64,000 bases of DNA, from NCBI GenBank assembly GCA_029204225.1, contig CM055092.1, positions 67,960,810 through 68,024,809 of the forward strand, given 5' to 3'. A model generated the notes under the pieces. That model saw nothing but the letters and a program-made list of their open reading frames with translations, was not told the DNA's origin and ran no database searches. Shown in pieces: positions 1 through 64,000 of the stretch. Positions within the stretch are counted from its first letter, which is position 1. Every line of letters begins with the position of its first letter. This stretch comes from Diphasiastrum complanatum (lineage: Eukaryota > Streptophyta > Lycopodiopsida > Lycopodiales > Lycopodiaceae). The position numbers were made by a program, and so were the translations under genes.

Positions 1-174
1 CTTAAGAAATGGAGGCATTACCTCTATGGAGCCAAGTTTGAGATCGTGTTTGATCAAGAAAGTATCAAGTGGCTTTCCTCCCAAAGCAACTTGAAAGGAA
101 GAAAAGCTTGTTGGGCCGAACTTCTCCAGGAGTTTGACTATTAACTAAGGTACAGAAAAGGACGCTACAAATAG
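1..174 (+). pseudogene. Ty3/gypsy RNase H C-terminal fragment
   Basis: Read from base 1, frame 1 gives the end of a gypsy RNase H domain: KKWRHYLYGAKFEIVFD, then IKWLSS, then CWAELLQEFDY followed by RYRKGRYK. This is the usual 'WRHYL.G..F...D..S.KWL....WAE.LQEFD..I.YR.G' pattern that ends the reverse transcriptase-RNase H part of plant gypsy polyproteins. A TAA interrupts it directly after FDY and a TAG closes it at 172-174. The fragment runs off the left edge of the window. No integrase follows before the LTR-like start at 648, so the downstream part of pol is missing. RNase H assignment is fairly secure from the motif; the lineage inside gypsy is not resolved. Confidence 0.75.
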
Positions 175-647
175 CCTTCAATAAGAAAACAAACGCGTGT
201 CACATTTGTTACTCCCTTGGTGACTCCATCATTTTGAATATTAGGGACCCAAATCCCAAACCCAACTTGAAGCTGAATGTCGACTAGGCCTGTTGACTTG
301 ACCAGTGACTCGTGGACCTGCATGGTTGCCACGTGTCGTGATCTAGGATGTGTGCTAGGCTTGGAGACTCCTACCTTGGAGGTATACAAGGAGAGGAGAT
401 CTCACTTTATCATTCATTCTATCTACCTAGGAGAAGGTGGATGTTGAGTGTTTGTGCACAGCCAGAATGAGTGCTAGCTTGAGGTGGGAGATGGCCGAAG
501 GCCTTGGCAGTGGGACGCTATCTGGGTTGGAGGTCGGATCTCGCTTGCCCAGGGCACGGATGGTGGATTTGGATTGGATCCTACGGTGGGGTGACGTTCA
601 GTTCCTTGTGGATAACCGACACCTGGCGGTTTGTGGCAGAAAGGGGT
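175..647. other. Spacer with polypurine-tract-like end; no gene recognised
   Basis: No recognisable domain occurs here. A 71-codon open frame on the plus strand (437-652) has no family features and I do not call it a gene. The last bases, AGAAAGGGG at about 638-646, resemble a polypurine tract sitting immediately before a TGTAACACCCC start, as expected at the 3' end of a plus-strand LTR retrotransposon whose integrase region has been deleted. Confidence 0.3.
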
Positions 648-1142
648 TGTAACACCCCAAAACCCTAGTTTTCCACAGTGTTCATTCTAAAAGTTGCATC
701 TACACACATTTTACAAGAAACTCAAACAAGTACACTATATATTAAGTTTTAGTTAAAACATAATATGTAATATGGGATATAGGAAAATGCACATGTCCAT
801 ACATAAAATTTCATTGACTAGCATTGGTCAAAACCTAAAGTCCACATGGCCCAATCAAAATGCATAAACCAAGTTTTGTTTACCATTGTTGGCATATTCT
901 CTTAGCCTAGCCACATGCATTCTCTTGCATCCAAGATGCACACCAGGATGGGCCTCCAGTTTTTGAAGCACAACCTTATCAAAGACATGCATTTTTTTAA
1001 GCCTACACTTTCGAGATGTTCTAGTATAGTTCTTGGATGTTGTGGACATCCCGAAACCACTTTTTTTTTACCGAGATGTAGGCTTAGTTCCTCAATGTGC
1101 ACGACATCCCAAAAGTTTGAGTCAAAATCTGATGCATGTGGC

Positions 1143-1189
<47 letters not shown>

Positions 1190-1400
1190 CCCCCCCCCCC
1201 CAAATGCTTTTTAGTTCCATTCGATCTAGGGTTTCAAGCACTTGTATTACAAGCTGTTTTCTTCATGCACGAAGAGGACAGCCAGCTCTATAAAATCCTG
1301 TAGATGCCCCATCCAAATATCCTCTTTATGCTATTTGTAATAAAAGTTGGACAATAGACATTAAGCACCTTAAAGCATCTGGTTGAGATTGAAGTTGCAT
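648..1400 (+). mobile_element. Probable gypsy LTR (right end uncertain)
   Basis: The segment starts TGTAACACCCCAAAACCC just after a purine-rich stretch, a start common for plant gypsy LTRs. It contains a TATA-like CTATAAAA near 1289 and an AATAAA signal near 1336, both typical of LTR promoter and polyadenylation regions. It also holds the (CT)n/(C)n tract at 1147-1201. Together with the RNase H scrap at 1-174 it would be the 3' LTR of an internally deleted plus-strand element. I cannot place the right boundary; 1400 is a guess. Confidence 0.4.
1147..1201. repeat. (CT)n microsatellite followed by a C homopolymer
   Basis: About 20 CT units pass directly into roughly 15 consecutive C residues. 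Open frames reading through here (SLSLSL.., PPPP) are artefacts of the repeat. Confidence 0.95.
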
Positions 1401-1507
1401 TAACATATTTTAACAAAAAACTACCCAATAATCATATCACACAAAGAATAACAAAAATGGCAGAGAGTCGAATAGCAAGACGCATCAGAACCTATTACAA
1501 TGATGAC

Positions 1508-1942
1508 CTAATACTTTTTCGTAATCAAATAAATACGCTTGCCAGAATGAACAACTATCCGACAGTCCACCATTTGCGTACCTTCGAGGCCAAGGTTTTC
1601 TGACTTTGTCGCTTTGACACCATTTTCACCGAGCGCAACTTCCAACCGGCTAAGAGCGGGCAATTCGCTCTCTGCCCGACCTTCCTCGCCCGACAGCACC
1701 TCCATCACGCTGCTCAATGTCTCTTTCAACTTGAGATTCTCCTCTCTCAGACTCAAAATGGTATCCGACTCCTGGCCCTTAAGCTTTTCTAGCTCTTTCT
1801 TCTGATCCATCAATCCAAGGGACAAAAATAAGCAAGATGTCGCTAGCGCCCAGCCGCCCAGCTGCTGTTTTCTCTGAGCCAATCTCTGCAGGAATGTGAG
1901 ACGGGGCGCTTGCGAAACGGTTAACAGCGATCCGAGCGCCAT
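1508..1942 (-). CDS. Small coiled-coil protein, unknown function
   Basis: A 144-codon uninterrupted frame, clearly richer in G+C than its AT-rich surroundings and free of any transposon motif. The predicted protein starts MALGSLLTVSQ, with a basic stretch (residues about 14-28, RLTFLQRLAQRKQQ) leading into a hydrophobic segment (GWALATSCLFLSLGL, about 30-44) that could be one membrane span or an organelle-targeting signal. It continues with a Lys/Glu/Leu-rich heptad region (about 47-90) that looks like a coiled coil, and ends in a short beta-like tail. This layout suits a small membrane-anchored mitochondrial or plastid protein, but I do not recognise the family. The ATG at 1942 is the first in frame. 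A strong hairpin lies about 105-135 bases upstream. An intact frame among so many broken ones argues for a real gene; transcript evidence is lacking. Confidence 0.55.
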   Translation of the reverse strand: MALGSLLTVSQAPRLTFLQRLAQRKQQLGGWALATSCLFLSLGLMDQKKELEKLKGQESDTILSLREENLKLKETLSSVMEVLSGEEGRAESELPALSRLEVALGENGVKATKSENLGLEGTQMVDCRIVVHSGKRIYLITKKY

Positions 1943-2044
1943 TACTGGTCTACTGTCTTCTCTGGATCGTTACGCAGATTTAACCATGGACGGCGGAACC
2001 TTGACAATGGACTGAATGGAGATTGTTAAAATGCCAATAGAACA

Positions 2045-2072
2045 AGTGCGATGTGGATGACCACATCGCGCT
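2045..2072. repeat. Near-perfect hairpin upstream of the coiled-coil ORF
   Basis: Arms AGTGCGATGTGG (2045-2056) and CCACATCGCGCT (2061-2072) pair at 11 of 12 positions around a 4-base loop. It is followed by a second small palindrome CCTTGGCAAGG near 2075-2085. Lying about 105 bases before the ATG at 1942 (minus strand), it would be in the promoter or 5' leader of that gene. Confidence 0.7.
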
Positions 2073-2407
2073 GCCTTGGCAAGGAGAAATATTAGGGCTT
2101 TGGTACTTGTGTATTACTACAATTTTTTAACGTTAACTATTGAAATATAGTTCATATGTGTATACACAAACATTTTGCCCATGGGTATTGATAATAAACC
2201 AAAGGAGTGTGACATACCACAAAGGCCTTGCTATTCTTGTGATGTTTTGAGATTTGTAAATTTTTGTATAGGGGAAGTCCCTCGGACTGGGGCCTTCCCT
2301 TGCCATGAAATCAGTTTTTAAATTTTTACAAAGGAAATGATGATGCCTCACGGAACGTAATCTGTGGGGCAAAAAAATTTTTGACAAATTTTTTCTTTAC
2401 AACCGGA

Positions 2408-2485
2408 CACCGGAAGGTGCACGTAAAAAAATTTACGTTTTTTACATGCACCTTCCGCCCGGAAGGTGCGTGTAAAAAAAAAATT
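2408..2485. repeat. Triple-arm inverted repeat (two alternative hairpins)
   Basis: GGAAGGTGCACGTAAAAAA (from 2412) is complementary to TTTTTTACATGCACCTTCC (ending 2456). The latter is equally complementary to GGAAGGTGCGTGTAAAAAA starting at 2461. The middle arm can therefore pair with either neighbour but not both. No coding content. Confidence 0.75.
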
Positions 2486-2544
2486 TGCGTCAAAAAAAAA
2501 AGAAAAAAAAATGTAAAAACGGAATTCACGAAAGGGAAGGGCCG

Positions 2545-2635
2545 GCTCCTCGGCCCTTCCGCCTGCGGAAGACCGTGCGCCCTCGGGCCTCCGCCCTCGG
2601 GCGCACACTCTTCCGGGGCGGAAGGGCCTCGGAGC
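2545..2635. repeat. GC-rich foldback, ~38-bp arms
   Basis: The left arm 2545-2582 (GCTCCTCGGCCCTTCCGCC then TGCGGAAGACCGTGCGCCC) pairs with the right arm 2599-2635 with few mismatches; the 16-base loop repeats the word GCCCTCGGG. It is a GC-rich island in very AT-rich DNA. With the hairpins at 2408-2485 and matching short words near 2277-2304, it may be the core of one foldback element about 350 bp long. Confidence 0.65.
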
Positions 2636-2639
2636 AAGA

Positions 2640-4130
2640 CCTCTCCCCCCATGATAACCAACAGATTTTTTTGTTTTTTTTTTCAAATAAACTTTTCTAA
2701 TTTTAAAAAGTTTAAAGTTAGTATTTGCATGTTTTTTAATATAGTAATTTTGTATGTCTGTGATTTTTTTAAAATAGCAAGTCCTAAATCTATGTATATC
2801 CAATTTTCAAAAATAGTATTAAATATATGAAATTTTTAAAAAAGATAACAATTGAACCGTACAAAATTGCATAATCTAAAAATAGCAAAGGTACCTTACA
2901 ACTTGTAAGGTATTTATTGCTCTTATAATTTTCAAATAGTAATTTCCAGTGCAAGATTATGCCAATTAAGGCTATCTCCAAATATACTCTAAAACAAGAG
3001 AGTGTGGCAAGCCACTTGGCCCTGCCTTAAGTTGGTATTTTATTTTATTTTGTGTGTTAGAGTAGATGTAAATGTGACACAAAAAGAAATTGTCTATTTT
3101 TATTAACAAAAGATGGGAAAACTCATCGTAGTACAAAAAATTGCATGTGGGAGGTGTGAATGTTAGGAGGTGGTTTAAAAGATATTGTTTGATGCAAGTC
3201 ACCAGGTAGTGTAGTTGCAAGTTGTCCTAGTTCTTTCCAGGAATGCGATGACAGTAATGCTACTCTTTATGTTGAGTTTCATGAGAAGCAACAATACTTC
3301 CAGCAATAGAAACCCGATGAAGGAGGCTTACGTGATATTTGGGTCACTGTATAGGTAATAATAAATTGTTGAGTGGTCACTCCAATAACAACGCGTGGCT
3401 CCGTAAAAACTTTTCGAGTTGTGTACATGTGCATTTGTCCATATATGATCTGATTGACTTTTAGAGTTGTGTGCATTTGTCAAAATATGATCTAACTGGC
3501 TTCCATACAATGTTGTTGGTGTAGTGATAGTTTGTTAAAAACCATGTTTTTGCATGAATGTCGTAAGATGGTTGGCATGGTTGTTGCAAGCAAGCATATT
3601 GATATTGAAGTCTCCAAGAGAGTTAGTTTCACAATTTAATAAGTACTATTTAGATTGCAAAAAAAAAATATCCATTGAAGTTTGAAGGGTAAAAGTACCA
3701 TTTTTTAAGCCAATAAAGTTAAATTGAAGGAAGAAAGCAACCTTGAGTTGAACTTTCATACAATATCGACCAAAGAGATAAATTATCTTATATCAAAAGA
3801 TTTTTGATATATCTGTCTACCGCAATGGGAAATCTTGAACGAGTATTTTCACATGAATAAAATTCCATCATCAACAGCACAAAGTTGACATACACCTCAA
3901 AATATGTATTGTGAGAGCTTTGGCGGAGAAAAACATAGGCAAATCAGTTTGTTACCATTGATATATGCCAATTGAGGTATAATATGATAGGCAAATCCCA
4001 AACTTTTCAGGACAGGAGAGATTCCATAGATAATCAGCTTTAGCTGTGAGGCACACTCGTCTTGGCACATGTGGGAATGCCACATCACTTCACATCCACC
4101 AATCAATGCTAGATAAGCACCCACCTTTGA
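2640..4130. other. AT-rich intergenic DNA, nothing recognised
   Basis: Long A and T runs and frequent stops in all frames. I see no domain, no RNA gene and no clear repeat boundary. The short open frames here have no recognisable composition or motif. Confidence 0.5.
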
Positions 4131-4494
4131 TTCCTAGATTGATGCCATTGCCTCACCATTTTCCTTGATTTGAGATAATTTCCCTAACTTTTAAAAACTT
4201 ACAAAATCGATTCCTATGATCATCTACTGATATTTTCCAGATATGTACATATGTGGGAACAACTTCTCACACGTGGGAAGACTCCACTACTCACATGGGT
4301 ATGTTGATCAACTAGTAATAGGGTCCCAAATGGCAATTTTCAACTTGACTAGCTTTTTACTAGTTCACACTTATGTCAATCAAGACTTTTTCTATCTAAC
4401 TAAAAATAAATGCATTTAGGCCTACTCCACATGTGTGGGATCAAGTTATACACAAATCATCATAGATCAAAACTAGGATTTTGACGATTTTAAC
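4130..4494 (-). mobile_element. Copia-type LTR fragment (minus) with G-box pair
   Basis: The right end, GATTTTGACGATTTTAACA, matches in form the ends at 45550 and 51489, where minus-strand copia LTRs begin (minus sense TGTTAAAATCGTC). Inside is the shared block GGGAACAACTTCTCACACGTGGG (a G-box core) and, 160 bases on, CCACATGTGTGGG. The left boundary is uncertain. Confidence 0.4.
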
Positions 4495-4642
4495 ACTTTA
4501 TGAAAGAATGCAAGTAAAGGGATAGATTTTTGGACATCTTGTTAGCATAAGTATCTCCAAGACTCCTAAGGACCGAGCCCACTCCTCATACTACACACGA
4601 CCTAGGAAGAAGTGGGAAACCACGTCTCTTTCTTGAAAACAT

Positions 4643-4660
4643 TGGTGCCGTTGCTGGGGA
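4643..4660 (+). other. Primer-binding site of an LTR retrotransposon (tRNA-Asp type)
   Basis: TGGTGCCGTTGCTGGGGA is a two-mismatch version of the PBS TGGCGCCGTTGCCGGGGA common in Athila-like gypsy elements. It sits two bases after an LTR-like terminus ending AAAACA (4641), so the ~150 bases to its left are the 3' end of a plus-oriented LTR. No gag follows. Confidence 0.6.
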
Positions 4661-4664
4661 GCCA

Positions 4665-5684
4665 AATACTTTTGGCTAATATTGTGTCCATGTTTTTATT
4701 TGCTATTTTTTTAGTTCTACTGCAAAAAGCTGTCTATTAGTTTTAGAAGCAATTTTTGGAAATTTTTCATGCATTTTTTCTTTTTGTTTTGCATGATTTG
4801 AGCATATGGATGTACGGGTCTAGTATTGAACTACTAATCCCTCACAAAATAGAGGAAAAAACAGTCTGAATACATTTTATAAACATGATGCGAAAGTTTC
4901 TTCCCAGAATTGTCTGTGTGAAATAGGGCATTTTGGAGGCCCAAACTATAGTAAGTAGGTTCGCCTATTTCACCATTGATTAGGTAGACCTTTTTACATA
5001 ATATATCAGAGAGGTGCACCTGAAACATAAAAATTGAAAATTTTACTAAGGAAAAGCCTCCAAAACCTGTTTTGCTTGGTCCTTTGACTTGTCGCCCATT
5101 TTTTGAATTTTGGCAAGTGAGTTGATGGGGCAATATAGACCCACCCCCCTTTCAAAGATGGTTGTCAAGTGCCAAATAAGGGCCTCAATCTGATTGACCA
5201 ATTTGAAAAACTACAATCAACATGTCGGGCAATGTCCCCAGGCCCAAAAAATGGGCTTGAGATTTGGCATGGGGCCATGCCACCTACATGGTGGCAACTC
5301 AAGGGAAGTTTGAAAGGGGAAAGAGCTAGTTTTTCTCCGTGCACCAATGGGAGGATTTCGTTTTAAATTTGGTAATTGGAGGATTTTGTTTTAAATTTGG
5401 GAGTTTCGAGGCAATGTAGCCTGAAACCACCCTAAGGGTGTTTTCACACACAATGGAGTCCAATAGCGATTGGTCCAAGCGTTCAAAAACTCATAACCTC
5501 ACTATGCAGTGCAAAAGGCTAGAGCTACTGACAAAACAAGAAAGAAATTTCTGATAAATCAAGGACATGTTGCCTCTCATATAGAGAGAAGACAGTTACT
5601 TTGATACTTGGAAAAAAAAAAGTTACTTTGATACGTAACAGAACAAGGCCCTCCCAATCGGAGTACAGAAGTGAATAAGCAAAC
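4665..5684. other. No gene recognised
   Basis: Retrotransposon leader-like sequence near the PBS, then unremarkable DNA. Both strands have a short frame near 5165-5366 with no domain. Nothing else can be supported. Confidence 0.4.
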
Positions 5685-6670
5685 CTGAACGTTTATGATG
5701 AACGAAGCCACTGCAGACATGAACCTTGTTTTAGCAAAAAATGGGAGGGCGAACGCTGAGTAATATCCTCCACTGATACCGACTGCATAATCTTGAGATT
5801 CCTGCCAACATGGATTGCACATCTTGACTTGGTTTGCCATAGTTCTTAGAAGACATTTTTGCTTGAACAGCTTATATACTGTACACACATAAATAGAAGC
5901 TTGGTCATCTAAGTTAGTCTGACTAAATGTATTACCGTTAAGCACATTCACTTACTACACTTATATTTACATTGAAACCCCAAGAAGAAAGATAGGTTTA
6001 AAAGAGGCAAAATCCTGAAAAGACGCAAGGCAGTTCAATTTAAAACAACAAAAAATCAAACGATCAAGATACTGAAGGTCTGATACACAGTTCTGATGAA
6101 TCTACGCAAGCAGTCGGTAGCATGGAAAACTTTTAACAGGCAATAACTCTTTAAATCTTGAATATAGTCAGGGCACATAAATTATAACAATGTACTAAAC
6201 CTCTGAAACCTTTACAACCTTCATGACAGCCTTTTGTGTTCATTACTAGCGTACTTCTGAATATCGACGTACAAACCAGAAAACATCACTTATATCAGTA
6301 GCAAAAGGACTTGAGACGGCAGATTTTCTTGCAAACCCTATAACATCACTAACGATAATAGAATGGAACATTTATCTTATGGAAATAGATATATTCGATA
6401 TAAAAAAAAGTATAATTCCATATTCCAGAAGCTTAGGTTTTCTCACCTATAGGTTCACTGAGAAAATGTTAGGCATCGTCATTAAGCTTGCCTGTGCTTC
6501 ACAACTAATCAAGCCTGGCCTGTACCAATCAGCAACTTCTCTCCATGACCCTCAGAGGCTGATATATGGCATAACTAACGATTGCACACGTTGCTAAAAG
6601 CAGCATTGGCGATGCCAAGAAGAAATGAGGCAGCTGTTTCCGGTGAAAAGAATTTTAAAAGCCCACATTC
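5685..6670 (-). pseudogene. Two possible orphan exons of a membrane-protein gene
   Basis: On the minus strand an exon-like block 5801-5685 is preceded by TTGGCAG and followed by AG|GTTTGC. It is exactly 39 codons and reads ESQDYAVGISGGYYSAFALP then FFAKTRFMSAVASF, a hydrophobic sequence like a transmembrane segment. A second block begins at 6670 after TTTTTTGGCAG and reads ECGLLKFFSPETAASFLLGI then ANAAFSNVC before a TAG. Farther upstream, a TATA-like run lies at about 6812-6822. The sequence shows exon-like codon use and splice-site words; I do not recognise the protein. It may be a captured gene fragment or a degraded cellular gene. Confidence 0.25.
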
Positions 6671-7184
6671 CTGCCAAAAAATCATCAAAAGTTACTGCAG
6701 TGCTTATAATCTTACTAAGAGAAGTCCCTTGCCTGTGTTTTATAGCTCTGTTTATTTTCGATGTGATTAACAAGATTGTCATCTCACCAGCAGTGATTTA
6801 AACAAAGCAGTATATATATAGGGAGCGGAGCGCTGGAGTTGCGCCAACGTCACGTTATTAGCAGGGCTGGCCGTTTATGAGTAAAAAACATGCCCCCTAA
6901 TAAGCCAGAACGTGCACCCCCGAGCGAATAAATTTAAGACAAGAGATTTTTATACGATGATTATACAGCAGATTTTATACAGCATATAAGTAAAGTACAT
7001 TTAAAAATTTATACGACCCATATAACAATGAGATCAGACCAGAAAGTAAAGCCGAAAATTCATTCCACTACAAATTTTCAGATGATATAATGATGTACAT
7101 TGTCAAAAATCTGTATCTCCAAGTTTGATTGACGTTAACAAAAACTAAATTCCATCTATTTGCCAAGACTACGAAACAAAACTA

Positions 7185-8780
7185 CTACTCCTGAAGCTGT
7201 GAACTACAGGAACTGAAACCAAAAAAAAATTTCTGGTGGCTTGATATCAGATTGTCAATTTCATCCAACACATCTTGGCAACCGCACCACTCGTCCTCAA
7301 CTGCAAAACAAGATTCAACAGAGTCCACAGAAACAGCTCTTGATGACTTTCCAACAGTACCCTCGACACACATCCCTGTCAAACAACTAGAAACAACGGA
7401 TATAGACATCTCTTTAAGAACAACATTATCAGAAACTTTACAACAAGAAAGATCAGCAGACTTTCGAAAATCTGCAGCAACACACAGACCATGAACAGCC
7501 TCATAATGCCTCTTCTCATAGGCCAATGCAGCTTCCCATGACACATATCCGCCGGTACCAGCCACAGCAGATGCAACATTTTGCAATGCTCTCATCTCAA
7601 TACCTTCAACATCAGTATTGTAGCGCATATAACCTTCTCTTGACAAATGCCCAGTCAACTTCATACCAATCTCAAGTGGCACGCCCATAGAATTTAGCCT
7701 TTTTACAACTGTTACCCGCTCTTATTAGAAATCAATCCAAGATCATAGCCAGGGATATCTTTGACCATAATTTTCATCCACCTTGCGATAGTCTTCAAAC
7801 CCACTCTGGCCTTTGAAAACCACTGCAAAAAACACAAACAATTACTAGAAAAACACAAACAAACAAACAAAGCAAAAAATGACAACAACAAATTCAATAT
7901 ACTATAGCAATTAAACTTACGACAACAGGATTCTGCCGAACTCCATCTATAGCACGAAGAAAAAATGGATGCAAACAACCATCACCGTCATCCCACTTTG
8001 GCAAATGTGCAAAATAGACTTCAAAACTACTGACAACATCAGGAAGATAACAACTGACAGGTTATCTCATCCTCTCTGGCTTACAATGGGCCAAATCAAC
8101 TTTATGATTTTTCGAACACCTCTCATCAAATCTAACAAACGTCCCCATATGATCACAACAAATTTCAAAATCTGAAATACACAAATTATAGAGCTCTAAA
8201 TGCCCTCTAACATAGAAATTATGACATATATAAAATGCAAGTCTCATTAAGACACCATGAGCATCGTCACACTGCATGAAAGCCTGAGATAAAATAGATT
8301 GAACTTGCAAAACGGTAAGAGATTGAGTAAGCTTCCGCTTCCTGCCCACACCAGCAACAGAAGAACGTTGCACAGCATGCAAACAAGAAACACACACTTG
8401 AATCTAGGATCCAACATTATGTTGAATTCCTCTACATCAATCCCAGAAGACAAACTGTTCAACTCCAACCTTGCACGGATTATCCTACCAATTCCACGAA
8501 GCATATTAACCAAAGTTTCTCTAGGATAAAGAGAGCCATCTTTTCTTTGAACCTACAAAAAGAAACCAACTAGAAGCTCAAGCAACCTGTTAAGATCATA
8601 TAAAAATAAATCCTCAATGGACAAACATGGATCTAGGCCCATAACAACACGCCAATCTTTGAATCGGTTTCTCGCCCATCGATCAGTAGAAAGTGACCTC
8701 CTATTACCTCCCTTCTCCACAATAGCAAGCTCATAATCTTCAAGAGCACGAAAGCCATGTTTCAGAGCATCAACACGCTC
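7185..8780 (-). pseudogene. Crypton-like tyrosine recombinase, decayed
   Basis: Read on the minus strand the parts follow the order of eukaryotic Crypton/ZMYM-type tyrosine recombinases (DUF3504-like). First comes an N-terminal SAM-like region, STDRWARNRFKDW (about 8660), then KDGSLYPRETLVNML (about 8500). Next is the core, GRKRKLTQSLTVLQVQSIL and NFYVRGHLELYNLCISDF (about 8200), with VRG as catalytic Arg I. Then VSSFEVYFAHLPKWDDGDG (8000), a 98-bp intron 7920-7823 (GTAAGT..TTTTTTGCAG), and WFSKARVGLKTIARWM. Last is LTGHLSREGYMRYN (about 7630), with the GH motif and the candidate nucleophile Tyr. Damage: TAG at 8553-8555, a frameshift near 8398, TAA at 8062-8064, and a frameshift near 7723 that removes the expected second Arg. 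About 120 residues follow the Tyr. It acted as a DNA strand-exchange enzyme for a transposon, or was a domesticated gene. Confidence 0.7.
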
Positions 8781-9257
8781 ACAAGAGGAGACAACTCACA
8801 ATCAGAAACCTCATCAACAAAGCCATTCTCCTCATCCATAAGAAGAAGCCTAAACAAAATCAAAATGAAATCAAAACAACCATCAACTCCCTGCATGAAA
8901 AACAAATAACATTCTTCCATTACAAACCCGCCATCTATAGAAACCACCAAGCTTAACAAACACAGAAAAGACATAACCACTACGGTAGAAAGAGACTGCT
9001 AACAAACAAGAAACGCCATGTATTAGATAACGGAAGCTAAAACGACAATGAAGGGTGGGAGCAAACACCCATCAATGCCCTGCACAGTGAGTAACCCGCC
9101 ATCCAACGCCCTGCACAACCAACAAGCACAAAGAGAGAGATCCAGCACGACACTCGTTCCAACAGCATGGAGAAAAACAAGCAAATGAGGCCACACAGCC
9201 CGAGGATCGAGGAGAAAGTGAGCCCGATCGTCGAGGAGAGGGCATGTATAGTATACA
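8781..9257. other. Upstream of the recombinase; no separate gene recognised
   Basis: Probably the 5' exon or leader of the recombinase gene. Minus-strand open frames here are rich in Cys, Leu and Phe without a recognisable domain. Confidence 0.3.
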
Positions 9258-9314
9258 CATCATATATCGTACAACCCTCGTATATCGTATAGCCCTCGTA
9301 TATCGTACAGCCCT
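9258..9314. repeat. Three ~18-bp tandem repeats
   Basis: The word TATATCGTACAGCCCTCG is repeated three times with small changes, just left of the long foldback at 9329-9423. Confidence 0.8.
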
Positions 9315-9328
9315 CCTAATAACGTGAG

Positions 9329-9423
9329 TTAACGGGCCAACAGGGCCCTTTATGGAAAATCGCACGGCCATGGGCTCGCCCTGGGCCGTGCAATTTTCCA
9401 TAACGGGCCCTACTGGCTCGTTA
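9329..9423. repeat. Foldback with ~40-bp arms
   Basis: The left arm (9331-9369: AACGGGCCAACAGGGCCC.. TATGGAAAAT..GCACGGCC) and the right arm (9383-9422) are inverted copies with about five mismatches and a loop of about a dozen bases. The structure could be a small MITE or the palindromic tip of a larger element. Confidence 0.8.
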
Positions 9424-9834
9424 TCTAATACAACAAGCTCATCCTCGGAGCTCATCCAACATAGTTGATGATATCCAACGTCCATAGCCTTGAAAAGAAA
9501 GAAACGAAAAACAAACCCTGAGACTTGCAGTACCACAAGAAGAATAATATGACCAATCATCTTTGATGAGCAAAAATGGTTTAGATATTATCTAAATAAC
9601 AAATCATAAACAATCATAACCGGTTGTATGAAAGCTACATGAGAAAAAAAATAACATTATCTTTTATGTACTTTGACCATTGCTTGGGTTCGGCCACTTA
9701 ACAAAGTGCACCACGCGCTATTCTTTGTAGAAGACATCACTTTAAATGGCTTGTTGGTGGAGGAACATCTTACATCAAAATGACAAGGCTTACAACTATC
9801 AATCAGGTCGCGTGCCCACATAGGTTATTTTAAG

Positions 9835-10022
9835 CCAGTTCTTGGTTGTGCAGCCAGGAACTGGGTGCCTCAGCCAACTAGTTCCTGGCTGTGCAAAAAA
9901 GCAATTCATGGTTGTGAAGCGACAGCCATGAACTGGAGGGCCTGGAACTTACACACATATTTGCCCCATGTGGGAAAAAGTCAGTTTTCGGTATCTGTTC
10001 CTGGCTGCATAGCCAGAAACTG
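9835..10022. repeat. Cluster of palindromes built on GTTCCTGGCTG
   Basis: A near-perfect 30-bp palindrome (9835-9864, CCAGTTCTTGGTTGTGCAGC..) is followed by half-sites or imperfect palindromes at about 9881-9895, 9904-9934 and 9997-10020. All are variants of GTTCCTGGCTGTGCAGCCAG. No coding frame of interest. Confidence 0.75.
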
Positions 10023-10302
10023 GCTTGTTCATGTGGGCACGCTAAGAAACATGCATTGTAGCTGGTTGCCTGACAATCTTGTGGTGTTCCACGCTGGTGC
10101 TTCTCTAAACCCTAAACTCAAAGAACTTTTATGAGTTCGTAATAGAATCATGCCATTGGATTGAGATATATTTGTGATACATTAAGGATAAGACTTATTG
10201 ATAGGTAGGGCCTGCTATATGAATTGGCCCTGGCCCCCAAGAGTGCTTGTTGTGATTGATTATTTGTGTTGTGAGTTTGAGTTGAGTCAAACTTTTTTTA
10301 CC

Positions 10303-10473
10303 TTTTTTTTTTGGCATACATTACTAAGCAGCTATTGGTTGTTATATGCAACGTATACAAATTGGCCAAGCCATTTATCTAGCTGAGCTCCTTAGATGTC
10401 ACTACACAGTGGTCTGGATTCGAGCCTGCACCTTTCAGGTGGTAGTCGACAACGCTACCCATACACCCTTTCT
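10303..10473 (-). mobile_element. Likely tRNA-derived SINE
   Basis: On the minus strand the head (10473 downward) resembles a tRNA gene: GGGTGTATGGGTAGCG, an A-box-like GGGTAGCGTTGTCGAC, an anticodon-arm-like ACCACCTGAAAGGTGCAGG, then a B box GGCTCGAATCC. A non-tRNA body of about 100 bases follows and ends in GCC plus about ten A residues (10312-10303). Head with A and B boxes, short body and 3' A-tail is the standard SINE plan; RNA polymerase III would transcribe it and a LINE would mobilise it. I could not find convincing target-site duplications. The T arm pairs poorly, so a functional tRNA gene is unlikely. Confidence 0.5.
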
Positions 10474-10479
10474 TTCGCT

Positions 10480-11765
10480 TCAAAATTGTGAGCCTAGACA
10501 TGGAAATATGTAGGTAGAAACTTTTGATAAGAAAATGCAATAAATTTCCTACAACAAAAACACGCAAATCCTTCTCCACTTCAATAGAAAAAGAAAAAAC
10601 TCCACTACCTGTGCCATGAATTTTATCATCACTACTTCTCATGTAGACCATGAACACATACATTTGGAGCACTTTGTATATGTACCTCTCATTTTGCATG
10701 CTTGCATGAAGGGGTATATGTTATGGATTATTGATTGGACCAAAAAGGCCACATAATATAATGCATAACAATTAGAGCTCATGTTATAACATCTCTAAAT
10801 AGGTTTTGGGCCAATGGGAACTCAATGTAGCCACTATCCAAATTTCACATAAGCAGCTAACAAACCCTCCTAGAGGTGGTTTGAGATGACAATGAGATTT
10901 ATTTCATACAGTTGAATATCCAAAATTGTAGCTTAGCATATACTAAAATTTCATGCAACTTTGCCCTTACTCCATTGACTCTCCTATTGTCTATATATAA
11001 CTCAGAATACAAGAGATTTATGTCATTATATATAGAGCCTCTTTCCCGTTGCTCATTCCACATCACACTTAAAATAACCATCTGAGGAACCCTCATATCT
11101 ACAGCAACACATACTTGGTAATTTTGACCAATCCATCACATGCAACCACACTCGATATCAACATGTATTTTAAAGCTAAAATTAAACTTGACATGTATTA
11201 TAATACAAAGGGACTTGAAGTGCACAAGGATTGTTTCTATCAGTCAAATCCTTATTTCATTCACAACCACTTGCATGAAATGGACAAAACAAGTTGTGCT
11301 TCATCCTATATTGAAGGCCCAAGTGATGTGAGTGACATTAATACTTGACAAGTGACATTTATAGTCCTTGATCGGACTATTAACCTTTATGCTGATATAG
11401 GGATCGAGTTGGCAGACACATCATCAACTTTCTCTATAGAACTTGTCACCTTTTGAGTGGTCATTAGAAATCATGTGCATAGGTTTGTAAAACATACACA
11501 ACATGGGCTTCTAGTCCACTTCATTGGGTTGTAAGAACCTTCTAAAGAATAGTTGTGTGGCTTCCAAACCAAACAAGAATGATGTGGTATTACACCATAA
11601 AGGCCTTGCCATGTCATATTGTCATATTTTAATTTTTTTTGTGAAGATAAAAGAATGTAGAAGAATAGCTTAGTAAAATTTTGCTGGTTGTTCTTGAATT
11701 TCATAGGCAAATGTTTATGGATTTTGATTACGTCTTTTGGTTAATTCAACCATTTATGTTGGAAA
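10480..11765. other. No gene recognised
   Basis: AT-rich DNA with only short random frames on both strands; no domain or repeat boundary seen. Confidence 0.4.
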
Positions 11766-13091
<1,326 letters not shown>

Positions 13092-13770
13092 ATGGGGTCT
13101 ATTGGTGGATTCCTTCTTGAACCTAATGAGAGGTTAAATTCTACAAGCTACTCAATATGGAAAGTGAGGATGGAGTCAGTCCTAGTGCTACAAGACCTCT
13201 ATGATATTTTCCTAGATGAAGAGGATGAGCCTCTTGGAGGACAAGAGCTGGTAAAATACAAAGCAAGACTAGCACTTTGTTGCATCAAGATGAATGTTAG
13301 TAATGACCTCTTGAAGGAGGCAACCTCTTGAATTTTGGCCAAGGAAGCTTGATCTTCTTTAAAAGCTATATATGAATCCAACAGCACTTCAAGAGTGCTT
13401 ATGCTAAGAAACCAAATCTTGCAAAGCATCAAGAGAAGTGATGAAAGTGCATAAGATTATGTGCTTAGGATCAAGTCTCTCAACAAAGAACTAGCTTCTA
13501 TTGGAGACAAGATTCTTGATAATAAGCTTGTACAAGTGATCCTTAATGGCTTAGGAGGTGAGTTCTCAAATTTGGTTCAAAGCTTTGCCATCCAAGCTGT
13601 CTTACCATCTATTGACAAGCTACATAGTGTGCTTGTAACCGAGGAGTGTGTAAGATCCTACATGTCAAGAGTAGGATGAGTTCCATATCCTTGCATGATG
13701 GAGATGAGAAAGTCAACTTCTCATTCAAAGGGAAAAAGAAGACCAAGGGAGTCAAGAAGAATCAAAGCAA
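13092..13770 (+). pseudogene. Copia gag fragment, interrupted by another element
   Basis: The protein begins MGSIGGFLLEPNERLNSTSY and continues SIWKVRMESVLVLQDLYDIF, the conserved N-terminus of plant copia Gag ('LN..NY..W...M...L...DLWD'). Two TGA codons break it near 13329-13350 and it continues after a further stop as LRIKSLNKELASIGDKILD to about 13678, then shifts frame into a Lys-rich stretch (KGKKKTKGVKKNQSKG). At 13771 coding stops abruptly at the LTR of an inserted chromovirus. No protease or integrase of this copy is seen beyond the insertion. Gag would have formed the virus-like particle. Confidence 0.65.
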
Positions 13771-14051
13771 GGGTGAGTTTCCACTAGTATATATTCTCTC
13801 CCACGGGGAGAGAGTATTTCTCTTAGGATCCCATGCAACCTGGAATAGCAATTGACTTCCTACTCTTGCATCAAAGTAGTCACACACCATGCAAGTGCTC
13901 CTATGTCCAATTATAGGTCTGGGCCCTCATATGATTAGTAATTACTTTGTCCACCAAGCCCGGAATGACGAGGCATAACTAATAACCACATACACTAGAG
14001 TGACTTGCTATCCATGTCAGGAATTATTCCGAATTGGACATGGACGTAACA
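13771..14051 (-). mobile_element. 3' LTR of inserted chromovirus (truncated)
   Basis: This 281-bp segment is repeated directly at 18254-18537 with about 90 percent identity by eye (both run from GAGTTTCCACTAG to TTGGACATGGACGTAA). Its right edge ends GTAACA and is followed by TTCTTCCCCCCTTT, whose complement AAAGGGGGGAAGAA is a polypurine tract directly abutting TGTTACGTCC. That fixes it as the 3' LTR of a minus-strand element. Compared with the right-hand LTR it lacks about 185 bp on the side abutting gag. Confidence 0.75.
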
Positions 14052-17000
14052 TTCTTCCCCCCTTTAACCAGATCTGTCCTCAGAACGAGCAACTAGGAAA
14101 GATCCACATTTGTTTTCTTTTAACTCTTTCCCATGAATCATTATCCTCAATCTGACCAACCAACCTAATCAAGCACTCAGAGATAGAACGATTTCTCATC
14201 TATTTATTTCTGATTCTGAGTACTTTTTCAGGTTCCAAAGGTACATTGGGTGACAAGTCCTCCAACTGGATAAGATCCTCAACACATTCAACTGCCATCA
14301 TCACATAAACTAGATTTACATGATACATTGGATGAGCAGTTGACCAATCATGAAGATCAAGTAACAAATCAATCATTTAACTTTCACATTTACTTTGAAA
14401 ATCTATCACTAGTCTGACTTCAATATCAAATAAGTACTTAGAAATGAAATAATGCACCAATTATCTCTCTCTACACTGAAGTACTATATCTGCCTATAGA
14501 AGTACACTAAGCGATAAATTTTCCTATTGGCCTAATTCTCTCCAATCTAGTAACATCACCTTTATGTAACCTCAATTTACATGAATCACTGGACGATCAT
14601 GCCATGCTTTGTAATGTGCTTTTTCTATGGCAAGTGCATGCACAACTAAAAGGCGCAATATAGTCCAAGGTTATCCGCAAATTATTGTGGACCTATCATA
14701 AATGCTTCTTGGTACAAATACACTTAGATTTATAAAAAATTAAGGTATTCCTTTTCATCCTACCAAAATTTCTTCGGAGATCCATCAAGATAAAAATGAC
14801 TTTCACTCAGCTCGATACTCTCTTGAGTTAAATGCTCTATTCCTAGCATCACATGCAAGAAATTAGCAACCATACCATCTTGATAGATTTATCTGTCTCC
14901 TAACTGACCGAAGATTTAGATTGAAACCAGTACACAAGCATTCCTTGACTACAGTCTGCAGTAGAATTTCATCCACTAAGGTAAGCAAATCCCTCATAAG
15001 TAAACAATTACTTAATGAAAATGCCTGTGAGATCCACACAATCTCAAGTATGTGCTAGAGTAAACAAATTTAGAGTTCAATAAATGATTTAGATCCTTGA
15101 TTCATTCTATTAATCGAGAATCACTCATCTCTTAAAAATCATCACATTTCCTTATAAACTTTTAATGACATTTAAGTATCCATTTATGATTTGTCAACCA
15201 TAAATATTTAGAATCTTATGATTTGTCAATCATAATTTATAGGATTCCAAAACCATACTTTATCATTCAAAAATACTGGAGTATATGTATAACATACTAC
15301 TCAGAAAATATAAGAATTATTCTAAAATCTTTTTCCAAAGAAAATTACTGGAATTCAAGAATATTCTTCCAACTGATTCTTAATTGGATTATGAGCTCCA
15401 AATTCTACAATCAATTAAGTAATTAAAGACTATTTTAGCACCCGTCTTTAACAATCATAAACTTCAGACATTCACCTAGAACAACATCTAGAGATTACAA
15501 AATTTTGCTGAATTTCAACTGAATTCAATGGCTATCCTTGATATTAGTTAGACTCTGTCATCCAATATGAGCTCGTTGGGATACAATCAATAACTTAGGA
15601 TATATTTATCATTCAAGAAATATTCCATGTCAAGAATCTTCTCTATTCTATGCACACAACTCTCATAGATGAATCTTGATGACTCACAAATTATGTGTCT
15701 TATAAGCAATATAGATCAAAATAAACAGTTTCTGGTGAATCCACACTGCTTATTCAACCAATTAACTTCCAATTAGGAGTAATCCAATTACTCAAGTCAA
15801 TTGTAAATGATCCAGAAATCTTAAATGTCTAGGTATCGAATTCATATATTCCGAAACAATACCACATTTAGATCCTCATCCAAACCATCAATAAGCTAAT
15901 AAATTATCCTTTCACACAGAAAGAACCATTAACTTGCAAGTAACTGTCTTGAACATTATTTGTTCATATGTCTATGCACCCTGACTAGTTTAAGTATACG
16001 ATATAAACTCAGTACATAGGAAACACATAGTATCCACAAGATTAGGACATACGAACCACATATCCAACTATGTTTCTATAGATAAACATAGGCTATAATC
16101 TGGCAGATATATCCATAATCCACGTATGCTACTCACATAACTCATTGAGAATCTTGCAACTCAGCTACCAAAGAACTCTATTTCTCATGAGTAAATAACA
16201 TATATGGGAAATCTCTGAAGTGAATAATTCCACATCACAAGTTTTCCAACCATCATACTTTTACCAACAAAATTTCCTCAACCAATCAACCTACTTCAGA
16301 TCTTAGTGTACAAACCAAGATTAGACTGACTTATACAAACATTTTTGGACATAAGGTTAAGCTTCATTCCCTCTGATCCAATCCATAACAAAATGGTACT
16401 TGGCAAAACAATAAGTGGAACCTAAATTTAATCTTTACCATCACTATTCATATTCGTGAATATCTCACAGCCCATTACCCCAAAACTGCTCTAGTTCCAG
16501 ATTACTAAAAACAATCACATAGAGAGTTCCTCTATTCTAACTGGATAGTTCTACCTTTGCACACTCACTATTTTTTTTTTTCAAAAACCTATGCAACTGG
16601 ATGATTCATCGAAAGTTTTATTCCTATCTTTTCTTCTCCCCATTTTAAAAGAAATTCCATAATATTTCAATTAAAAAGCTCTCAGGAGACAATGTATAAG
16701 ATATCAAAGATTTGAAAAAGTTAGTAATGAGTATACAATACTATTACAAACTGGACTTTCTCCAAAATCATAAAATATGTCATCCCGAATGATAGAAATA
16801 TTACATCTCAATAATCAACTATCAAATAGAGATAATCATTTGGAATTAGGAAGTCTAAATTCTTTGAATCAATTGAAAACATCAACAGATTTTGAGCCAT
16901 ATTCACAAATCTTATATAGAAGTACAATTTCATATAACTATAACAGTCCTTTAGAACATAGTTTTACATTGGAAGGAATTATATGAATCTCAATCCAATT

Positions 17001-18072
17001 GTCTCATATTTAGAAATTTCTAAAAAGTAGAGGTTCAAATTAAAAGAGAAATAGATCTAAGGGCCTCCAGATTTTGTAAATAATGAGAGGAATCCGGATT
17101 TATATCTCACAATTTCCCAAAATACCCTAAACAAATAATCAATGGATTTATAGAGGCTTCTATTAGGTCCAGTAGCAATCATAATATCAGATCATGCAAA
17201 AAATGCATTTTTGGACTCCTTCAACAAGCAAAACTTCAACCTAATGGTGCCTAAGCCTCACACAACCAAATTGGATGCATGATGGCTTGAATCAGAGGAA
17301 ACCCATCATGTCGTTAATCTTGTAGCAAGATCCAACAGGTTCAGACCACCATTTGATAGGTATTCATGCTCAAAAGTCCTCAAAAATACACTATTTTTGA
17401 CTTTTTGAGATCCTTAATGGTGTGCAATCCTAACCAAAATTAATGAAAGACTTAAGAAAACTTCATTACATCTTTGAAAACGTGCATGCAAAGTATTGGC
17501 CATGAATTTTATGAGAAACCCCAAAATTTGTCCAAAAACCATAAAAAACCATGTTTTTTTTACCAGTTTTGACCAAAATTTGTGGATCAAATCCACGATT
17601 GAGTGCAATCAAACTTAAATCCCTGTAAATCAATTACATTCAAGCACTATGAGTTCTTATTTCAGTCAATTATGGTTCTTATTGCCCATTTCTAGTCCAA
17701 AAGCCCCAATTTTTGGCTAAAAATCACTATCTAAGCACCCTTTTGACTTTTCAATCGACATGCAATCATTAGATCCAATCAATAATGACTAAAAAATAGA
17801 AAGTAAAATCTGAAAAACGTACTAGATCAGTAGCAATGATAAATTCCAAGCCAAAAAGTTCAATTCTAGGTGCAAAATCACAAAAACTGTCAAAAATTCT
17901 TGATTTCCATTAAAATCTATAGAGAAATTCCATAATCATGATCAATAGGCTGAAAGTACACCAAATTCAGAGAAGCCACTTGGAGGTCAATTCCACCACC
18001 TGGAAGTAACAGCAAGGAGAAACTACCAAAAAGCTGGAAAAAAACAAGAACCTTGCTCTGATACCACTATAA
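14052..18072 (-). pseudogene. Degenerate Ty3/gypsy chromovirus interior
   Basis: Between the two LTR copies lies about 4 kb with no long frame. Next to the polypurine tract, minus-strand translation of 14275-14085 still shows a chromodomain at the end of integrase: LEDLSPNVPLEPEKVLRIRN, then MRNRSISECLIR and DNDSWERVK, matching the 'P..IL....R..RN..I.E.LIKW....DATWE' pattern of chromoviruses. At the other end (18066-18055) TGGTATCAGAGC is a primer-binding site for initiator tRNA-Met. Stops and shifts are dense, so the insertion is old. The chromodomain would have guided integration into heterochromatin. Confidence 0.6.
18055..18066 (-). other. Primer-binding site, tRNA-iMet type
   Basis: GCTCTGATACCA on the plus strand, i.e. 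TGGTATCAGAGC on the minus strand, six bases inside the LTR edge at 18073. Complementary to the 3' end of plant initiator tRNA-Met and used by many copia elements and chromoviruses. Confidence 0.8.
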
Positions 18073-18537
18073 TGATCGCCTAGTGAAGATCTGACTAGAT
18101 CCTGTTGTATGCAATCAAAAGGACACCTGTGGAGCAAAACCACCCAACCAACAGGAAATGGCTAGTCAATACCCTAACCACTTCACCCCCATGTCATGGT
18201 GAATGAATGCAAGAGAGAGGCTCCTGGCTTCAAGGATCAAAAATTCAATAGGTAGATGGGCGAGTTTCCACTAGTGTATATTCTCTCCCATGAGGAGAGA
18301 ATATTGCTCTTAGGATCCCCATGCAACCTGGAATAGCAATTGACCTCCTATTCTTGCATTTAAGCAGTCAAACACCATGCATGTGCTCTTATTTCCAATT
18401 ATAGGTTTGAGTCCTCATATGATTATTAATTACTTTGTCGACCAAGTCCGGAATGACAAGGCATAACTAATAACCACATACACTGGAGTGACCGACTATC
18501 CATGTCAGGAATTATTCCAAGTTGGACATGGACGTAA
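18073..18537 (-). mobile_element. 5' LTR of inserted chromovirus
   Basis: The segment runs from TGATCGCC (18073, six bases from the PBS) to GGACGTAA (18537), about 465 bp. Its outer 284 bp match 13771-14051. The outer terminus reads GTAAGA rather than GTAACA, so one terminal base is mutated. Confidence 0.7.
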
Positions 18538-18559
18538 GAAGAAGAGCCCTATTGTACAT

Positions 18560-18897
18560 ACAATCTATCATTCCATAGTGAGGAGATAGAATTTTTGGAG
18601 CACATTGGCAATCATCTTTTCCCTAAATTTGTCTTGTGTTTTTGTGAATGCTTTAAAATCTAAACTTGATTATACTTAATCTCTGATAACAGGCCATATT
18701 GGAGGTCGTACCACACACGTGTGGGGTCAGAATTCCATGTTTGATCAATGTTTTTTATTGCTCTTGATTGTGAGATCAAATATTACTTTTCTAGATCAAG
18801 ATTTTGACTATTTTGCAATAGATAGGTGTATCAATCAATAAATCACTTTTGGAGCCTTATGCAGGTTCGTTTATGGTCCTTAGTACTGTACTTTCAA

Positions 18898-18899
<2 letters not shown>
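18560..18899 (+). mobile_element. Copia-type LTR piece with G-box palindrome
   Basis: It contains AGGCCATATTGGAGGTCGTA followed by CCACACACGTGTGGGG, and ends TACTTTCAACA at 18899. The same terminus (complement of TGTTGAAAGTA) is the outer end of the LTR at 50826. It probably is the 3' LTR of the copia element whose gag starts at 13092. The left boundary is not visible. Confidence 0.4.

Positions 18900-18930
<31 letters not shown>
18900..18930. repeat. (CT)15 microsatellite
   Basis: About 15 uninterrupted CT units immediately after the LTR end. Confidence 0.95.
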
Positions 18931-18931
<1 letters not shown>

Positions 18932-19041
18932 GGAATAATCATACTTTTTGGTGATTGGTCTTAATAGTCTCACATAATCTAGCATTTGTTTTTCCTCAAC
19001 AATTTGGTAGGTTCTATGAATTGGATGAGACACAATTTAAT

Positions 19042-20045
19042 TCAAGATGAACAATACATCCAATGCCTATTAAAAAGGATAAAGAAAATCATAGGGATAC
19101 AATATCGATAAAGCTCTACTATTGTTGTCTTTTCTAGAAGATTGCTTTTCCATCCATAATTATTATGCTTAGTAAAATAATATTTTTCTAAAGAGTTGGG
19201 TGGTACAAAAGAAAAATAGGGAGGCTTATATTCGATATCTAGAAAATAAATAGTATATCTTACTCCAATGATTACATGTAATAGATAAGTTTTTAAACAT
19301 TCACGCAAGGTTTTTATAGTGTCATAAAGGTCGTTCCACTGATATAAATCCCGCTCATATGAAAATAGTTTACTAAGAATCCATTCCAAATTGAGATGGT
19401 ATACGTATAGAGCACCTTCTCTTCTAGTATGCAAAGAGTCGCTGCTCATTGATATAATTCTTCATCAATATTATCTATTATCAAGCAAGGTCAATCATGA
19501 ACATAGTCTCATATAGTGATAGTATATATGACTTCTACAAAGGTAGAGATTAATTATAGATCTCATATCTAGCCTCTAAATATTCTATCACTTCTTGAAA
19601 AAATTGACATTTAGGATATTCTAGATAAGTCATATATTCTACCAATATATCCAGCAATTTTTGTTTTATTTTGGAATCTCTTAACAAGGATAGCTTTCCC
19701 ATAACCATTACTGCTCTAAGTCTCCAACTATGAAAAGTTAAGGTTGAAGGCCCATCCATTGTTTGATTGCTACTTCTATAGTCCTAAGAGTCCTCTTACC
19801 TTGCTAACTTGTGATATGCAAAGAAGATTTAAGATTTTGAAATGCTTTTTCTTCTATAGATGTCCAATTGAAAATAACCTCTTTTTTAAGAAGTTCATAT
19901 AAAGGAGCAGATACTTGATTATGATTATTTTATAAATATTTGATAGTAGCCACTTAATCTTAAAAAATATTTCACTTCATTCACATTCTTACAAGAAGAA
20001 AGTTTAATCTTTATCCCATTGAACTATTCCTATTTGAATTCTTCC
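19042..20045 (-). pseudogene. Ty3/gypsy-like reverse transcriptase-RNase H remnant
   Basis: Minus-strand translation near 20045-19930 gives KLSSCKNVNEVKYFLRLSGY then YQIFIK, the RT thumb pattern 'P.NVKEVRSFLGL.GYYR.FI'. A frame change then leads to SAPLYELLKKEVIFNWTSIE then EKAFQNLKSSL (about 19900-19810), the connection between RT and RNase H ('PL..LLKK...F.W......AF..LK..L'). Below this, 19759-19550 and 19449-19042 are open but unrecognised. The pattern fits gypsy elements or related plant pararetroviruses; the order of domains cannot separate them here. Confidence 0.5.
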
Positions 20046-20816
20046 CTCGATCACACAAGATTTTTATCACTCTAAAACTTCTATACTTCTATGGCATTGT
20101 AAACTAGATTACCACTAGATTATCTGGCTTTCATGGATCAAGGATCCCATCGTGGTCACCAAAATACATGTAGCACATTTCATGTGTTGCTTGATAGTGT
20201 TCACAACACTACAATAGAGTTTAGATTCGTATGAAGCTAGCCAATTGGTAACACTTAGGGAAACTTAGTAAGGAACTATGAAGTATTAGTAAATGGGACT
20301 CGACATTCTTATGGGCAATGTTGAGAACAAAATGAATACAAACCTAACTATGATTATTTTCATATCTTTTAATGTGTAGATTTCAATGCCTTTTGCACAA
20401 TCTCTAGATTTTACTTGCATGCTCAAGAAATGGATAACTAGTGCAAGAAGAGAGTTACAACCCGTTGACTTCTCCGATGAGCTAACATCCCTTCTGTATT
20501 GAAAGAACACTGCACATACGAGTTCTTCCATGGATCACTCTTTCTTGGACAACTGCATGATGTGCTTGATAGATGCCATGTTTTCAAGATGTCGACCACA
20601 GGACTTGCATCTGGTGTGACCTGGTCAAGAGAGTGCATAATGATTTGGAGAAAACTTGGTTATGTTTTGACGATGTTCATAGGATCAGAGATCGGGTTAC
20701 TATAGCCGCCCATGTCTACGATATACGATATATCCTAACTTGTTGTTATGTTGCTATTTGCTCATAGTGCTTGAGATCTTGATCTGTTTGCTAGACATAT
20801 ACAAAGTTCGTGACAA
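20046..20816. other. No gene recognised; possible start of the transposase relic
   Basis: Short plus frames at 20499-20767 may be the N-terminal part of the Mutator-like relic that follows, but they show no motif I can name. Confidence 0.3.
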
Positions 20817-21920
20817 ATGCAGGAACCAGTCGATGCAAACCATTGCCATTTGCGATATAAGGTGGAGGATATCAAGGCACAAGTTCTATTTTGGAGGTTG
20901 CTAAATCGCGTAATGACGAAGCATTTATAGGGGCCAGTCACTTTTAGAGGATTTAAGGCTGATGAGGCTCAAGCAAAGTAGAATGATGTGCGAATTGTGC
21001 ATGGGAGTGGTGTAGAGACACCCATTATAGGAATAGAGAGATCCTATTTATTCCATTTCATGGACAGTGTGAATAAACACACAACAAAATATATAAAGCA
21101 GGTGTCAAGAAATGGACACATCGCCTTGTGTTTACAATGGCAGGATGCACCCACCCGCGAGGATGCAAATATGGTTTACAACAAAATACCCGCATGGTGG
21201 AAAGTTGGGAACGCTTATGACAATTCTATTAATGAGCTGGAAAGCTGGCTAGCAATCGAATTCATAGATGGGAAAAATTTGTGGTAAGTGTATGCACTCT
21301 ATCAATTGTCCACTCTTTCAATGACTGTTGAATAATTATTTCCAAAACACCAAAGGAAATCGTGAGTATGTTGCATTGCAGATGATGGATGAGGATGAAG
21401 CAGCGGAAGTACCAGCAACCAACTTATCCGAGGTGGGTCATAGTGTGTGGCAAAGAGTGGACAAGTACGGCTCGAAGTTAACCCTGTACGTTGCTTCTGT
21501 TGGATATTTGGCGAACGCCATTATTCATAGTGCACGAGAGAAGTCATTTTTTGCTGGGCAGTACATCGGGCATGGCCCCACTTTACAAAATTTACTGAAA
21601 AGAGTTCGGTCAGACAGGTGTGGGAGCGACATTCTTTGAGACAGTTAACCACTTTGTCGCAACTAGATGTTAGCAGACAAGATAATGATGTGAACACAAC
21701 TATCGAAACTGTTCGGGGAAGAAGGCTGTACACAAATGGAACGTTGCTAGCGAAAATGTTTCAAACCGTCCAGATATTGAATACGTACAAAGAATTTCAA
21801 AGAAATCCAGACTTGTGGAGCCCCGTTGTACGGACTCTAATGTCCCAGAAGATTCAGTTGGAGGCAAGACTAGGGGGCACACTTTTCAGCTACACACAGA
21901 TGTGTTGGAGAGAAATTTGA
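20817..21920 (+). pseudogene. Mutator-like (MULE) transposase relic
   Basis: The best part (20985-21287) reads ERSYLFHFMDSVNKHTTKYI, then PAWWKVGNAYDNSINELESW. This resembles the C-terminal half of MULE-type transposases ('FHWMQSLDKHTK.YI...WW.SSG....EL..WL.FW'). A second block (21409-21600) reads PATNLSEVGHSVWQ, then GHGPTLQNLL, like the 'TNLAE.GH..W' and 'GGRGPS' words of the same proteins. A third open block (21618-21920) continues in another frame. At least three stops or frameshifts separate the blocks, so the gene is dead. I do not see the DDE core or terminal inverted repeats. Confidence 0.45.
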
Positions 21921-22846
21921 ATGACAGTTGGTGGGGTGTACGACGAACCAAGACTGGGATCCAGGTGAAATGCTAGGGTATGAAATCTGTGGGCAGAGGT
22001 CGTTGCAACAGGCCAATTGGATCAGGGGTGGCACCCAATTCTTTTGGGAGGAGAAAACATGAGAGGGGGCATACAAATCAATTCATCAGGTTTTGTGCAA
22101 ACGATGTGACATGCACGTGGAGCATCAATTCTCATATTGTTATTTATCCTGTAAAAGTTTCCGACATCTGGTATGTCCAACCTTTCGCAGTTGGAAATAT
22201 ATGGCTTAAACAAAAGAGGTTTTGTGCTGGATTCATCTGCCCCATCAGCATCCGCTGGAGGTTCCTTCTGAGAAATCTGTTAGCACACAACAAATCAGTG
22301 TGAATCTGAAAAGGTAAAAGCAAACCCCTCGATAGGAAGACAACAAATGATACACAAATTTGGTGTCTCAAAGGATGCGAAAGAGAGAATGCAGCGTGGA
22401 TTGTCATTGAAAGGACAACTAATGAAGGTTACCAAGGTCCTGAGCTATGAGGTCCTATTTCACATTTTTGCCTGGCCTTCAAAGGGCCTTGCCTAGTATG
22501 CTCACGTCTCGGTTCATAGGTTGTGTGTGCACTGAATTTTGTTAACTGTTTTTAACCATTACGGTGGCTTGACACTATCATTATAGATTCTTGGCAGCAA
22601 TACATGCTTGGCAACTATCATGTAGTGGCAATTTTTCTCACAAAATAAATTTCCACAAATCGATACAAAATCAGGGCGGCATCTGTTTCTTCACTCTATG
22701 AGACAACCCCTAAACCCTGATTAGTTGTATTTAGTCCTCTTGTGCTTGTTCTTTGTCCTTGAGTAACTTTGTTTTCATGGAAAAAAAAAATTGCAAAACT
22801 CGCAGAATGTTTACTCGCAATTTCTCAATCCCCCCATTGAGGAAGG
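21921..22846. other. Tail of the MULE relic and intergenic DNA
   Basis: Frames at 21980-22303 (plus) have no recognisable domain. Towards 22846 the sequence ends in a C-rich/purine mix (CCCCCCATTGAGGAAGG) that looks like the polypurine tract of the LTR starting at 22847. Confidence 0.35.
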
Positions 22847-23380
22847 TGTGAAAAAATGCCTAAATTGGCAAATCTAGCCATGTTAAACCGTGTAAATATG
22901 TACATTGGTGGGTCCCACACGTGTGAGGCCATAGTGCCACATGGGAATCTACACTAGAGTAAGTTAAATCATGTCTAAAAAGTTGTTCAAGTTTGTTTGG
23001 TAGTGGGTTATACAATATAGGACCAAATTCCTAGATTTATGAAGTAGGTTGATCAATCTGGCCACCTACATGGCAAGACTCAAGGATGAGGCTAGAATGG
23101 AAAATTAGGGCAAGAATGCTCAATCATCTTCCTTATTACATGCTGGATTTTCACCTAACTCGAGGTGGGGAAGAGGTTTTCTATGTATCATCATCTCTCC
23201 ATAGTAATATGCCTTAGAATATTTTCAGAGCTCATTGGCAAACTCGACCTTCTACACTATGTACTTTGTTTTCTCTTGTATCTAAGCAAAAACTAAGTGT
23301 TCTTAACATTATTCTCTATCTACAAGCCGTACTATGTACTGTACCACATGTGTGTGGGGTGATGATCACATGAAGCCCAT
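22847..23380 (+). mobile_element. Copia-type LTR (plus), 3' part missing
   Basis: It starts TGTGAAAAAATGCCTAAATT right after a purine-rich tract, comparable to minus-sense starts TGTGAAAATTGACAAATT (51489) and TGTTGAAAATTGTTAC (45550). It carries CACACGTGTG at 22916-22925 and, near the other end, CCGTACTATGTACTGTACC followed by ACATGTGTGTGGGG. Sequence related to retrotransposon ORF1 copy A starts soon after. Confidence 0.45.
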
Positions 23381-23479
23381 TTCTTGGAAGTCCTCTATTA
23401 TGGTGACATACCGGAACGACATGAAGGCCTCCCTGTAGTAAAGCCGGGCCATCATTTCATGGTCGTCTCCGACTGGAGA

Positions 23480-26400
23480 GCCACATGGGATTGATCCTTA
23501 TTGGATCCAAGCTGCGATCCCAAAAACATTCTTGCTGTATCAGAAAGGCCATTGATCGGCAATACTCGGTGCTTTCTCATACACATAGATCGGCGTTAGT
23601 CTTGTACTTGTGCCCAAAATCTAACAGTTGTAGCCTCAGGTTATCCAAGGAGATATTGCCTGAGATTCATGGAATCACCATCCAGTTCACTACTTCGACC
23701 CGTGGTCGCTCTGCAGGCCAGAGGTTTTTTCGTTTGAGCGGCATGTAGAAAGGATTAGTTCTTTTCCATGCCGGTGCCCTCAGGTATTCTTGCAACCGCC
23801 TGCTGTCCTTGAGGACTTTATCTCGTCACTCAGATTGCAGTTGCAGCACCACAATGATCTCAGCTCTTGTGGAATATTGGCTTTGATCGATCTCTTCTTT
23901 GCCTCCCCTCATGTTGGGAGGATTTTTCCTTTCGAACTTCTCAGATTCTTTGGAATCTGCCATATTTCCTCTTGGCCTGGTAGGTGAAATTTCCCTACGT
24001 CGTTGTGGTGGCCTTGCCAAATAGTCGTCTATGGCCTTAGTGCCCGTATCGCTTTTCTTAGCCCGCTCGCTTGTAGATGGCTCAACTGTGTCCGTATCTT
24101 GCCTGGGTGAGAATCTCCTAGTTTCTGGCGGATCTGCCAAAAAGTCATCATCACCACCGATGTCAGTGTTAGTTTTTTGAGGGTCAGGGATGGAGTGATC
24201 AAGAGAGAGAGGCATAGGGATGACATGTTTATGAGGAGGTGGGTTTAACAAATTGTACGCCGCACCGGGGGAACGGAGCTGTTGTAAAAAGCAATCCCGT
24301 CGAGCTTTGTACGTGTCAACTAGACCTTTAGATGGGCCCAATAATCTGCTAGGAGGTGGTGGAGAGGAGAAAAGTGAAGAGATAGGGTAAGTGGGAATGA
24401 ATGTTTCAGAAAAGTTAAATGCAGAATAAGAGGAGGGGTTAATAGTAGGAGGGGAAAGAGGAAAAACTCCGGAAGCAACTCTGGTTCTCTGGCCACCCGA
24501 TCTCGAGCTACCATCTGATGGTAGGGTTTGCCCATCCTTATTGTCAGCTCCATCATCTCCATCATCATCCCATGGTTTCTTTGTAGAAGCACCGGCTTGG
24601 GCCTTGCACGCCGTGTCCCATAGTTGGTTCACCTTGTCCAAGACTTGCTGGAGGGCCTTTGTCATTTCTTCAAGCTGCTTCTGGGACTCAAGGATGATCT
24701 TTTCCTGCTTGGCCATGACATTCTCAAAAATTTTCTTTTCGGCTTCTCATTCCTGAATCAGCTGCACGTATTTTTTCATCCGAATGGTTGTGGCCTGTGG
24801 GACCTGGAACTGTATATCCTCAGGCTTAACCAGCAGAGCATCAAGTGTCATTGCACCTGACAATCCATCTCGTGCTTGGTCGATCTGGGCCATCTGGTGC
24901 TTTAGTTGTTGTTGGACCTCTTCCAATTTGAACTTCTGCCCGGCCATCACGGATCTTATTTCGTCTCTCTCTTTTTTTTTTCCTTCGCCAACTTCCGTTG
25001 ATGTGTGATCTCTTGGCTATGGTACCGGACCTCATTCTCGAGCACTTGGTGTTGGCTTACCAACCAATGCATATGGTAGCTCGCTTCCGATAGGCTGATC
25101 ATTGAGCACTTAGCTGCTTCAAAGAGCTTCTCAGGGTTGGTGACGGTTGGGTACTGATCAGGGGTGTGGGTTGGTGAAGCTAATCCAAAGAATAGATGTT
25201 GTGGAGGGAAAGAGGGTGGAAGTGGAGAAACAATTTTAGTAGAAACAGTGGTGGTGGTGGTGGTGGTGATTAGTAGAGAGGTCAAACTTCCTCTTGACTG
25301 ATCCGCATTTTCTGCATCATCATCATTGATCTCCATCAGGTCCACAACATCAAAGTATTATGACGTGTCCTTGAGAGTATGGACTTACTGGGCCTGTGGT
25401 TGTTGAGCCTATGATTGTTGGGCCACTTTCGTTTCTCGGGGAATGGTACTCCCCACTCCCCCCCCCCAAAAGAATGTGTCCTTGGTGAGTGTGGCGGCAT
25501 TGACGTGGTAATCAACAAGGGTGGGGTTGTTGCTTGGTCCGGTGGCACGACTTGCGCTATTGTGCCTGTGTCTGCTGTTGTGGATGTAGCTGCTCCATCA
25601 CCCCCGTCGATGATGTGTGAGGGTGATGAGTGTTGCTGAGAGGCAGTGTGTGAGAAGGAGCTCCTATCATCAGAGTTTGACTTCTCAGATTCAGTGCCAT
25701 CCGATGATTTTTGTTTTGTTGGAGCTTCTTTCTGATTCGTTGTTGCCGTGTGTCAGGCAACTGGGCCTTAAAGGTGTCGGCCTGTTGAGCTGCCGATGAT
25801 GCTACTGCTGCTGGATCTGGTTGAGGGCTAGGTTGCTTCTATACTAGTGTGATGATACTGGTATTTGGCCGCATGACTGTATTAAAAACAAGCAGTTGAC
25901 ATCAGTCCTAAGGTACCTAATGGTAGATCTAACACTCCATCAGGTGAACAACGGGCCCCAACGGCCCCAACTTTGAGGACAATTCAAAGCAAACTGTGCC
26001 CAATCATAAAGGTTTTGGACATGCACTCGTGAATCTGCCATCATGTGGAATAAGGACATAGGGACCCACAACACCTTTGTTCATGGACATTGTGTGTACT
26101 TAGTGAAGTATGCACATGCAGCTGCTAGTTGTGGATCATTCATTGCCTCAAGGCGGTACCCATCTTTATTCTTCCACTTTTTGACTGATGGATCAATATA
26201 TTTAAAGTAGGCCGTTTGCTCAATCTTGTGGAGCATCATGGTAACAACATTTGGGCCACGAGGGAACCCGAATGTATGCAAGTCTGCCATCGCAAAGTAT
26301 ATATTGTAGACATAGCTCCGACAGGGGGAACTATGAATTGGCAAGACCTTGCAGTGACATTGTAATTGGCGCATGCCATACGGAACAAGTAAGGACTCTG

Positions 26401-26557
26401 ATTTTCAGCCACGATAGGAATTTGAAACTCAATCGTCTTAAAAAAAAGTTGTGTCTGCTGGTACTAGGTTTGCATCTCTTGATATCCAGCTTGCACATCT
26501 GGATGTCGATCTTATTTGCATCTGGATTGTCTGAACTAGAACTATGATTGGAGGACA
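23480..26557 (-). pseudogene. Extra ORF (ORF1), copy A, of a Tat/Ogre-like gypsy element
   Basis: On the minus strand the protein starts MSSNHSSSSDNPDANKIDIQ (26557), shifts frame, continues ADLHTFGFPRGPN..KYIDPSVKKWKNKDGY (26300-26081), and then reads through a Ser/Thr/Pro-rich stretch. A coiled coil KIILESQKQLEEMTKALQQV (about 24700) leads into a 296-codon frame that continues past one TGA as FYMPLKRKNLWPAERPRVEV (about 23720). Copy B (33471-35000, plus) has the same blocks in the same order, and fragment C (32505-32413) has the FYMPLKR block directly upstream of gag. An unknown ORF before gag is a known feature of Ogre/Tat elements; that this is the same ORF is my inference. No enzymatic motif is visible. 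Confidence 0.55.
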
Positions 26558-27240
26558 TGTTGGAAAACTAGAAGTACAGTGTCTAAAAAAAGTGGTTCGG
26601 TTGAGATTGGAAACAGGGTTAACAGAGTCATCGGCTCGGTCGAGATGGGATTGGAAGGCGTCGATCGAGATGGGATAGAAAGGCGTCGGTCGAGATGGCG
26701 ATGGAAAGGCGTAAGTCGAGGAGGTGATGGAAAAATGTGTGCAAAGCGGAGGTGTTGGAAAATGGTGTATCTGCAAGAAAAGAAATCGAGGGTGAGAGGT
26801 TGGAATGGTAGAGCAGAAATGTAAAGTAGAATGGCTAAAAGAACAGGATGTTTTGATGCTGGTTGAGTATGGGAATGTTGGAAAGATGGAGAACTGTGGG
26901 AACAGAATGGTGTAGGTGGTGAGGGAAGTGGAAAAAACAAGTGGTTGTGAAAATGTTGATGATGATGTTCTCAATAATGTAACGGGAGCATAATGTGTGC
27001 TCGCGTGACACTACCCCTCAAGTGTGCGAAAAGTTTCAAGAAGATGGTTCGACTACCAACGATGTTAGGTTTGGAATGGTTGGTGATGGCACTTTGTATG
27101 GTGATCAAACCAGGATGGCAGAAACTCGATGGATGTAGTGTGTAGCCAAGGACGGATGGATGTAACAGAAGAGTGATAGAATCGAACATGAAAGTAGCAA
27201 AATCGCCAGTAGATAGTTGCAAGAAACTCTAGTATTCACA
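26558..27240 (-). mobile_element. Leader/LTR-like region of copy A
   Basis: This region aligns through most of its length with the inverted copy 32560-33470 (for example minus-sense CATCCTGGTTTGATCACCAT and its counterpart at 32752). It contains a block of minisatellite units at 26620-26730. It precedes ORF1 in both copies and would be LTR and/or 5' leader. Confidence 0.55.
26615..26730. repeat. Minisatellite block 1 (ATCTCGACCGA unit)
   Basis: Four degenerate units with core GGTCGAGATGG (plus strand), spaced about 28-30 bp. Copy B has the same block expanded to about nine units at 33170-33430. Confidence 0.75.
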
Positions 27241-27329
27241 CGTCATTGAGGTACAAATTCTTTCGTTGTCATGGTATTTATGGTCCTTGTCGTCTTGCTT
27301 CGGCCGAGATTTGACGTGATGGTTCTTTG

Positions 27330-27606
27330 AAGTACGTTAAAAAGCTTCGGTCGAGATCTTGAGAAAGGTCTTCGATCGAGATCTCGATGAGATTCTTCTG
27401 TCGAGATCTTGATGAGTGTCTTCGGTCGAGATCTTGATGAAGGTCTCCGATCGAGATCTGAACAAATGCCATTGGTTGAGATCATGACGGAAGGCTTCAG
27501 TCGAGATCTGACTAAAATTTGTTGGTCGAGATTAGACTGAATTCCTTTGGTTGAGATTAGACTGAATTCCTTTGGTCGAGATCAGAGTGAAATCCGTCGG
27601 TTGAGA
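27330..27606. repeat. Minisatellite block 2, ~30-bp unit
   Basis: About nine units with the minus-sense core GATCTCGACCGAAG followed by a variable TTC..TCA spacer. It begins exactly where the gypsy pol frame stops making sense (27606), just upstream of the LTR-like leader of copy A. Confidence 0.85.
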
Positions 27607-27838
27607 TTTTGTAAAGTTGTCCTGTTATTAGTTGAAAGGGCGCTGCTTTAAGCAAAAATTTTCTTTTTGCAACTGTATTTAGACCTTCTTTGAGTCTTCT
27701 TATGGTTAGGAACTTAGTGATCTCCTCAGCCCATAAAGGTGTAGCATCAATTTGAAAAAGACATGCATCAGGAAGATCGTCGTTGACTGGTGCGGTTGCT
27801 TTTTTAGCACTAGGGAGTCGGGAAAGGTGATCCGCCAT
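27607..27838 (-). pseudogene. Gypsy RNase H-integrase linker, truncated
   Basis: Minus strand: MADHLSRLPSAKKATAPVND, later FLLKAAPFQLITGQLYK. 'VADHLSRL' and 'F.L....L.YK' are the words between RNase H and the zinc-binding start of integrase in gypsy polyproteins. After LYK (27607) the frame runs into minisatellite, so integrase was lost or displaced. Confidence 0.65.
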
Positions 27839-27901
27839 GAAATGTTGGGTTTCTTTTCGAACAACTACTCAAAAATTAAATTTCTCGAGTATTAATAAAC
27901 A

Positions 27902-29086
27902 TCAACCTATTCGTCCTGTTTTACAAGATTTGTTAACAATATATAACAGGGCTTGATGGTCGGTATAGAAGGCAAAGGTTTGGCCTAGTAGGTAATGTCT
28001 GAGTTGTTGAACAGCATAGACCATTGCCAATGCTTCTCGTTCGCTTGTGGTATAGTTTATTTCAGCAGACACCAATTGCCTGCTCAAGAAACGTATTGGG
28101 AAATCCTTGCCATACTCGCTTGGTTGTGCTAGGAGTCCTCCTATGGCATACTTACTGGCGTCGGTATGCACATGGAACTCTTTTGTGTAGTCTGGCGAAC
28201 AGAGTATGGATGCCATGGTAAGGGCTGTTTTTAACTCCTCAAAGGCTTTAGTACGCTCCTCGATCCATCTAGGGTCTACCATAACTAAATAAACGAGGCG
28301 TGCCTTGCCGACATAATCGATTATAAAGATGTGATAATAATTAGTGTGACCTAGGAAGACGTAAACTTCCTTCACTATTGCAGGTAAGGGCATTTCAACT
28401 ATTACCTTGATCTTTGAAGGATCGGTAGACATACCATCCTTTGAAATGATATGTCTGAGTACTACCGCATGGGTGACCCATATTTGACACTTATCAGGGT
28501 TGAGTAAAATTCCAAACCTATGACAGCGAATGAAGATTTTTCCTAATGCTTTGAGGTGCTTGTCGGGTGAAGAATGTACATCCAAATCATCAAGATAAAT
28601 CCCAATGATCCGGTGTAACAGGTCTTGAAATGCCATTTGCATAACACGTTGAAATGTCGAAGGGGCGTTACATAAGCCAAAAGGCATTACATTATAAGCA
28701 TAGACCCCATTTTCTGTTGCAAAGGTTGTCTTGTGTCTATCTTCAAGGGCTATTTGGATTAGGAAATAGCCACTGAAACCGTGTAGGAAGCTGAAAGCTT
28801 TAGCTCTTGCCATTTCCTCAAGGATTTGTGTAGTTAAGGGTAATGGGAAATGGTCTTTTTTCATAACCGCGTTAAGATTCTTTAGATCGATGCAGATACG
28901 AAGCTTGCCATTTTTCTTGGGTACTATCACAATGGGTGATACCCAATTAGTATGTTGGACTTCATAGATGAATCCAGCATCTAGCAATTTATTAATATCT
29001 TCATCGATCCACTCGCGATAAACATGGTTGCTTCGCTTAGCCCAAATAGGCTTAGCGTTCCCCTCTAAAGGAATTGTATGGACCAC
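27902..29086 (-). pseudogene. Gypsy reverse transcriptase and RNase H
   Basis: A 394-codon frame. It opens with WAKRSNHVYREWIDEDINKL and the RT entry region SPIVIVPKKNGKLRICIDLK, continues through FGLCNAPSTFQRVMQ and the catalytic IYLDDLDVHS (usual form YIDDI/YLDDI), then the thumb VYVFLGHTNYYHIFI, and RNase H with FHVHTDASKYAIGGLLAQ, SEREALAMVYAVQQLRHYL and FYTDHQALLYI. All three RT Asp positions and the first RNase H Asp appear retained, so the frame is fairly young. It ends at TGA (27902) just before DHLSRL. A one-base shift at about 29100 disconnects it from the protease frame upstream. It copies element RNA into DNA in the particle. Confidence 0.85.
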
Positions 29087-30139
29087 TATTTCAGGCGGAC
29101 CCCTTTCATCTTAGTATAATTCCACCCAAATACATCTCTGTATTTACGGAGTAAGGTCTCTAGATCAAACAGTCGACCTGGTGTGAGATGCGCTCCGACG
29201 TGAACAATGCGATCCACATCCTCGTCAGGATCTTTAAGGTTTAATGAGATTGTTTTAGCAGGTCCTTCAAAGGAGTAGAAACTTTGTGTGGGTTCCCGGT
29301 GTGGCTGTGGTAACTGGATAACAACATCATTCAGTGTGAAGTCTTTAAACTTTTTTGGGAGATCAAAGGGTGGTTCCACAAAGTTTTTGAAAACTTTGGG
29401 AATCATTTGCGTTGAGGCACTACCATATGTGGAAGTTCGGTCGGATTGGTTGGTTTCTGTCTGTTTAGACAAGGGCTTAATCAGTTGCTTAAGCTTCTCA
29501 CGCATCTGTTTTTTACGCTCGGTTAATTTTGTATCAATAATTTTAGTTTTTTGGAAATGAGGTTTTCGAGGTGGGTGTATCAATGTCTATAGAAGATGGT
29601 AGAATATACACATCCTCTGCAGCGATTTCGATACGACATCTGTTAGAATCAACACAGTCAACAGTGGCTAGTGCTTGACCCCAATTGATAATATCTATGG
29701 ATCTTGTATAGTGTTCGTGGGGTTGGATTGGGACAATATTTGATTCGTCATAAGTTGTTGATGACCAATCATCATAAACCTTGGCTGGCTTTATATGTCC
29801 AGTTGAGTCAACCGTGACCCATTTTTCGTTATTGCCGAAGGTTATCTTACTTCTTTTCCAATCCTGTACAACACCTGCCATCAGTAGCCAGGGTGTACCA
29901 AGAAGGAGTTTATAGGTATTTGCATGATCTGGTAAATCTAGAATGACACGATCGATTACAAATTTGACACCTGCAATGCGAACATTGATATTCGATAAAT
30001 GACCTGCAAGGTCTATAACTCGTTGATCAGCCATGCGAAGTTTGTAGCATGGTTGATCGACGGTATGGAATCCCCATGACCTTGCCAATGACAAGGCCAT
30101 TATACTGACACCTGAGCCACTATCAAGGATAGCGGACAC
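29087..30139 (-). pseudogene. Gypsy aspartic protease and linker to RT
   Basis: Minus strand frame 30139-29543 starts SAILDSGSGVSIMALSLARS: DSG is the retropepsin catalytic motif (usual DTG/DSG). It continues through LLLGTPWLL, which corresponds to the flap and second-turn region. The adjoining frame 29583-29086 ends VFGWNYTKMKGV, the 'F.W...DM.G' word that precedes RT. A frame change separates the two near 29560 and another near 29100. The protease would mature the Gag-Pol polyprotein. Confidence 0.75.
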
Positions 30140-30199
30140 TGCGGGATAGTCTGTAGGTCATAGGCAAGGTGATGCTAGTCCCCTTAGCAACACCTATAT

Positions 30200-31613
30200 T
30201 CATCAGATTCATAGGAATCTGATAAATTTCAAGAATCTCTTCTGGGTTTTGCTATTCGTCAAGATAGTAGGCAGCTGAAAACTACGATGGATATAGCATT
30301 GAAGCCCTGTGAAAGATTTTATCGCGCTATGGAATGGCATGGTGATTTGAGCTTGCAGGAGTTCAAAGAATACCTCAAGTCCCTGTAGGGATTGCTCTTT
30401 TTTGGGGATTTGAGCGAATAACAGACCTTCCGTATTTTCTTCCTCTCGCAAAAACTCATCTCTAAATTCATTGTACTGTCTTTGTTCCACTTTTGGGTCT
30501 AGGTAATCTTTGGGTAAAGTGGAAGTTGTCAAGGGGCTTCCCTGATGGTCAGTTGATTTGTCAATGTGTTGTTGTTGTTCTTGGTGTTGGCGCTGTGCTT
30601 GGGTAAGAACTTTAACAGGTTCTGATGATATATGACATGCTGGAAGGATCCTGTTAAGGTTTTTTATGACAATCTTTGAAACTGTGTTTGCGAACATAGT
30701 CTGGACACTCCGCATGGTATTGGTTCTTAACTTTACAATCAACCATGAAGTAGCCAGTTTTGCCACAAATAAAACATCGGTTGCTCATTGGTCCCATGGC
30801 AATAGCATAACCAGGATGGCTAGCTGTGCTGGAGTTTTTGGGTTCGTGGAATACTCATCCCGTTTGCATGAGCATGAGTTGCCACTTTGATATGGTTGAG
30901 AACTAGCAGATGAGAGTGTTGTATCGGGATTATATGTGTGATCATAGGAGTTATCCAGAAGATGTGTTTGTGCAGATTCTTGAGGGTGTCTATGTTTTTG
31001 TACTCCTAGATCAGGTTGTTCCCTTGGAGGTGGACCTAAGAGTGCCAACTGTGGTTGAGGTTTTATGGATTTGGTTGTTTCATGGTGGATAGTGCTGATT
31101 TTGGTTTTGTGAACCAAATTGTTGTCGAGGAGGTTGATAATGGCCACCTGACTGGTTGTGAGGCTGGTTCCTCGGGTTATAATAGAATAGAGTGAGGTAT
31201 GGCCCATAAAGTCACAGATGTTGCATTTGATCAAGGAAGTATCTGGGACTGGTTGGTATGATGGGCACTCATTGCTAGTGTGTGCACCGTTATAGTGAGG
31301 GCGCCAAGTATTCTCCCGTCTATGACGGATTTGGCTAGTGGGTAATTGACCTCGACATCGAGCTCTGGATAGATTTGAGAGTATTTTGAAACTCTTTCGT
31401 GAGTTTCTCCATTGTTGTTGGTGTTGATGCTTAAGCAATTCCATTTGTGTTTTCCATAATTGTTCTCTTGTTTCCTCATTTGGTCGAGCTTCCTGGACAG
31501 CACGATGTGCTCTCCGTTCATGTGGCTCATCGACATCTGATCCCTCGTCTTGTTCTCAAATGGCATCAGACATGGCTTGTTTCAATGATGTGTATTCATC
31601 ATTGGAACGAAGT
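30200..31613 (-). pseudogene. Gypsy gag C-terminal part with zinc knuckles
   Basis: Several overlapping minus frames. Near 31200: SLIKCNICDFMGH, a partial CCHC. Near 30780: CFICGKTGYFMVDC, a CX2CX4YX4C knuckle in which the usual His is Tyr, followed by CKVKNQYHAECPDYVRKHS. Pro/Gln-rich sequence lies between. Knuckles bind the element's RNA; with a changed His the second may not bind zinc normally. Frameshifts divide the region. Confidence 0.6.
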
Positions 31614-32120
31614 TCACGTCTTATCCATTGTGGGAGTCCAACGAGGAACCAAATGATGAGCATAGATTCGGTTGGTGTTCCTGTACCTAACTTTTAGTCT
31701 TTTAAATCGTTCTATGTAGTCACGTACTTTCTCATATTTTGTCATGTTGATGTTACTCAGCTTGACAAAAGAACTTTCGATCAAATGAAAGGGCTTGAAT
31801 CGTTTGATGAATGCTTCCTTAAAGAGTGACCAGTCTTGATTATCTTCACGATCAAGGTTAAAAAACCATTCTCGTGCTCGATCGATCATGGTCATCGAGA
31901 AGAGATGGACCATGGCTTCTGGTGATGTCTCGCCATAGACACCACATGCATTCTCAAAGACTTGAAGAAATCTTTGAGGGTCAGTGTTGCCGTCGTACTT
32001 AGCTAAATCTAACTTGGGAGTACGTTTTTCAGTACGCGGAACATTATTTGCAAAAGCCCCACTTAAGTGAGCTTGTGCATGTGATGATTTGGCAATGTGA
32101 AATCCACATCTACATTCCAC
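31614..32120 (-). pseudogene. Gypsy gag (Retrotrans_gag domain)
   Basis: The 168-codon frame contains RTPKLDLAKYDGNTDPQRFL, then REWFFNLDREDNQDWSLFKE and FIKRFKPFHLIESSFVKLSN, then YIERFKRLKVR. This is the canonical plant gypsy Gag core ('KY.G..DP..HL..F......A..WF..L......W..L...F...F'). The last residues shift frame near 31680. It is the capsid precursor. Confidence 0.8.
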
Positions 32121-32412
32121 ATTGCAAGAAAGAAAATAGGAAATCTAGATTATTCCACAACCACAACAAAGAGATCAAAGCATGTTCATAGGAATTTCAC
32201 TCAAGACAATAGCCAAGAACAAGGAGCTTCCAAAATTCCAGGAACTCGTGGAGGATTTTCTTGATTCATACAAGAGGAATGACAATACAATAAAAGCTCC
32301 CTCACAAGAGAGGAGGGTCTTTAAATAAGCAAGAGGGTTGCCCATGCGGAGCCTAAGTGGCAATTCCACTAATTTAGAAACTACAAGTGGAAATACTCCT
32401 GAGTTTTCTGGA
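32121..32412 (-). promoter_or_regulatory. Leader or promoter-like segment before gypsy gag
   Basis: On the minus strand a TATA-like CTTATTTAAAGACCC near 32315 is followed by a short leader into gag. A hairpin (GCAATGTG..CACATTGC, about 32093-32127) lies at the gag start. It may be an internal promoter or an LTR remnant; a primer-binding site is not evident. Confidence 0.3.
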
Positions 32413-32505
32413 ATCATCGGCCAGTTTACCACTTCGACCCGTGGTCACTCTGTAGACCAGAGATTTCTTCGTTTGAGCGGCATGTAAAAGGGACCAATTC
32501 TTTTT
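32413..32505 (-). pseudogene. ORF1 fragment C, directly upstream of gypsy gag
   Basis: Minus translation gives KRIGPFYMPLKRRNLWSTE, a stop, then PRVEVVNWPMIPENSGVF. This matches the KRTNPFYMPLKRKNLWPAER..VEVVNW block of ORF1 copy A. Because it precedes gag in the same orientation, ORF1 appears to belong upstream of gag. The segment ends abruptly at 32505 against the inverted copy B. Confidence 0.6.
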
Positions 32506-32509
32506 GACC

Positions 32510-33470
32510 GGAGATTTTTTTAAAAGTACTTCAAAGAGCTATCACGTCAAATCTTGACCGAAGCAAGACGATGGCGACCATAAATACCATGACAACGAAA
32601 GCATTCGTACCTCAGCGAAGTGCGAATATTGGAGTTTCTTGCGAATCTTTCTGCTTCCATGTTACATCTTGCTACTTCCATGTTCAATTCTGGCACTCTT
32701 CTATTACATCCATCTGTCCTTGGCTACACACTACATCCACCCAGTTTCTGCCATCCTGGTTTAATCACCATACAGAGCGCCATCACCAACCATTCCAAAC
32801 CTAACATTGTCAATAGACGAACCATTTTCTTGAAACTTTTTGCACACCTGAGGGGTAGTGTCGCGCGAGCATAAATTACGCTCCCATTACACTATTGAGA
32901 ACATCATCAACACCGGTCTCACAACCACTGTGTTTTTCTACTTCCTTCACCACCTACACCATTATGTTACCATAGTTCTCCATCTTTTCCATCTCTTCAA
33001 CATTCCCATATTCAACCGACATATCCACATCCCGTCCTTTCAGCCATTCTACTTAACGCTTTCTACTCTACCATTCCAACCCCACTCCATTGATTCTTTT
33101 TCTTACATATACACCATATTCCCACACCTTCGCTTTGCATATATTTTCCCTTCCCTACTCGACTAACGCCTTCACTTGCCTCCTCGACCGATGCCTTCAC
33201 TTGCCATCTCGATCGAAGCCTTCCAGTCCAATCTCGACCGACCCCATCAGCTTCCATCTCGACCGACGCCATCAGCTTCCATCTCGACTGACACCTTTGT
33301 AGTCCAATCTTGACCAATGCCTTCTTGTCCAATCTCGACCGAGACCTTCCCGTCCCATCTCGACCGACACCATCCATCACGCTCTCGACTGAGCCGAAGC
33401 CCCTGTTAACACTATCTCCAATCTCAACCAAAGCACTTTTTCTAGACCACAATTTTTTCCAGTTTTTCAA
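32510..33470 (+). mobile_element. Leader/LTR-like region of copy B with minisatellite
   Basis: Inverted counterpart of 27310-26558. Shared words include AGTACTTCAAAGAGC, the TAAATACCATGACAACGAAA block, the CATCCTGGTTTAATCACC block and the closing TTGAGAACATCATCAACACC. The minisatellite ATCTCGACCGA has about nine units at 33170-33430. Confidence 0.6.
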
Positions 33471-35001
33471 CATGTCCTCCAATCAGAGTTCCAATTTTGA
33501 TGACCTTGATGCAAATAAAATCGACATCCAAATGTGCAAGCTAGATATTCAAGAGATGCAAACCTGGTACTAGCAGACACAACCTTTTTTTCAAAGTGAT
33601 TGAGTTCCAAATTCCTGTCCTAGCTGGTTATCAGAGTCCTTATTTGCTAGACATGGCGTATGCCAATTACAATGTCACTACAAGGTCTTGCCAGTTCATA
33701 GTTCCTCCCATCTAGAACTATATCTATAATATGTATTTTGCGGCGGTAGACTTGCATACATTCGGGTTCCCTCGTGGACCAAATGCTGTTATCAGGACGC
33801 TCCACAAGATTGAGCATACAACCTATTTCAAGTATATTGATCCATTAGTGGAAAAATGGAAGAATAAAGATGGGTACCGCCTTGAGGCAATCAATGATCA
33901 ACAACTAGCAGCAGCATGTGCGTACTTGACCAGGTACACACAACGACCAAGAACAAAGGTGTCGCGGGTCCCTATGTCTTTGTTTCACATGATGGAAGAT
34001 TCACGACTGCATGCCCAAAACCTTTATGATTGGACGCAGTTTGCTTCGAACTGCCTTCATGACTGTATCAAGAACAAGCAGTAGATTACAGTGTCGGCGT
34101 ACCCGATAACAGATCCACTAACCACCACCACCACTCTTTCTACTAACATTGTTTCTCCACTCCCTCCACTTCCACCCTCTTTCCCTCCAAAACATCTATT
34201 CTTTGGATTAGCTTCACCAACCCACACCCCTGATCAGTATCCAACCGTCACCAATCCTAAGAAGCTCTCTAAAGCAGCCAAGCGCTCAATGATCGGCCTA
34301 TCTGAAGTGAGCTACCATATGCATTGGTTGGTAAGCCAACACCAAGTGCCCGAGAATAAGGTCCAGTACTAGAGACAAGAGATCGCACATTAGCAAAAGT
34401 TGGCCAAGGAAAAAAAAAAAAGAGAAAAACAAAATAAGATCCATGATGGCTGGGCAAAAGATCAAATTGGAAGACTGAAGTACCAGATGGCCCAGATCAA
34501 CCAAACACAAGATGGATCGTCGAGTGCAATGACAATTGATGCCTCTTTGGTTAAGCCCGAGGATATTTAGTTCTAGGCCCCATAGGTCACATCCATCCGG
34601 ATGGAAAAATACGTGCAGCTGATTCAAGAACGAAAAGCTGAGAAGAAAAATTTTGAGAATGCCATGGACAAGCAGGAAAAGATCATCCATGAGTCCCAAA
34701 AGCAGCTTGAAGAAATGACAAAGGCCCTACAACAAGTCTTGGACAAGGTGAACCAACTATGGGACACGGCATGCAAGGCCCAAGCGGGTGCTTCCACAAA
34801 GAAACCATGAGATGATGATGGAGATGATGGAGCTGACAATAAGGATGGGCAGACCTGACCATCAGATGGTAGCTTGGGATCGGGTGGCCAGAGAACCAAA
34901 GTTGCTTCCGGAGCTTTTCACCTTCCTCCTCCTATTGTTAACCTTTCCTCTTATTCTGCATTTAATTTTTTTGAAACATTCATTCCCACCTACTATAAAG
35001 A
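33471..35001 (+). pseudogene. ORF1 copy B of the Tat/Ogre-like element, truncated
   Basis: It starts MSSNQSSNFDDLDANKIDIQ; after stops and a shift it continues MYFAAVDLHTFGFPRGPNAV..KYIDPLVEKWKNKDGYRLEA to FASNCLHDCIKNKQ (34084). A Thr/Pro-rich segment with SFPPKHLFFGLASPTHTPDQ follows, then a coiled coil (KIIHESQKQLEEMTKALQQV, about 34700). The alignment with copy A stops at 35001, where a copia LTR begins. Copy B is inverted relative to copy A. The N-terminal domain is conserved between copies at protein level while frames differ, suggesting the protein mattered when the element was active. No known function. Confidence 0.55.
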
Positions 35002-35373
35002 CCACTAGGGACAATTCCCTAAGATGAGGATAGGAAAACACAAGAGAGACTGTGGAGCAAAACCACCCAACCAATCCTAGATCCCTCCTGGAGAATCCTC
35101 CTGGATCTAGCCCCCAAGCCATGCTAATGTGACAGCGAGAGGAGAAGTGCTCATCAGGTAACCTAGACCAAGTCGTCGACGGAATAATCACCACCTCAAT
35201 ATATAGAGAGTAGGATCCTGTGCATGAGCACATGCAATTCCCATGCAGGTCAACTATAAATAGGTCACAGTTCTACATGCATACCTCCTACCTATATCAG
35301 TCACACATACATGCACTACTCCATATGTCTCAATTAGAGTGTTTGGGTTCTCTCAATATTATTAGACACCAAC
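35002..35373 (-). mobile_element. 3' LTR of a minus copia element
   Basis: In minus sense it starts TGTTGGTGTCTAATAATATT at 35373, right after a pol frame. It includes a TATA-like CTATATAT (about 35206) and ends near CACTAGGGAC..CCACTAG at 35002, where homology to ORF1 copy B resumes on the other side. It does not match the LTR at 37654-38437 that lies at the 5' end of the same reading frames. Confidence 0.6.
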
Positions 35374-36530
35374 AGGCCTCGACTTGGAATAAAATCTAGG
35401 CGTGACCAATAATCTAGAACACTGGAGGGCCGATCTACCAATAATCTAGGTAGTAGTGTGAAGATCTCATGGCCTCTTTTGTCTTTTAGTCCAGGGAATG
35501 TGGACTCGTCGAACTTCACATCTCTGTTCGAAACAACCTTCTTCGTGGTTGGATCGTAGAGTCTGTACACATGTGTTCCGTTCGAGTAGCCGACCATGAT
35601 TGTTTGCTTGGATTTGTTATCAAGCTTGCTTTTCTTTTCCTTTGGAATGTGCTTGTATGCTGCACATCTAAATACTCGTATGTATGACAGATCAGGCTTT
35701 CTGCTTGTCCACATTTCATATGGTGTTTTGTTCTCCAACGTTGTCCTTGTAGATCTGTTCTGCAAGTGTACAGTTGCAACTATTGCCTCGGCCCAGAATT
35801 GACCTGGCAATTGAGCCTGGTGATCATGCATCTGGCTCCTTCGACTAGAATTTTGTTTTTCCTTTTTGCCACACCGTTGTATTCTGGTGTGTATGCAGGA
35901 GTGAACTGGTGTTCGATCCCCTATTTTTTGCAGAATCTTGAGAATTCTGTGCTTTTGTATTCACCTCCATTGTCAGATCTAAAGAAAGTAGTAGATCGTG
36001 TCATTCGGCTGTAATCATCTATGAACGTTAGAAAATATCTCGAATCTAAGAGCGAATCTATTTTCATCGGTCCACACACATCAGAGTGGATGAGCTCAAG
36101 AACTTCTTTGGCTCTTCTTCCCTCGTGTGTGAATGGATTCCAATGTTGCTTGCCTTTCTGACAAGCTTCGCTGAACTCAACCTCTGGCCTTGAAATCTTG
36201 AGATCTGTGACAATGTCCTTTCTGCTCATGTCATACAGGCTCCGCATGTTCTGATGATACATTCTTCTATGCCAGAGTTGACCTTCATTTTCTAAAGCAT
36301 TCAATATGCTTTCAGAGTTGCTGATTATTTTGGCCTGGTAGAGATTTCCTTCTTTGCATCCGACCGTCAACAACTTGTTTGTCATCTTCTCGATCATACG
36401 GCAAGTATTGCCATCGAACCAAACTCGAATGTCTAGATCTGCCATCTTGGAGACAGATAGCAGATCCTTTTTGAGTGAGGGCACACAGAGTGCTCCTGGC
36501 AGTTTTGCTTGGCTTGACAGTGTTCATAGC
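35374..36530 (-). pseudogene. Copia pre-integrase and integrase, internally deleted
   Basis: Minus frames: LKKDLLSVSKMADLDIRVWF, then the zinc-binding region QLWHRRMYHQNM..SEACQKGKQHW. The integrase core follows: LIHSDVCGPMKIDS, TFIDDYSRMTR, then directly FFRSDNGGEYKSTEF. The usual ~25 residues between the second and third blocks are gone. The frame resumes (35831-35334) with LPGQFWAEAIVATVHLQNRS and AAYKHIPKEKKSKLDNKSKQ..VGYSNGTHVYRLYDP. Reverse transcriptase and RNase H are absent: the frame runs into the 3' LTR. The element was therefore non-autonomous or the deletion came after insertion. Confidence 0.75.
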
Positions 36531-36766
36531 TATAGAGAGCCGATGCCTTTGACATCGTGTCTGCTTCCATCGCCTAGAATCACTGCTCTGTCATTTTTGA
36601 GTTCACAAAAGTTGATCAAGATCTTCTTGTTGCAAGTTATGTGAGATGTTGCTCTTGAAGCGATGACTACATCGTAGTCGTGTTCAAAGTAGCCTTGTCG
36701 AAGCTTCGTCGAGTATCGTGAAAGCTTCGTCACCTCTTTCAGCATCCTTTGATGACTCTGCAACAT
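36530..36766 (-). pseudogene. Copia protease with altered active site
   Basis: DVVIASRATSHITCNKK occupies the position of the copia protease motif 'W.LDSGAT.HM'. The catalytic Asp and the following Gly are Ala and Arg here, so the enzyme would be inactive. FCELKNDRAVILGDGSRHDV follows as in functional copies. Confidence 0.65.
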
Positions 36767-37520
36767 TTGCCTTTTCAGCTTTGTTTTTTCTTTTTGGATT
36801 GAATCTGTAGTCGTATGCAGAATGCCCTTTCTTCTTGCAGTGCATGCAAGGTATTGCTGGATTGAACCAGCATTTGTTGGCTGTATGGCCTGGTTTGTGG
36901 CAGTGATTGCAGGAAGAAGATTGTTGATTTGAGGACTTTGTCTTCTTGAATCTTGGCTTGTTTTTGTTCTTCTTCTTTCCTTTCATGAAGAGAGCCTTCT
37001 CTTGATCACTACTTCCCTCTCCTTCATCTCTCATCAGTCTCTCATCAGCGACAAGACTGACTGCTTTGTCAAATGTCATATCTGGTAGACTCAGTATGAG
37101 CATTCTCAGCGGCTGATAGGACGTCGGTAGAGATTTCATGAAGTACATCAGCTGCTGTGGTGCTGGGGCCTGGTGCTCTTGTCCTGATGCAGCGAGTTGA
37201 GCGAAGATCGTTTTGATCTTCTCAACGTGCTGATCTAACTGGTTGCCATCCCATCGTATGGATTGCAGCTGATTGTGAAGGTGCATTCTGTAGTCCTCAC
37301 TTCATACTTTTGCTTTAATCTTTCCCACGCTGCATGGCTACTTTTGTAGTCTTCAATCTGCATGATTAGATCTTAATTTATAGACAAAATGATGATCGCC
37401 ATTGTGCACTCATCCTTTCTGATCCATTCAGCTCTCCTCGGGTCTCCCTTTGGAGGCTGCACCTTTGAGAGTTCGATCACTGACTAGATGCCTTCGCCCT
37501 TCAGGAGTGTTTTGATTTTG
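36684..37520 (-). pseudogene. Copia gag with two zinc knuckles
   Basis: The 200-codon frame (37286-36684) reads HLHNQLQSIRWDGNQLDQHV, later SLPTSYQPLRMLILSLPDMT, then basic KGKKKNKNKPRFKK. Two CCHC knuckles follow: CNHCHKPGHTANKC, complete, and CMHCKKKGHSAYDY, in which the last Cys is Tyr. The N-terminal ~80 residues continue upstream to about 37520 in another frame. This Gag type is common for copia elements with RNA-binding knuckles; it overlaps the protease frame as expected. Confidence 0.75.
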
Positions 37521-37641
37521 AATTTTCAGATTCTTTAATTTACACCATCAAGACTGATTGCTACTCTAGTCTGGATTGTTGTAGACATATTGTGTTGTCT
37601 GGAAGAATCACTGCTGGGATGTCAGTAGTGATAACCTATAG

Positions 37642-37653
37642 GCTCTGATACCA
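37642..37653 (-). other. Primer-binding site, tRNA-iMet type
   Basis: GCTCTGATACCA (plus), the complement of TGGTATCAGAGC, directly abuts the LTR at 37654. Confidence 0.85.
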
Positions 37654-38437
37654 TGTCACAGAAGCTTTTTCATTTCATGTTAGTTCTCTCTCTTCTGATT
37701 CACGAACAATTTTCTGTCTTTGAATTTTCTTTTCGTGCGAAAGCTCTTATGGGATCCCAGACACTCAACTACGCATCACAGAACATATTTTATTCTAGCA
37801 ATCAAGAGACACAACACAAGGCCAAGAGATATACAAAATAGAGTGACTATATTGTTAGTTTGGTTTTAGAGCAATATCATCAGTGTCTTGCTCGTTGGCA
37901 GATTGACTCTCTGCTCTTTCGCTGCGTTCTGCTCGTTGGTAGACTTTCATGCACAATTATGGTATTTTTGCTTTCTTACTCTATTCGCTATGTCTCTTTT
38001 TGTTTCTTATAGATCTTTGTATTCACTCTCTCTCTTCTTGGTTATGATCTAGAGAGGATCGTTTATACCTCCATTGTGTGGAGTTTACAAGATAGCTAAA
38101 CGTAGAATCACAAGACTAGTTAATGCTAATCAACTAGATAGTTAGTCTCCGTCATTGCTATTCGTTTCAGCTAGGCATGAAGCTCGTTGAGCTGCCAGCT
38201 GGCAGCGTGAAAGATTTCTCTTCGTGTGTTTTTGTTCTTTCCGTTTCTTTTCGTAGTTTTCGTTTTGCATCCATTTTGCGCTTTGTGGTCCTGGAGGTGT
38301 GTTTATGATTCGCGATTGATTCGCGAATCGTTCATGCGCGGAATCAAAGACACATTGACTGTCGCGAATTGTTCTCGTTTGACCTTCGTGTCTTGTTCGT
38401 GTTGCGACAAAGTTGTAGGAGTTCACCATTTCTGACA
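37654..38437 (-). mobile_element. 5' LTR of the minus copia element (784 bp)
   Basis: Bounded by the PBS on the left. In minus sense it starts TGTCAGAAATGGTG (38437) and ends AAGCTTCTGTGACA (37654), so the ends form an imperfect inverted repeat with TG..CA. It contains TTCGCGATTGATTCGCGAA near 38320, a small palindrome. A 98-codon frame inside (38438-38142) is probably not coding. Confidence 0.7.
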
Positions 38438-38632
38438 TCTTGTGGCAGTGGATACACTCAATTTTCAGATTGAGCCAGCACGTATCGACTATGTGCCCTT
38501 AACATTTGCATCTCACACAAGTCTTCTTTTCTCCACCTTGCTATTTCAACCTCCCTTTGCTCTTCCACTTGCCTTTGTTGGTCTCCTCTACTTGTTGATC
38601 ACGATCATGCCTTTGATTCGACTCTCTCTTAG

Positions 38633-38812
38633 GCTTGAATTGTTTCTTGGTCTTGTTGATCTTCCTTATGGGAAGAAGGCAATTGGTTCCAAATGGGTAT
38701 ACAAAATCAGGTACAAGGCCGATGGTACCGTTGAAAGGTACAAGGCAAGGCTTGTTGCCAAAGGCTATGCTCATCAAAAGGGGATTGATTATACATCAAC
38801 TAAAACTTATAA
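38633..38812 (+). pseudogene. Copia reverse transcriptase N-terminal fragment
   Basis: LVDLPYGKKAIGSKWVYKIR, then DGTVERYKARLVAKGYAHQK and GIDYTST. This is the conserved RT entry 'W.LV.LP..KK.IG.KWV.K.K...DG.V.R.KARLVAKGY.Q..GIDY'. It begins and ends abruptly; the rest of RT is not present nearby. Confidence 0.8.
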
Positions 38813-38964
38813 ACCTAATCTACTCGTCGTCGTCATGATGTCCAGTTTGCATGAACACAAGCAAACAAACTACATTAATATTTAATGCTTGATCGTATTA
38901 AATTAAATAAAATTGATGTCGAAATACAGACCACATTAGTATAAATACAAAAACTAGTACTTAC

Positions 38965-39814
38965 ATTTGGAGGATGACCCTTGATCTTTAGTTTGTCGAC
39001 TCATGCGTCGTACAATTCCCTGAAGGCAAATTCGTACTCTTCCTTAGTTGGCAAACGTCCATAGTCCGCCAACTATCCATGCATTCAATTGAAGTTGAAA
39101 TTAATTTAGGGCTATGTTGAAGCAGCTAGTCATAATGCATATTAAAAAATAAAAGCATATAAAATCAAAGATAAACTATAAGAGTAGTGTAAGTTCACTT
39201 ACCATGCTTGCTTGCAAACCTGCCTTTCCACTCGAGCCCAACCTAGGATTGCCTATCCCATGCATCCTAGTGGCCACAACATCTTTCTAAATCTTGTATT
39301 TATTTGGTGTTCGTTCATCCGCTTTTACACGGTTTAAATCATTTCTTGAACACCAGGAAGGCTTGGATTGCCCATCCCTATAAGCTCGTCGTGCCATATC
39401 ACAACGATGCCCAATCCATAAGCTCATATGCATATGAATTTCCTTCTCCTCGAATTCCTCTTCTTGTTGGAATTCGTCACGAAGGGTACCAATAACCTGT
39501 CGTTTATCGGCGGCAGGTTGTTCGGACCATTTACTAAATAATCTGTCGTCAAAATGACGTTGGCATAAAGAATAGAGTCGATCCAAAACCACCCTTCCTT
39601 TTCTATAGGCAATTATATTGCCTTGAGGATCCACGTCATAATAAGGATTTGTGGATGACTCTTCGGTGGGGGCGGGAGCCGCGGCCTCTTGTGAGGGACC
39701 ACCCTCATTTTGGCTAAGCATATTTTGTAGTTGTATTCTTTGCTCGGGAGTTAATGATTCATATAAATTTTTTACAAAGTTTCCCGAGCTTTCACCACTG
39801 CCTGACCCCGACAT
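38965..39814 (-). pseudogene. Plant transposase-associated gene (En/Spm, Ptta-type)
   Basis: From MSGSGSGESSGNFVKNLYES (39814) the frame runs through a Gln/Pro/Ala linker to DDRLFSKWSEQPAADKRQVI and GTLRDEFQQEEEFEEKEI. It then passes RRAYRDGQSKP and NDLNRVKADERTPNKYKI to TAG (39287), a layout like the 'W..IP...K..I...L...F' proteins of plant CACTA elements. Further exon-like pieces follow: DVVATRMHGIGNPRLGSSGK (39275-39205) and LADYGRLPTKEEYEFAFREL (39060-38970, ending at a TAAGT donor-like word). It is the second, non-catalytic CACTA gene, oriented away from the transposase gene at 40250-42041. Confidence 0.55.
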
Positions 39815-40089
39815 GCTTACTACATTCATAAACATACAATACATTACAATAAATCCTAATATAATGAAATAAAGTAGAAAAGAAAATTGATTACAATGCA
39901 TATTGGAGTGGGACTTTCATACCTATGTTAACAAAAGAAAAGAGATATGCGTGTAGAGCTCAAACCTGCACCAAGATGGCATAAGAATCATGTAAGCGAC
40001 AATGTATAAGAATAGGTATATCTAAAAATTAAAACATTAAAATCATACAATAATTTTATGTTATTTGTGTTTTGTACTTGTGCATATAT

Positions 40090-42041
40090 GCAGTTTATCA
40101 CAACGAGATGAATTACATTCAGATCAGTCTAGTGATGAAGACAATACTCAAGTTAACAGGGTAAGTAATAAACATGCATGTGTTATTGTTCATAAAAACT
40201 TTGTTATTATAAGTTAAAATATTGTGCTAAAGTGACATGTACTTGATTTTTGTTTCTCGTAGAGAAATTATTTTTAAAATAAAATATGGTGCACATGCCT
40301 CAAGTGTGATGGACAAAAGATGCATGAAAGACGCATTGTTGAAAATCATTTGTGGAAGTTTGGATGAAAAGAAGAAGGTCAACCATCGAATTTGGAAGAC
40401 GTTGAGGTTTGTTACTTTTATATGATTGTTTTTTATTATAATCTTCGTCAATCTATATATGTCACTTATGAAATTTGTTTCATGTGTGTAGCCAATACAT
40501 CGAATGCCATTCCACGGAGTTGATCCGTCCGTGTTTAGTTACAATCAAGGTCAAGTTTTGATAGACATGAGAAAACAAAGAATGAAATAAATTGAAGAGG
40601 CAAACACAATTGGAAAAGAGAATAATCAACTTGATTCTAATGATTATGATGATGAGGTGCAACACGATGAAGTAATGCACAATATGTTTGAATCTTACTT
40701 TGAAACAAATGAGAATGATGATGTGCATGAATCTTCTAATGAAAAAAGAGATCACAAATAATTTGAGAGGATGAAGACAATATTCTATTGCGCAAGGAGG
40801 CAGACACTCCTCTATATCCTGGAGCATCCATTTTGAGACTAGCTACGTCAATTCTTATTCTAAACCTTCAAGCAACATACAAATGGAGTGATCGTAGCGT
40901 GACATCTTTATTCGGGTACTTAACGCATAACACAACTATTATACTTTAGAGAATATTTATATTAAGTTAATTTTTTTTTCTTTTCTAACAACTCACATTG
41001 CTCTTTTTTTAGGTTGTTGCATCGACTACTTCCGAAAGAAAATGTGATACCTAAAACACGAAAAAGCACATGAAAGATGATGACCGTGCTTGGAATGGAT
41101 TACGACACAATACATGCATGTCCATATAGAGGTGAGCATTCAGAAAAGCTTCAATGTCTAGTGTGTAACGCTTCATGTTTTCGAGATGATGTACAAGGGA
41201 TAAAGTTTCACGAAAAGTGTTACAACATTTTCCAATTATCCCATGATTGCAACATTTATTTTGATGTAAATCTTTGGCACAACTAATGGATTGGCATGTC
41301 AAAAATCGATCTACGGATGATGTGATGCGAGTATCAAGTGATTCACCTGCATGGAAACATATTGAAGACCAATGGCCCGAGTTTAAAAACAAACCTCGTA
41401 ATTTGAGATTTGGACTTGCTATGGATGGCGTAAATCCTTTTAGCGTTCAAGCGTCAACTTGGTCCACATGGCTAGTTGTGCTTGTTAATTACAACATACC
41501 TCCATGGTTGAGTATTAAAACGGGACACTTGTTATTGGCTTTATTGATTTTAGGAAAGTACAAGGCCAAGAACATGGATGTGTATCTTGCACGTTTGATC
41601 GATGAATTGTGCATTCTTTGGAATGGTATTCATGCTTACGACATCTCGAGACCTTTACAACAACAAAACTTCGTTGTTCGTGGAATTCTAATGTGGACGA
41701 TGCATGACTACTCCGGTTTAAGCGAATGGAATTTTGGCGATGTTTTGGAAGAACCTGAACCACTCACCGAAACTCAAAATGATGTCAAAATGATGGGAGA
41801 AGAAAGTACAAATGAAAATGATGAGATTCCTATGATCGTACAAGACCAAATTGGGGGTAATTTGAGGCCCCCATGTTTGGATGAGATAGAATTAGAAGAA
41901 GAGGAGATTGAATATGAGGGTAACTCACATCATGAAAGAGACACAATTAGAAATTTACAATTATACCTAGGCCTAGATTCAGATGAGTGTCAAGACTTGT
42001 GTGATGACGAAAATGATGTAAATGATGAGAATGATCTATGA
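40090..42041 (+). pseudogene. CACTA (En/Spm) transposase gene, several exons
   Basis: Exon-like pieces in order. First, KIWCTCLKCDGQKMHERRIV then ENHLWKFG (about 40280-40400), the Cys/His transposase-associated domain. Next, DTPLYPGASILRLATSIL then LQATYKWSDRSVTSLFG (about 40800-40915, donor GTACTT). Next, after a TTTTTTAG acceptor, LLHRLLPKENVIPKTRKST, a TGA, then VLGMDYDTIHACP and LQCLVCNASCF. Last, the 255-codon frame 41274-42041 with FGLAMDGVNPFSVQASTWST, WLVVLVNYNIPPWLSIKTGH, DVYLARLIDELCILWNGIHA and GILMWTMHDYSGLSEWNF, ending in a long acidic tail. These are the core words of CACTA TNPD/TNP2 transposases. Stops in the early exons make it a pseudogene. Confidence 0.8.
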
Positions 42042-42049
42042 TTATCTAT

Positions 42050-42599
42050 CATTCTTTTTTTTATATTCATCGCAATATTTTTTATTTTTTTTAATAGATA
42101 GAGTTGAATGTGATAATTATCATACCCGAACTTGCGGTTATGTCCTATTTCATAATGTCACCACATATTCCCTCCCTACAGTGTGTAGGTTTTTCCACAC
42201 AAGTTGGAAAGATTAGAAACACGCCTTTAACGGGAGAAAAGTAAGGGCTACACACCTTCCTAGGATTGGGAATTTTAATTATCTACATTTCACCTTTGCA
42301 TATTAATTAATTGCTAGTGTATGTGATAAAATACGATATTGCTTTGAACAAAATGAAAATTATGAATTACATTTAATTTCTTACTATGTTAGATAACGTA
42401 TTCTAATAATAAAACAAATTGAAACAACACAAACTCACCGGTAAACTTACTCGAAGCTTCACTTGAAGCTTAAGTGCAAACATGCAATTGCTCGCTCTCT
42501 TTTTTTGAATATTTTTGTCACATGCACAAGCAATTAAAAAATAACACTATATTACACAATTGAACCATTATTATAAGCAAATTCGAACATACAATTACC

Positions 42600-42600
<1 letters not shown>
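42050..42600. other. No gene recognised
   Basis: Downstream of the CACTA transposase; AT-rich, no CACTA terminal inverted repeat found. Confidence 0.4.
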
Positions 42601-43680
<1,080 letters not shown>

Positions 43681-43759
43681 CTCTATCTCCTCTTAAAATA
43701 AACAAACAAACATCAACCTCAAACAAACAAACAAAAAGCAAAACAAACAAAAATCAAGA

Positions 43760-44770
43760 GAATTATGGCATAAAAGATTGGGCCATCTCAACTTTAAAGC
43801 CATGTCATCTATTGTCAAAGAAGTCAAAGCTATTGGTTTGCCAAGGACCTTATCAAAGGAGCTCAAGCCTTGTGAAGCATGTGCACTTGCAAAGTCACAT
43901 AGTAGGCCATATCCAAGATCTAATATCAAGACTCATCATCCATTGGAGCTTGTGCACTCGGATATCCATTTCTCATCTTCATCAAGCTAAGGAGGAGCCA
44001 CTTGCTTTGTCACATTTATTGATGACTACACAGGATTTACATGGTTGTATCTTCCATCCAAAGCTATGGTGTTTGATTATTTTCTCAAATTCAAAACTCT
44101 TGTTGAAAAGCAATTCTCTTTCAAGCTCAAAGCTTTGAGATGTGATGGTGGTGGAGAGTATATCTCCAACAAGTTTCATGATTTTTGTGAGCAAGAAGGA
44201 ATCAAAGAGATTTCTCTTGTGCCTATTCTCCTTCTCGAAATGGGGTGGCCAAGAGAAAGAATAGAGCTCTATGTGAATGTTCCAAAGGTCTAAGAATTGA
44301 AGCATCCTTACCAAAGGAGTTTTGGGGAGAGGCCATTAATTGTGCCAATTATCTTTGCAATAGACTCCCTCATCTTGCTCTTGGAGGAAAGACACCTTAT
44401 GAGATGTTGCATAAAGAGAAGCTAAGGTTGATCACCTTAGAATATTTGGATGTATTTTCTTCGTTCATGTTCCTTTGGACACTAGGAAGAAAGATGATTC
44501 TAGCTCAATCAAAGGAGTTATGGCTGGATATTCATCTACCAAGAAATCCTATAGAGTCTTCATACTCTTTGCCAACAAGACTATTGAAAGTAGAAATGTT
44601 AGTTTTCATGAAGACCAAAAGGTCATTTTGGATGGGACTAAGATCATAGAATCTCATGATGCATCTTCTATAATCAATATTGAAGACAACCAAGATATGG
44701 TTGATAAAATTTCAATTTTTAGGACATTAATGATTGTACCTAACAATCATAGAGAGGTATTGGTTGCTTA
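43760..44770 (+). pseudogene. Copia pre-integrase and integrase fragment
   Basis: Plus frames: LGHLNFKAMSSIVKEV and LKPCEACALAKSHSRPYP (zinc-binding GAG-pre-integrase), then ELVHSDIH. After a shift come TFIDDYTGFTWLYLPSKA and LKALRCDGGGEYISNKFHDF. After another shift come AKRKNRALCECSKGLRIEA and KEFWGEAINCANYLCNRLP. The expected integrase acidic residues are recognisable in the separate frames. It stops near 44770 without RT. Confidence 0.75.
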
Positions 44771-45550
44771 ATTTATCAAGTTCTACACTTTAGATTTTGA
44801 TCTAGATTCACTACACTTAGATTTAAGCAAGAGCAATGGATCAAATCTTCATAAACAAGTGAGAGCGGCCTCACACATGTGGAGTATTGTCCACTGTACG
44901 GCCTGCACCTGAAACAACAAGTACATTGGTTCTTGATAGCAATCATTCAATAAAATCACAATTCTATTGACTAGAAATCTCACAAAAGTGTAGAACGCAA
45001 AAGTATCATCAATCTCATTAGCAAAATGATAATCCTTTTATGGATCAAGTACATCCACAAGTTTGGTACAATCCAGTAGGTCTTCACACGTGTGAAGAGT
45101 GCCACATCACTCAGATCTATCCATTTGATCCATCCTTGATCCTTATCCAAAGTTGACCTTCTAGAATATGGCTAAAGTCCAAAGAGCTAGTCCCCTAGAA
45201 TATAGGAATACTTCCTACAAAATAGGATCTCAGGAAAATGGTCAACTTTTATCTTCTAGAACTCTATACACACATGTGAACATCCACTTGCCACGTGGGA
45301 GCATTTACTCATGCACATGCATGGATAAGCTAATTTCTAGGTGACTAGTCAACTTGACTAAAAACTAGTCATGTTCACACTTAACTTGATTGATACAAAA
45401 TCAAAGTAGATATTTATAAATATGAAAAGTACTTTCTTTCACACGTGGGAACAAGCTTCACACGTGTGAAATCAGATCATGAACATTGTACTCATGATGG
45501 ATCTTTATTTACAATAAAAAATGACAAGTGAGAAGTAACAATTTTCAACA
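44771..45550 (-). mobile_element. 3' LTR of a minus copia element (left edge uncertain)
   Basis: In minus sense it begins TGTTGAAAATTGTTACTTCT at 45550, after the purine-rich AGAAGTGAGGAGTG that follows the RNase H stop. It contains CACACGTGTG at 45085-45094 and a pair of G-box palindromes at 45442-45468. The end on the 44.8-kb side is not clear. Confidence 0.55.
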
Positions 45551-45563
45551 ACACTCCTCACTT

Positions 45564-46310
45564 CTATTTTGGCAAATCTAATGTACATCTATCTACAATT
45601 TCAAGTGCATATCTTAACTTGAAAAATGGATCTTTGGACAATGGCTTGGTTAAGATATCAGCTATGCATTCGGATGATGGTACATGATGTAGTTGCACCT
45701 CCTTGGATTGTACCTTCTCCCTCACAAAGTGGTGAGCTATCTCAATATGCTTTGTTCTAGCATGGAAGATAGGATTGGAAGCAATTTGTTGAGAATCTTG
45801 ATTGTCACAATATATGTAAGGGATCTCCTCGACCTTTAGCACATGTAGCTCCTTCAAGAGTCTTCTTAGCCATAGGAGCTCTTTAGTTGTTGAAGTCAAT
45901 GCCTTGTACTCAGCTTCACAAGAAGATAGTGAGAAAGGCTTTTTGGAAAGCCAAGATATTACTCCTCCACAAAGGAATGTTGCAAATGCACTAAGGGACT
46001 TTCTATCCATCTTGTCACCTGCAAAATCTGAATCCGAGTAGGCTCTCAAGTGCAAGTTAGATCCTTCATAAAGTATGCCAAAAAATCTAGTACTAGAAAC
46101 ATATCTAAGCACTCTCTTGGTACTTTTCCAATGATGCACTAAAGGAGCTTGCATACTTTGAATCAACTTGCTTACACAAAAGCTTAAGTCAGGTCTAGTG
46201 ATGGTTAAATAGATTAGGGAGCCTATAAGCTTCTAAAGAGGGTGATGTCCTCAAAGGATGCTTCATCACCTTCATTAGTTGCTTTCACAACATGCTCCAT
46301 ACTAAGCTTT
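45564..46310 (-). pseudogene. Copia RT C-terminus and RNase H
   Basis: Minus strand: LLTQKLSMEHVVKATNEGDE and EDITLF (46310-46240), a stop region, then SLIYLTITRPDLSF. A clean 200-codon frame (46166-45564) follows: STKRVLRYVSSTRFFGILYE, YSDSDFAGDKMDRKSLSAFA, SSCEAEYKALTSTTKELLWL, PYIYCDNQDSQQIASNPIFH and ECIADILTKPLSKDPFFKLR. RNase H acidic residues (Asp in YSDSD, Glu in CEAEY, Asp in YCDN) are retained. The frame ends TAA at 45564, next to the polypurine tract. This is the best-preserved copia segment of the window. Confidence 0.85.
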
Positions 46311-46315
46311 TGAGT

Positions 46316-46640
46316 TAGTAGGCTAAGCCAATTCATGCATGATCCAAGTGTGGAGCATTGGAAGCTAGGCAAGAGGGTATTGAGATACATCTTGGAAACT
46401 AGTGATTTTGGCATTGTTTATGGAGGATCATCACCTAACTTGTTTGGATTTTCAGATTGGACTTTTATGGAGATCAAATGGATAGCAAGTACATAAGTGC
46501 AAGTGCTACCTTTGTAGGTGATGGAGCTATCTCTTGGATGTCAAAAAAAACAAGCTACTATCTCATTGTCATCTAGTGACGCTGAGTACAAAGCTCTTAC
46601 ATCTTTGTTGGAAGTAAATCTGGTTTGTCAATGTTTGGCT
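46316..46640 (+). pseudogene. Copia RNase H fragment (plus), 5' part
   Basis: LSQFMHDPSVEHWKLGKRVL and RYILETSDFGIVYGGSSPN, then a shift and GDGAISWMSKK and SLSSSDAEYKALTS. Same domain as 45564-46310 but on the opposite strand, with its start touching the start of that fragment. Confidence 0.7.
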
Positions 46641-46659
46641 AGATCTACTCACAATGTGG

Positions 46660-47290
46660 TGTAGTATAGCGAGGATCGTCCGCTTTCTAAGTTTTTTACC
46701 AAGCTTTAGACGGAGTGCAAAAATAAAACAATGATGAAGCACTAGGGCTTACCCAACTAGTGCTCGAAATAGAAATGAAATTAACTAAGATGACAAAATA
46801 CAAAACCTTACTAAGGCTCCGTTCCCTCAAGCTATGCACCTTTCCAAGGGGAACACAAATGAAATAGAATGATAATTCTCCAAAATAGAGAGCAAGATAG
46901 CTTAATCTCAAAATTGTTGTTTACAATGCAAATACCTCTCCTTTTATGGCAAGGATGGTCTTCCATAAGTGTCTACTAACTTATGGGACTAATCTGTTTC
47001 TAGCCTTTCTAGAGCTTCTAACTTAGGATTTAGAACTTCAAATTTCTTAACTTAGGAAAACTTAAGATACAATATTTCTAATCTTAAGTTTCCTAAGTCT
47101 AAGTTCTAAATCTAAGTTTAAGCTATTTTATTATTATTTAAGCTTCTACTCATGGACTTACAAAACACATGCCATGGCTGAAGTTTATTGACAGATACTC
47201 ATACGTGGTCTTACAAAACACATGCCACAGAGTTTTATTTTTTTATTTTTTTATTTTCTCTGTGTTAGCACAGTTGCTAACAATCTTGTA
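46660..47290 (-). mobile_element. Insertion inside copia RNase H; possible solo LTR
   Basis: About 630 bp separate the two halves of one RNase H domain. Ends are TGTAGTATAGCG (46659) and TTGCTAACA (47285). In minus sense it starts TGTTAGCAACTGTGCTAACA, itself a palindrome, and has a TATA-like CCATAAAAGG near 46950. TG..CA ends and promoter-like content suggest a solo LTR, but I cannot show a target-site duplication. Confidence 0.35.
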
Positions 47291-47324
47291 CAAAGGAGAT
47301 GCTATGGATAAAAAGAATGGATTT

Positions 47325-47568
47325 TCACTTACTGGATTTTTCAAAGAGTCCAATCATCTTCTGTGATAACCTTTTAGCCCAAAGATTGGCAAGCAATCCT
47401 ATTTTTCATGCAAAAAGTAAGCATATTGAAGTGGCTTATCATTTTGTGAGAGAACAAATCATGGCAAAGGAGGTGGAGCTTCAACAAGTTTTTATAAGGG
47501 AGTGTGTGGCTGATATCTTCACCAAAGCATTCGGAAAAGACTTGTTTATGAAGCATAGTTCTATCTAA
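47325..47568 (+). pseudogene. Copia RNase H fragment (plus), 3' part
   Basis: SKSPIIFCDNLLAQRLASNP, then AKSKHIEVAYHFVREQIMAK and ECVADIFTKAFGKDLF, the end of copia RNase H, ending TAA. Purine-rich GAAGAGGAAG (about 47588) and TGTGAAAAATTATC (from 47598) then mark the polypurine tract and the start of a 3' LTR. Confidence 0.75.
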
Positions 47569-47597
47569 ATCTATGCTAAAACTAGTTGAAGAGGAAG

Positions 47598-48240
47598 TGT
47601 GAAAAATTATCAACTAGTTTGGTTCTTATTTGGTATTTTTGGAGGCCAAAATGAAATCTCAAGTTAGAGATAGTCTCATATTTGTCAATAAAGGCCTAAA
47701 TGGTGGTTTTACTATTTTTGGCAAGTAGATAAGTGTAGGAGAATGGGAAAAGAAAAGGTTTGGATTTTATTGTCTCATGGTTATTGAATCAACTAGGTGG
47801 GCTTTTGACAATGATTATTAAACTTCCTTGAGCTGGTATGATATATCATGTTGCTCTTGCAAAATGGTGTTTGTAACTTGTGTGAGCTTTTTTTGATTTC
47901 ATCATGAAGAGTTTAGAGATTTTTTATTTTATTTTCTAGACTATTCGCAAGATTATTGGAATCAAATGTTGTGTAATTTTCATTGCCTAACATGATTAAA
48001 TCAAGAGTTGTAATTTGCTTAGCTTTTTATTGCTTAAGATTGATCAATCCAGAGACTAGCTCCTTCAATCACCATCATGCAAGTGCCCTTCTTTGTATGT
48101 GTAGTTCTCACCTCATAGCCCTTGCCTTTCTTATAATTATCATATCAATTGTCATTGTAGCCACTCATTGTACATCAAATCTATTTTTTTTTCATGCCAT
48201 TGTTTTTAACATTGAGCAATAATCATCTATATGAGACAGA
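47598..48240 (+). mobile_element. Start of a copia LTR; rest unclear
   Basis: It begins TGTGAAAAATTATCAACTAG directly after the polypurine tract. The end is not identified. A 79-codon frame at 47983-48222 has no recognisable domain. Confidence 0.35.
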
Positions 48241-50825
48241 AGAAACACTTCAAAGGGAAAAGACTCACACTAGTATCACACCTCTTTTATGATATAAATA
48301 GTAATTATATCATTGAAGAGTCAAGAACCATGTGAAGATAATTTAGTAGTTCTTTAATAGATTTCATGTTATATTATTACTTCAATCTTCAAGTAGTAAT
48401 TCTTTATCTATATGTGATGTCTCCAATCACAATTTAGGATGTTTTTCTAAGATGGATATAGCTATAGAAAATGGAATGTTATAACAAGTTTGAGGACAGG
48501 GAAAAAACTCCCAAACACTTAATCTAAAAGTGAAAAGTGTGCATTGTAAATTGAGTTTTAAAAATTCTTCGTATAGAAGTGCATGGAAGATTTACTCTTA
48601 TTCCATTCTCTAGAAGATAGCAAAATTTGAGAAGGGGTATTGGAGAAACAAATGGTGTTTTATGCCAAGACAATTATTGCTTCACTCATACTTATTCTAT
48701 TTTTTAAATATGAAAACTATATTTTATAGTTAAAGGTATAATTTTGATATTATCAAAATATAATAATTTGACATTTTTTAAGGCAACATGCTTGGATGGT
48801 GAAATTTGGTCTTATGCTATGAGTGGCACAAATATTTGAAATGTGTTAGCAGATCATTTGGAGAATGTTGAGATGTGGAGATAAAGATATAACAGTTGGA
48901 TTCAAAGTATATGAAATGAATTTTTGCATTAGTAAATCCTTGAATGGATTTAATCATTTTGATGATATTTTTCTAGTTTCATATGATATCAACCTTACTC
49001 AAAGTACTCATTGATGAAATCAAGCATACTACTAAATATGCAAATTTAAATTGCATAGATAAGAAGAACGTTTTAGTTGAAGTAGAATAAGCTTCTTTTT
49101 TAAACCAAAAATAATCAATCATAGTCATTGAGTTTTCATATCAATTTATATTTTGCACATTGAGTGCTAATGAGATCTCCAAAATGGAAACAAGGCCCCA
49201 CAGTTTTGTCAAATACTTGAATGCCTTTGGTGCATCAATTTGGAATCGAACTCCAAACATTGAGGTGAAGAATGCAGCCTTTTATAATTAAGCTATTGAA
49301 TGTATCCTTTTATATTTTTTTTAAAGTATTTTCTTAGTTGTTATTTTTGGTTCACTATCTAGAAGAAACACACATGTTTCATATAGTGAAATGTCCATCC
49401 AAAGGACACACTAATATTTATAGGAGATACACAATTGTTGTCATTAATTAGCATTCAATGCAAATTGTTCGAAGATCAACTTTTCCATTCGTACATGCTC
49501 ACATGGTATAAAAAATCATACTTGCAAAGATATTATTTGTTTTTGACAATATGAAATCATCGAAAATGGTCTTTTCTAGAATTTGGACATTTGATGTAGA
49601 CCTTTGAATTGTAAAGAAAATTTTCGTCAAGTGCATAGAACCTTTTGGATGATTCTGTACATCAACTTGTGTGAATTGTTATATATGCATCAAATAAAAT
49701 ACAAGTAACACATTCATAGAATTTTCATAATTATTTGTGATCTTTTAAACTCACTTTCTTATGCAACATAAAAATTTTACTATTTCAATCTCATTTTTTG
49801 AAGCTTTCACTATAATAATCATATGTCATGGAACTTTTAATTTTCACATCTTTACTTAAAATGTTTATTCTATTGAGCATGATAGAAAGCATACACAAAC
49901 TTTAGCTTAAGAATAATATATATAACATAGACATTTTTGTACAATTCTTCGATCATAATAAATAGATTAATTTTTTTATGATTTAATGAAGGATTTTATT
50001 AATACCAAAATTCCACTCATTTTCATAAAAAGAGCATCAAGATAATGTGAACAATATGTACATGCTTTGTTAAGGATTTAAATCATATCAATGCAACATC
50101 TTTGTTATGCATATATCAAGGAGTACTTAGCATAATTTCTAGGAAGATTTACAATGTCATATCAATCAAGGTCATTGAGCTTTACTGAACGCTTGTCTCT
50201 CCCAACTTATATTCTACATGTTGCATGCTTTAGAGGTCAAAAGATGAATATCAACATGCTTCTAAATTCTACATAGAGAAGCTGAAATTACATCAAAACA
50301 AGACCAAGATTTATGTTTCTCATCAACAAAGCACTTGACCTTAGTTCAAGAATATCTTATGAAAATTAAGGGAGTTTTGCAAAGATTAATTTAGAAATTT
50401 AGGCTCCAAGTAAACTTAGCTATGACTTCAAGAAAAATTCAACTTATCAAGAGTTTAAATACATCAACCAAAGAATATATTGAAGGCATATTATTTGTTT
50501 GGTAGTGATTCTTTAAAGGGGAACTAAGTGAAATTCCCATGAGTGACGATAGTGCACTTAGGGAGCTAAGTGCGATTTATATTGAGAAGTAATGGAAAGT
50601 TTCTCTATAATGAAAAAGAGTCACATAGTGCTAGACTGATGTAAGTATACTTTCGGCAAAAATCACCAAGGTAAGAAGCTCACAATGCTCACCTATTGAT
50701 GAAAGACAATTGAGGGCCTACTTCAAATGGTTTAGGAACCAATCTACTATCTTTATTTAAACCATTTACAAATTAAATAAGATAGTCTTCCATCACTTGG
50801 ATTGGGTACCAAAATTTTTAATAGT
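48241..50825. other. AT-rich DNA, no gene recognised
   Basis: About 2.6 kb with no frame longer than about 60 codons and no motif I can name. It may be a very old retrotransposon interior associated with the LTR at 50826-51489. Confidence 0.45.
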
Positions 50826-51489
50826 GTTGAAAGTACAACAAATTGGACATAAATGATTCTCTAATTGATTCTCAAGAGTGATTGATTGATTGAATAACCA
50901 ACTATTGAAAAACTAGCATTCAAAAATTGATCTAGATTGGCAATTTCAATCAAGAGCAATCAAAATAAGATCAAAACATGCAAATTTGACTTCACACGTG
51001 TGGTGTATGGCCTATAGTATGGTGTGTGAATAGAGAAGGATCTTCACTAAGTTTAGATTGCATACACATCACAAAATCATCACGCAAATAGAGTGGAACT
51101 CGAGATTGTCAATGAACTCCAAAATCTTGATCTCACTCACTTGGAAGGGATGAATGATAGTACAAAGTGGATCCTATCCTTGGTTGGATGAGTAGGTACA
51201 ACACGTGTTCAGGTACCAACAAGTCATTAGGTTGACCTAATCAAGTCAATTTTTACCAAATCATCAGGTATACCATCTATGGTAGTTAGTCAACACAAAC
51301 CTCCTTGATTTTAGGAGCTAACTCCTAAATTTCAGGAGACTTGACCAAACTTCTTGAATAACTCCTATGATTAGGATCTAACCCACCTAGGTTGATCTAC
51401 ACACGTGGGAACATGCTCTCACACATGTGATTTACAATGTACACAAAAAAATCTATACAAATCAAGCTAGAATTTGTCAATTTTCACAT
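50826..51489 (-). mobile_element. Copia LTR (minus), 664 bp
   Basis: It starts TGTTGAAAGTACAAC (50826) and ends GTCAATTTTCACA (51489), so in either orientation it has TG..CA. It is followed on the right by TTCTTCCTCAAATC, the complement of a purine tract, and then RNase H (minus). It holds CACACGTGTG at 50993-51002 and a G-box pair at 51412-51440. It aligns in layout with 44771-45550. Confidence 0.65.
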
Positions 51490-51491
51490 TC

Positions 51492-51985
51492 TTCCTCAAA
51501 TCTAACTTGATAAAATTATATTAGCTAGGCAAGTATTTAGTGAAAATATCAGCTAAGCAATCTGATGAGGTCACATGTTGGAGTTTGATCTCTTTGGCCT
51601 ACACCTTCTTCCTCACAAAGTGATGATCAATTTCGATGTGTTTGTCCCTTGCACGGAATGTAGGATTGGTTGCAAGTTGTTGGCCTAATTAATTGTGACA
51701 AAACATAGTAGGTACCTCCTCAGCCTCCATGACATGAAGCTTCACCAATAGCCTTTTAGCCATAGTACCTCCTTTGTTGTGGATGTCAAGGCTTTGTATT
51801 TAGATTCTATAGAGGAAAGTGAAATAGTATATTGCTTTTTGGAAAGCCAAGACACCATTCCATCACATAGAAATATTGCAAATGAACTAATAAATTTTCT
51901 ATGCATTTTGTCACCTACAAAATCAAAATCTGAGTAGGCTCTTAAGCCAACATTAGTCCCTTAATAAAGTATCTCAAAATTGTTG
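51492..51985 (-). pseudogene. Copia RNase H remnant (minus)
   Basis: Nucleotide-level counterpart of 45564-46090, including AAAGCCAAGACACCATTCCA against AAAGCCAAGATATTACTCCT and CTGAGTAGGCTCTTAAG against CCGAGTAGGCTCTCAAG. Stops are in every frame, so it is an older copy of the same domain. Confidence 0.6.
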
Positions 51986-51989
51986 GAGA

Positions 51990-52709
51990 AAGAGGGTGTG
52001 TCTTGTGTGAGAAACGAAACATAGCTCTAAAAAAAATGAAAACGAACACAAACTCGAACGGAAAGTGTTTGTGCAGTCTTGAATTTCATGGTTGTTTTGC
52101 TTGCACTATCTGTAAAACAACTTCTTCTTTGTCTGCGGATTTAATTGTTTTTTATGCTGTGCTGGTTTATGGTCTGGCTTTGATTGCTTCGGACCTTTCT
52201 TCTTCTTCTGCTTAGTCGTGCTCTTGTTGGTGTATAAGGCATGAGAATCAGCTGAGGAACTTCATTAGGGGATGATTAGAACTCAAAATGGGCCCTTTGT
52301 CAAGATGCCATTTTTGACTTTGCACACTTTCAATGCTTATGTGTCCCAATGAATGGTGTCCATCTGTGACAAACTATAAAAGTGGTTGACGGACGAAAAT
52401 TGAATTTAACTTTTTCGGCCAAATTTTTGTGATGTTCAAATATCCCGCCGGGCAGAACAAACAATTGTGATTGGACCACAATTACTACCCGAATACTCTT
52501 ATGCTGCCCGTCATTGTTCACTTGAGGTTGATTTGACGTCAATAGTCATAAACTGTGCTAATCCTTGTAGTTTAGGAACTTCTTGTCATTCATAGGTATA
52601 CCTCTCATTTTCTTCATTCTATCTCTTATTTTGGATTGTCATTCTTAGGTTTACCTCGCAATCTCTACATTCTCTCCATTCTCAGCTTGCGTACTCGTAT
52701 TTTCGACTA
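51990..52709. other. No gene recognised; left flank of the four-gene block
   Basis: Short frames only (52003-52215 plus, 52542-52330 minus). No terminal inverted repeat matching the right side (60.1-60.7 kb) was convincing. Confidence 0.35.
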
Positions 52710-53880
52710 ATGGCTACACATAATCGGAGACCAAGAGGAACCATTGATGCAATCAGTATTCACAATGAAAAGAATGCTAAAGATCAATGGATACCAAGAA
52801 TATATCAAAAATATCAATGGATCTTGATGCATCCCTCTGCAAAAGGCTCATTCCAAAAAAGAAAAAGATCGAATAGCATATATAGAAGCCTTGGAAAGGC
52901 GATAATGGACTTTAAAGTATCACTTGTCGGTCAAACTATCATGAAAGTTTTAGTTCAGCATGCTTATTTTCACAATGAGCTCAACATTCATGATCTGAAT
53001 CCAAATGATAGAAGGAAATGCAATTGTAAGTTTTCAAATTCAATTTTTTTAGAGTTAGCATTTTCTTTAAATTATATTTTTCTTGAGATGTTTTTGTTGG
53101 TTTTGCAGATTTGTATTCATCAAATTTCGTTGAATGACAAACAATTCAATCGATTGCAGAAATAATCGATGTCATACATTCTGATATCGGTATTTTACAA
53201 TATAAAGGTCATTCTCCAAAATCACTTTTAGAGTCAGGAGTTTTTTTTATGATCACACCTATTTTCCTGATAAAAATGATTTAGTTGGTAGATTAGAGCC
53301 ATATCCTCTACCAGATTTTTCGAGTGAGGAATGGATGCAACAATTTCAGAAACTTTTTGATCCAGGCTATATATTGATATTCAGAGTATATTAAAATGTA
53401 GCACTGGATCAAAGAATAATAGATTAAGTTGGTATCTACCTTTACTATTTTTGTTGATTTTTTTTTCCAAATGCAATGTTTGAAAAACAAAAAAATGTTT
53501 ATTTGTAAGGACTTGAGTGTTGATATAATTGCCGAGCTGTTGGATGATGGTTGGGATACAATACAAAATCAGCAAGTTGAGTGCAGAGTATGTTACTCAT
53601 CCATGACATTTAGATATCACATCGAAAAACAAATGCTCACTTTGCTGTCGTAAATAGAAGGTGGATTAAATGCAAAAATGTTTGGAAGCCACTTGATCAA
53701 GATTTTGGTATAAACCCTCAAGAGAAACTTTAGATAACAGTGAAAAGAAATGACAACATTCTTGCAATGGACGAGAAAGATTGGTGTCTCAATCACATTC
53801 GATCAGAGCTAGACATGTTGCAATTCGATCTACCTCAGTACTATCAATTTCGATTGAATGGTGTAAAGGTACGTTATGCC
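52710..53880 (+). pseudogene. Gene 1 of the 52.7-60.1 kb block, unknown protein
   Basis: It starts MATHNRRPRGTIDAISIHNE with a basic region (KGSFQKRKRSNSIYRSLGKA), then VGQTIMKVLVQHAYFHNELN. A probable 83-bp intron 53026-53108 (GTAAGT..TTTTGCAG) follows. Downstream coding pieces, in shifting frames, include DVIHSDIGILQYKGHSPKS, RLEPYPLPDFSSEEWMQQFQ and KLFDPGYILIF. After a gap come NRRWIKCKNVWKPLDQDFGI, a TAG (53731), and MDEKDWCLNHIRSELDMLQF (about 53770-53860), followed by a GTACGT donor-like word. I do not recognise the family. Clear amino-acid bias and splice words show that it once was a spliced gene; it converges on the H3-protease gene. Confidence 0.4.
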
Positions 53881-54164
53881 ATATAAAAATATTTTTTTTT
53901 TCTATTTCTAAGTGAATCGGTTTCATAAAATATATTAACTAAAACAATTTCTCTTGTGCAAGTAAGAGTAAGGCAGGAAGAGCATATAAAATGCAAAGAT
54001 ATTGGAACATCCATCAAAATTGAAGATCCATAGATTATGAACTATGGAATTTTGTATTATGTAATACAATTTTTTGTATACATCATTTTTGAAAATATAT
54101 GAACCACTTTTTCTATGAGGCTCTTTCATTTCTATGATCTCCATTTCCATGGTGCAAAACACAA

Positions 54165-54256
54165 TGTAATTGCAACTGGAGAATATGAGTTTTCAATAAC
54201 AAGATTCATTGTCTCCTGCAAGAAATGCATTATCTCCATCGGGGAGATCTCCATTA
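54165..54256 (-). pseudogene. Duplicate of the last protease exon
   Basis: EISPMEIMHFLQETMNLVIE then NSYSPVAI is a near copy of VSPMEIMHFRQETIKLVIEN in the last exon of the gene upstream (54837-54694), about 580 bp away in the same orientation. Confidence 0.55.
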
Positions 54257-54693
54257 GATATCGAATCGACGCTTGCCCTTGTTGAAGTCTCGTATATATC
54301 GGTTGTATTTTTTGTCTTCATTGCCTTGGTTTGTATTGTCCTTGTTTTGGCATATTTGAATATGTTCAGATGATGATCTGATCAAAGCTTTGCTGCAACA
54401 AATCTAAGCGAACTAATGTCGTGTGTTTGGATTGGTTGTGGAAAAGGTTCGATCAGATCATCATTATGAACTTATCCCAAAAAAAACATGGTAAAGGCAA
54501 GGCAGACCAAGGCTATGAAAAAAAACCATGTCGGAAAATCATAGAAATTGAAGACAAATGAATCATAACTTGAATTGATAAGAGAGAAAAAAACAAGTAA
54601 GAACAACCATAGAAAAACTGTAAATATATTTCTATTAAAATTTTCTATACATGTGTCTCATCCACATCAAGTGAGACGAATATTTAATCAGTA

Positions 54694-56725
54694 TCAACTA
54701 TCTATGATCTCTAAATCCATTTCTCTAGTTGGAAGTAGCTTGGGTGGAGAACACTCGACCACTGCAACTGGATATGAATTTTCGATCACAAGCTTTATGG
54801 TCTCCTGCCTAAAGTGCATTATCTCCATTGGGGAGACCTTCGGACGTTTAAACCGAAAAAAAAAACATAAACACAGTTAAATGTAATTAATCAAAGATCA
54901 GTTAATAGAAATTTGAATATGAAAAAAACAAAAACACAGTTAAAAACTATTAATCGAAAATTACCTTTTTCAGATTTGGAAGTCCATCTTGTAGTGCAAG
55001 CCAATTAAAAAAGTGTTTGGCATTGCATACGGTATACCAACTACAACTGACAGAATCAACTTGCTGAGAGGACTGCAAAATCCAAATTTTAACATTATGA
55101 GATATCGGATCAACGCGCAGGATGTTATAATTAAATCTACAACGGAAACAGGCGCAAGAACATTATGAAAAGAAACCAAACAATAACTACAAGGGCGCGT
55201 TGAACCGATATTGATAAATTTTTACTTCTGCATCAACAATTTTTAGCTTCGTATATGCTTTTGCATTTGGTATTGAAAAGAGTTCCAATATTTTCTGGAT
55301 ATGGCTCCTGGCAATTTTGTGTGTGTGTGTGTGTGTGTAATAGAGTTCATCTTTAAACAAATTGGATTACACACACCCTCATCATTGACGTATAAGGACA
55401 ACACATATAAGCTCCAATGATTACTGCAATCAAAAAACAATAAATCTATGAAAATCAATGTGAATTCAAAATTCATATGAAAAATTTAACATAATAAAAT
55501 CTGAACTAAAGACAATTACTTTGCTATGTATGGCAACACGAGAATTGGAGTCCCTTGTTTGACATATTGGAGCATATCATCGTGCAGACTTTTGAAATCA
55601 GGAAAATCCAATACAGCCATGAATTAAAGGGGAAACAATGTTACATCTATAGAAAGTGGGGTCTGAAAAAACTCCATCTGGTTTTGAATGGCTCCATCTC
55701 CTACATTGTCACCTAGCATTTTATCCCTACTTTCTAATTCACCTGTATCTAAACTAAAAAGGGGGAGACTAGCATTGGTCTTTGACATCCTAAAACTGTA
55801 TCGAGGACATAAAACTTTAAGATATGTGTTTAACAAGTGGTCATACTGTACATATTGAGGAATATTTACAAAGGCAAGTGCAGGGTGTGACGGAAGTAAT
55901 ACAAATAAACCAGAAAAAGAATTGTCATTCAAAATTGATTCTACCTTTACATTAACAAAATCATCTAAATTATTTTCTAGAATAGGTGGAGAAGAACTAA
56001 TATTTATAAGGGTAGGAGGAGGAGATTTATTAGGAGAGGAAGATTTAACAGGAGAAGGTAAAGATGGAGTTCTAGGAGAAGGAGAAGGAGACTTAGGAGG
56101 AGAATTGAGAGGAGAATGCCTAGAAGAAAGAATCTCATCTAGAGGAGATGGCTTGGAAAAATCCCTCGCTTTATTTGGAGGGTCAAGAAACCTCTCCTTC
56201 TTTGAAATATTCCCGCTCTGTATATAAATAACAAGTTGGGATGATTGAGATTGCTTTTGTTTTCTCCTCTCTGAATCTTGTTTTGGAGTAGAGGAGGGAG
56301 CAGGTCTAAAGTATTCTGCAAATTTGTCATATGTGTCTTGAAGCCTGAACACAATCTCCATGGGCATGATGGTCACCCTCTTGGCATGGACAACTACAAC
56401 AATAGTATTTGAAAAAAATTTCACTTGAAAGTCCTCATATGCAGTGTGCAGCGTCTCAATTGCCGTTTATAGTCCATCTCACATCTGCAGATAGACTTCT
56501 TGTAACTTTTCTGATGGATCTATGTATGTGAGCTTTCAAAATCAGAAGGTTATTTGTCTTCTGTAGCTTCCAAATATCCTTGAGCTAGGGTGGGTCTCTT
56601 CTTCTGCCCCTTGGCCTAGGAGGAGGTGGTGGTGGACGAGTTGGTGGTGGTGGATTTCCCTGACCTGCTTCTGAGATTGGTATTCCACCAGGGTGGCCTC
56701 GTGCTATTTGCTTGGTCCACACCAT
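54694..56725 (-). pseudogene. Histone H3-like domain fused to a C48 (Ulp1/adenain-like) protease
   Basis: Exon 1 begins MVWTKQIARGHPGG at 56725. TKQ.AR...GG sits at the same residues as in histone H3. The tail then turns Pro/Arg-rich. Codon 47 is TAG, and from residue 48 LKDIWKLQKTNNLLILK aligns without gaps to H3 alphaN/alpha1, through SADVRW at the H3 DLRF position. After a frameshift near 56467 comes AIETLHTAY (alpha2), then HAKRVTIMPMEIVFRL (H3 alpha3). A Ser/Pro/Lys linker of ~150 residues leads to NVGDGAIQNQMEFF, one TAA (55624-55626), then DDMLQYVKQGTPILVLPYIA. Exon 2 (55423) gives NHWSLYVLSLYVND, with the protease His; exon 3 (55072-54965) QQVDSVSCSWYTVCNAKHFF, with Gln and Cys; exon 4 (54837-54694) VSPMEIMHFRQETIKLVIEN. 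The expected Asp position reads NS, not DS. All introns have GT..AG ends. Confidence 0.7.
55317..55339. repeat. (GT)n microsatellite in the protease gene
   Basis: About 11 GT units directly after the codons where the protease Asp is expected (MNSI on the minus strand). It may have expanded inside the exon or at its end. Confidence 0.9.
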
Positions 56726-56984
56726 TAATGTCCAATATCATATCAGCGCGCGAAGAAGGGGAACCCAGGATCAGAAGTCATGCCAAGCACTTTGAACCGA
56801 TACTTGAGCTCAACTAAACCAGTAGCTGATAGCGGATGGCCACACACGAGTAATAGTGAATCGTACGAAATTTGTTTCGACCGTGCTGAATCGCTATCGC
56901 ATGGATGTAAAAGATTGTAAGAACTTTAAGCAATAAAATTTCAACATTGTCCATCAATATATATAGAGAAAATCCGAAATGAAA
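56726..56984. promoter_or_regulatory. Divergent promoter region between genes 2 and 3
   Basis: About 260 bp separate the start of the H3-protease gene (minus) and the first codons of gene 3 (plus). It contains a TATATATA run near 56956 facing gene 3. The function is inferred from the arrangement only. Confidence 0.35.
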
Positions 56985-58117
56985 AGATTGATGAGTCTGT
57001 TGAATCTTTAACTGTTCCATTGATCGAAGCATCTGCACCTACTCCAGTTGATGCAGATGATGTAGATATTGATATAGGGGTTAAAGCTGAAGCATCTATG
57101 GCTTCAGATCATAGAAAAACTCTCTCTCATTCTATAATCCTCTCTGATTTTCTTCCATCTGCATCTCCTGTTAATCAATTAACTCTACTCGATGTTCCTT
57201 TATATTTTATAAATAATGAAAGTTATATTTTATTGAATGATATAGAAGATGTTTTGAATTTGAGAGAGGATGAAATCCTCTCAATTTTTGCTCAAAATTT
57301 ATCTGAATTTTTTGACATTGTTGATTACTCATATGATGACCTTGAAAGTGAGATAGATTATGATAAAGATGGCAATTGGAAATCTGGCAAATAGGCCTTG
57401 GAGGTCATGATTGCAAAATCTAAAGCCTATGAAAAAACTTTGCCTATAGAGGAGGAATTTTTGGAATTCCAAAGAAAATATCCCCCAAGGCCTAGATATA
57501 TCCCCTCCAGAAATGTAGAGGCCATTGGAGAACATGCCATTAGCAGAGCAAACGTTGCTGGTTACGATGATTATGATCTGGTACGTAGATATTATATTGG
57601 TATCGATATTGTTCAGTTTTCTTATTGAGATTGCAGTGTTATGTATAATTCTAAATTTATTTTCTTTTCTCGTTTACAGGATGCTATTGAAATAGATGCC
57701 TTTGGTATGAGACATGGAGATGTTCGTGGAGTATTATCCAGGAGAAAAGATGTGTCTCTATCTCATTATTTGAAACACTTTCAAAATAATGAGATTTGTG
57801 TATATCATTCATCTTTTAATCCATATGCAACCACTGTCATTATGGCCATCAAATCATTATCAATTTGTTTAGGAGGCCATAACTACGCAAGAGGAACATA
57901 TAAAATTTTTTTTGTGAAAAGAAGTTTGGCTACTAAGATATTGAGTTATACTCCCAATGAGATTACAAAAAGATCATCTGTAATGGCCTTTTATTCGGGT
58001 TACATTGATATGAGCAAGAGGAAAAATTTAGAATTTTTGGATCCATAGAAAAGGAGATTATTCCTTCATGACAACACCATCCGTCTGAATCTTGAAGAGG
58101 ATGATGATGATAATTAG
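56985..58117 (+). pseudogene. Gene 3 of the block, unknown two-exon protein
   Basis: Exon 1 reads EKIDESVESLTVPLIEASAP, an acidic stretch VDADDVDIDIG, then NQLTLLDVPLYFINNESYIL and LNDIEDVLNLREDEILSIFA. After a TAG at 57392 it continues LEVMIAKSKAYEKTLPIEEE and FQRKYPPRPRYIPSRNVEAI to YDDYDL (57580). The intron is 57581-57679 (GTACGT..TTTACAG). Exon 2 reads DAIEIDAFGMRHGDVRGVLS, LSHYLKHFQNNEICVYHSSF, ICLGGHNYARGTYKIFF and SSVMAFYSGYIDMSKRK, a TAG at 58046, and an acidic tail ending DDDDN at 58117. Only two stops interrupt about 370 residues, so decay is mild. I do not recognise the family and suggest no activity. It converges on gene 4. Confidence 0.45.
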
Positions 58118-58312
58118 TTAATTTTCTATAATAGATTTTTGATATATTACAAGGATCTCTCTTTTGTTATGAATTTGAATGCCTTTTGAAATATCGTAAT
58201 ACTTGGCGAGTTTTTAGCTTGATATCTAAATTGTGCTCTTCTATAAAACCACTGAAAAAGTTGAACTGTGTCCTCCATGATTTGTTGCTCTATGAAATAC
58301 TCCCCTTGCTTG

Positions 58313-60082
58313 TCAATGAGATTTTTCCATGCCTTGTGATGACTTGATACTTAAGCTCCCATATTCCTTTGCAAAATAAGTTGCATGATGAAGAAGGATG
58401 TGCTGCAAACAATTGTTTTGATTAGTTACATCAGTAGAAAAATATATAAGCCTGAATGAAAAAAGAACTAGAAAATGATATAGATTAGCACCATGTAATG
58501 AGTGACGTTGTCTTTTCCCCAACAATCATGTACAGATTTTACAAATGTGGTGCAATGATTTGGCAAAGTCCTTATATCTTCTAATGATAGGTTTTCTTTC
58601 ATGATAACACATGAGTTTGTCTAAGTTGGTCCACACTTGTCCCTTTTCCACTCGATAACTTCCTTCCAGTGTTTGTGTGGCTTGAACAATTTCTCTCCAA
58701 ATTTTGTATCTGACACTTGATTCTTTGCATGTGTGATTGGATAAGAATCTTCTTGCTTTAGCACCTCCAATTGATGGCTTATTAGGAACGTTTTTTTTTA
58801 ATTTTTTCGGAGAGTCTGTCACTTTTTTCAATGATGACATTCCTTTTATGTAATCCTACATTTGACAGAACTATTTCCAACCTTCTATTTGCTGCTTTAG
58901 CCACAGACTCTGGTTTATGATTCCATGCTAGTAGAATATGCAGGTAAATAAGGTTTTCAATAATACGAACTTCAGCATGCAATGTGCACATGTGAACATA
59001 TTTTAATGGAATTGGCTAAACACTTTTCATATTTGGATCTTCAGCTTCTCATGTTGGGCCAGTGTTTTTTGATCGTCCCAAATTCATATTGTAGCAATTC
59101 TTCATGCAATAAAGACATGGATGCTTTGATGTTGCCCCATGAGAGACATTATACATACATTTTAATGTTTTCAAATCCCCTGCAAGGTGCCATTGAATTT
59201 GAAAACTTCCATGGTTTTCGATCGTAAATTTCTCACCCTCCAAATGTCTCTTTATAATCTTGCCATAATTTGTTCTTGAAAATATCCATGAAAGTAATTT
59301 ATGGTCCTCTTTCAAGACCTATAGAGAAACAAGTAATGCATGACATGTCAATAAAAACTGGCAAGGTATGAATTGTTAATAAAGATATTCTAAATGAAAA
59401 TTGAAATGTATACCTAGAATGCCGCCAACCACCGTATGTGATTTTTCGATTGAACACTAAACGTTCGATCATTTGTATCTGAAATTTTGTTCATCAAAGT
59501 GACACTCACTCATTCCAACTTCTGACCCTTGATAATTTCATATTCATCCAATTTTATTACAATAATGATATTTTCATTTACTTGATGTTCGTCTAGTTTA
59601 TAGAATCGAATAATGTATTTTGGAACATTTTCAATATCAAGAAAAATATTATTGCAATCGTTGTAATTGAGCTCACCATATTCTGATTTGTATAATTCAG
59701 TTATATGAAGTGGTTGGCCAACTACTTTGAACATTCCATCATTATAAAAATTTCTAGCTAATCTTACCCGATATGGATGCAAAAGATAGATTTTCTTCAC
59801 CATTACTTGGGAAAAAGCTTCTTTAAATATTCTAAAAAAAGTAGAATAAGCATTTATGCTAATTTTAGATACATCACATGCACCTTGTATCACATTTGCA
59901 TCCAAGTATGATTGAACCTTAATCAAAACAGTCTCTACAATTTCATTTTTCATTTTTTCAAATCGAACATTTTTTATCATTTCCTTTACTGACTTTCTTG
60001 GTAAAACATGACTTAAAGATGATCCAATGCATGAATGGTCTGTCAAATATACATGTCGATAATGTGGTAGAGCACAAGACAA
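58313..60082 (-). pseudogene. Gene 4 of the block, transposase-like, family not named
   Basis: Exon 1 (60082-59414): HYRHVYLTDHSCIGSSLSHV, QSYLDANVIQGACDVSKISI, later ENIIIVIKLDEYEIIKGQKL and a TGA. The intron is 59413-59319. Exon 2: LKEDHKLLSWIFSRTNYGKI, then LAGDLKTLKCMYNVSHGATS with KHPCLYC, two stops, PIPLKYVHMCTLHAEVRIIE. A frameshift near 58800 follows, then NKPSIGGAKARRFLSNHTCK and LDKLMCYHERKPIIRRYKDF. The order 'acidic strand, GDLK.L....G...A....PC.YC, IPL....LH...RI.E' is one I associate with transposase-like proteins of animal and plant mobile elements, but I cannot name the family. The CX2C suggests a zinc site, and DEYE and GD could hold catalytic acids. The TGA and TAG stops and the shift show decay. 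Confidence 0.45.
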
Positions 60083-60740
60083 TAGCGGACGAAACCGTGT
60101 GCTCTACAAAGCTAAATCAATCTGTAAAGGAATGAAACCTTATTACTGACAATAAAGAATCAATGCACAAGGCATCTACTTCGTCTATCTCTGATAAGCT
60201 TATGGTGTTAAATTTACACACACTTGATCTTCAATCTCTTAATCAACGATCAATCTCAATACGCAAATGGTATTCAATATATATACATATTGTTACAGAT
60301 GTGCAAATGAAGAAAGTACAGAGTGGATGTGTTGTCTGTAGGAGATCGTGGGTGGCTGCAGTTGTTGTCAAGTCTGTTAGCGCAGTTGCATGGAGAGAGC
60401 GTGAAAAGGGTGCAATGTCAGCCTTTGCTGAAGTGAACGTTGGTGAAGATGCAAAAAATACGTCACTTTGACGAATTGTCTTAGAATTTGATTTACAAGG
60501 TGCCTTTGCTTCCTAGGGCACCTTCGGCATTTTGTAAGGTAGTGTCGCCTTTTCTTCTGTCACAAAAACACGTTTAAAAACACACTGTCATGTTTTTGTT
60601 TGTCTTTTCTTCGTCTGTGAGAATTCACATGTAAATATGCAGACTGCATGACAACGTGACTAAGAATGCAGCATGAATGGAGGCAGATTAAAATGGGATT
60701 TAGAAGAGTAAAGGAAATAAATCCAAAAAACATTCCTAGT
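60083..60740. other. Right flank of the four-gene block
   Basis: A 102-codon plus frame (60163-60471) has no recognised domain. A small hairpin AAGGTGCC..GGGCACCTT lies at about 60499-60526. No gene called. Confidence 0.35.
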
Positions 60741-60744
60741 AGCC

Positions 60745-61326
60745 GAGATGTCTCTTGTGAAATTTCAGAGCAATGGACTCAATTTGATCAACAAATGATC
60801 AATTCAAAGGCTTCACACGTGTGAAGTACAACCATTGTACAGCCTGCTGATAGAAATAAATTTACTTAAGAAATCATAAGCATTCATCCACAAAGAACTT
60901 GCTTAAGAGAGTGAAAACACCAAGATTGCTCCCAAATCAATGTTTCTCATCATTAACCTCACAATGGATCCATCATGGATCAAGTACACAATCATCATAA
61001 TCATAATCTCTCTCTAGGCTGCTTCCAACATGTGTGGAATAGCTCATTATTGTACTCGTCTATATCCCATTTGGATAAGATCTATCTAATTTGCCAAATC
61101 ACCATTGGTGGTTAGTTTTGACCTTCTAGATTCCTACAATCTAGGAGATAACTCCTACAATTTAAGAGATTTGACAATTGACTCAAATAAAATCTACGTA
61201 CAATGGATCTGAATATTATGAGTGACATTTCACACGTGTGGACGGGTTCTCACACATGTAGATGAGCAATCTCTATGTGCTTGTGTTGTGGGTATTTCAT
61301 GTATACAAATAAACCACTTAAAATAC
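60745..61326 (-). mobile_element. Copia-type LTR fragment with G-box palindromes
   Basis: It shares the plan of the LTRs at 44.8-45.5 and 50.8-51.5 kb. CTTCACACGTGTGAAGTACA (60811) is followed by CATTGTACAGCCTGC, then phrases such as ATGGATCAAGTACA, and a second palindrome block CACACGTGTGGACGGGTTCT (61231). It is cut on the right by the LTR starting at 61327. Confidence 0.4.
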
Positions 61327-61778
61327 TGTTGGCCAAGCCTTGCCTAGTGGGCCCCACCACATTAAAGTAGAATAATAAGTGCAAGGCACTGGCATCCTGT
61401 GTGTATAAGCCCAGCCACCAATCAGCACAAGTAGCAAGTTGTAATTCCTAGGAATAAGAGACTAGGGACTTAAAACTCTAAAATGACATTAGAGGCCCTA
61501 AGTCAAGTTGCAAATAAAAAAGCTAAAAGGGCCCAACTTAAAACTCACATGAATCATGTGAGTGCCTTTGTGCTTTCTTAGCACCAATAGATTTAAGTTT
61601 TGTTTATTTTAAAGGCTTGGATTAGAATCCTTGCCCCAATGAAGTGGCCAATGAGAGTGAAGGAGGCTCACCTCTAAAATCTATAAGAGAGAGCCGTTTC
61701 CTTTGTATTGTATCATCTTCCATTCTCATTCTAATAAAACTCTCTTGGTTTTTCCATCTCCATCTCTCTCTCTCTCCC

Positions 61779-61826
<48 letters not shown>

Positions 61827-62010
61827 CTCTCTCCCTTTGTTGGGTAGGCGCTCGAGCCCCCAAAGCCTTTCCCAACCTAGGCATTTTGTCTCTCCCTCTC
61901 TCCACTCTCTTTCTTTTCTCTCTCCTCTCCCTCTCTCTTCTTGCTATGTAAATGAAGGTGAGGTTGCCACTCCCAACAATGAACCTCTATGCTACATCGA
62001 CGACACAACA
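61327..62010 (+). mobile_element. Athila-like LTR, ~684 bp
   Basis: It starts TGTTGGCCAAGCC and ends ACGACACAACA directly before a PBS. A TATA-like CTATAAGAGA lies at about 61680 and AATAAA at about 61732, giving U3-R-U5 order in plus sense. A (CT)n tract sits within (61764-61822). It is the 5' LTR of an element whose interior runs off the right edge. Confidence 0.65.
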
Positions 62011-62011
62011 G

Positions 62012-62029
62012 TGGTGTCGTTGTCGGGGA
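62012..62029 (+). other. Primer-binding site, tRNA-Asp type (copy 1)
   Basis: TGGTGTCGTTGTCGGGGA differs from the consensus TGGCGCCGTTGCCGGGGA at three sites, all C to T changes. Confidence 0.65.
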
Positions 62030-62064
62030 GCGCCACACACTCGCTTCGCCACATAGTTTTTTAA

Positions 62065-62198
<134 letters not shown>

Positions 62199-62206
62199 GT
62201 TGGGAT

Positions 62207-62433
62207 AGAATAGCTTTGGGTAGCTGCTCGAGCCTCCAAAGCCTTTCTCAACCTAGGCGTTCCCTCTCTCCACTCTCTTTCTCCTCTCTCTCTCTCCCTC
62301 TCTCTTCTTGCTATGCAGGTGAAGGTGAGGTTGCCGCTCCCAGCGACGAACCTCTATGCTACATCAACGACACAGCAGTGGCGCCGTTGCCGGGGAGCAC
62401 CACACACTCGCTTCGCCACATAGTTTTCTTAAT
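62207..62433 (+). repeat. Second copy of the LTR end plus PBS (PBS at 62379-62396)
   Basis: It repeats 61840-62072 with about 85-90 percent identity by eye: CTCGAGCC..CCAAAGCCTTT, GTGAAGGTGAGGTTGCC, ACCTCTATGCTACATC and CACACACTCGCTTCGCCACA. The PBS here is the exact consensus TGGCGCCGTTGCCGGGGA. The copies are about 370 b apart. Confidence 0.8.
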
Positions 62434-62434
62434 C

Positions 62435-62436
62435 TC

Positions 62437-62500
<64 letters not shown>
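62435..62500. repeat. (CT)n microsatellite
   Basis: About 30 CT units after the second PBS copy, in the same relative position as the 62072 tract after the first. Confidence 0.95.
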
Positions 62501-62502
<2 letters not shown>

Positions 62503-62779
62503 CTTCTCTCTCACCATTCTCTTTCACCTAAAAAATCATAATTTTTGGGGTTAGATTAGTGTGCGCTAGTGTTAGTTTTGCCGTTTTTTTAAAATTTTGT
62601 CATTTTTGTGTTGATTTTTTGTTTGAAAGTATTGTAGGGAGAGATTGTGAGGTCGGAGGATCAGATCCAACACTCAATCCTTTCATTAATTCATAAAAAT
62701 CAGAAGAAAGCTCAAAATCTGTTTTTGGAGGGAAAAGAGAGGCAAAATCTCATCAGATTTTGATTTCTCAAAAATCAGT

Positions 62780-63890
62780 GGACATGAACCTTTGCATGAC
62801 TGGTAGCAGCTCCAGGGTACTATCCCAGACCTGCATAGAAGCCTGCGAGGGTTAGTTTCGATCAAATTTTGAAAAAACAGAGAAAAATCCAAAAAAATTC
62901 AAAAATCCTTTGTAAAAATCAAAAAAAAATTCAAAACTCAAAAATAACCTTCGCATAGCTCTCTAAAGTTCCATCTCACTGAGACAAGGACATAGAGAAG
63001 TCTGCGAGAGTTAGATCCCAAAAAAAGTGCCCCTGAGAATGTTCCCAAGAGCAAAAAGTGGCCTAGAATCTTCTCAGACAACAAATTTTTGAGTTTCCTT
63101 GGGAAGTAACTCTTGCAGCTTGGTAAGCAGGTAGATACAAGTACATACCAGCTTGCGAAGATTAGTTCCCAGAAAATCTCAAAATTTGGCCCAAAAACTC
63201 CAAAAAAAATACACTTTTTTCAAGCTTTTTTGAGTTCCTTTGAGAAGTAACTCTTGCAGCTAAGTGAAAAACTAAATCTGACTGAGATACAACTGCATAC
63301 AAGTCTGCTAGGATTTGTTCCCAGAAAATCTTAGAATTTTGCATTAAAAAAACCCCAAAAAAATGCAGTTTTTTCAAGATTTTTTGAGTTTCCTTGGGAA
63401 GTAACTCTCGCAGCTTGGTGAGCAAGTAAATCTAACTTAGATACAAGTGCATACCAGTTTTCAAGGGTTTGTTCCCAGAAAATCTTAAAATTTTACAAAA
63501 AAAACCCCAAAAAATGCACTTTTTTAAAGATTTTTTGAGTTTCCTTGGGAAGTAACTCTCTAAGCTTGGTGAGTAGGTGAATCTGACTTAGATACAAGTG
63601 TATACCAGTCTAAGAGGGTTTATTCCCAAAAAATCTTAAAATTTTGCAAAAAGACCCCAAAAAATGCACTTTTTTCATGGTTTTTTTTTTAATCTACTAA
63701 GAAGTAGCCTTTGCAAAGAGTTTTATAGATAGATCTAACCTAGATCTGGCTGCTGTAAATTTTTTGTGAAGATCCAATGGTTACATTTTTAAATATCTAA
63801 GAAAAAGTGCTAAAAAATTGAGTTATTTCAAGATCTTGACAAATCTGTCCATCAAGAACTCTTGCAAAACTCACATTGTCTTGAAATGGT
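62780..63890 (+). repeat. ~151-bp tandem repeat in retrotransposon leader
   Basis: Clear unit starts (GAGTTTCCTTGGGAAGTAAC and variants) lie at 63091, 63231, 63386 and 63537, giving periods of 140, 155, 151 and about 153 bp. Each unit reads purine/T tract, GTAACTCTCGCAGCTTGGTG, then ACTTAGATACAAGTGCATAC, then GGGTTTGTTCCCAGAAAATC, then AAACCCCAAAAAATGCAC. More degenerate units precede (about 62790 and 62945) and follow (63691). No gag is reached before the window ends. Confidence 0.9.
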
Positions 63891-64000
63891 CCAAATACAG
63901 CTATTGTAGGAAGGTTGAGGGTTTGATTCACTCACAGATCTGAAGAAATCTTAAAAAAAAAAAAAACCACAAAAAACCATGAAAAAGGGCTAAAATCATA

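Follow-up and report, generated by a model that had tools for sequence, protein, structure and literature searches.

The genome of the lycopod Diphasiastrum complanatum contains many copies of a transposon in which a histone H3 and a region that is probably a ULP/adenain-like protease are encoded by a single gene. We propose, with a confidence that is about evenly balanced, that this element is a high-copy RAG1/Transib-like transposon carrying the H3-ULP/adenain-like fusion together with three other genes, and that the fusion would serve it as an anti-silencing protein. One copy lies in the window, that is, the whole stretch of 64,000 nucleotides analysed here. It lies between 52263 and about 60049, where it is truncated within the transposase. 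Its features are as follows.

52263..52294, no strand assigned: right terminal inverted repeat, with its outer end at 52263; the same repeat is found in copies C1a, C8a, C21a, and C6b
53519..53883, plus strand: gene 3 remnant, a small protein (tblastn with the C5a open frame)
54150..54248, minus strand: second, tandem copy of the final exon of the H3-protease gene (repeat analysis and tblastn)
54694..54837, minus strand: exon 4, C-terminal region of the H3-protease gene
54965..55072, minus strand: exon 3, Gln/Cys box QQVDSVSC
55226..55423, minus strand: exon 2, which contains the putative catalytic His (HWSLY), the Asn (MNS), an (AC)n repeat, and one more conserved stretch (55226-55321)
55520..56725, minus strand: exon 1, H3 tail, H3 fold, Pro/Ser/Lys-rich linker, and N-terminal protease part; a frameshift and stops occur here
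56308..56725, minus strand: histone H3 domain and tail (PF00125, PDB H3)
56990..58114, plus strand: gene 2 remnant in at least two open pieces, oriented divergently from the H3 gene (tblastn; no Pfam family)
58213..58441, minus strand: transposase piece with the putative catalytic Glu (GMEKSH) (tblastn)
58676..59318, minus strand: transposase region with the second Asp, CxxC, and HxCTLH (tblastn; relatives P0001-P0017)
59435..60049, minus strand: transposase region with the first Asp (KLDE); past about 60049 there is no likeness to other copies

Elsewhere in the window, 27902-32144, 35334-37301, and 44191-46232 carry Gypsy- and Copia-like polyprotein pieces, as judged by eye from their translations.

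Organization and copies of the element

The genome assembly comprises 1.74 Gb in 5176 contigs. A 55-residue query from the window gave at least 150 matches among those scored from 4435 first-look candidates (E <= 1.2e-20, 76-100% identity); some of them come from small contigs and may represent the same locus twice, and L006 and L007 are nearly identical. Twenty-five copies were sampled, made up of the 20-kb surroundings of ten, 2.6-kb stretches of 14, and the window copy. This sample is not random, since copies were picked by their likeness to the window piece and for an open frame.

The alignable pieces span about 10 kb. In the orientation of the H3 gene, they consist of the transposase gene, gene 2 on the opposite strand, the H3-protease gene, and gene 3, again on the opposite strand. 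Inverted repeats CATTAGGG...CTCAAAATGGGCC are present at both ends of C1a and C8a; C21a, C6b, and the window copy have the repeat at the right end (at 52263 in the window copy). By eye, no target-site duplication is seen in C1a and C8a, the two copies with both ends, which are old copies. Transposase pieces occur in seven of the 11 neighbourhoods (C6a, C1a, C8a, C5a, C6b, the window, and C21a, which has the last piece only) and are missing from C4a, C17a, C10a, and C24a; gene 3 is found in eight of the 11. The H3-protease gene belongs to a repeated element that has inverted repeats at its ends and a transposase, and this supports the mobile element with its own H3 and Ulp1/adenain-like domain that a first reading of the window by sequence only had put forward.

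Two copies show rearrangements of their own. Next to C21a (L017/L018), the half with H3 and gene 2 is repeated as a 4.2-kb inverted duplicate (94%). In C6a (L011/L012), a 1.15-kb insert, located from -1263 to -111 before the H3 fold, interrupts the H3 tail region; its ends are related (CATTAGGGCCCTTTTTG...), and it is probably a non-autonomous relative of the element.

The transposase

The relative P0001 shares 43% identity with the element over 95% of its 417-residue transposase piece. In the predicted structure of P0001, the catalytic core matches the RAG1/Transib fold with both Foldseek and VIA-align, and no other family stands near the top of these two lists, although this absence by itself proves nothing. 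RAG1 was not recovered when the transposase alignment was searched as a profile against the PDB; therefore, the link to RAG1 comes solely from the predicted structure of P0001. The motifs D, D, and E, with CxxC and H..H, are present and may correspond to the RAG1 residues. No Pfam match to a Mutator-type transposase was obtained with the transposase pieces, and neither kelch nor PHD, as would be expected of a RAG2-like partner, was matched in the 15 pieces scanned with Pfam. The transposase appears RAG1/Transib-like in shape, the predicted fold being that of a relative.

Structure and decay of the H3-protease gene

The encoded protein is made up of an H3 tail, an H3 fold, a Pro/Ser/Lys-rich linker (about 115 residues in C5a), and a protease-like region, the last of which is spread over the four exons of the gene. 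At the three joints, the splice donor GT is kept in 14/16, 17/19, and 14/15 readable copies and the acceptor AG in 21/21, 17/17, and 13/19, the last acceptor being the weakest. The introns are supported because GT and AG are kept in most readable copies. The stretch 55226-55321 of exon 2, after the (AC)n repeat, is also kept, which adds to the exon model of the sequence-only reading. A second match to the last exon is found downstream of the gene in C4a, C8a, C21a, C17a, C5a, C6b, and C10a as well.

Between the H3 tail and the end of exon 1, six blocks share a single frame in 6 of the 25 copies, namely C1a, C8a, C21a, C24a, C5a, and L034, with 3, 1, 1, 2, 1, and 3 stops, respectively. Frame blocks and splice sites in the copies thus support the view that the H3 and protease-like parts form one spliced minus-strand gene, and other genome copies hold both parts in one gene; the window copy, however, is broken in the stretch first described as exon 1. 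This exon has a stop after residue 46 and a frameshift in H3 loop 1, and a second stop precedes the protease His. The sequence-only reading had suggested seeking intact copies elsewhere in the genome; of the 25 sampled copies, none has exon 1 whole and open. With the read-through protein of the window as query, no full-length relative was found at E <= 0.01.

The histone H3 part

On the minus strand of the window copy, the Met at 56725 opens MVWTKQIARGHPGG, which is the H3 tail pattern; this motif and its coordinates are as first reported. PF00125 is matched in two contiguous profile stretches (E = 0.0045 for profile positions 26-76 and 4.2e-5 for 78-116), both under the curated Pfam cut-off. 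For the second window piece, the strongest match to PDB H3 chains has E = 5.7e-5, and the best 60 PDB matches listed are all H3 or H3-like, including one CSE4 fusion. In C5a (L023/L024), the 351-residue open stretch starting at the H3 Met matches PF00125 with E = 2e-19 (70.5 bits for a cut-off of 26.4), with residues 33-127, the H3 fold, corresponding to profile positions 24-118. This score rules out a chance likeness to H3 and confirms the homology. With PF00125 matched and both parts found in one gene in other copies, the sequence-only reading withstands both of the refutations it had named.

Tail residues were counted only in copies readable at each position, 21 or 23 depending on the residue. 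The ARTKQTAR start is kept, with Lys4 in 21/21 copies, Thr3 and Gln5 each in 20/21, Thr6 in 18/21, and Ala7 and Arg8 each in 16/21; Arg2 is found in just 8/21. Lys9 is present in 0/21 copies and is replaced by Gly, Val, Ile, or Ala. Lys14 is likewise found in 0/21, with Ile in every copy. Lys18, Lys23, and Lys37 occur in 0/23 and Lys27 in 0/21, while Lys36 occurs in 0/23, with Arg in 22. C1a alone has a Lys at tail position 40. Lys4 is therefore the sole tail lysine of the H3 part retained across copies.

The ULP/adenain-like region

The C-terminal region is ULP/adenain-like and probably a protease. Its first assignment as a C48-type protease holds in part: His, Gln, and Cys align with a SENP8-like protein of the host, but PF02902 stays under threshold and the acid position is occupied by Asn. 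The best PF02902 score, obtained with one hand-mixed spliced piece, is E = 0.17 (12.2 bits vs. a cut-off of 20.7), and 0/8 copies examined match this C48 family. Because the score is under the cut-off, we use the label “ULP-like” without a C48 assignment. Searched against the PDB, a profile of the protease part gave no match and a single spliced sequence reached only E ~1, to SENP8.

In a PF02902 scan of the genome, 150 of 520 candidates were scored and three of these matched, including a host gene (L043) whose 257-residue frame we take to be SENP8/DEN1-like. The element region matches its product with E = 0.010 in BLASTP and with E = 0.04 in hhalign, at a probability of only 1.3%. The alignment pairs the His (HWSL), the acid position (MNS in the element vs. 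YDS in the host), and the Gln-Cys box (QQVDSVSCGWY vs. QQENGYDCGVY). With standard gap costs, 6 (L037), 3 (C6b), and 36 (window) of 1000 shuffles reach the score with the host protein; with looser gap costs, 1, 1, and 4 do so, respectively. The putative catalytic Cys is replaced by Tyr in C8a, L029, and L032, as decay would give. A structure model predicted from the read-through sequence of the region has a pLDDT of 32 and no usable fold.

Related proteins in other assemblies

Proteins were searched with exon 1 of four copies as queries; scoring of the 7985 top word-sharing candidates gave 167 proteins, of which the best 120 were listed. These 120 are histone proteins by Pfam, and among them P0078 also has PF02902. 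P0078 is a protein of 653 residues from a 5,852-base contig, with PF00125 at 9.5e-37 and PF02902 at 1.5e-7 (above cut-off), so the pairing of H3 with C48 occurs elsewhere. In contrast to the element protein, its protease precedes the H3 fold, and the Cys half seems, by eye, to come before the His half. The pairing in P0078 perhaps arose independently of that in the element, or it may reflect an error in assembly or gene prediction. Three other assembly proteins, P0105, P0122, and P0121, are split H3 proteins with an H3-tail-like N-terminus, a long insert, and a C-terminal H3 fold.

Selection

By codon-framed Nei-Gojobori counts across readable copies, the H3 fold has a dN/dS of 0.26 (21 copies), the protease N part 0.35 (21), the His exon part 0.18 (20), and the Cys exon 0.29 (18). 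Higher values were obtained for the H3 tail (0.61, 23 copies; 0.37 for residues 1-8 and 0.71 for residues 9-43), the region preceding the protease (0.61, 22), the last exon (0.48, 18), the stretch past the His part (0.42, 21), the transposase parts (0.40-0.76, 3-7), gene 2 (0.41-0.44, 7), and gene 3 (0.53, 9). As the counting method and selection by tblastn bias dN/dS, neutral decay was simulated for four segments in 30 runs per segment, each run deriving from a single ancestor 20 copies that carried 10% change and small indels.

The simulated neutral values range over 0.55-0.89, 0.52-0.80, 0.40-0.71, and 0.42-1.04 for the four segments, and their means by this method are 0.55-0.72, not 1; therefore, selection is claimed only for the H3 fold and for three segments of the protease. 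For these, the observed dN/dS is under all 30 simulations of each, though the bootstrap upper bounds for the His exon (0.48) and the Cys exon (0.50) overlap the simulated neutral ranges. The H3 tail, the linker-side region, and the other genes are at or near the simulated ranges of the four segments and not clearly below neutral. In one gapped nucleotide alignment, third-position transversions in the H3 fold amount to 4.2 times the mean of the other positions, as compared with 0.9-1.0 in introns and flanks; in the protease exons this count is weak (0.98-1.34) and the codon-framed count is stronger. The H3 fold and the protease exons have been under purifying selection.

Pairwise likeness was compared in seven copies (the window, C5a, C8a, C21a, C6b, C6a, and C1a). 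In most of the 21 pairs, the likeness of the exon-1 parts (H3 tail, H3 fold, and protease) is about 3-15 points below that of the transposase, gene 2, and gene 3. The C8a/C21a pair has almost no such gap, exons 2 and 4 often show little of it, and a frameshift accounts for the low protease N-part values of C6a. This lower likeness of exon 1 suggests module exchange between subfamilies.

Possible functions of the fusion

The main silencing marks are H3K9 and H3K27 methylation, and SUMO proteases could counter SUMO-dependent silencing. The H3 part of the fusion would pair with H4 and enter nucleosomes on the element. Without Lys9 and Lys27, it would not receive silencing methyl marks, and its Lys4 could still be methylated. 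The protease may remove SUMO or a similar modifier from nearby silencing factors. We propose an anti-silencing role because such an H3 would be unmarkable at K9 and K27 and because a deSUMOylase would be brought to chromatin; the fusion would then keep the transposase gene expressed. “Deception of host chromatin,” as first suggested, would fit a tail in which Lys4 is the only kept lysine. A more far-reaching version, in which a RAG1-fold transposon family provides its own nucleosomal H3, free of K9 and K27 marks with Lys4 kept, as well as its own deSUMOylase, thereby making its own unsilenceable chromatin, is tentative, and we would sooner expect it to be wrong than right.

In the main alternative, which we find rather unlikely, the H3 part would tie the transposition complex to nucleosomes, for site choice or element binding, and the protease would cut the fusion to free the H3 or, like adenain, process other proteins of the element. 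The order of the motifs is adenain/Ulp1-like, and the H3 fold is kept more strongly than the tail. In animals, the PHD finger of RAG2 reads H3 Lys4 (PMC8355894), which would favor such a tether; however, no PHD or other reader domain is matched in the 15 pieces scanned with Pfam. It is also unlikely, and a little more so, that the C-terminal part is no protease at all, being either an unrelated domain or a diverged, catalytically dead C48 fold whose only role is to bind a ubiquitin-like modifier. The failure of all eight copies to match C48, the low hhalign probability, the Asn at the acid position, and the poor structure model point that way, but selection on the His and Cys exons, the alignment of His, Gln, and Cys with the host SENP8-like protein, and the recognised C48 domain in another H3 protein, P0078, argue for a protease.

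Gene capture is frequent in plant transposons, and H3 and protease could be functionless host fragments that were captured and passively amplified, as in transduplication. The breakage of exon 1 in all 25 sampled copies and the near-neutral tail and linker side agree with this, yet the dN/dS values, which in the H3 fold and in three segments of the protease lie under every neutral simulation, and the third-position transversion excess in the H3 fold, weak as it is in the protease exons, make it improbable. Least credible, to the point that we give it hardly any weight, is the view that the element is what remains of an endogenous virus, or of a relative of Polintons, that brought along a histone and an adenain-like protease. 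Both kinds of proteins do occur in viruses, and the sequence-only reading had considered a virus and chromatin packaging. Against this, the fold predicted for the transposase relative is RAG1/Transib-like, no polymerase (including protein-primed), capsid, or integrase family nor any other viral hallmark was found in the 15 pieces scanned with Pfam, IMG/VR gave no relative with the exon-1 alignment or P0078 as query, and a phage collection had no match.

If the fusion does enter nucleosomes, the anti-silencing reading would mean that selfish DNA counters silencing through an altered histone itself, and the element would offer a natural experiment on the H3 tail residues that are needed for transposon silencing.

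Comparison with known systems

Anti-silencing DNA-binding proteins and Ulp1 domains are both known from transposons; no histone H3 joined to a protease-like domain and carried by a transposon came up in the open-licence papers searched. With histone H3 and its variants, the element protein shares the fold, the tail start, and, by eye, the Lys56 position. It differs from them by the absence of tail lysines 9-37, a Pro-rich tail, and a long extension bearing the protease. In the RAG1/Transib superfamily (ProtoRAG, RAGL, HzTransib), terminal inverted repeats begin with CAC, whereas those of the element begin with CATTAGGG; for this reason, we call it RAG1/Transib-like and do not file it as Transib. 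It also differs in carrying the H3-protease gene; no RAG2-like gene was recognised in the pieces scanned, and no 5-bp target-site duplication of the Transib kind was seen by eye in C1a and C8a.

Ginger1 transposons also have a Ulp1 or OTU protease, and sometimes a PHD finger, but within an integrase-type transposase, and the word “histone” is absent from the paper describing them (PMC2836005). VANDAL elements, whose genes include VANC and Kaonashi, a VANC with Ulp1, are likewise plant DNA transposons with accessory genes, one of which has Ulp1, and these are linked to an escape from silencing (PMC13317346, PMC5735166); in contrast to the element, VANDAL is Mutator-type, and no histone is mentioned in the cited passages. 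The VANC protein of plant VANDAL strips silencing from its own family, and Ulp1 is present in some VANC genes (PMC5735166, PMC10398659, PMC13317346). By comparison with VANC, the H3-protease gene would be the anti-silencing gene of the element.
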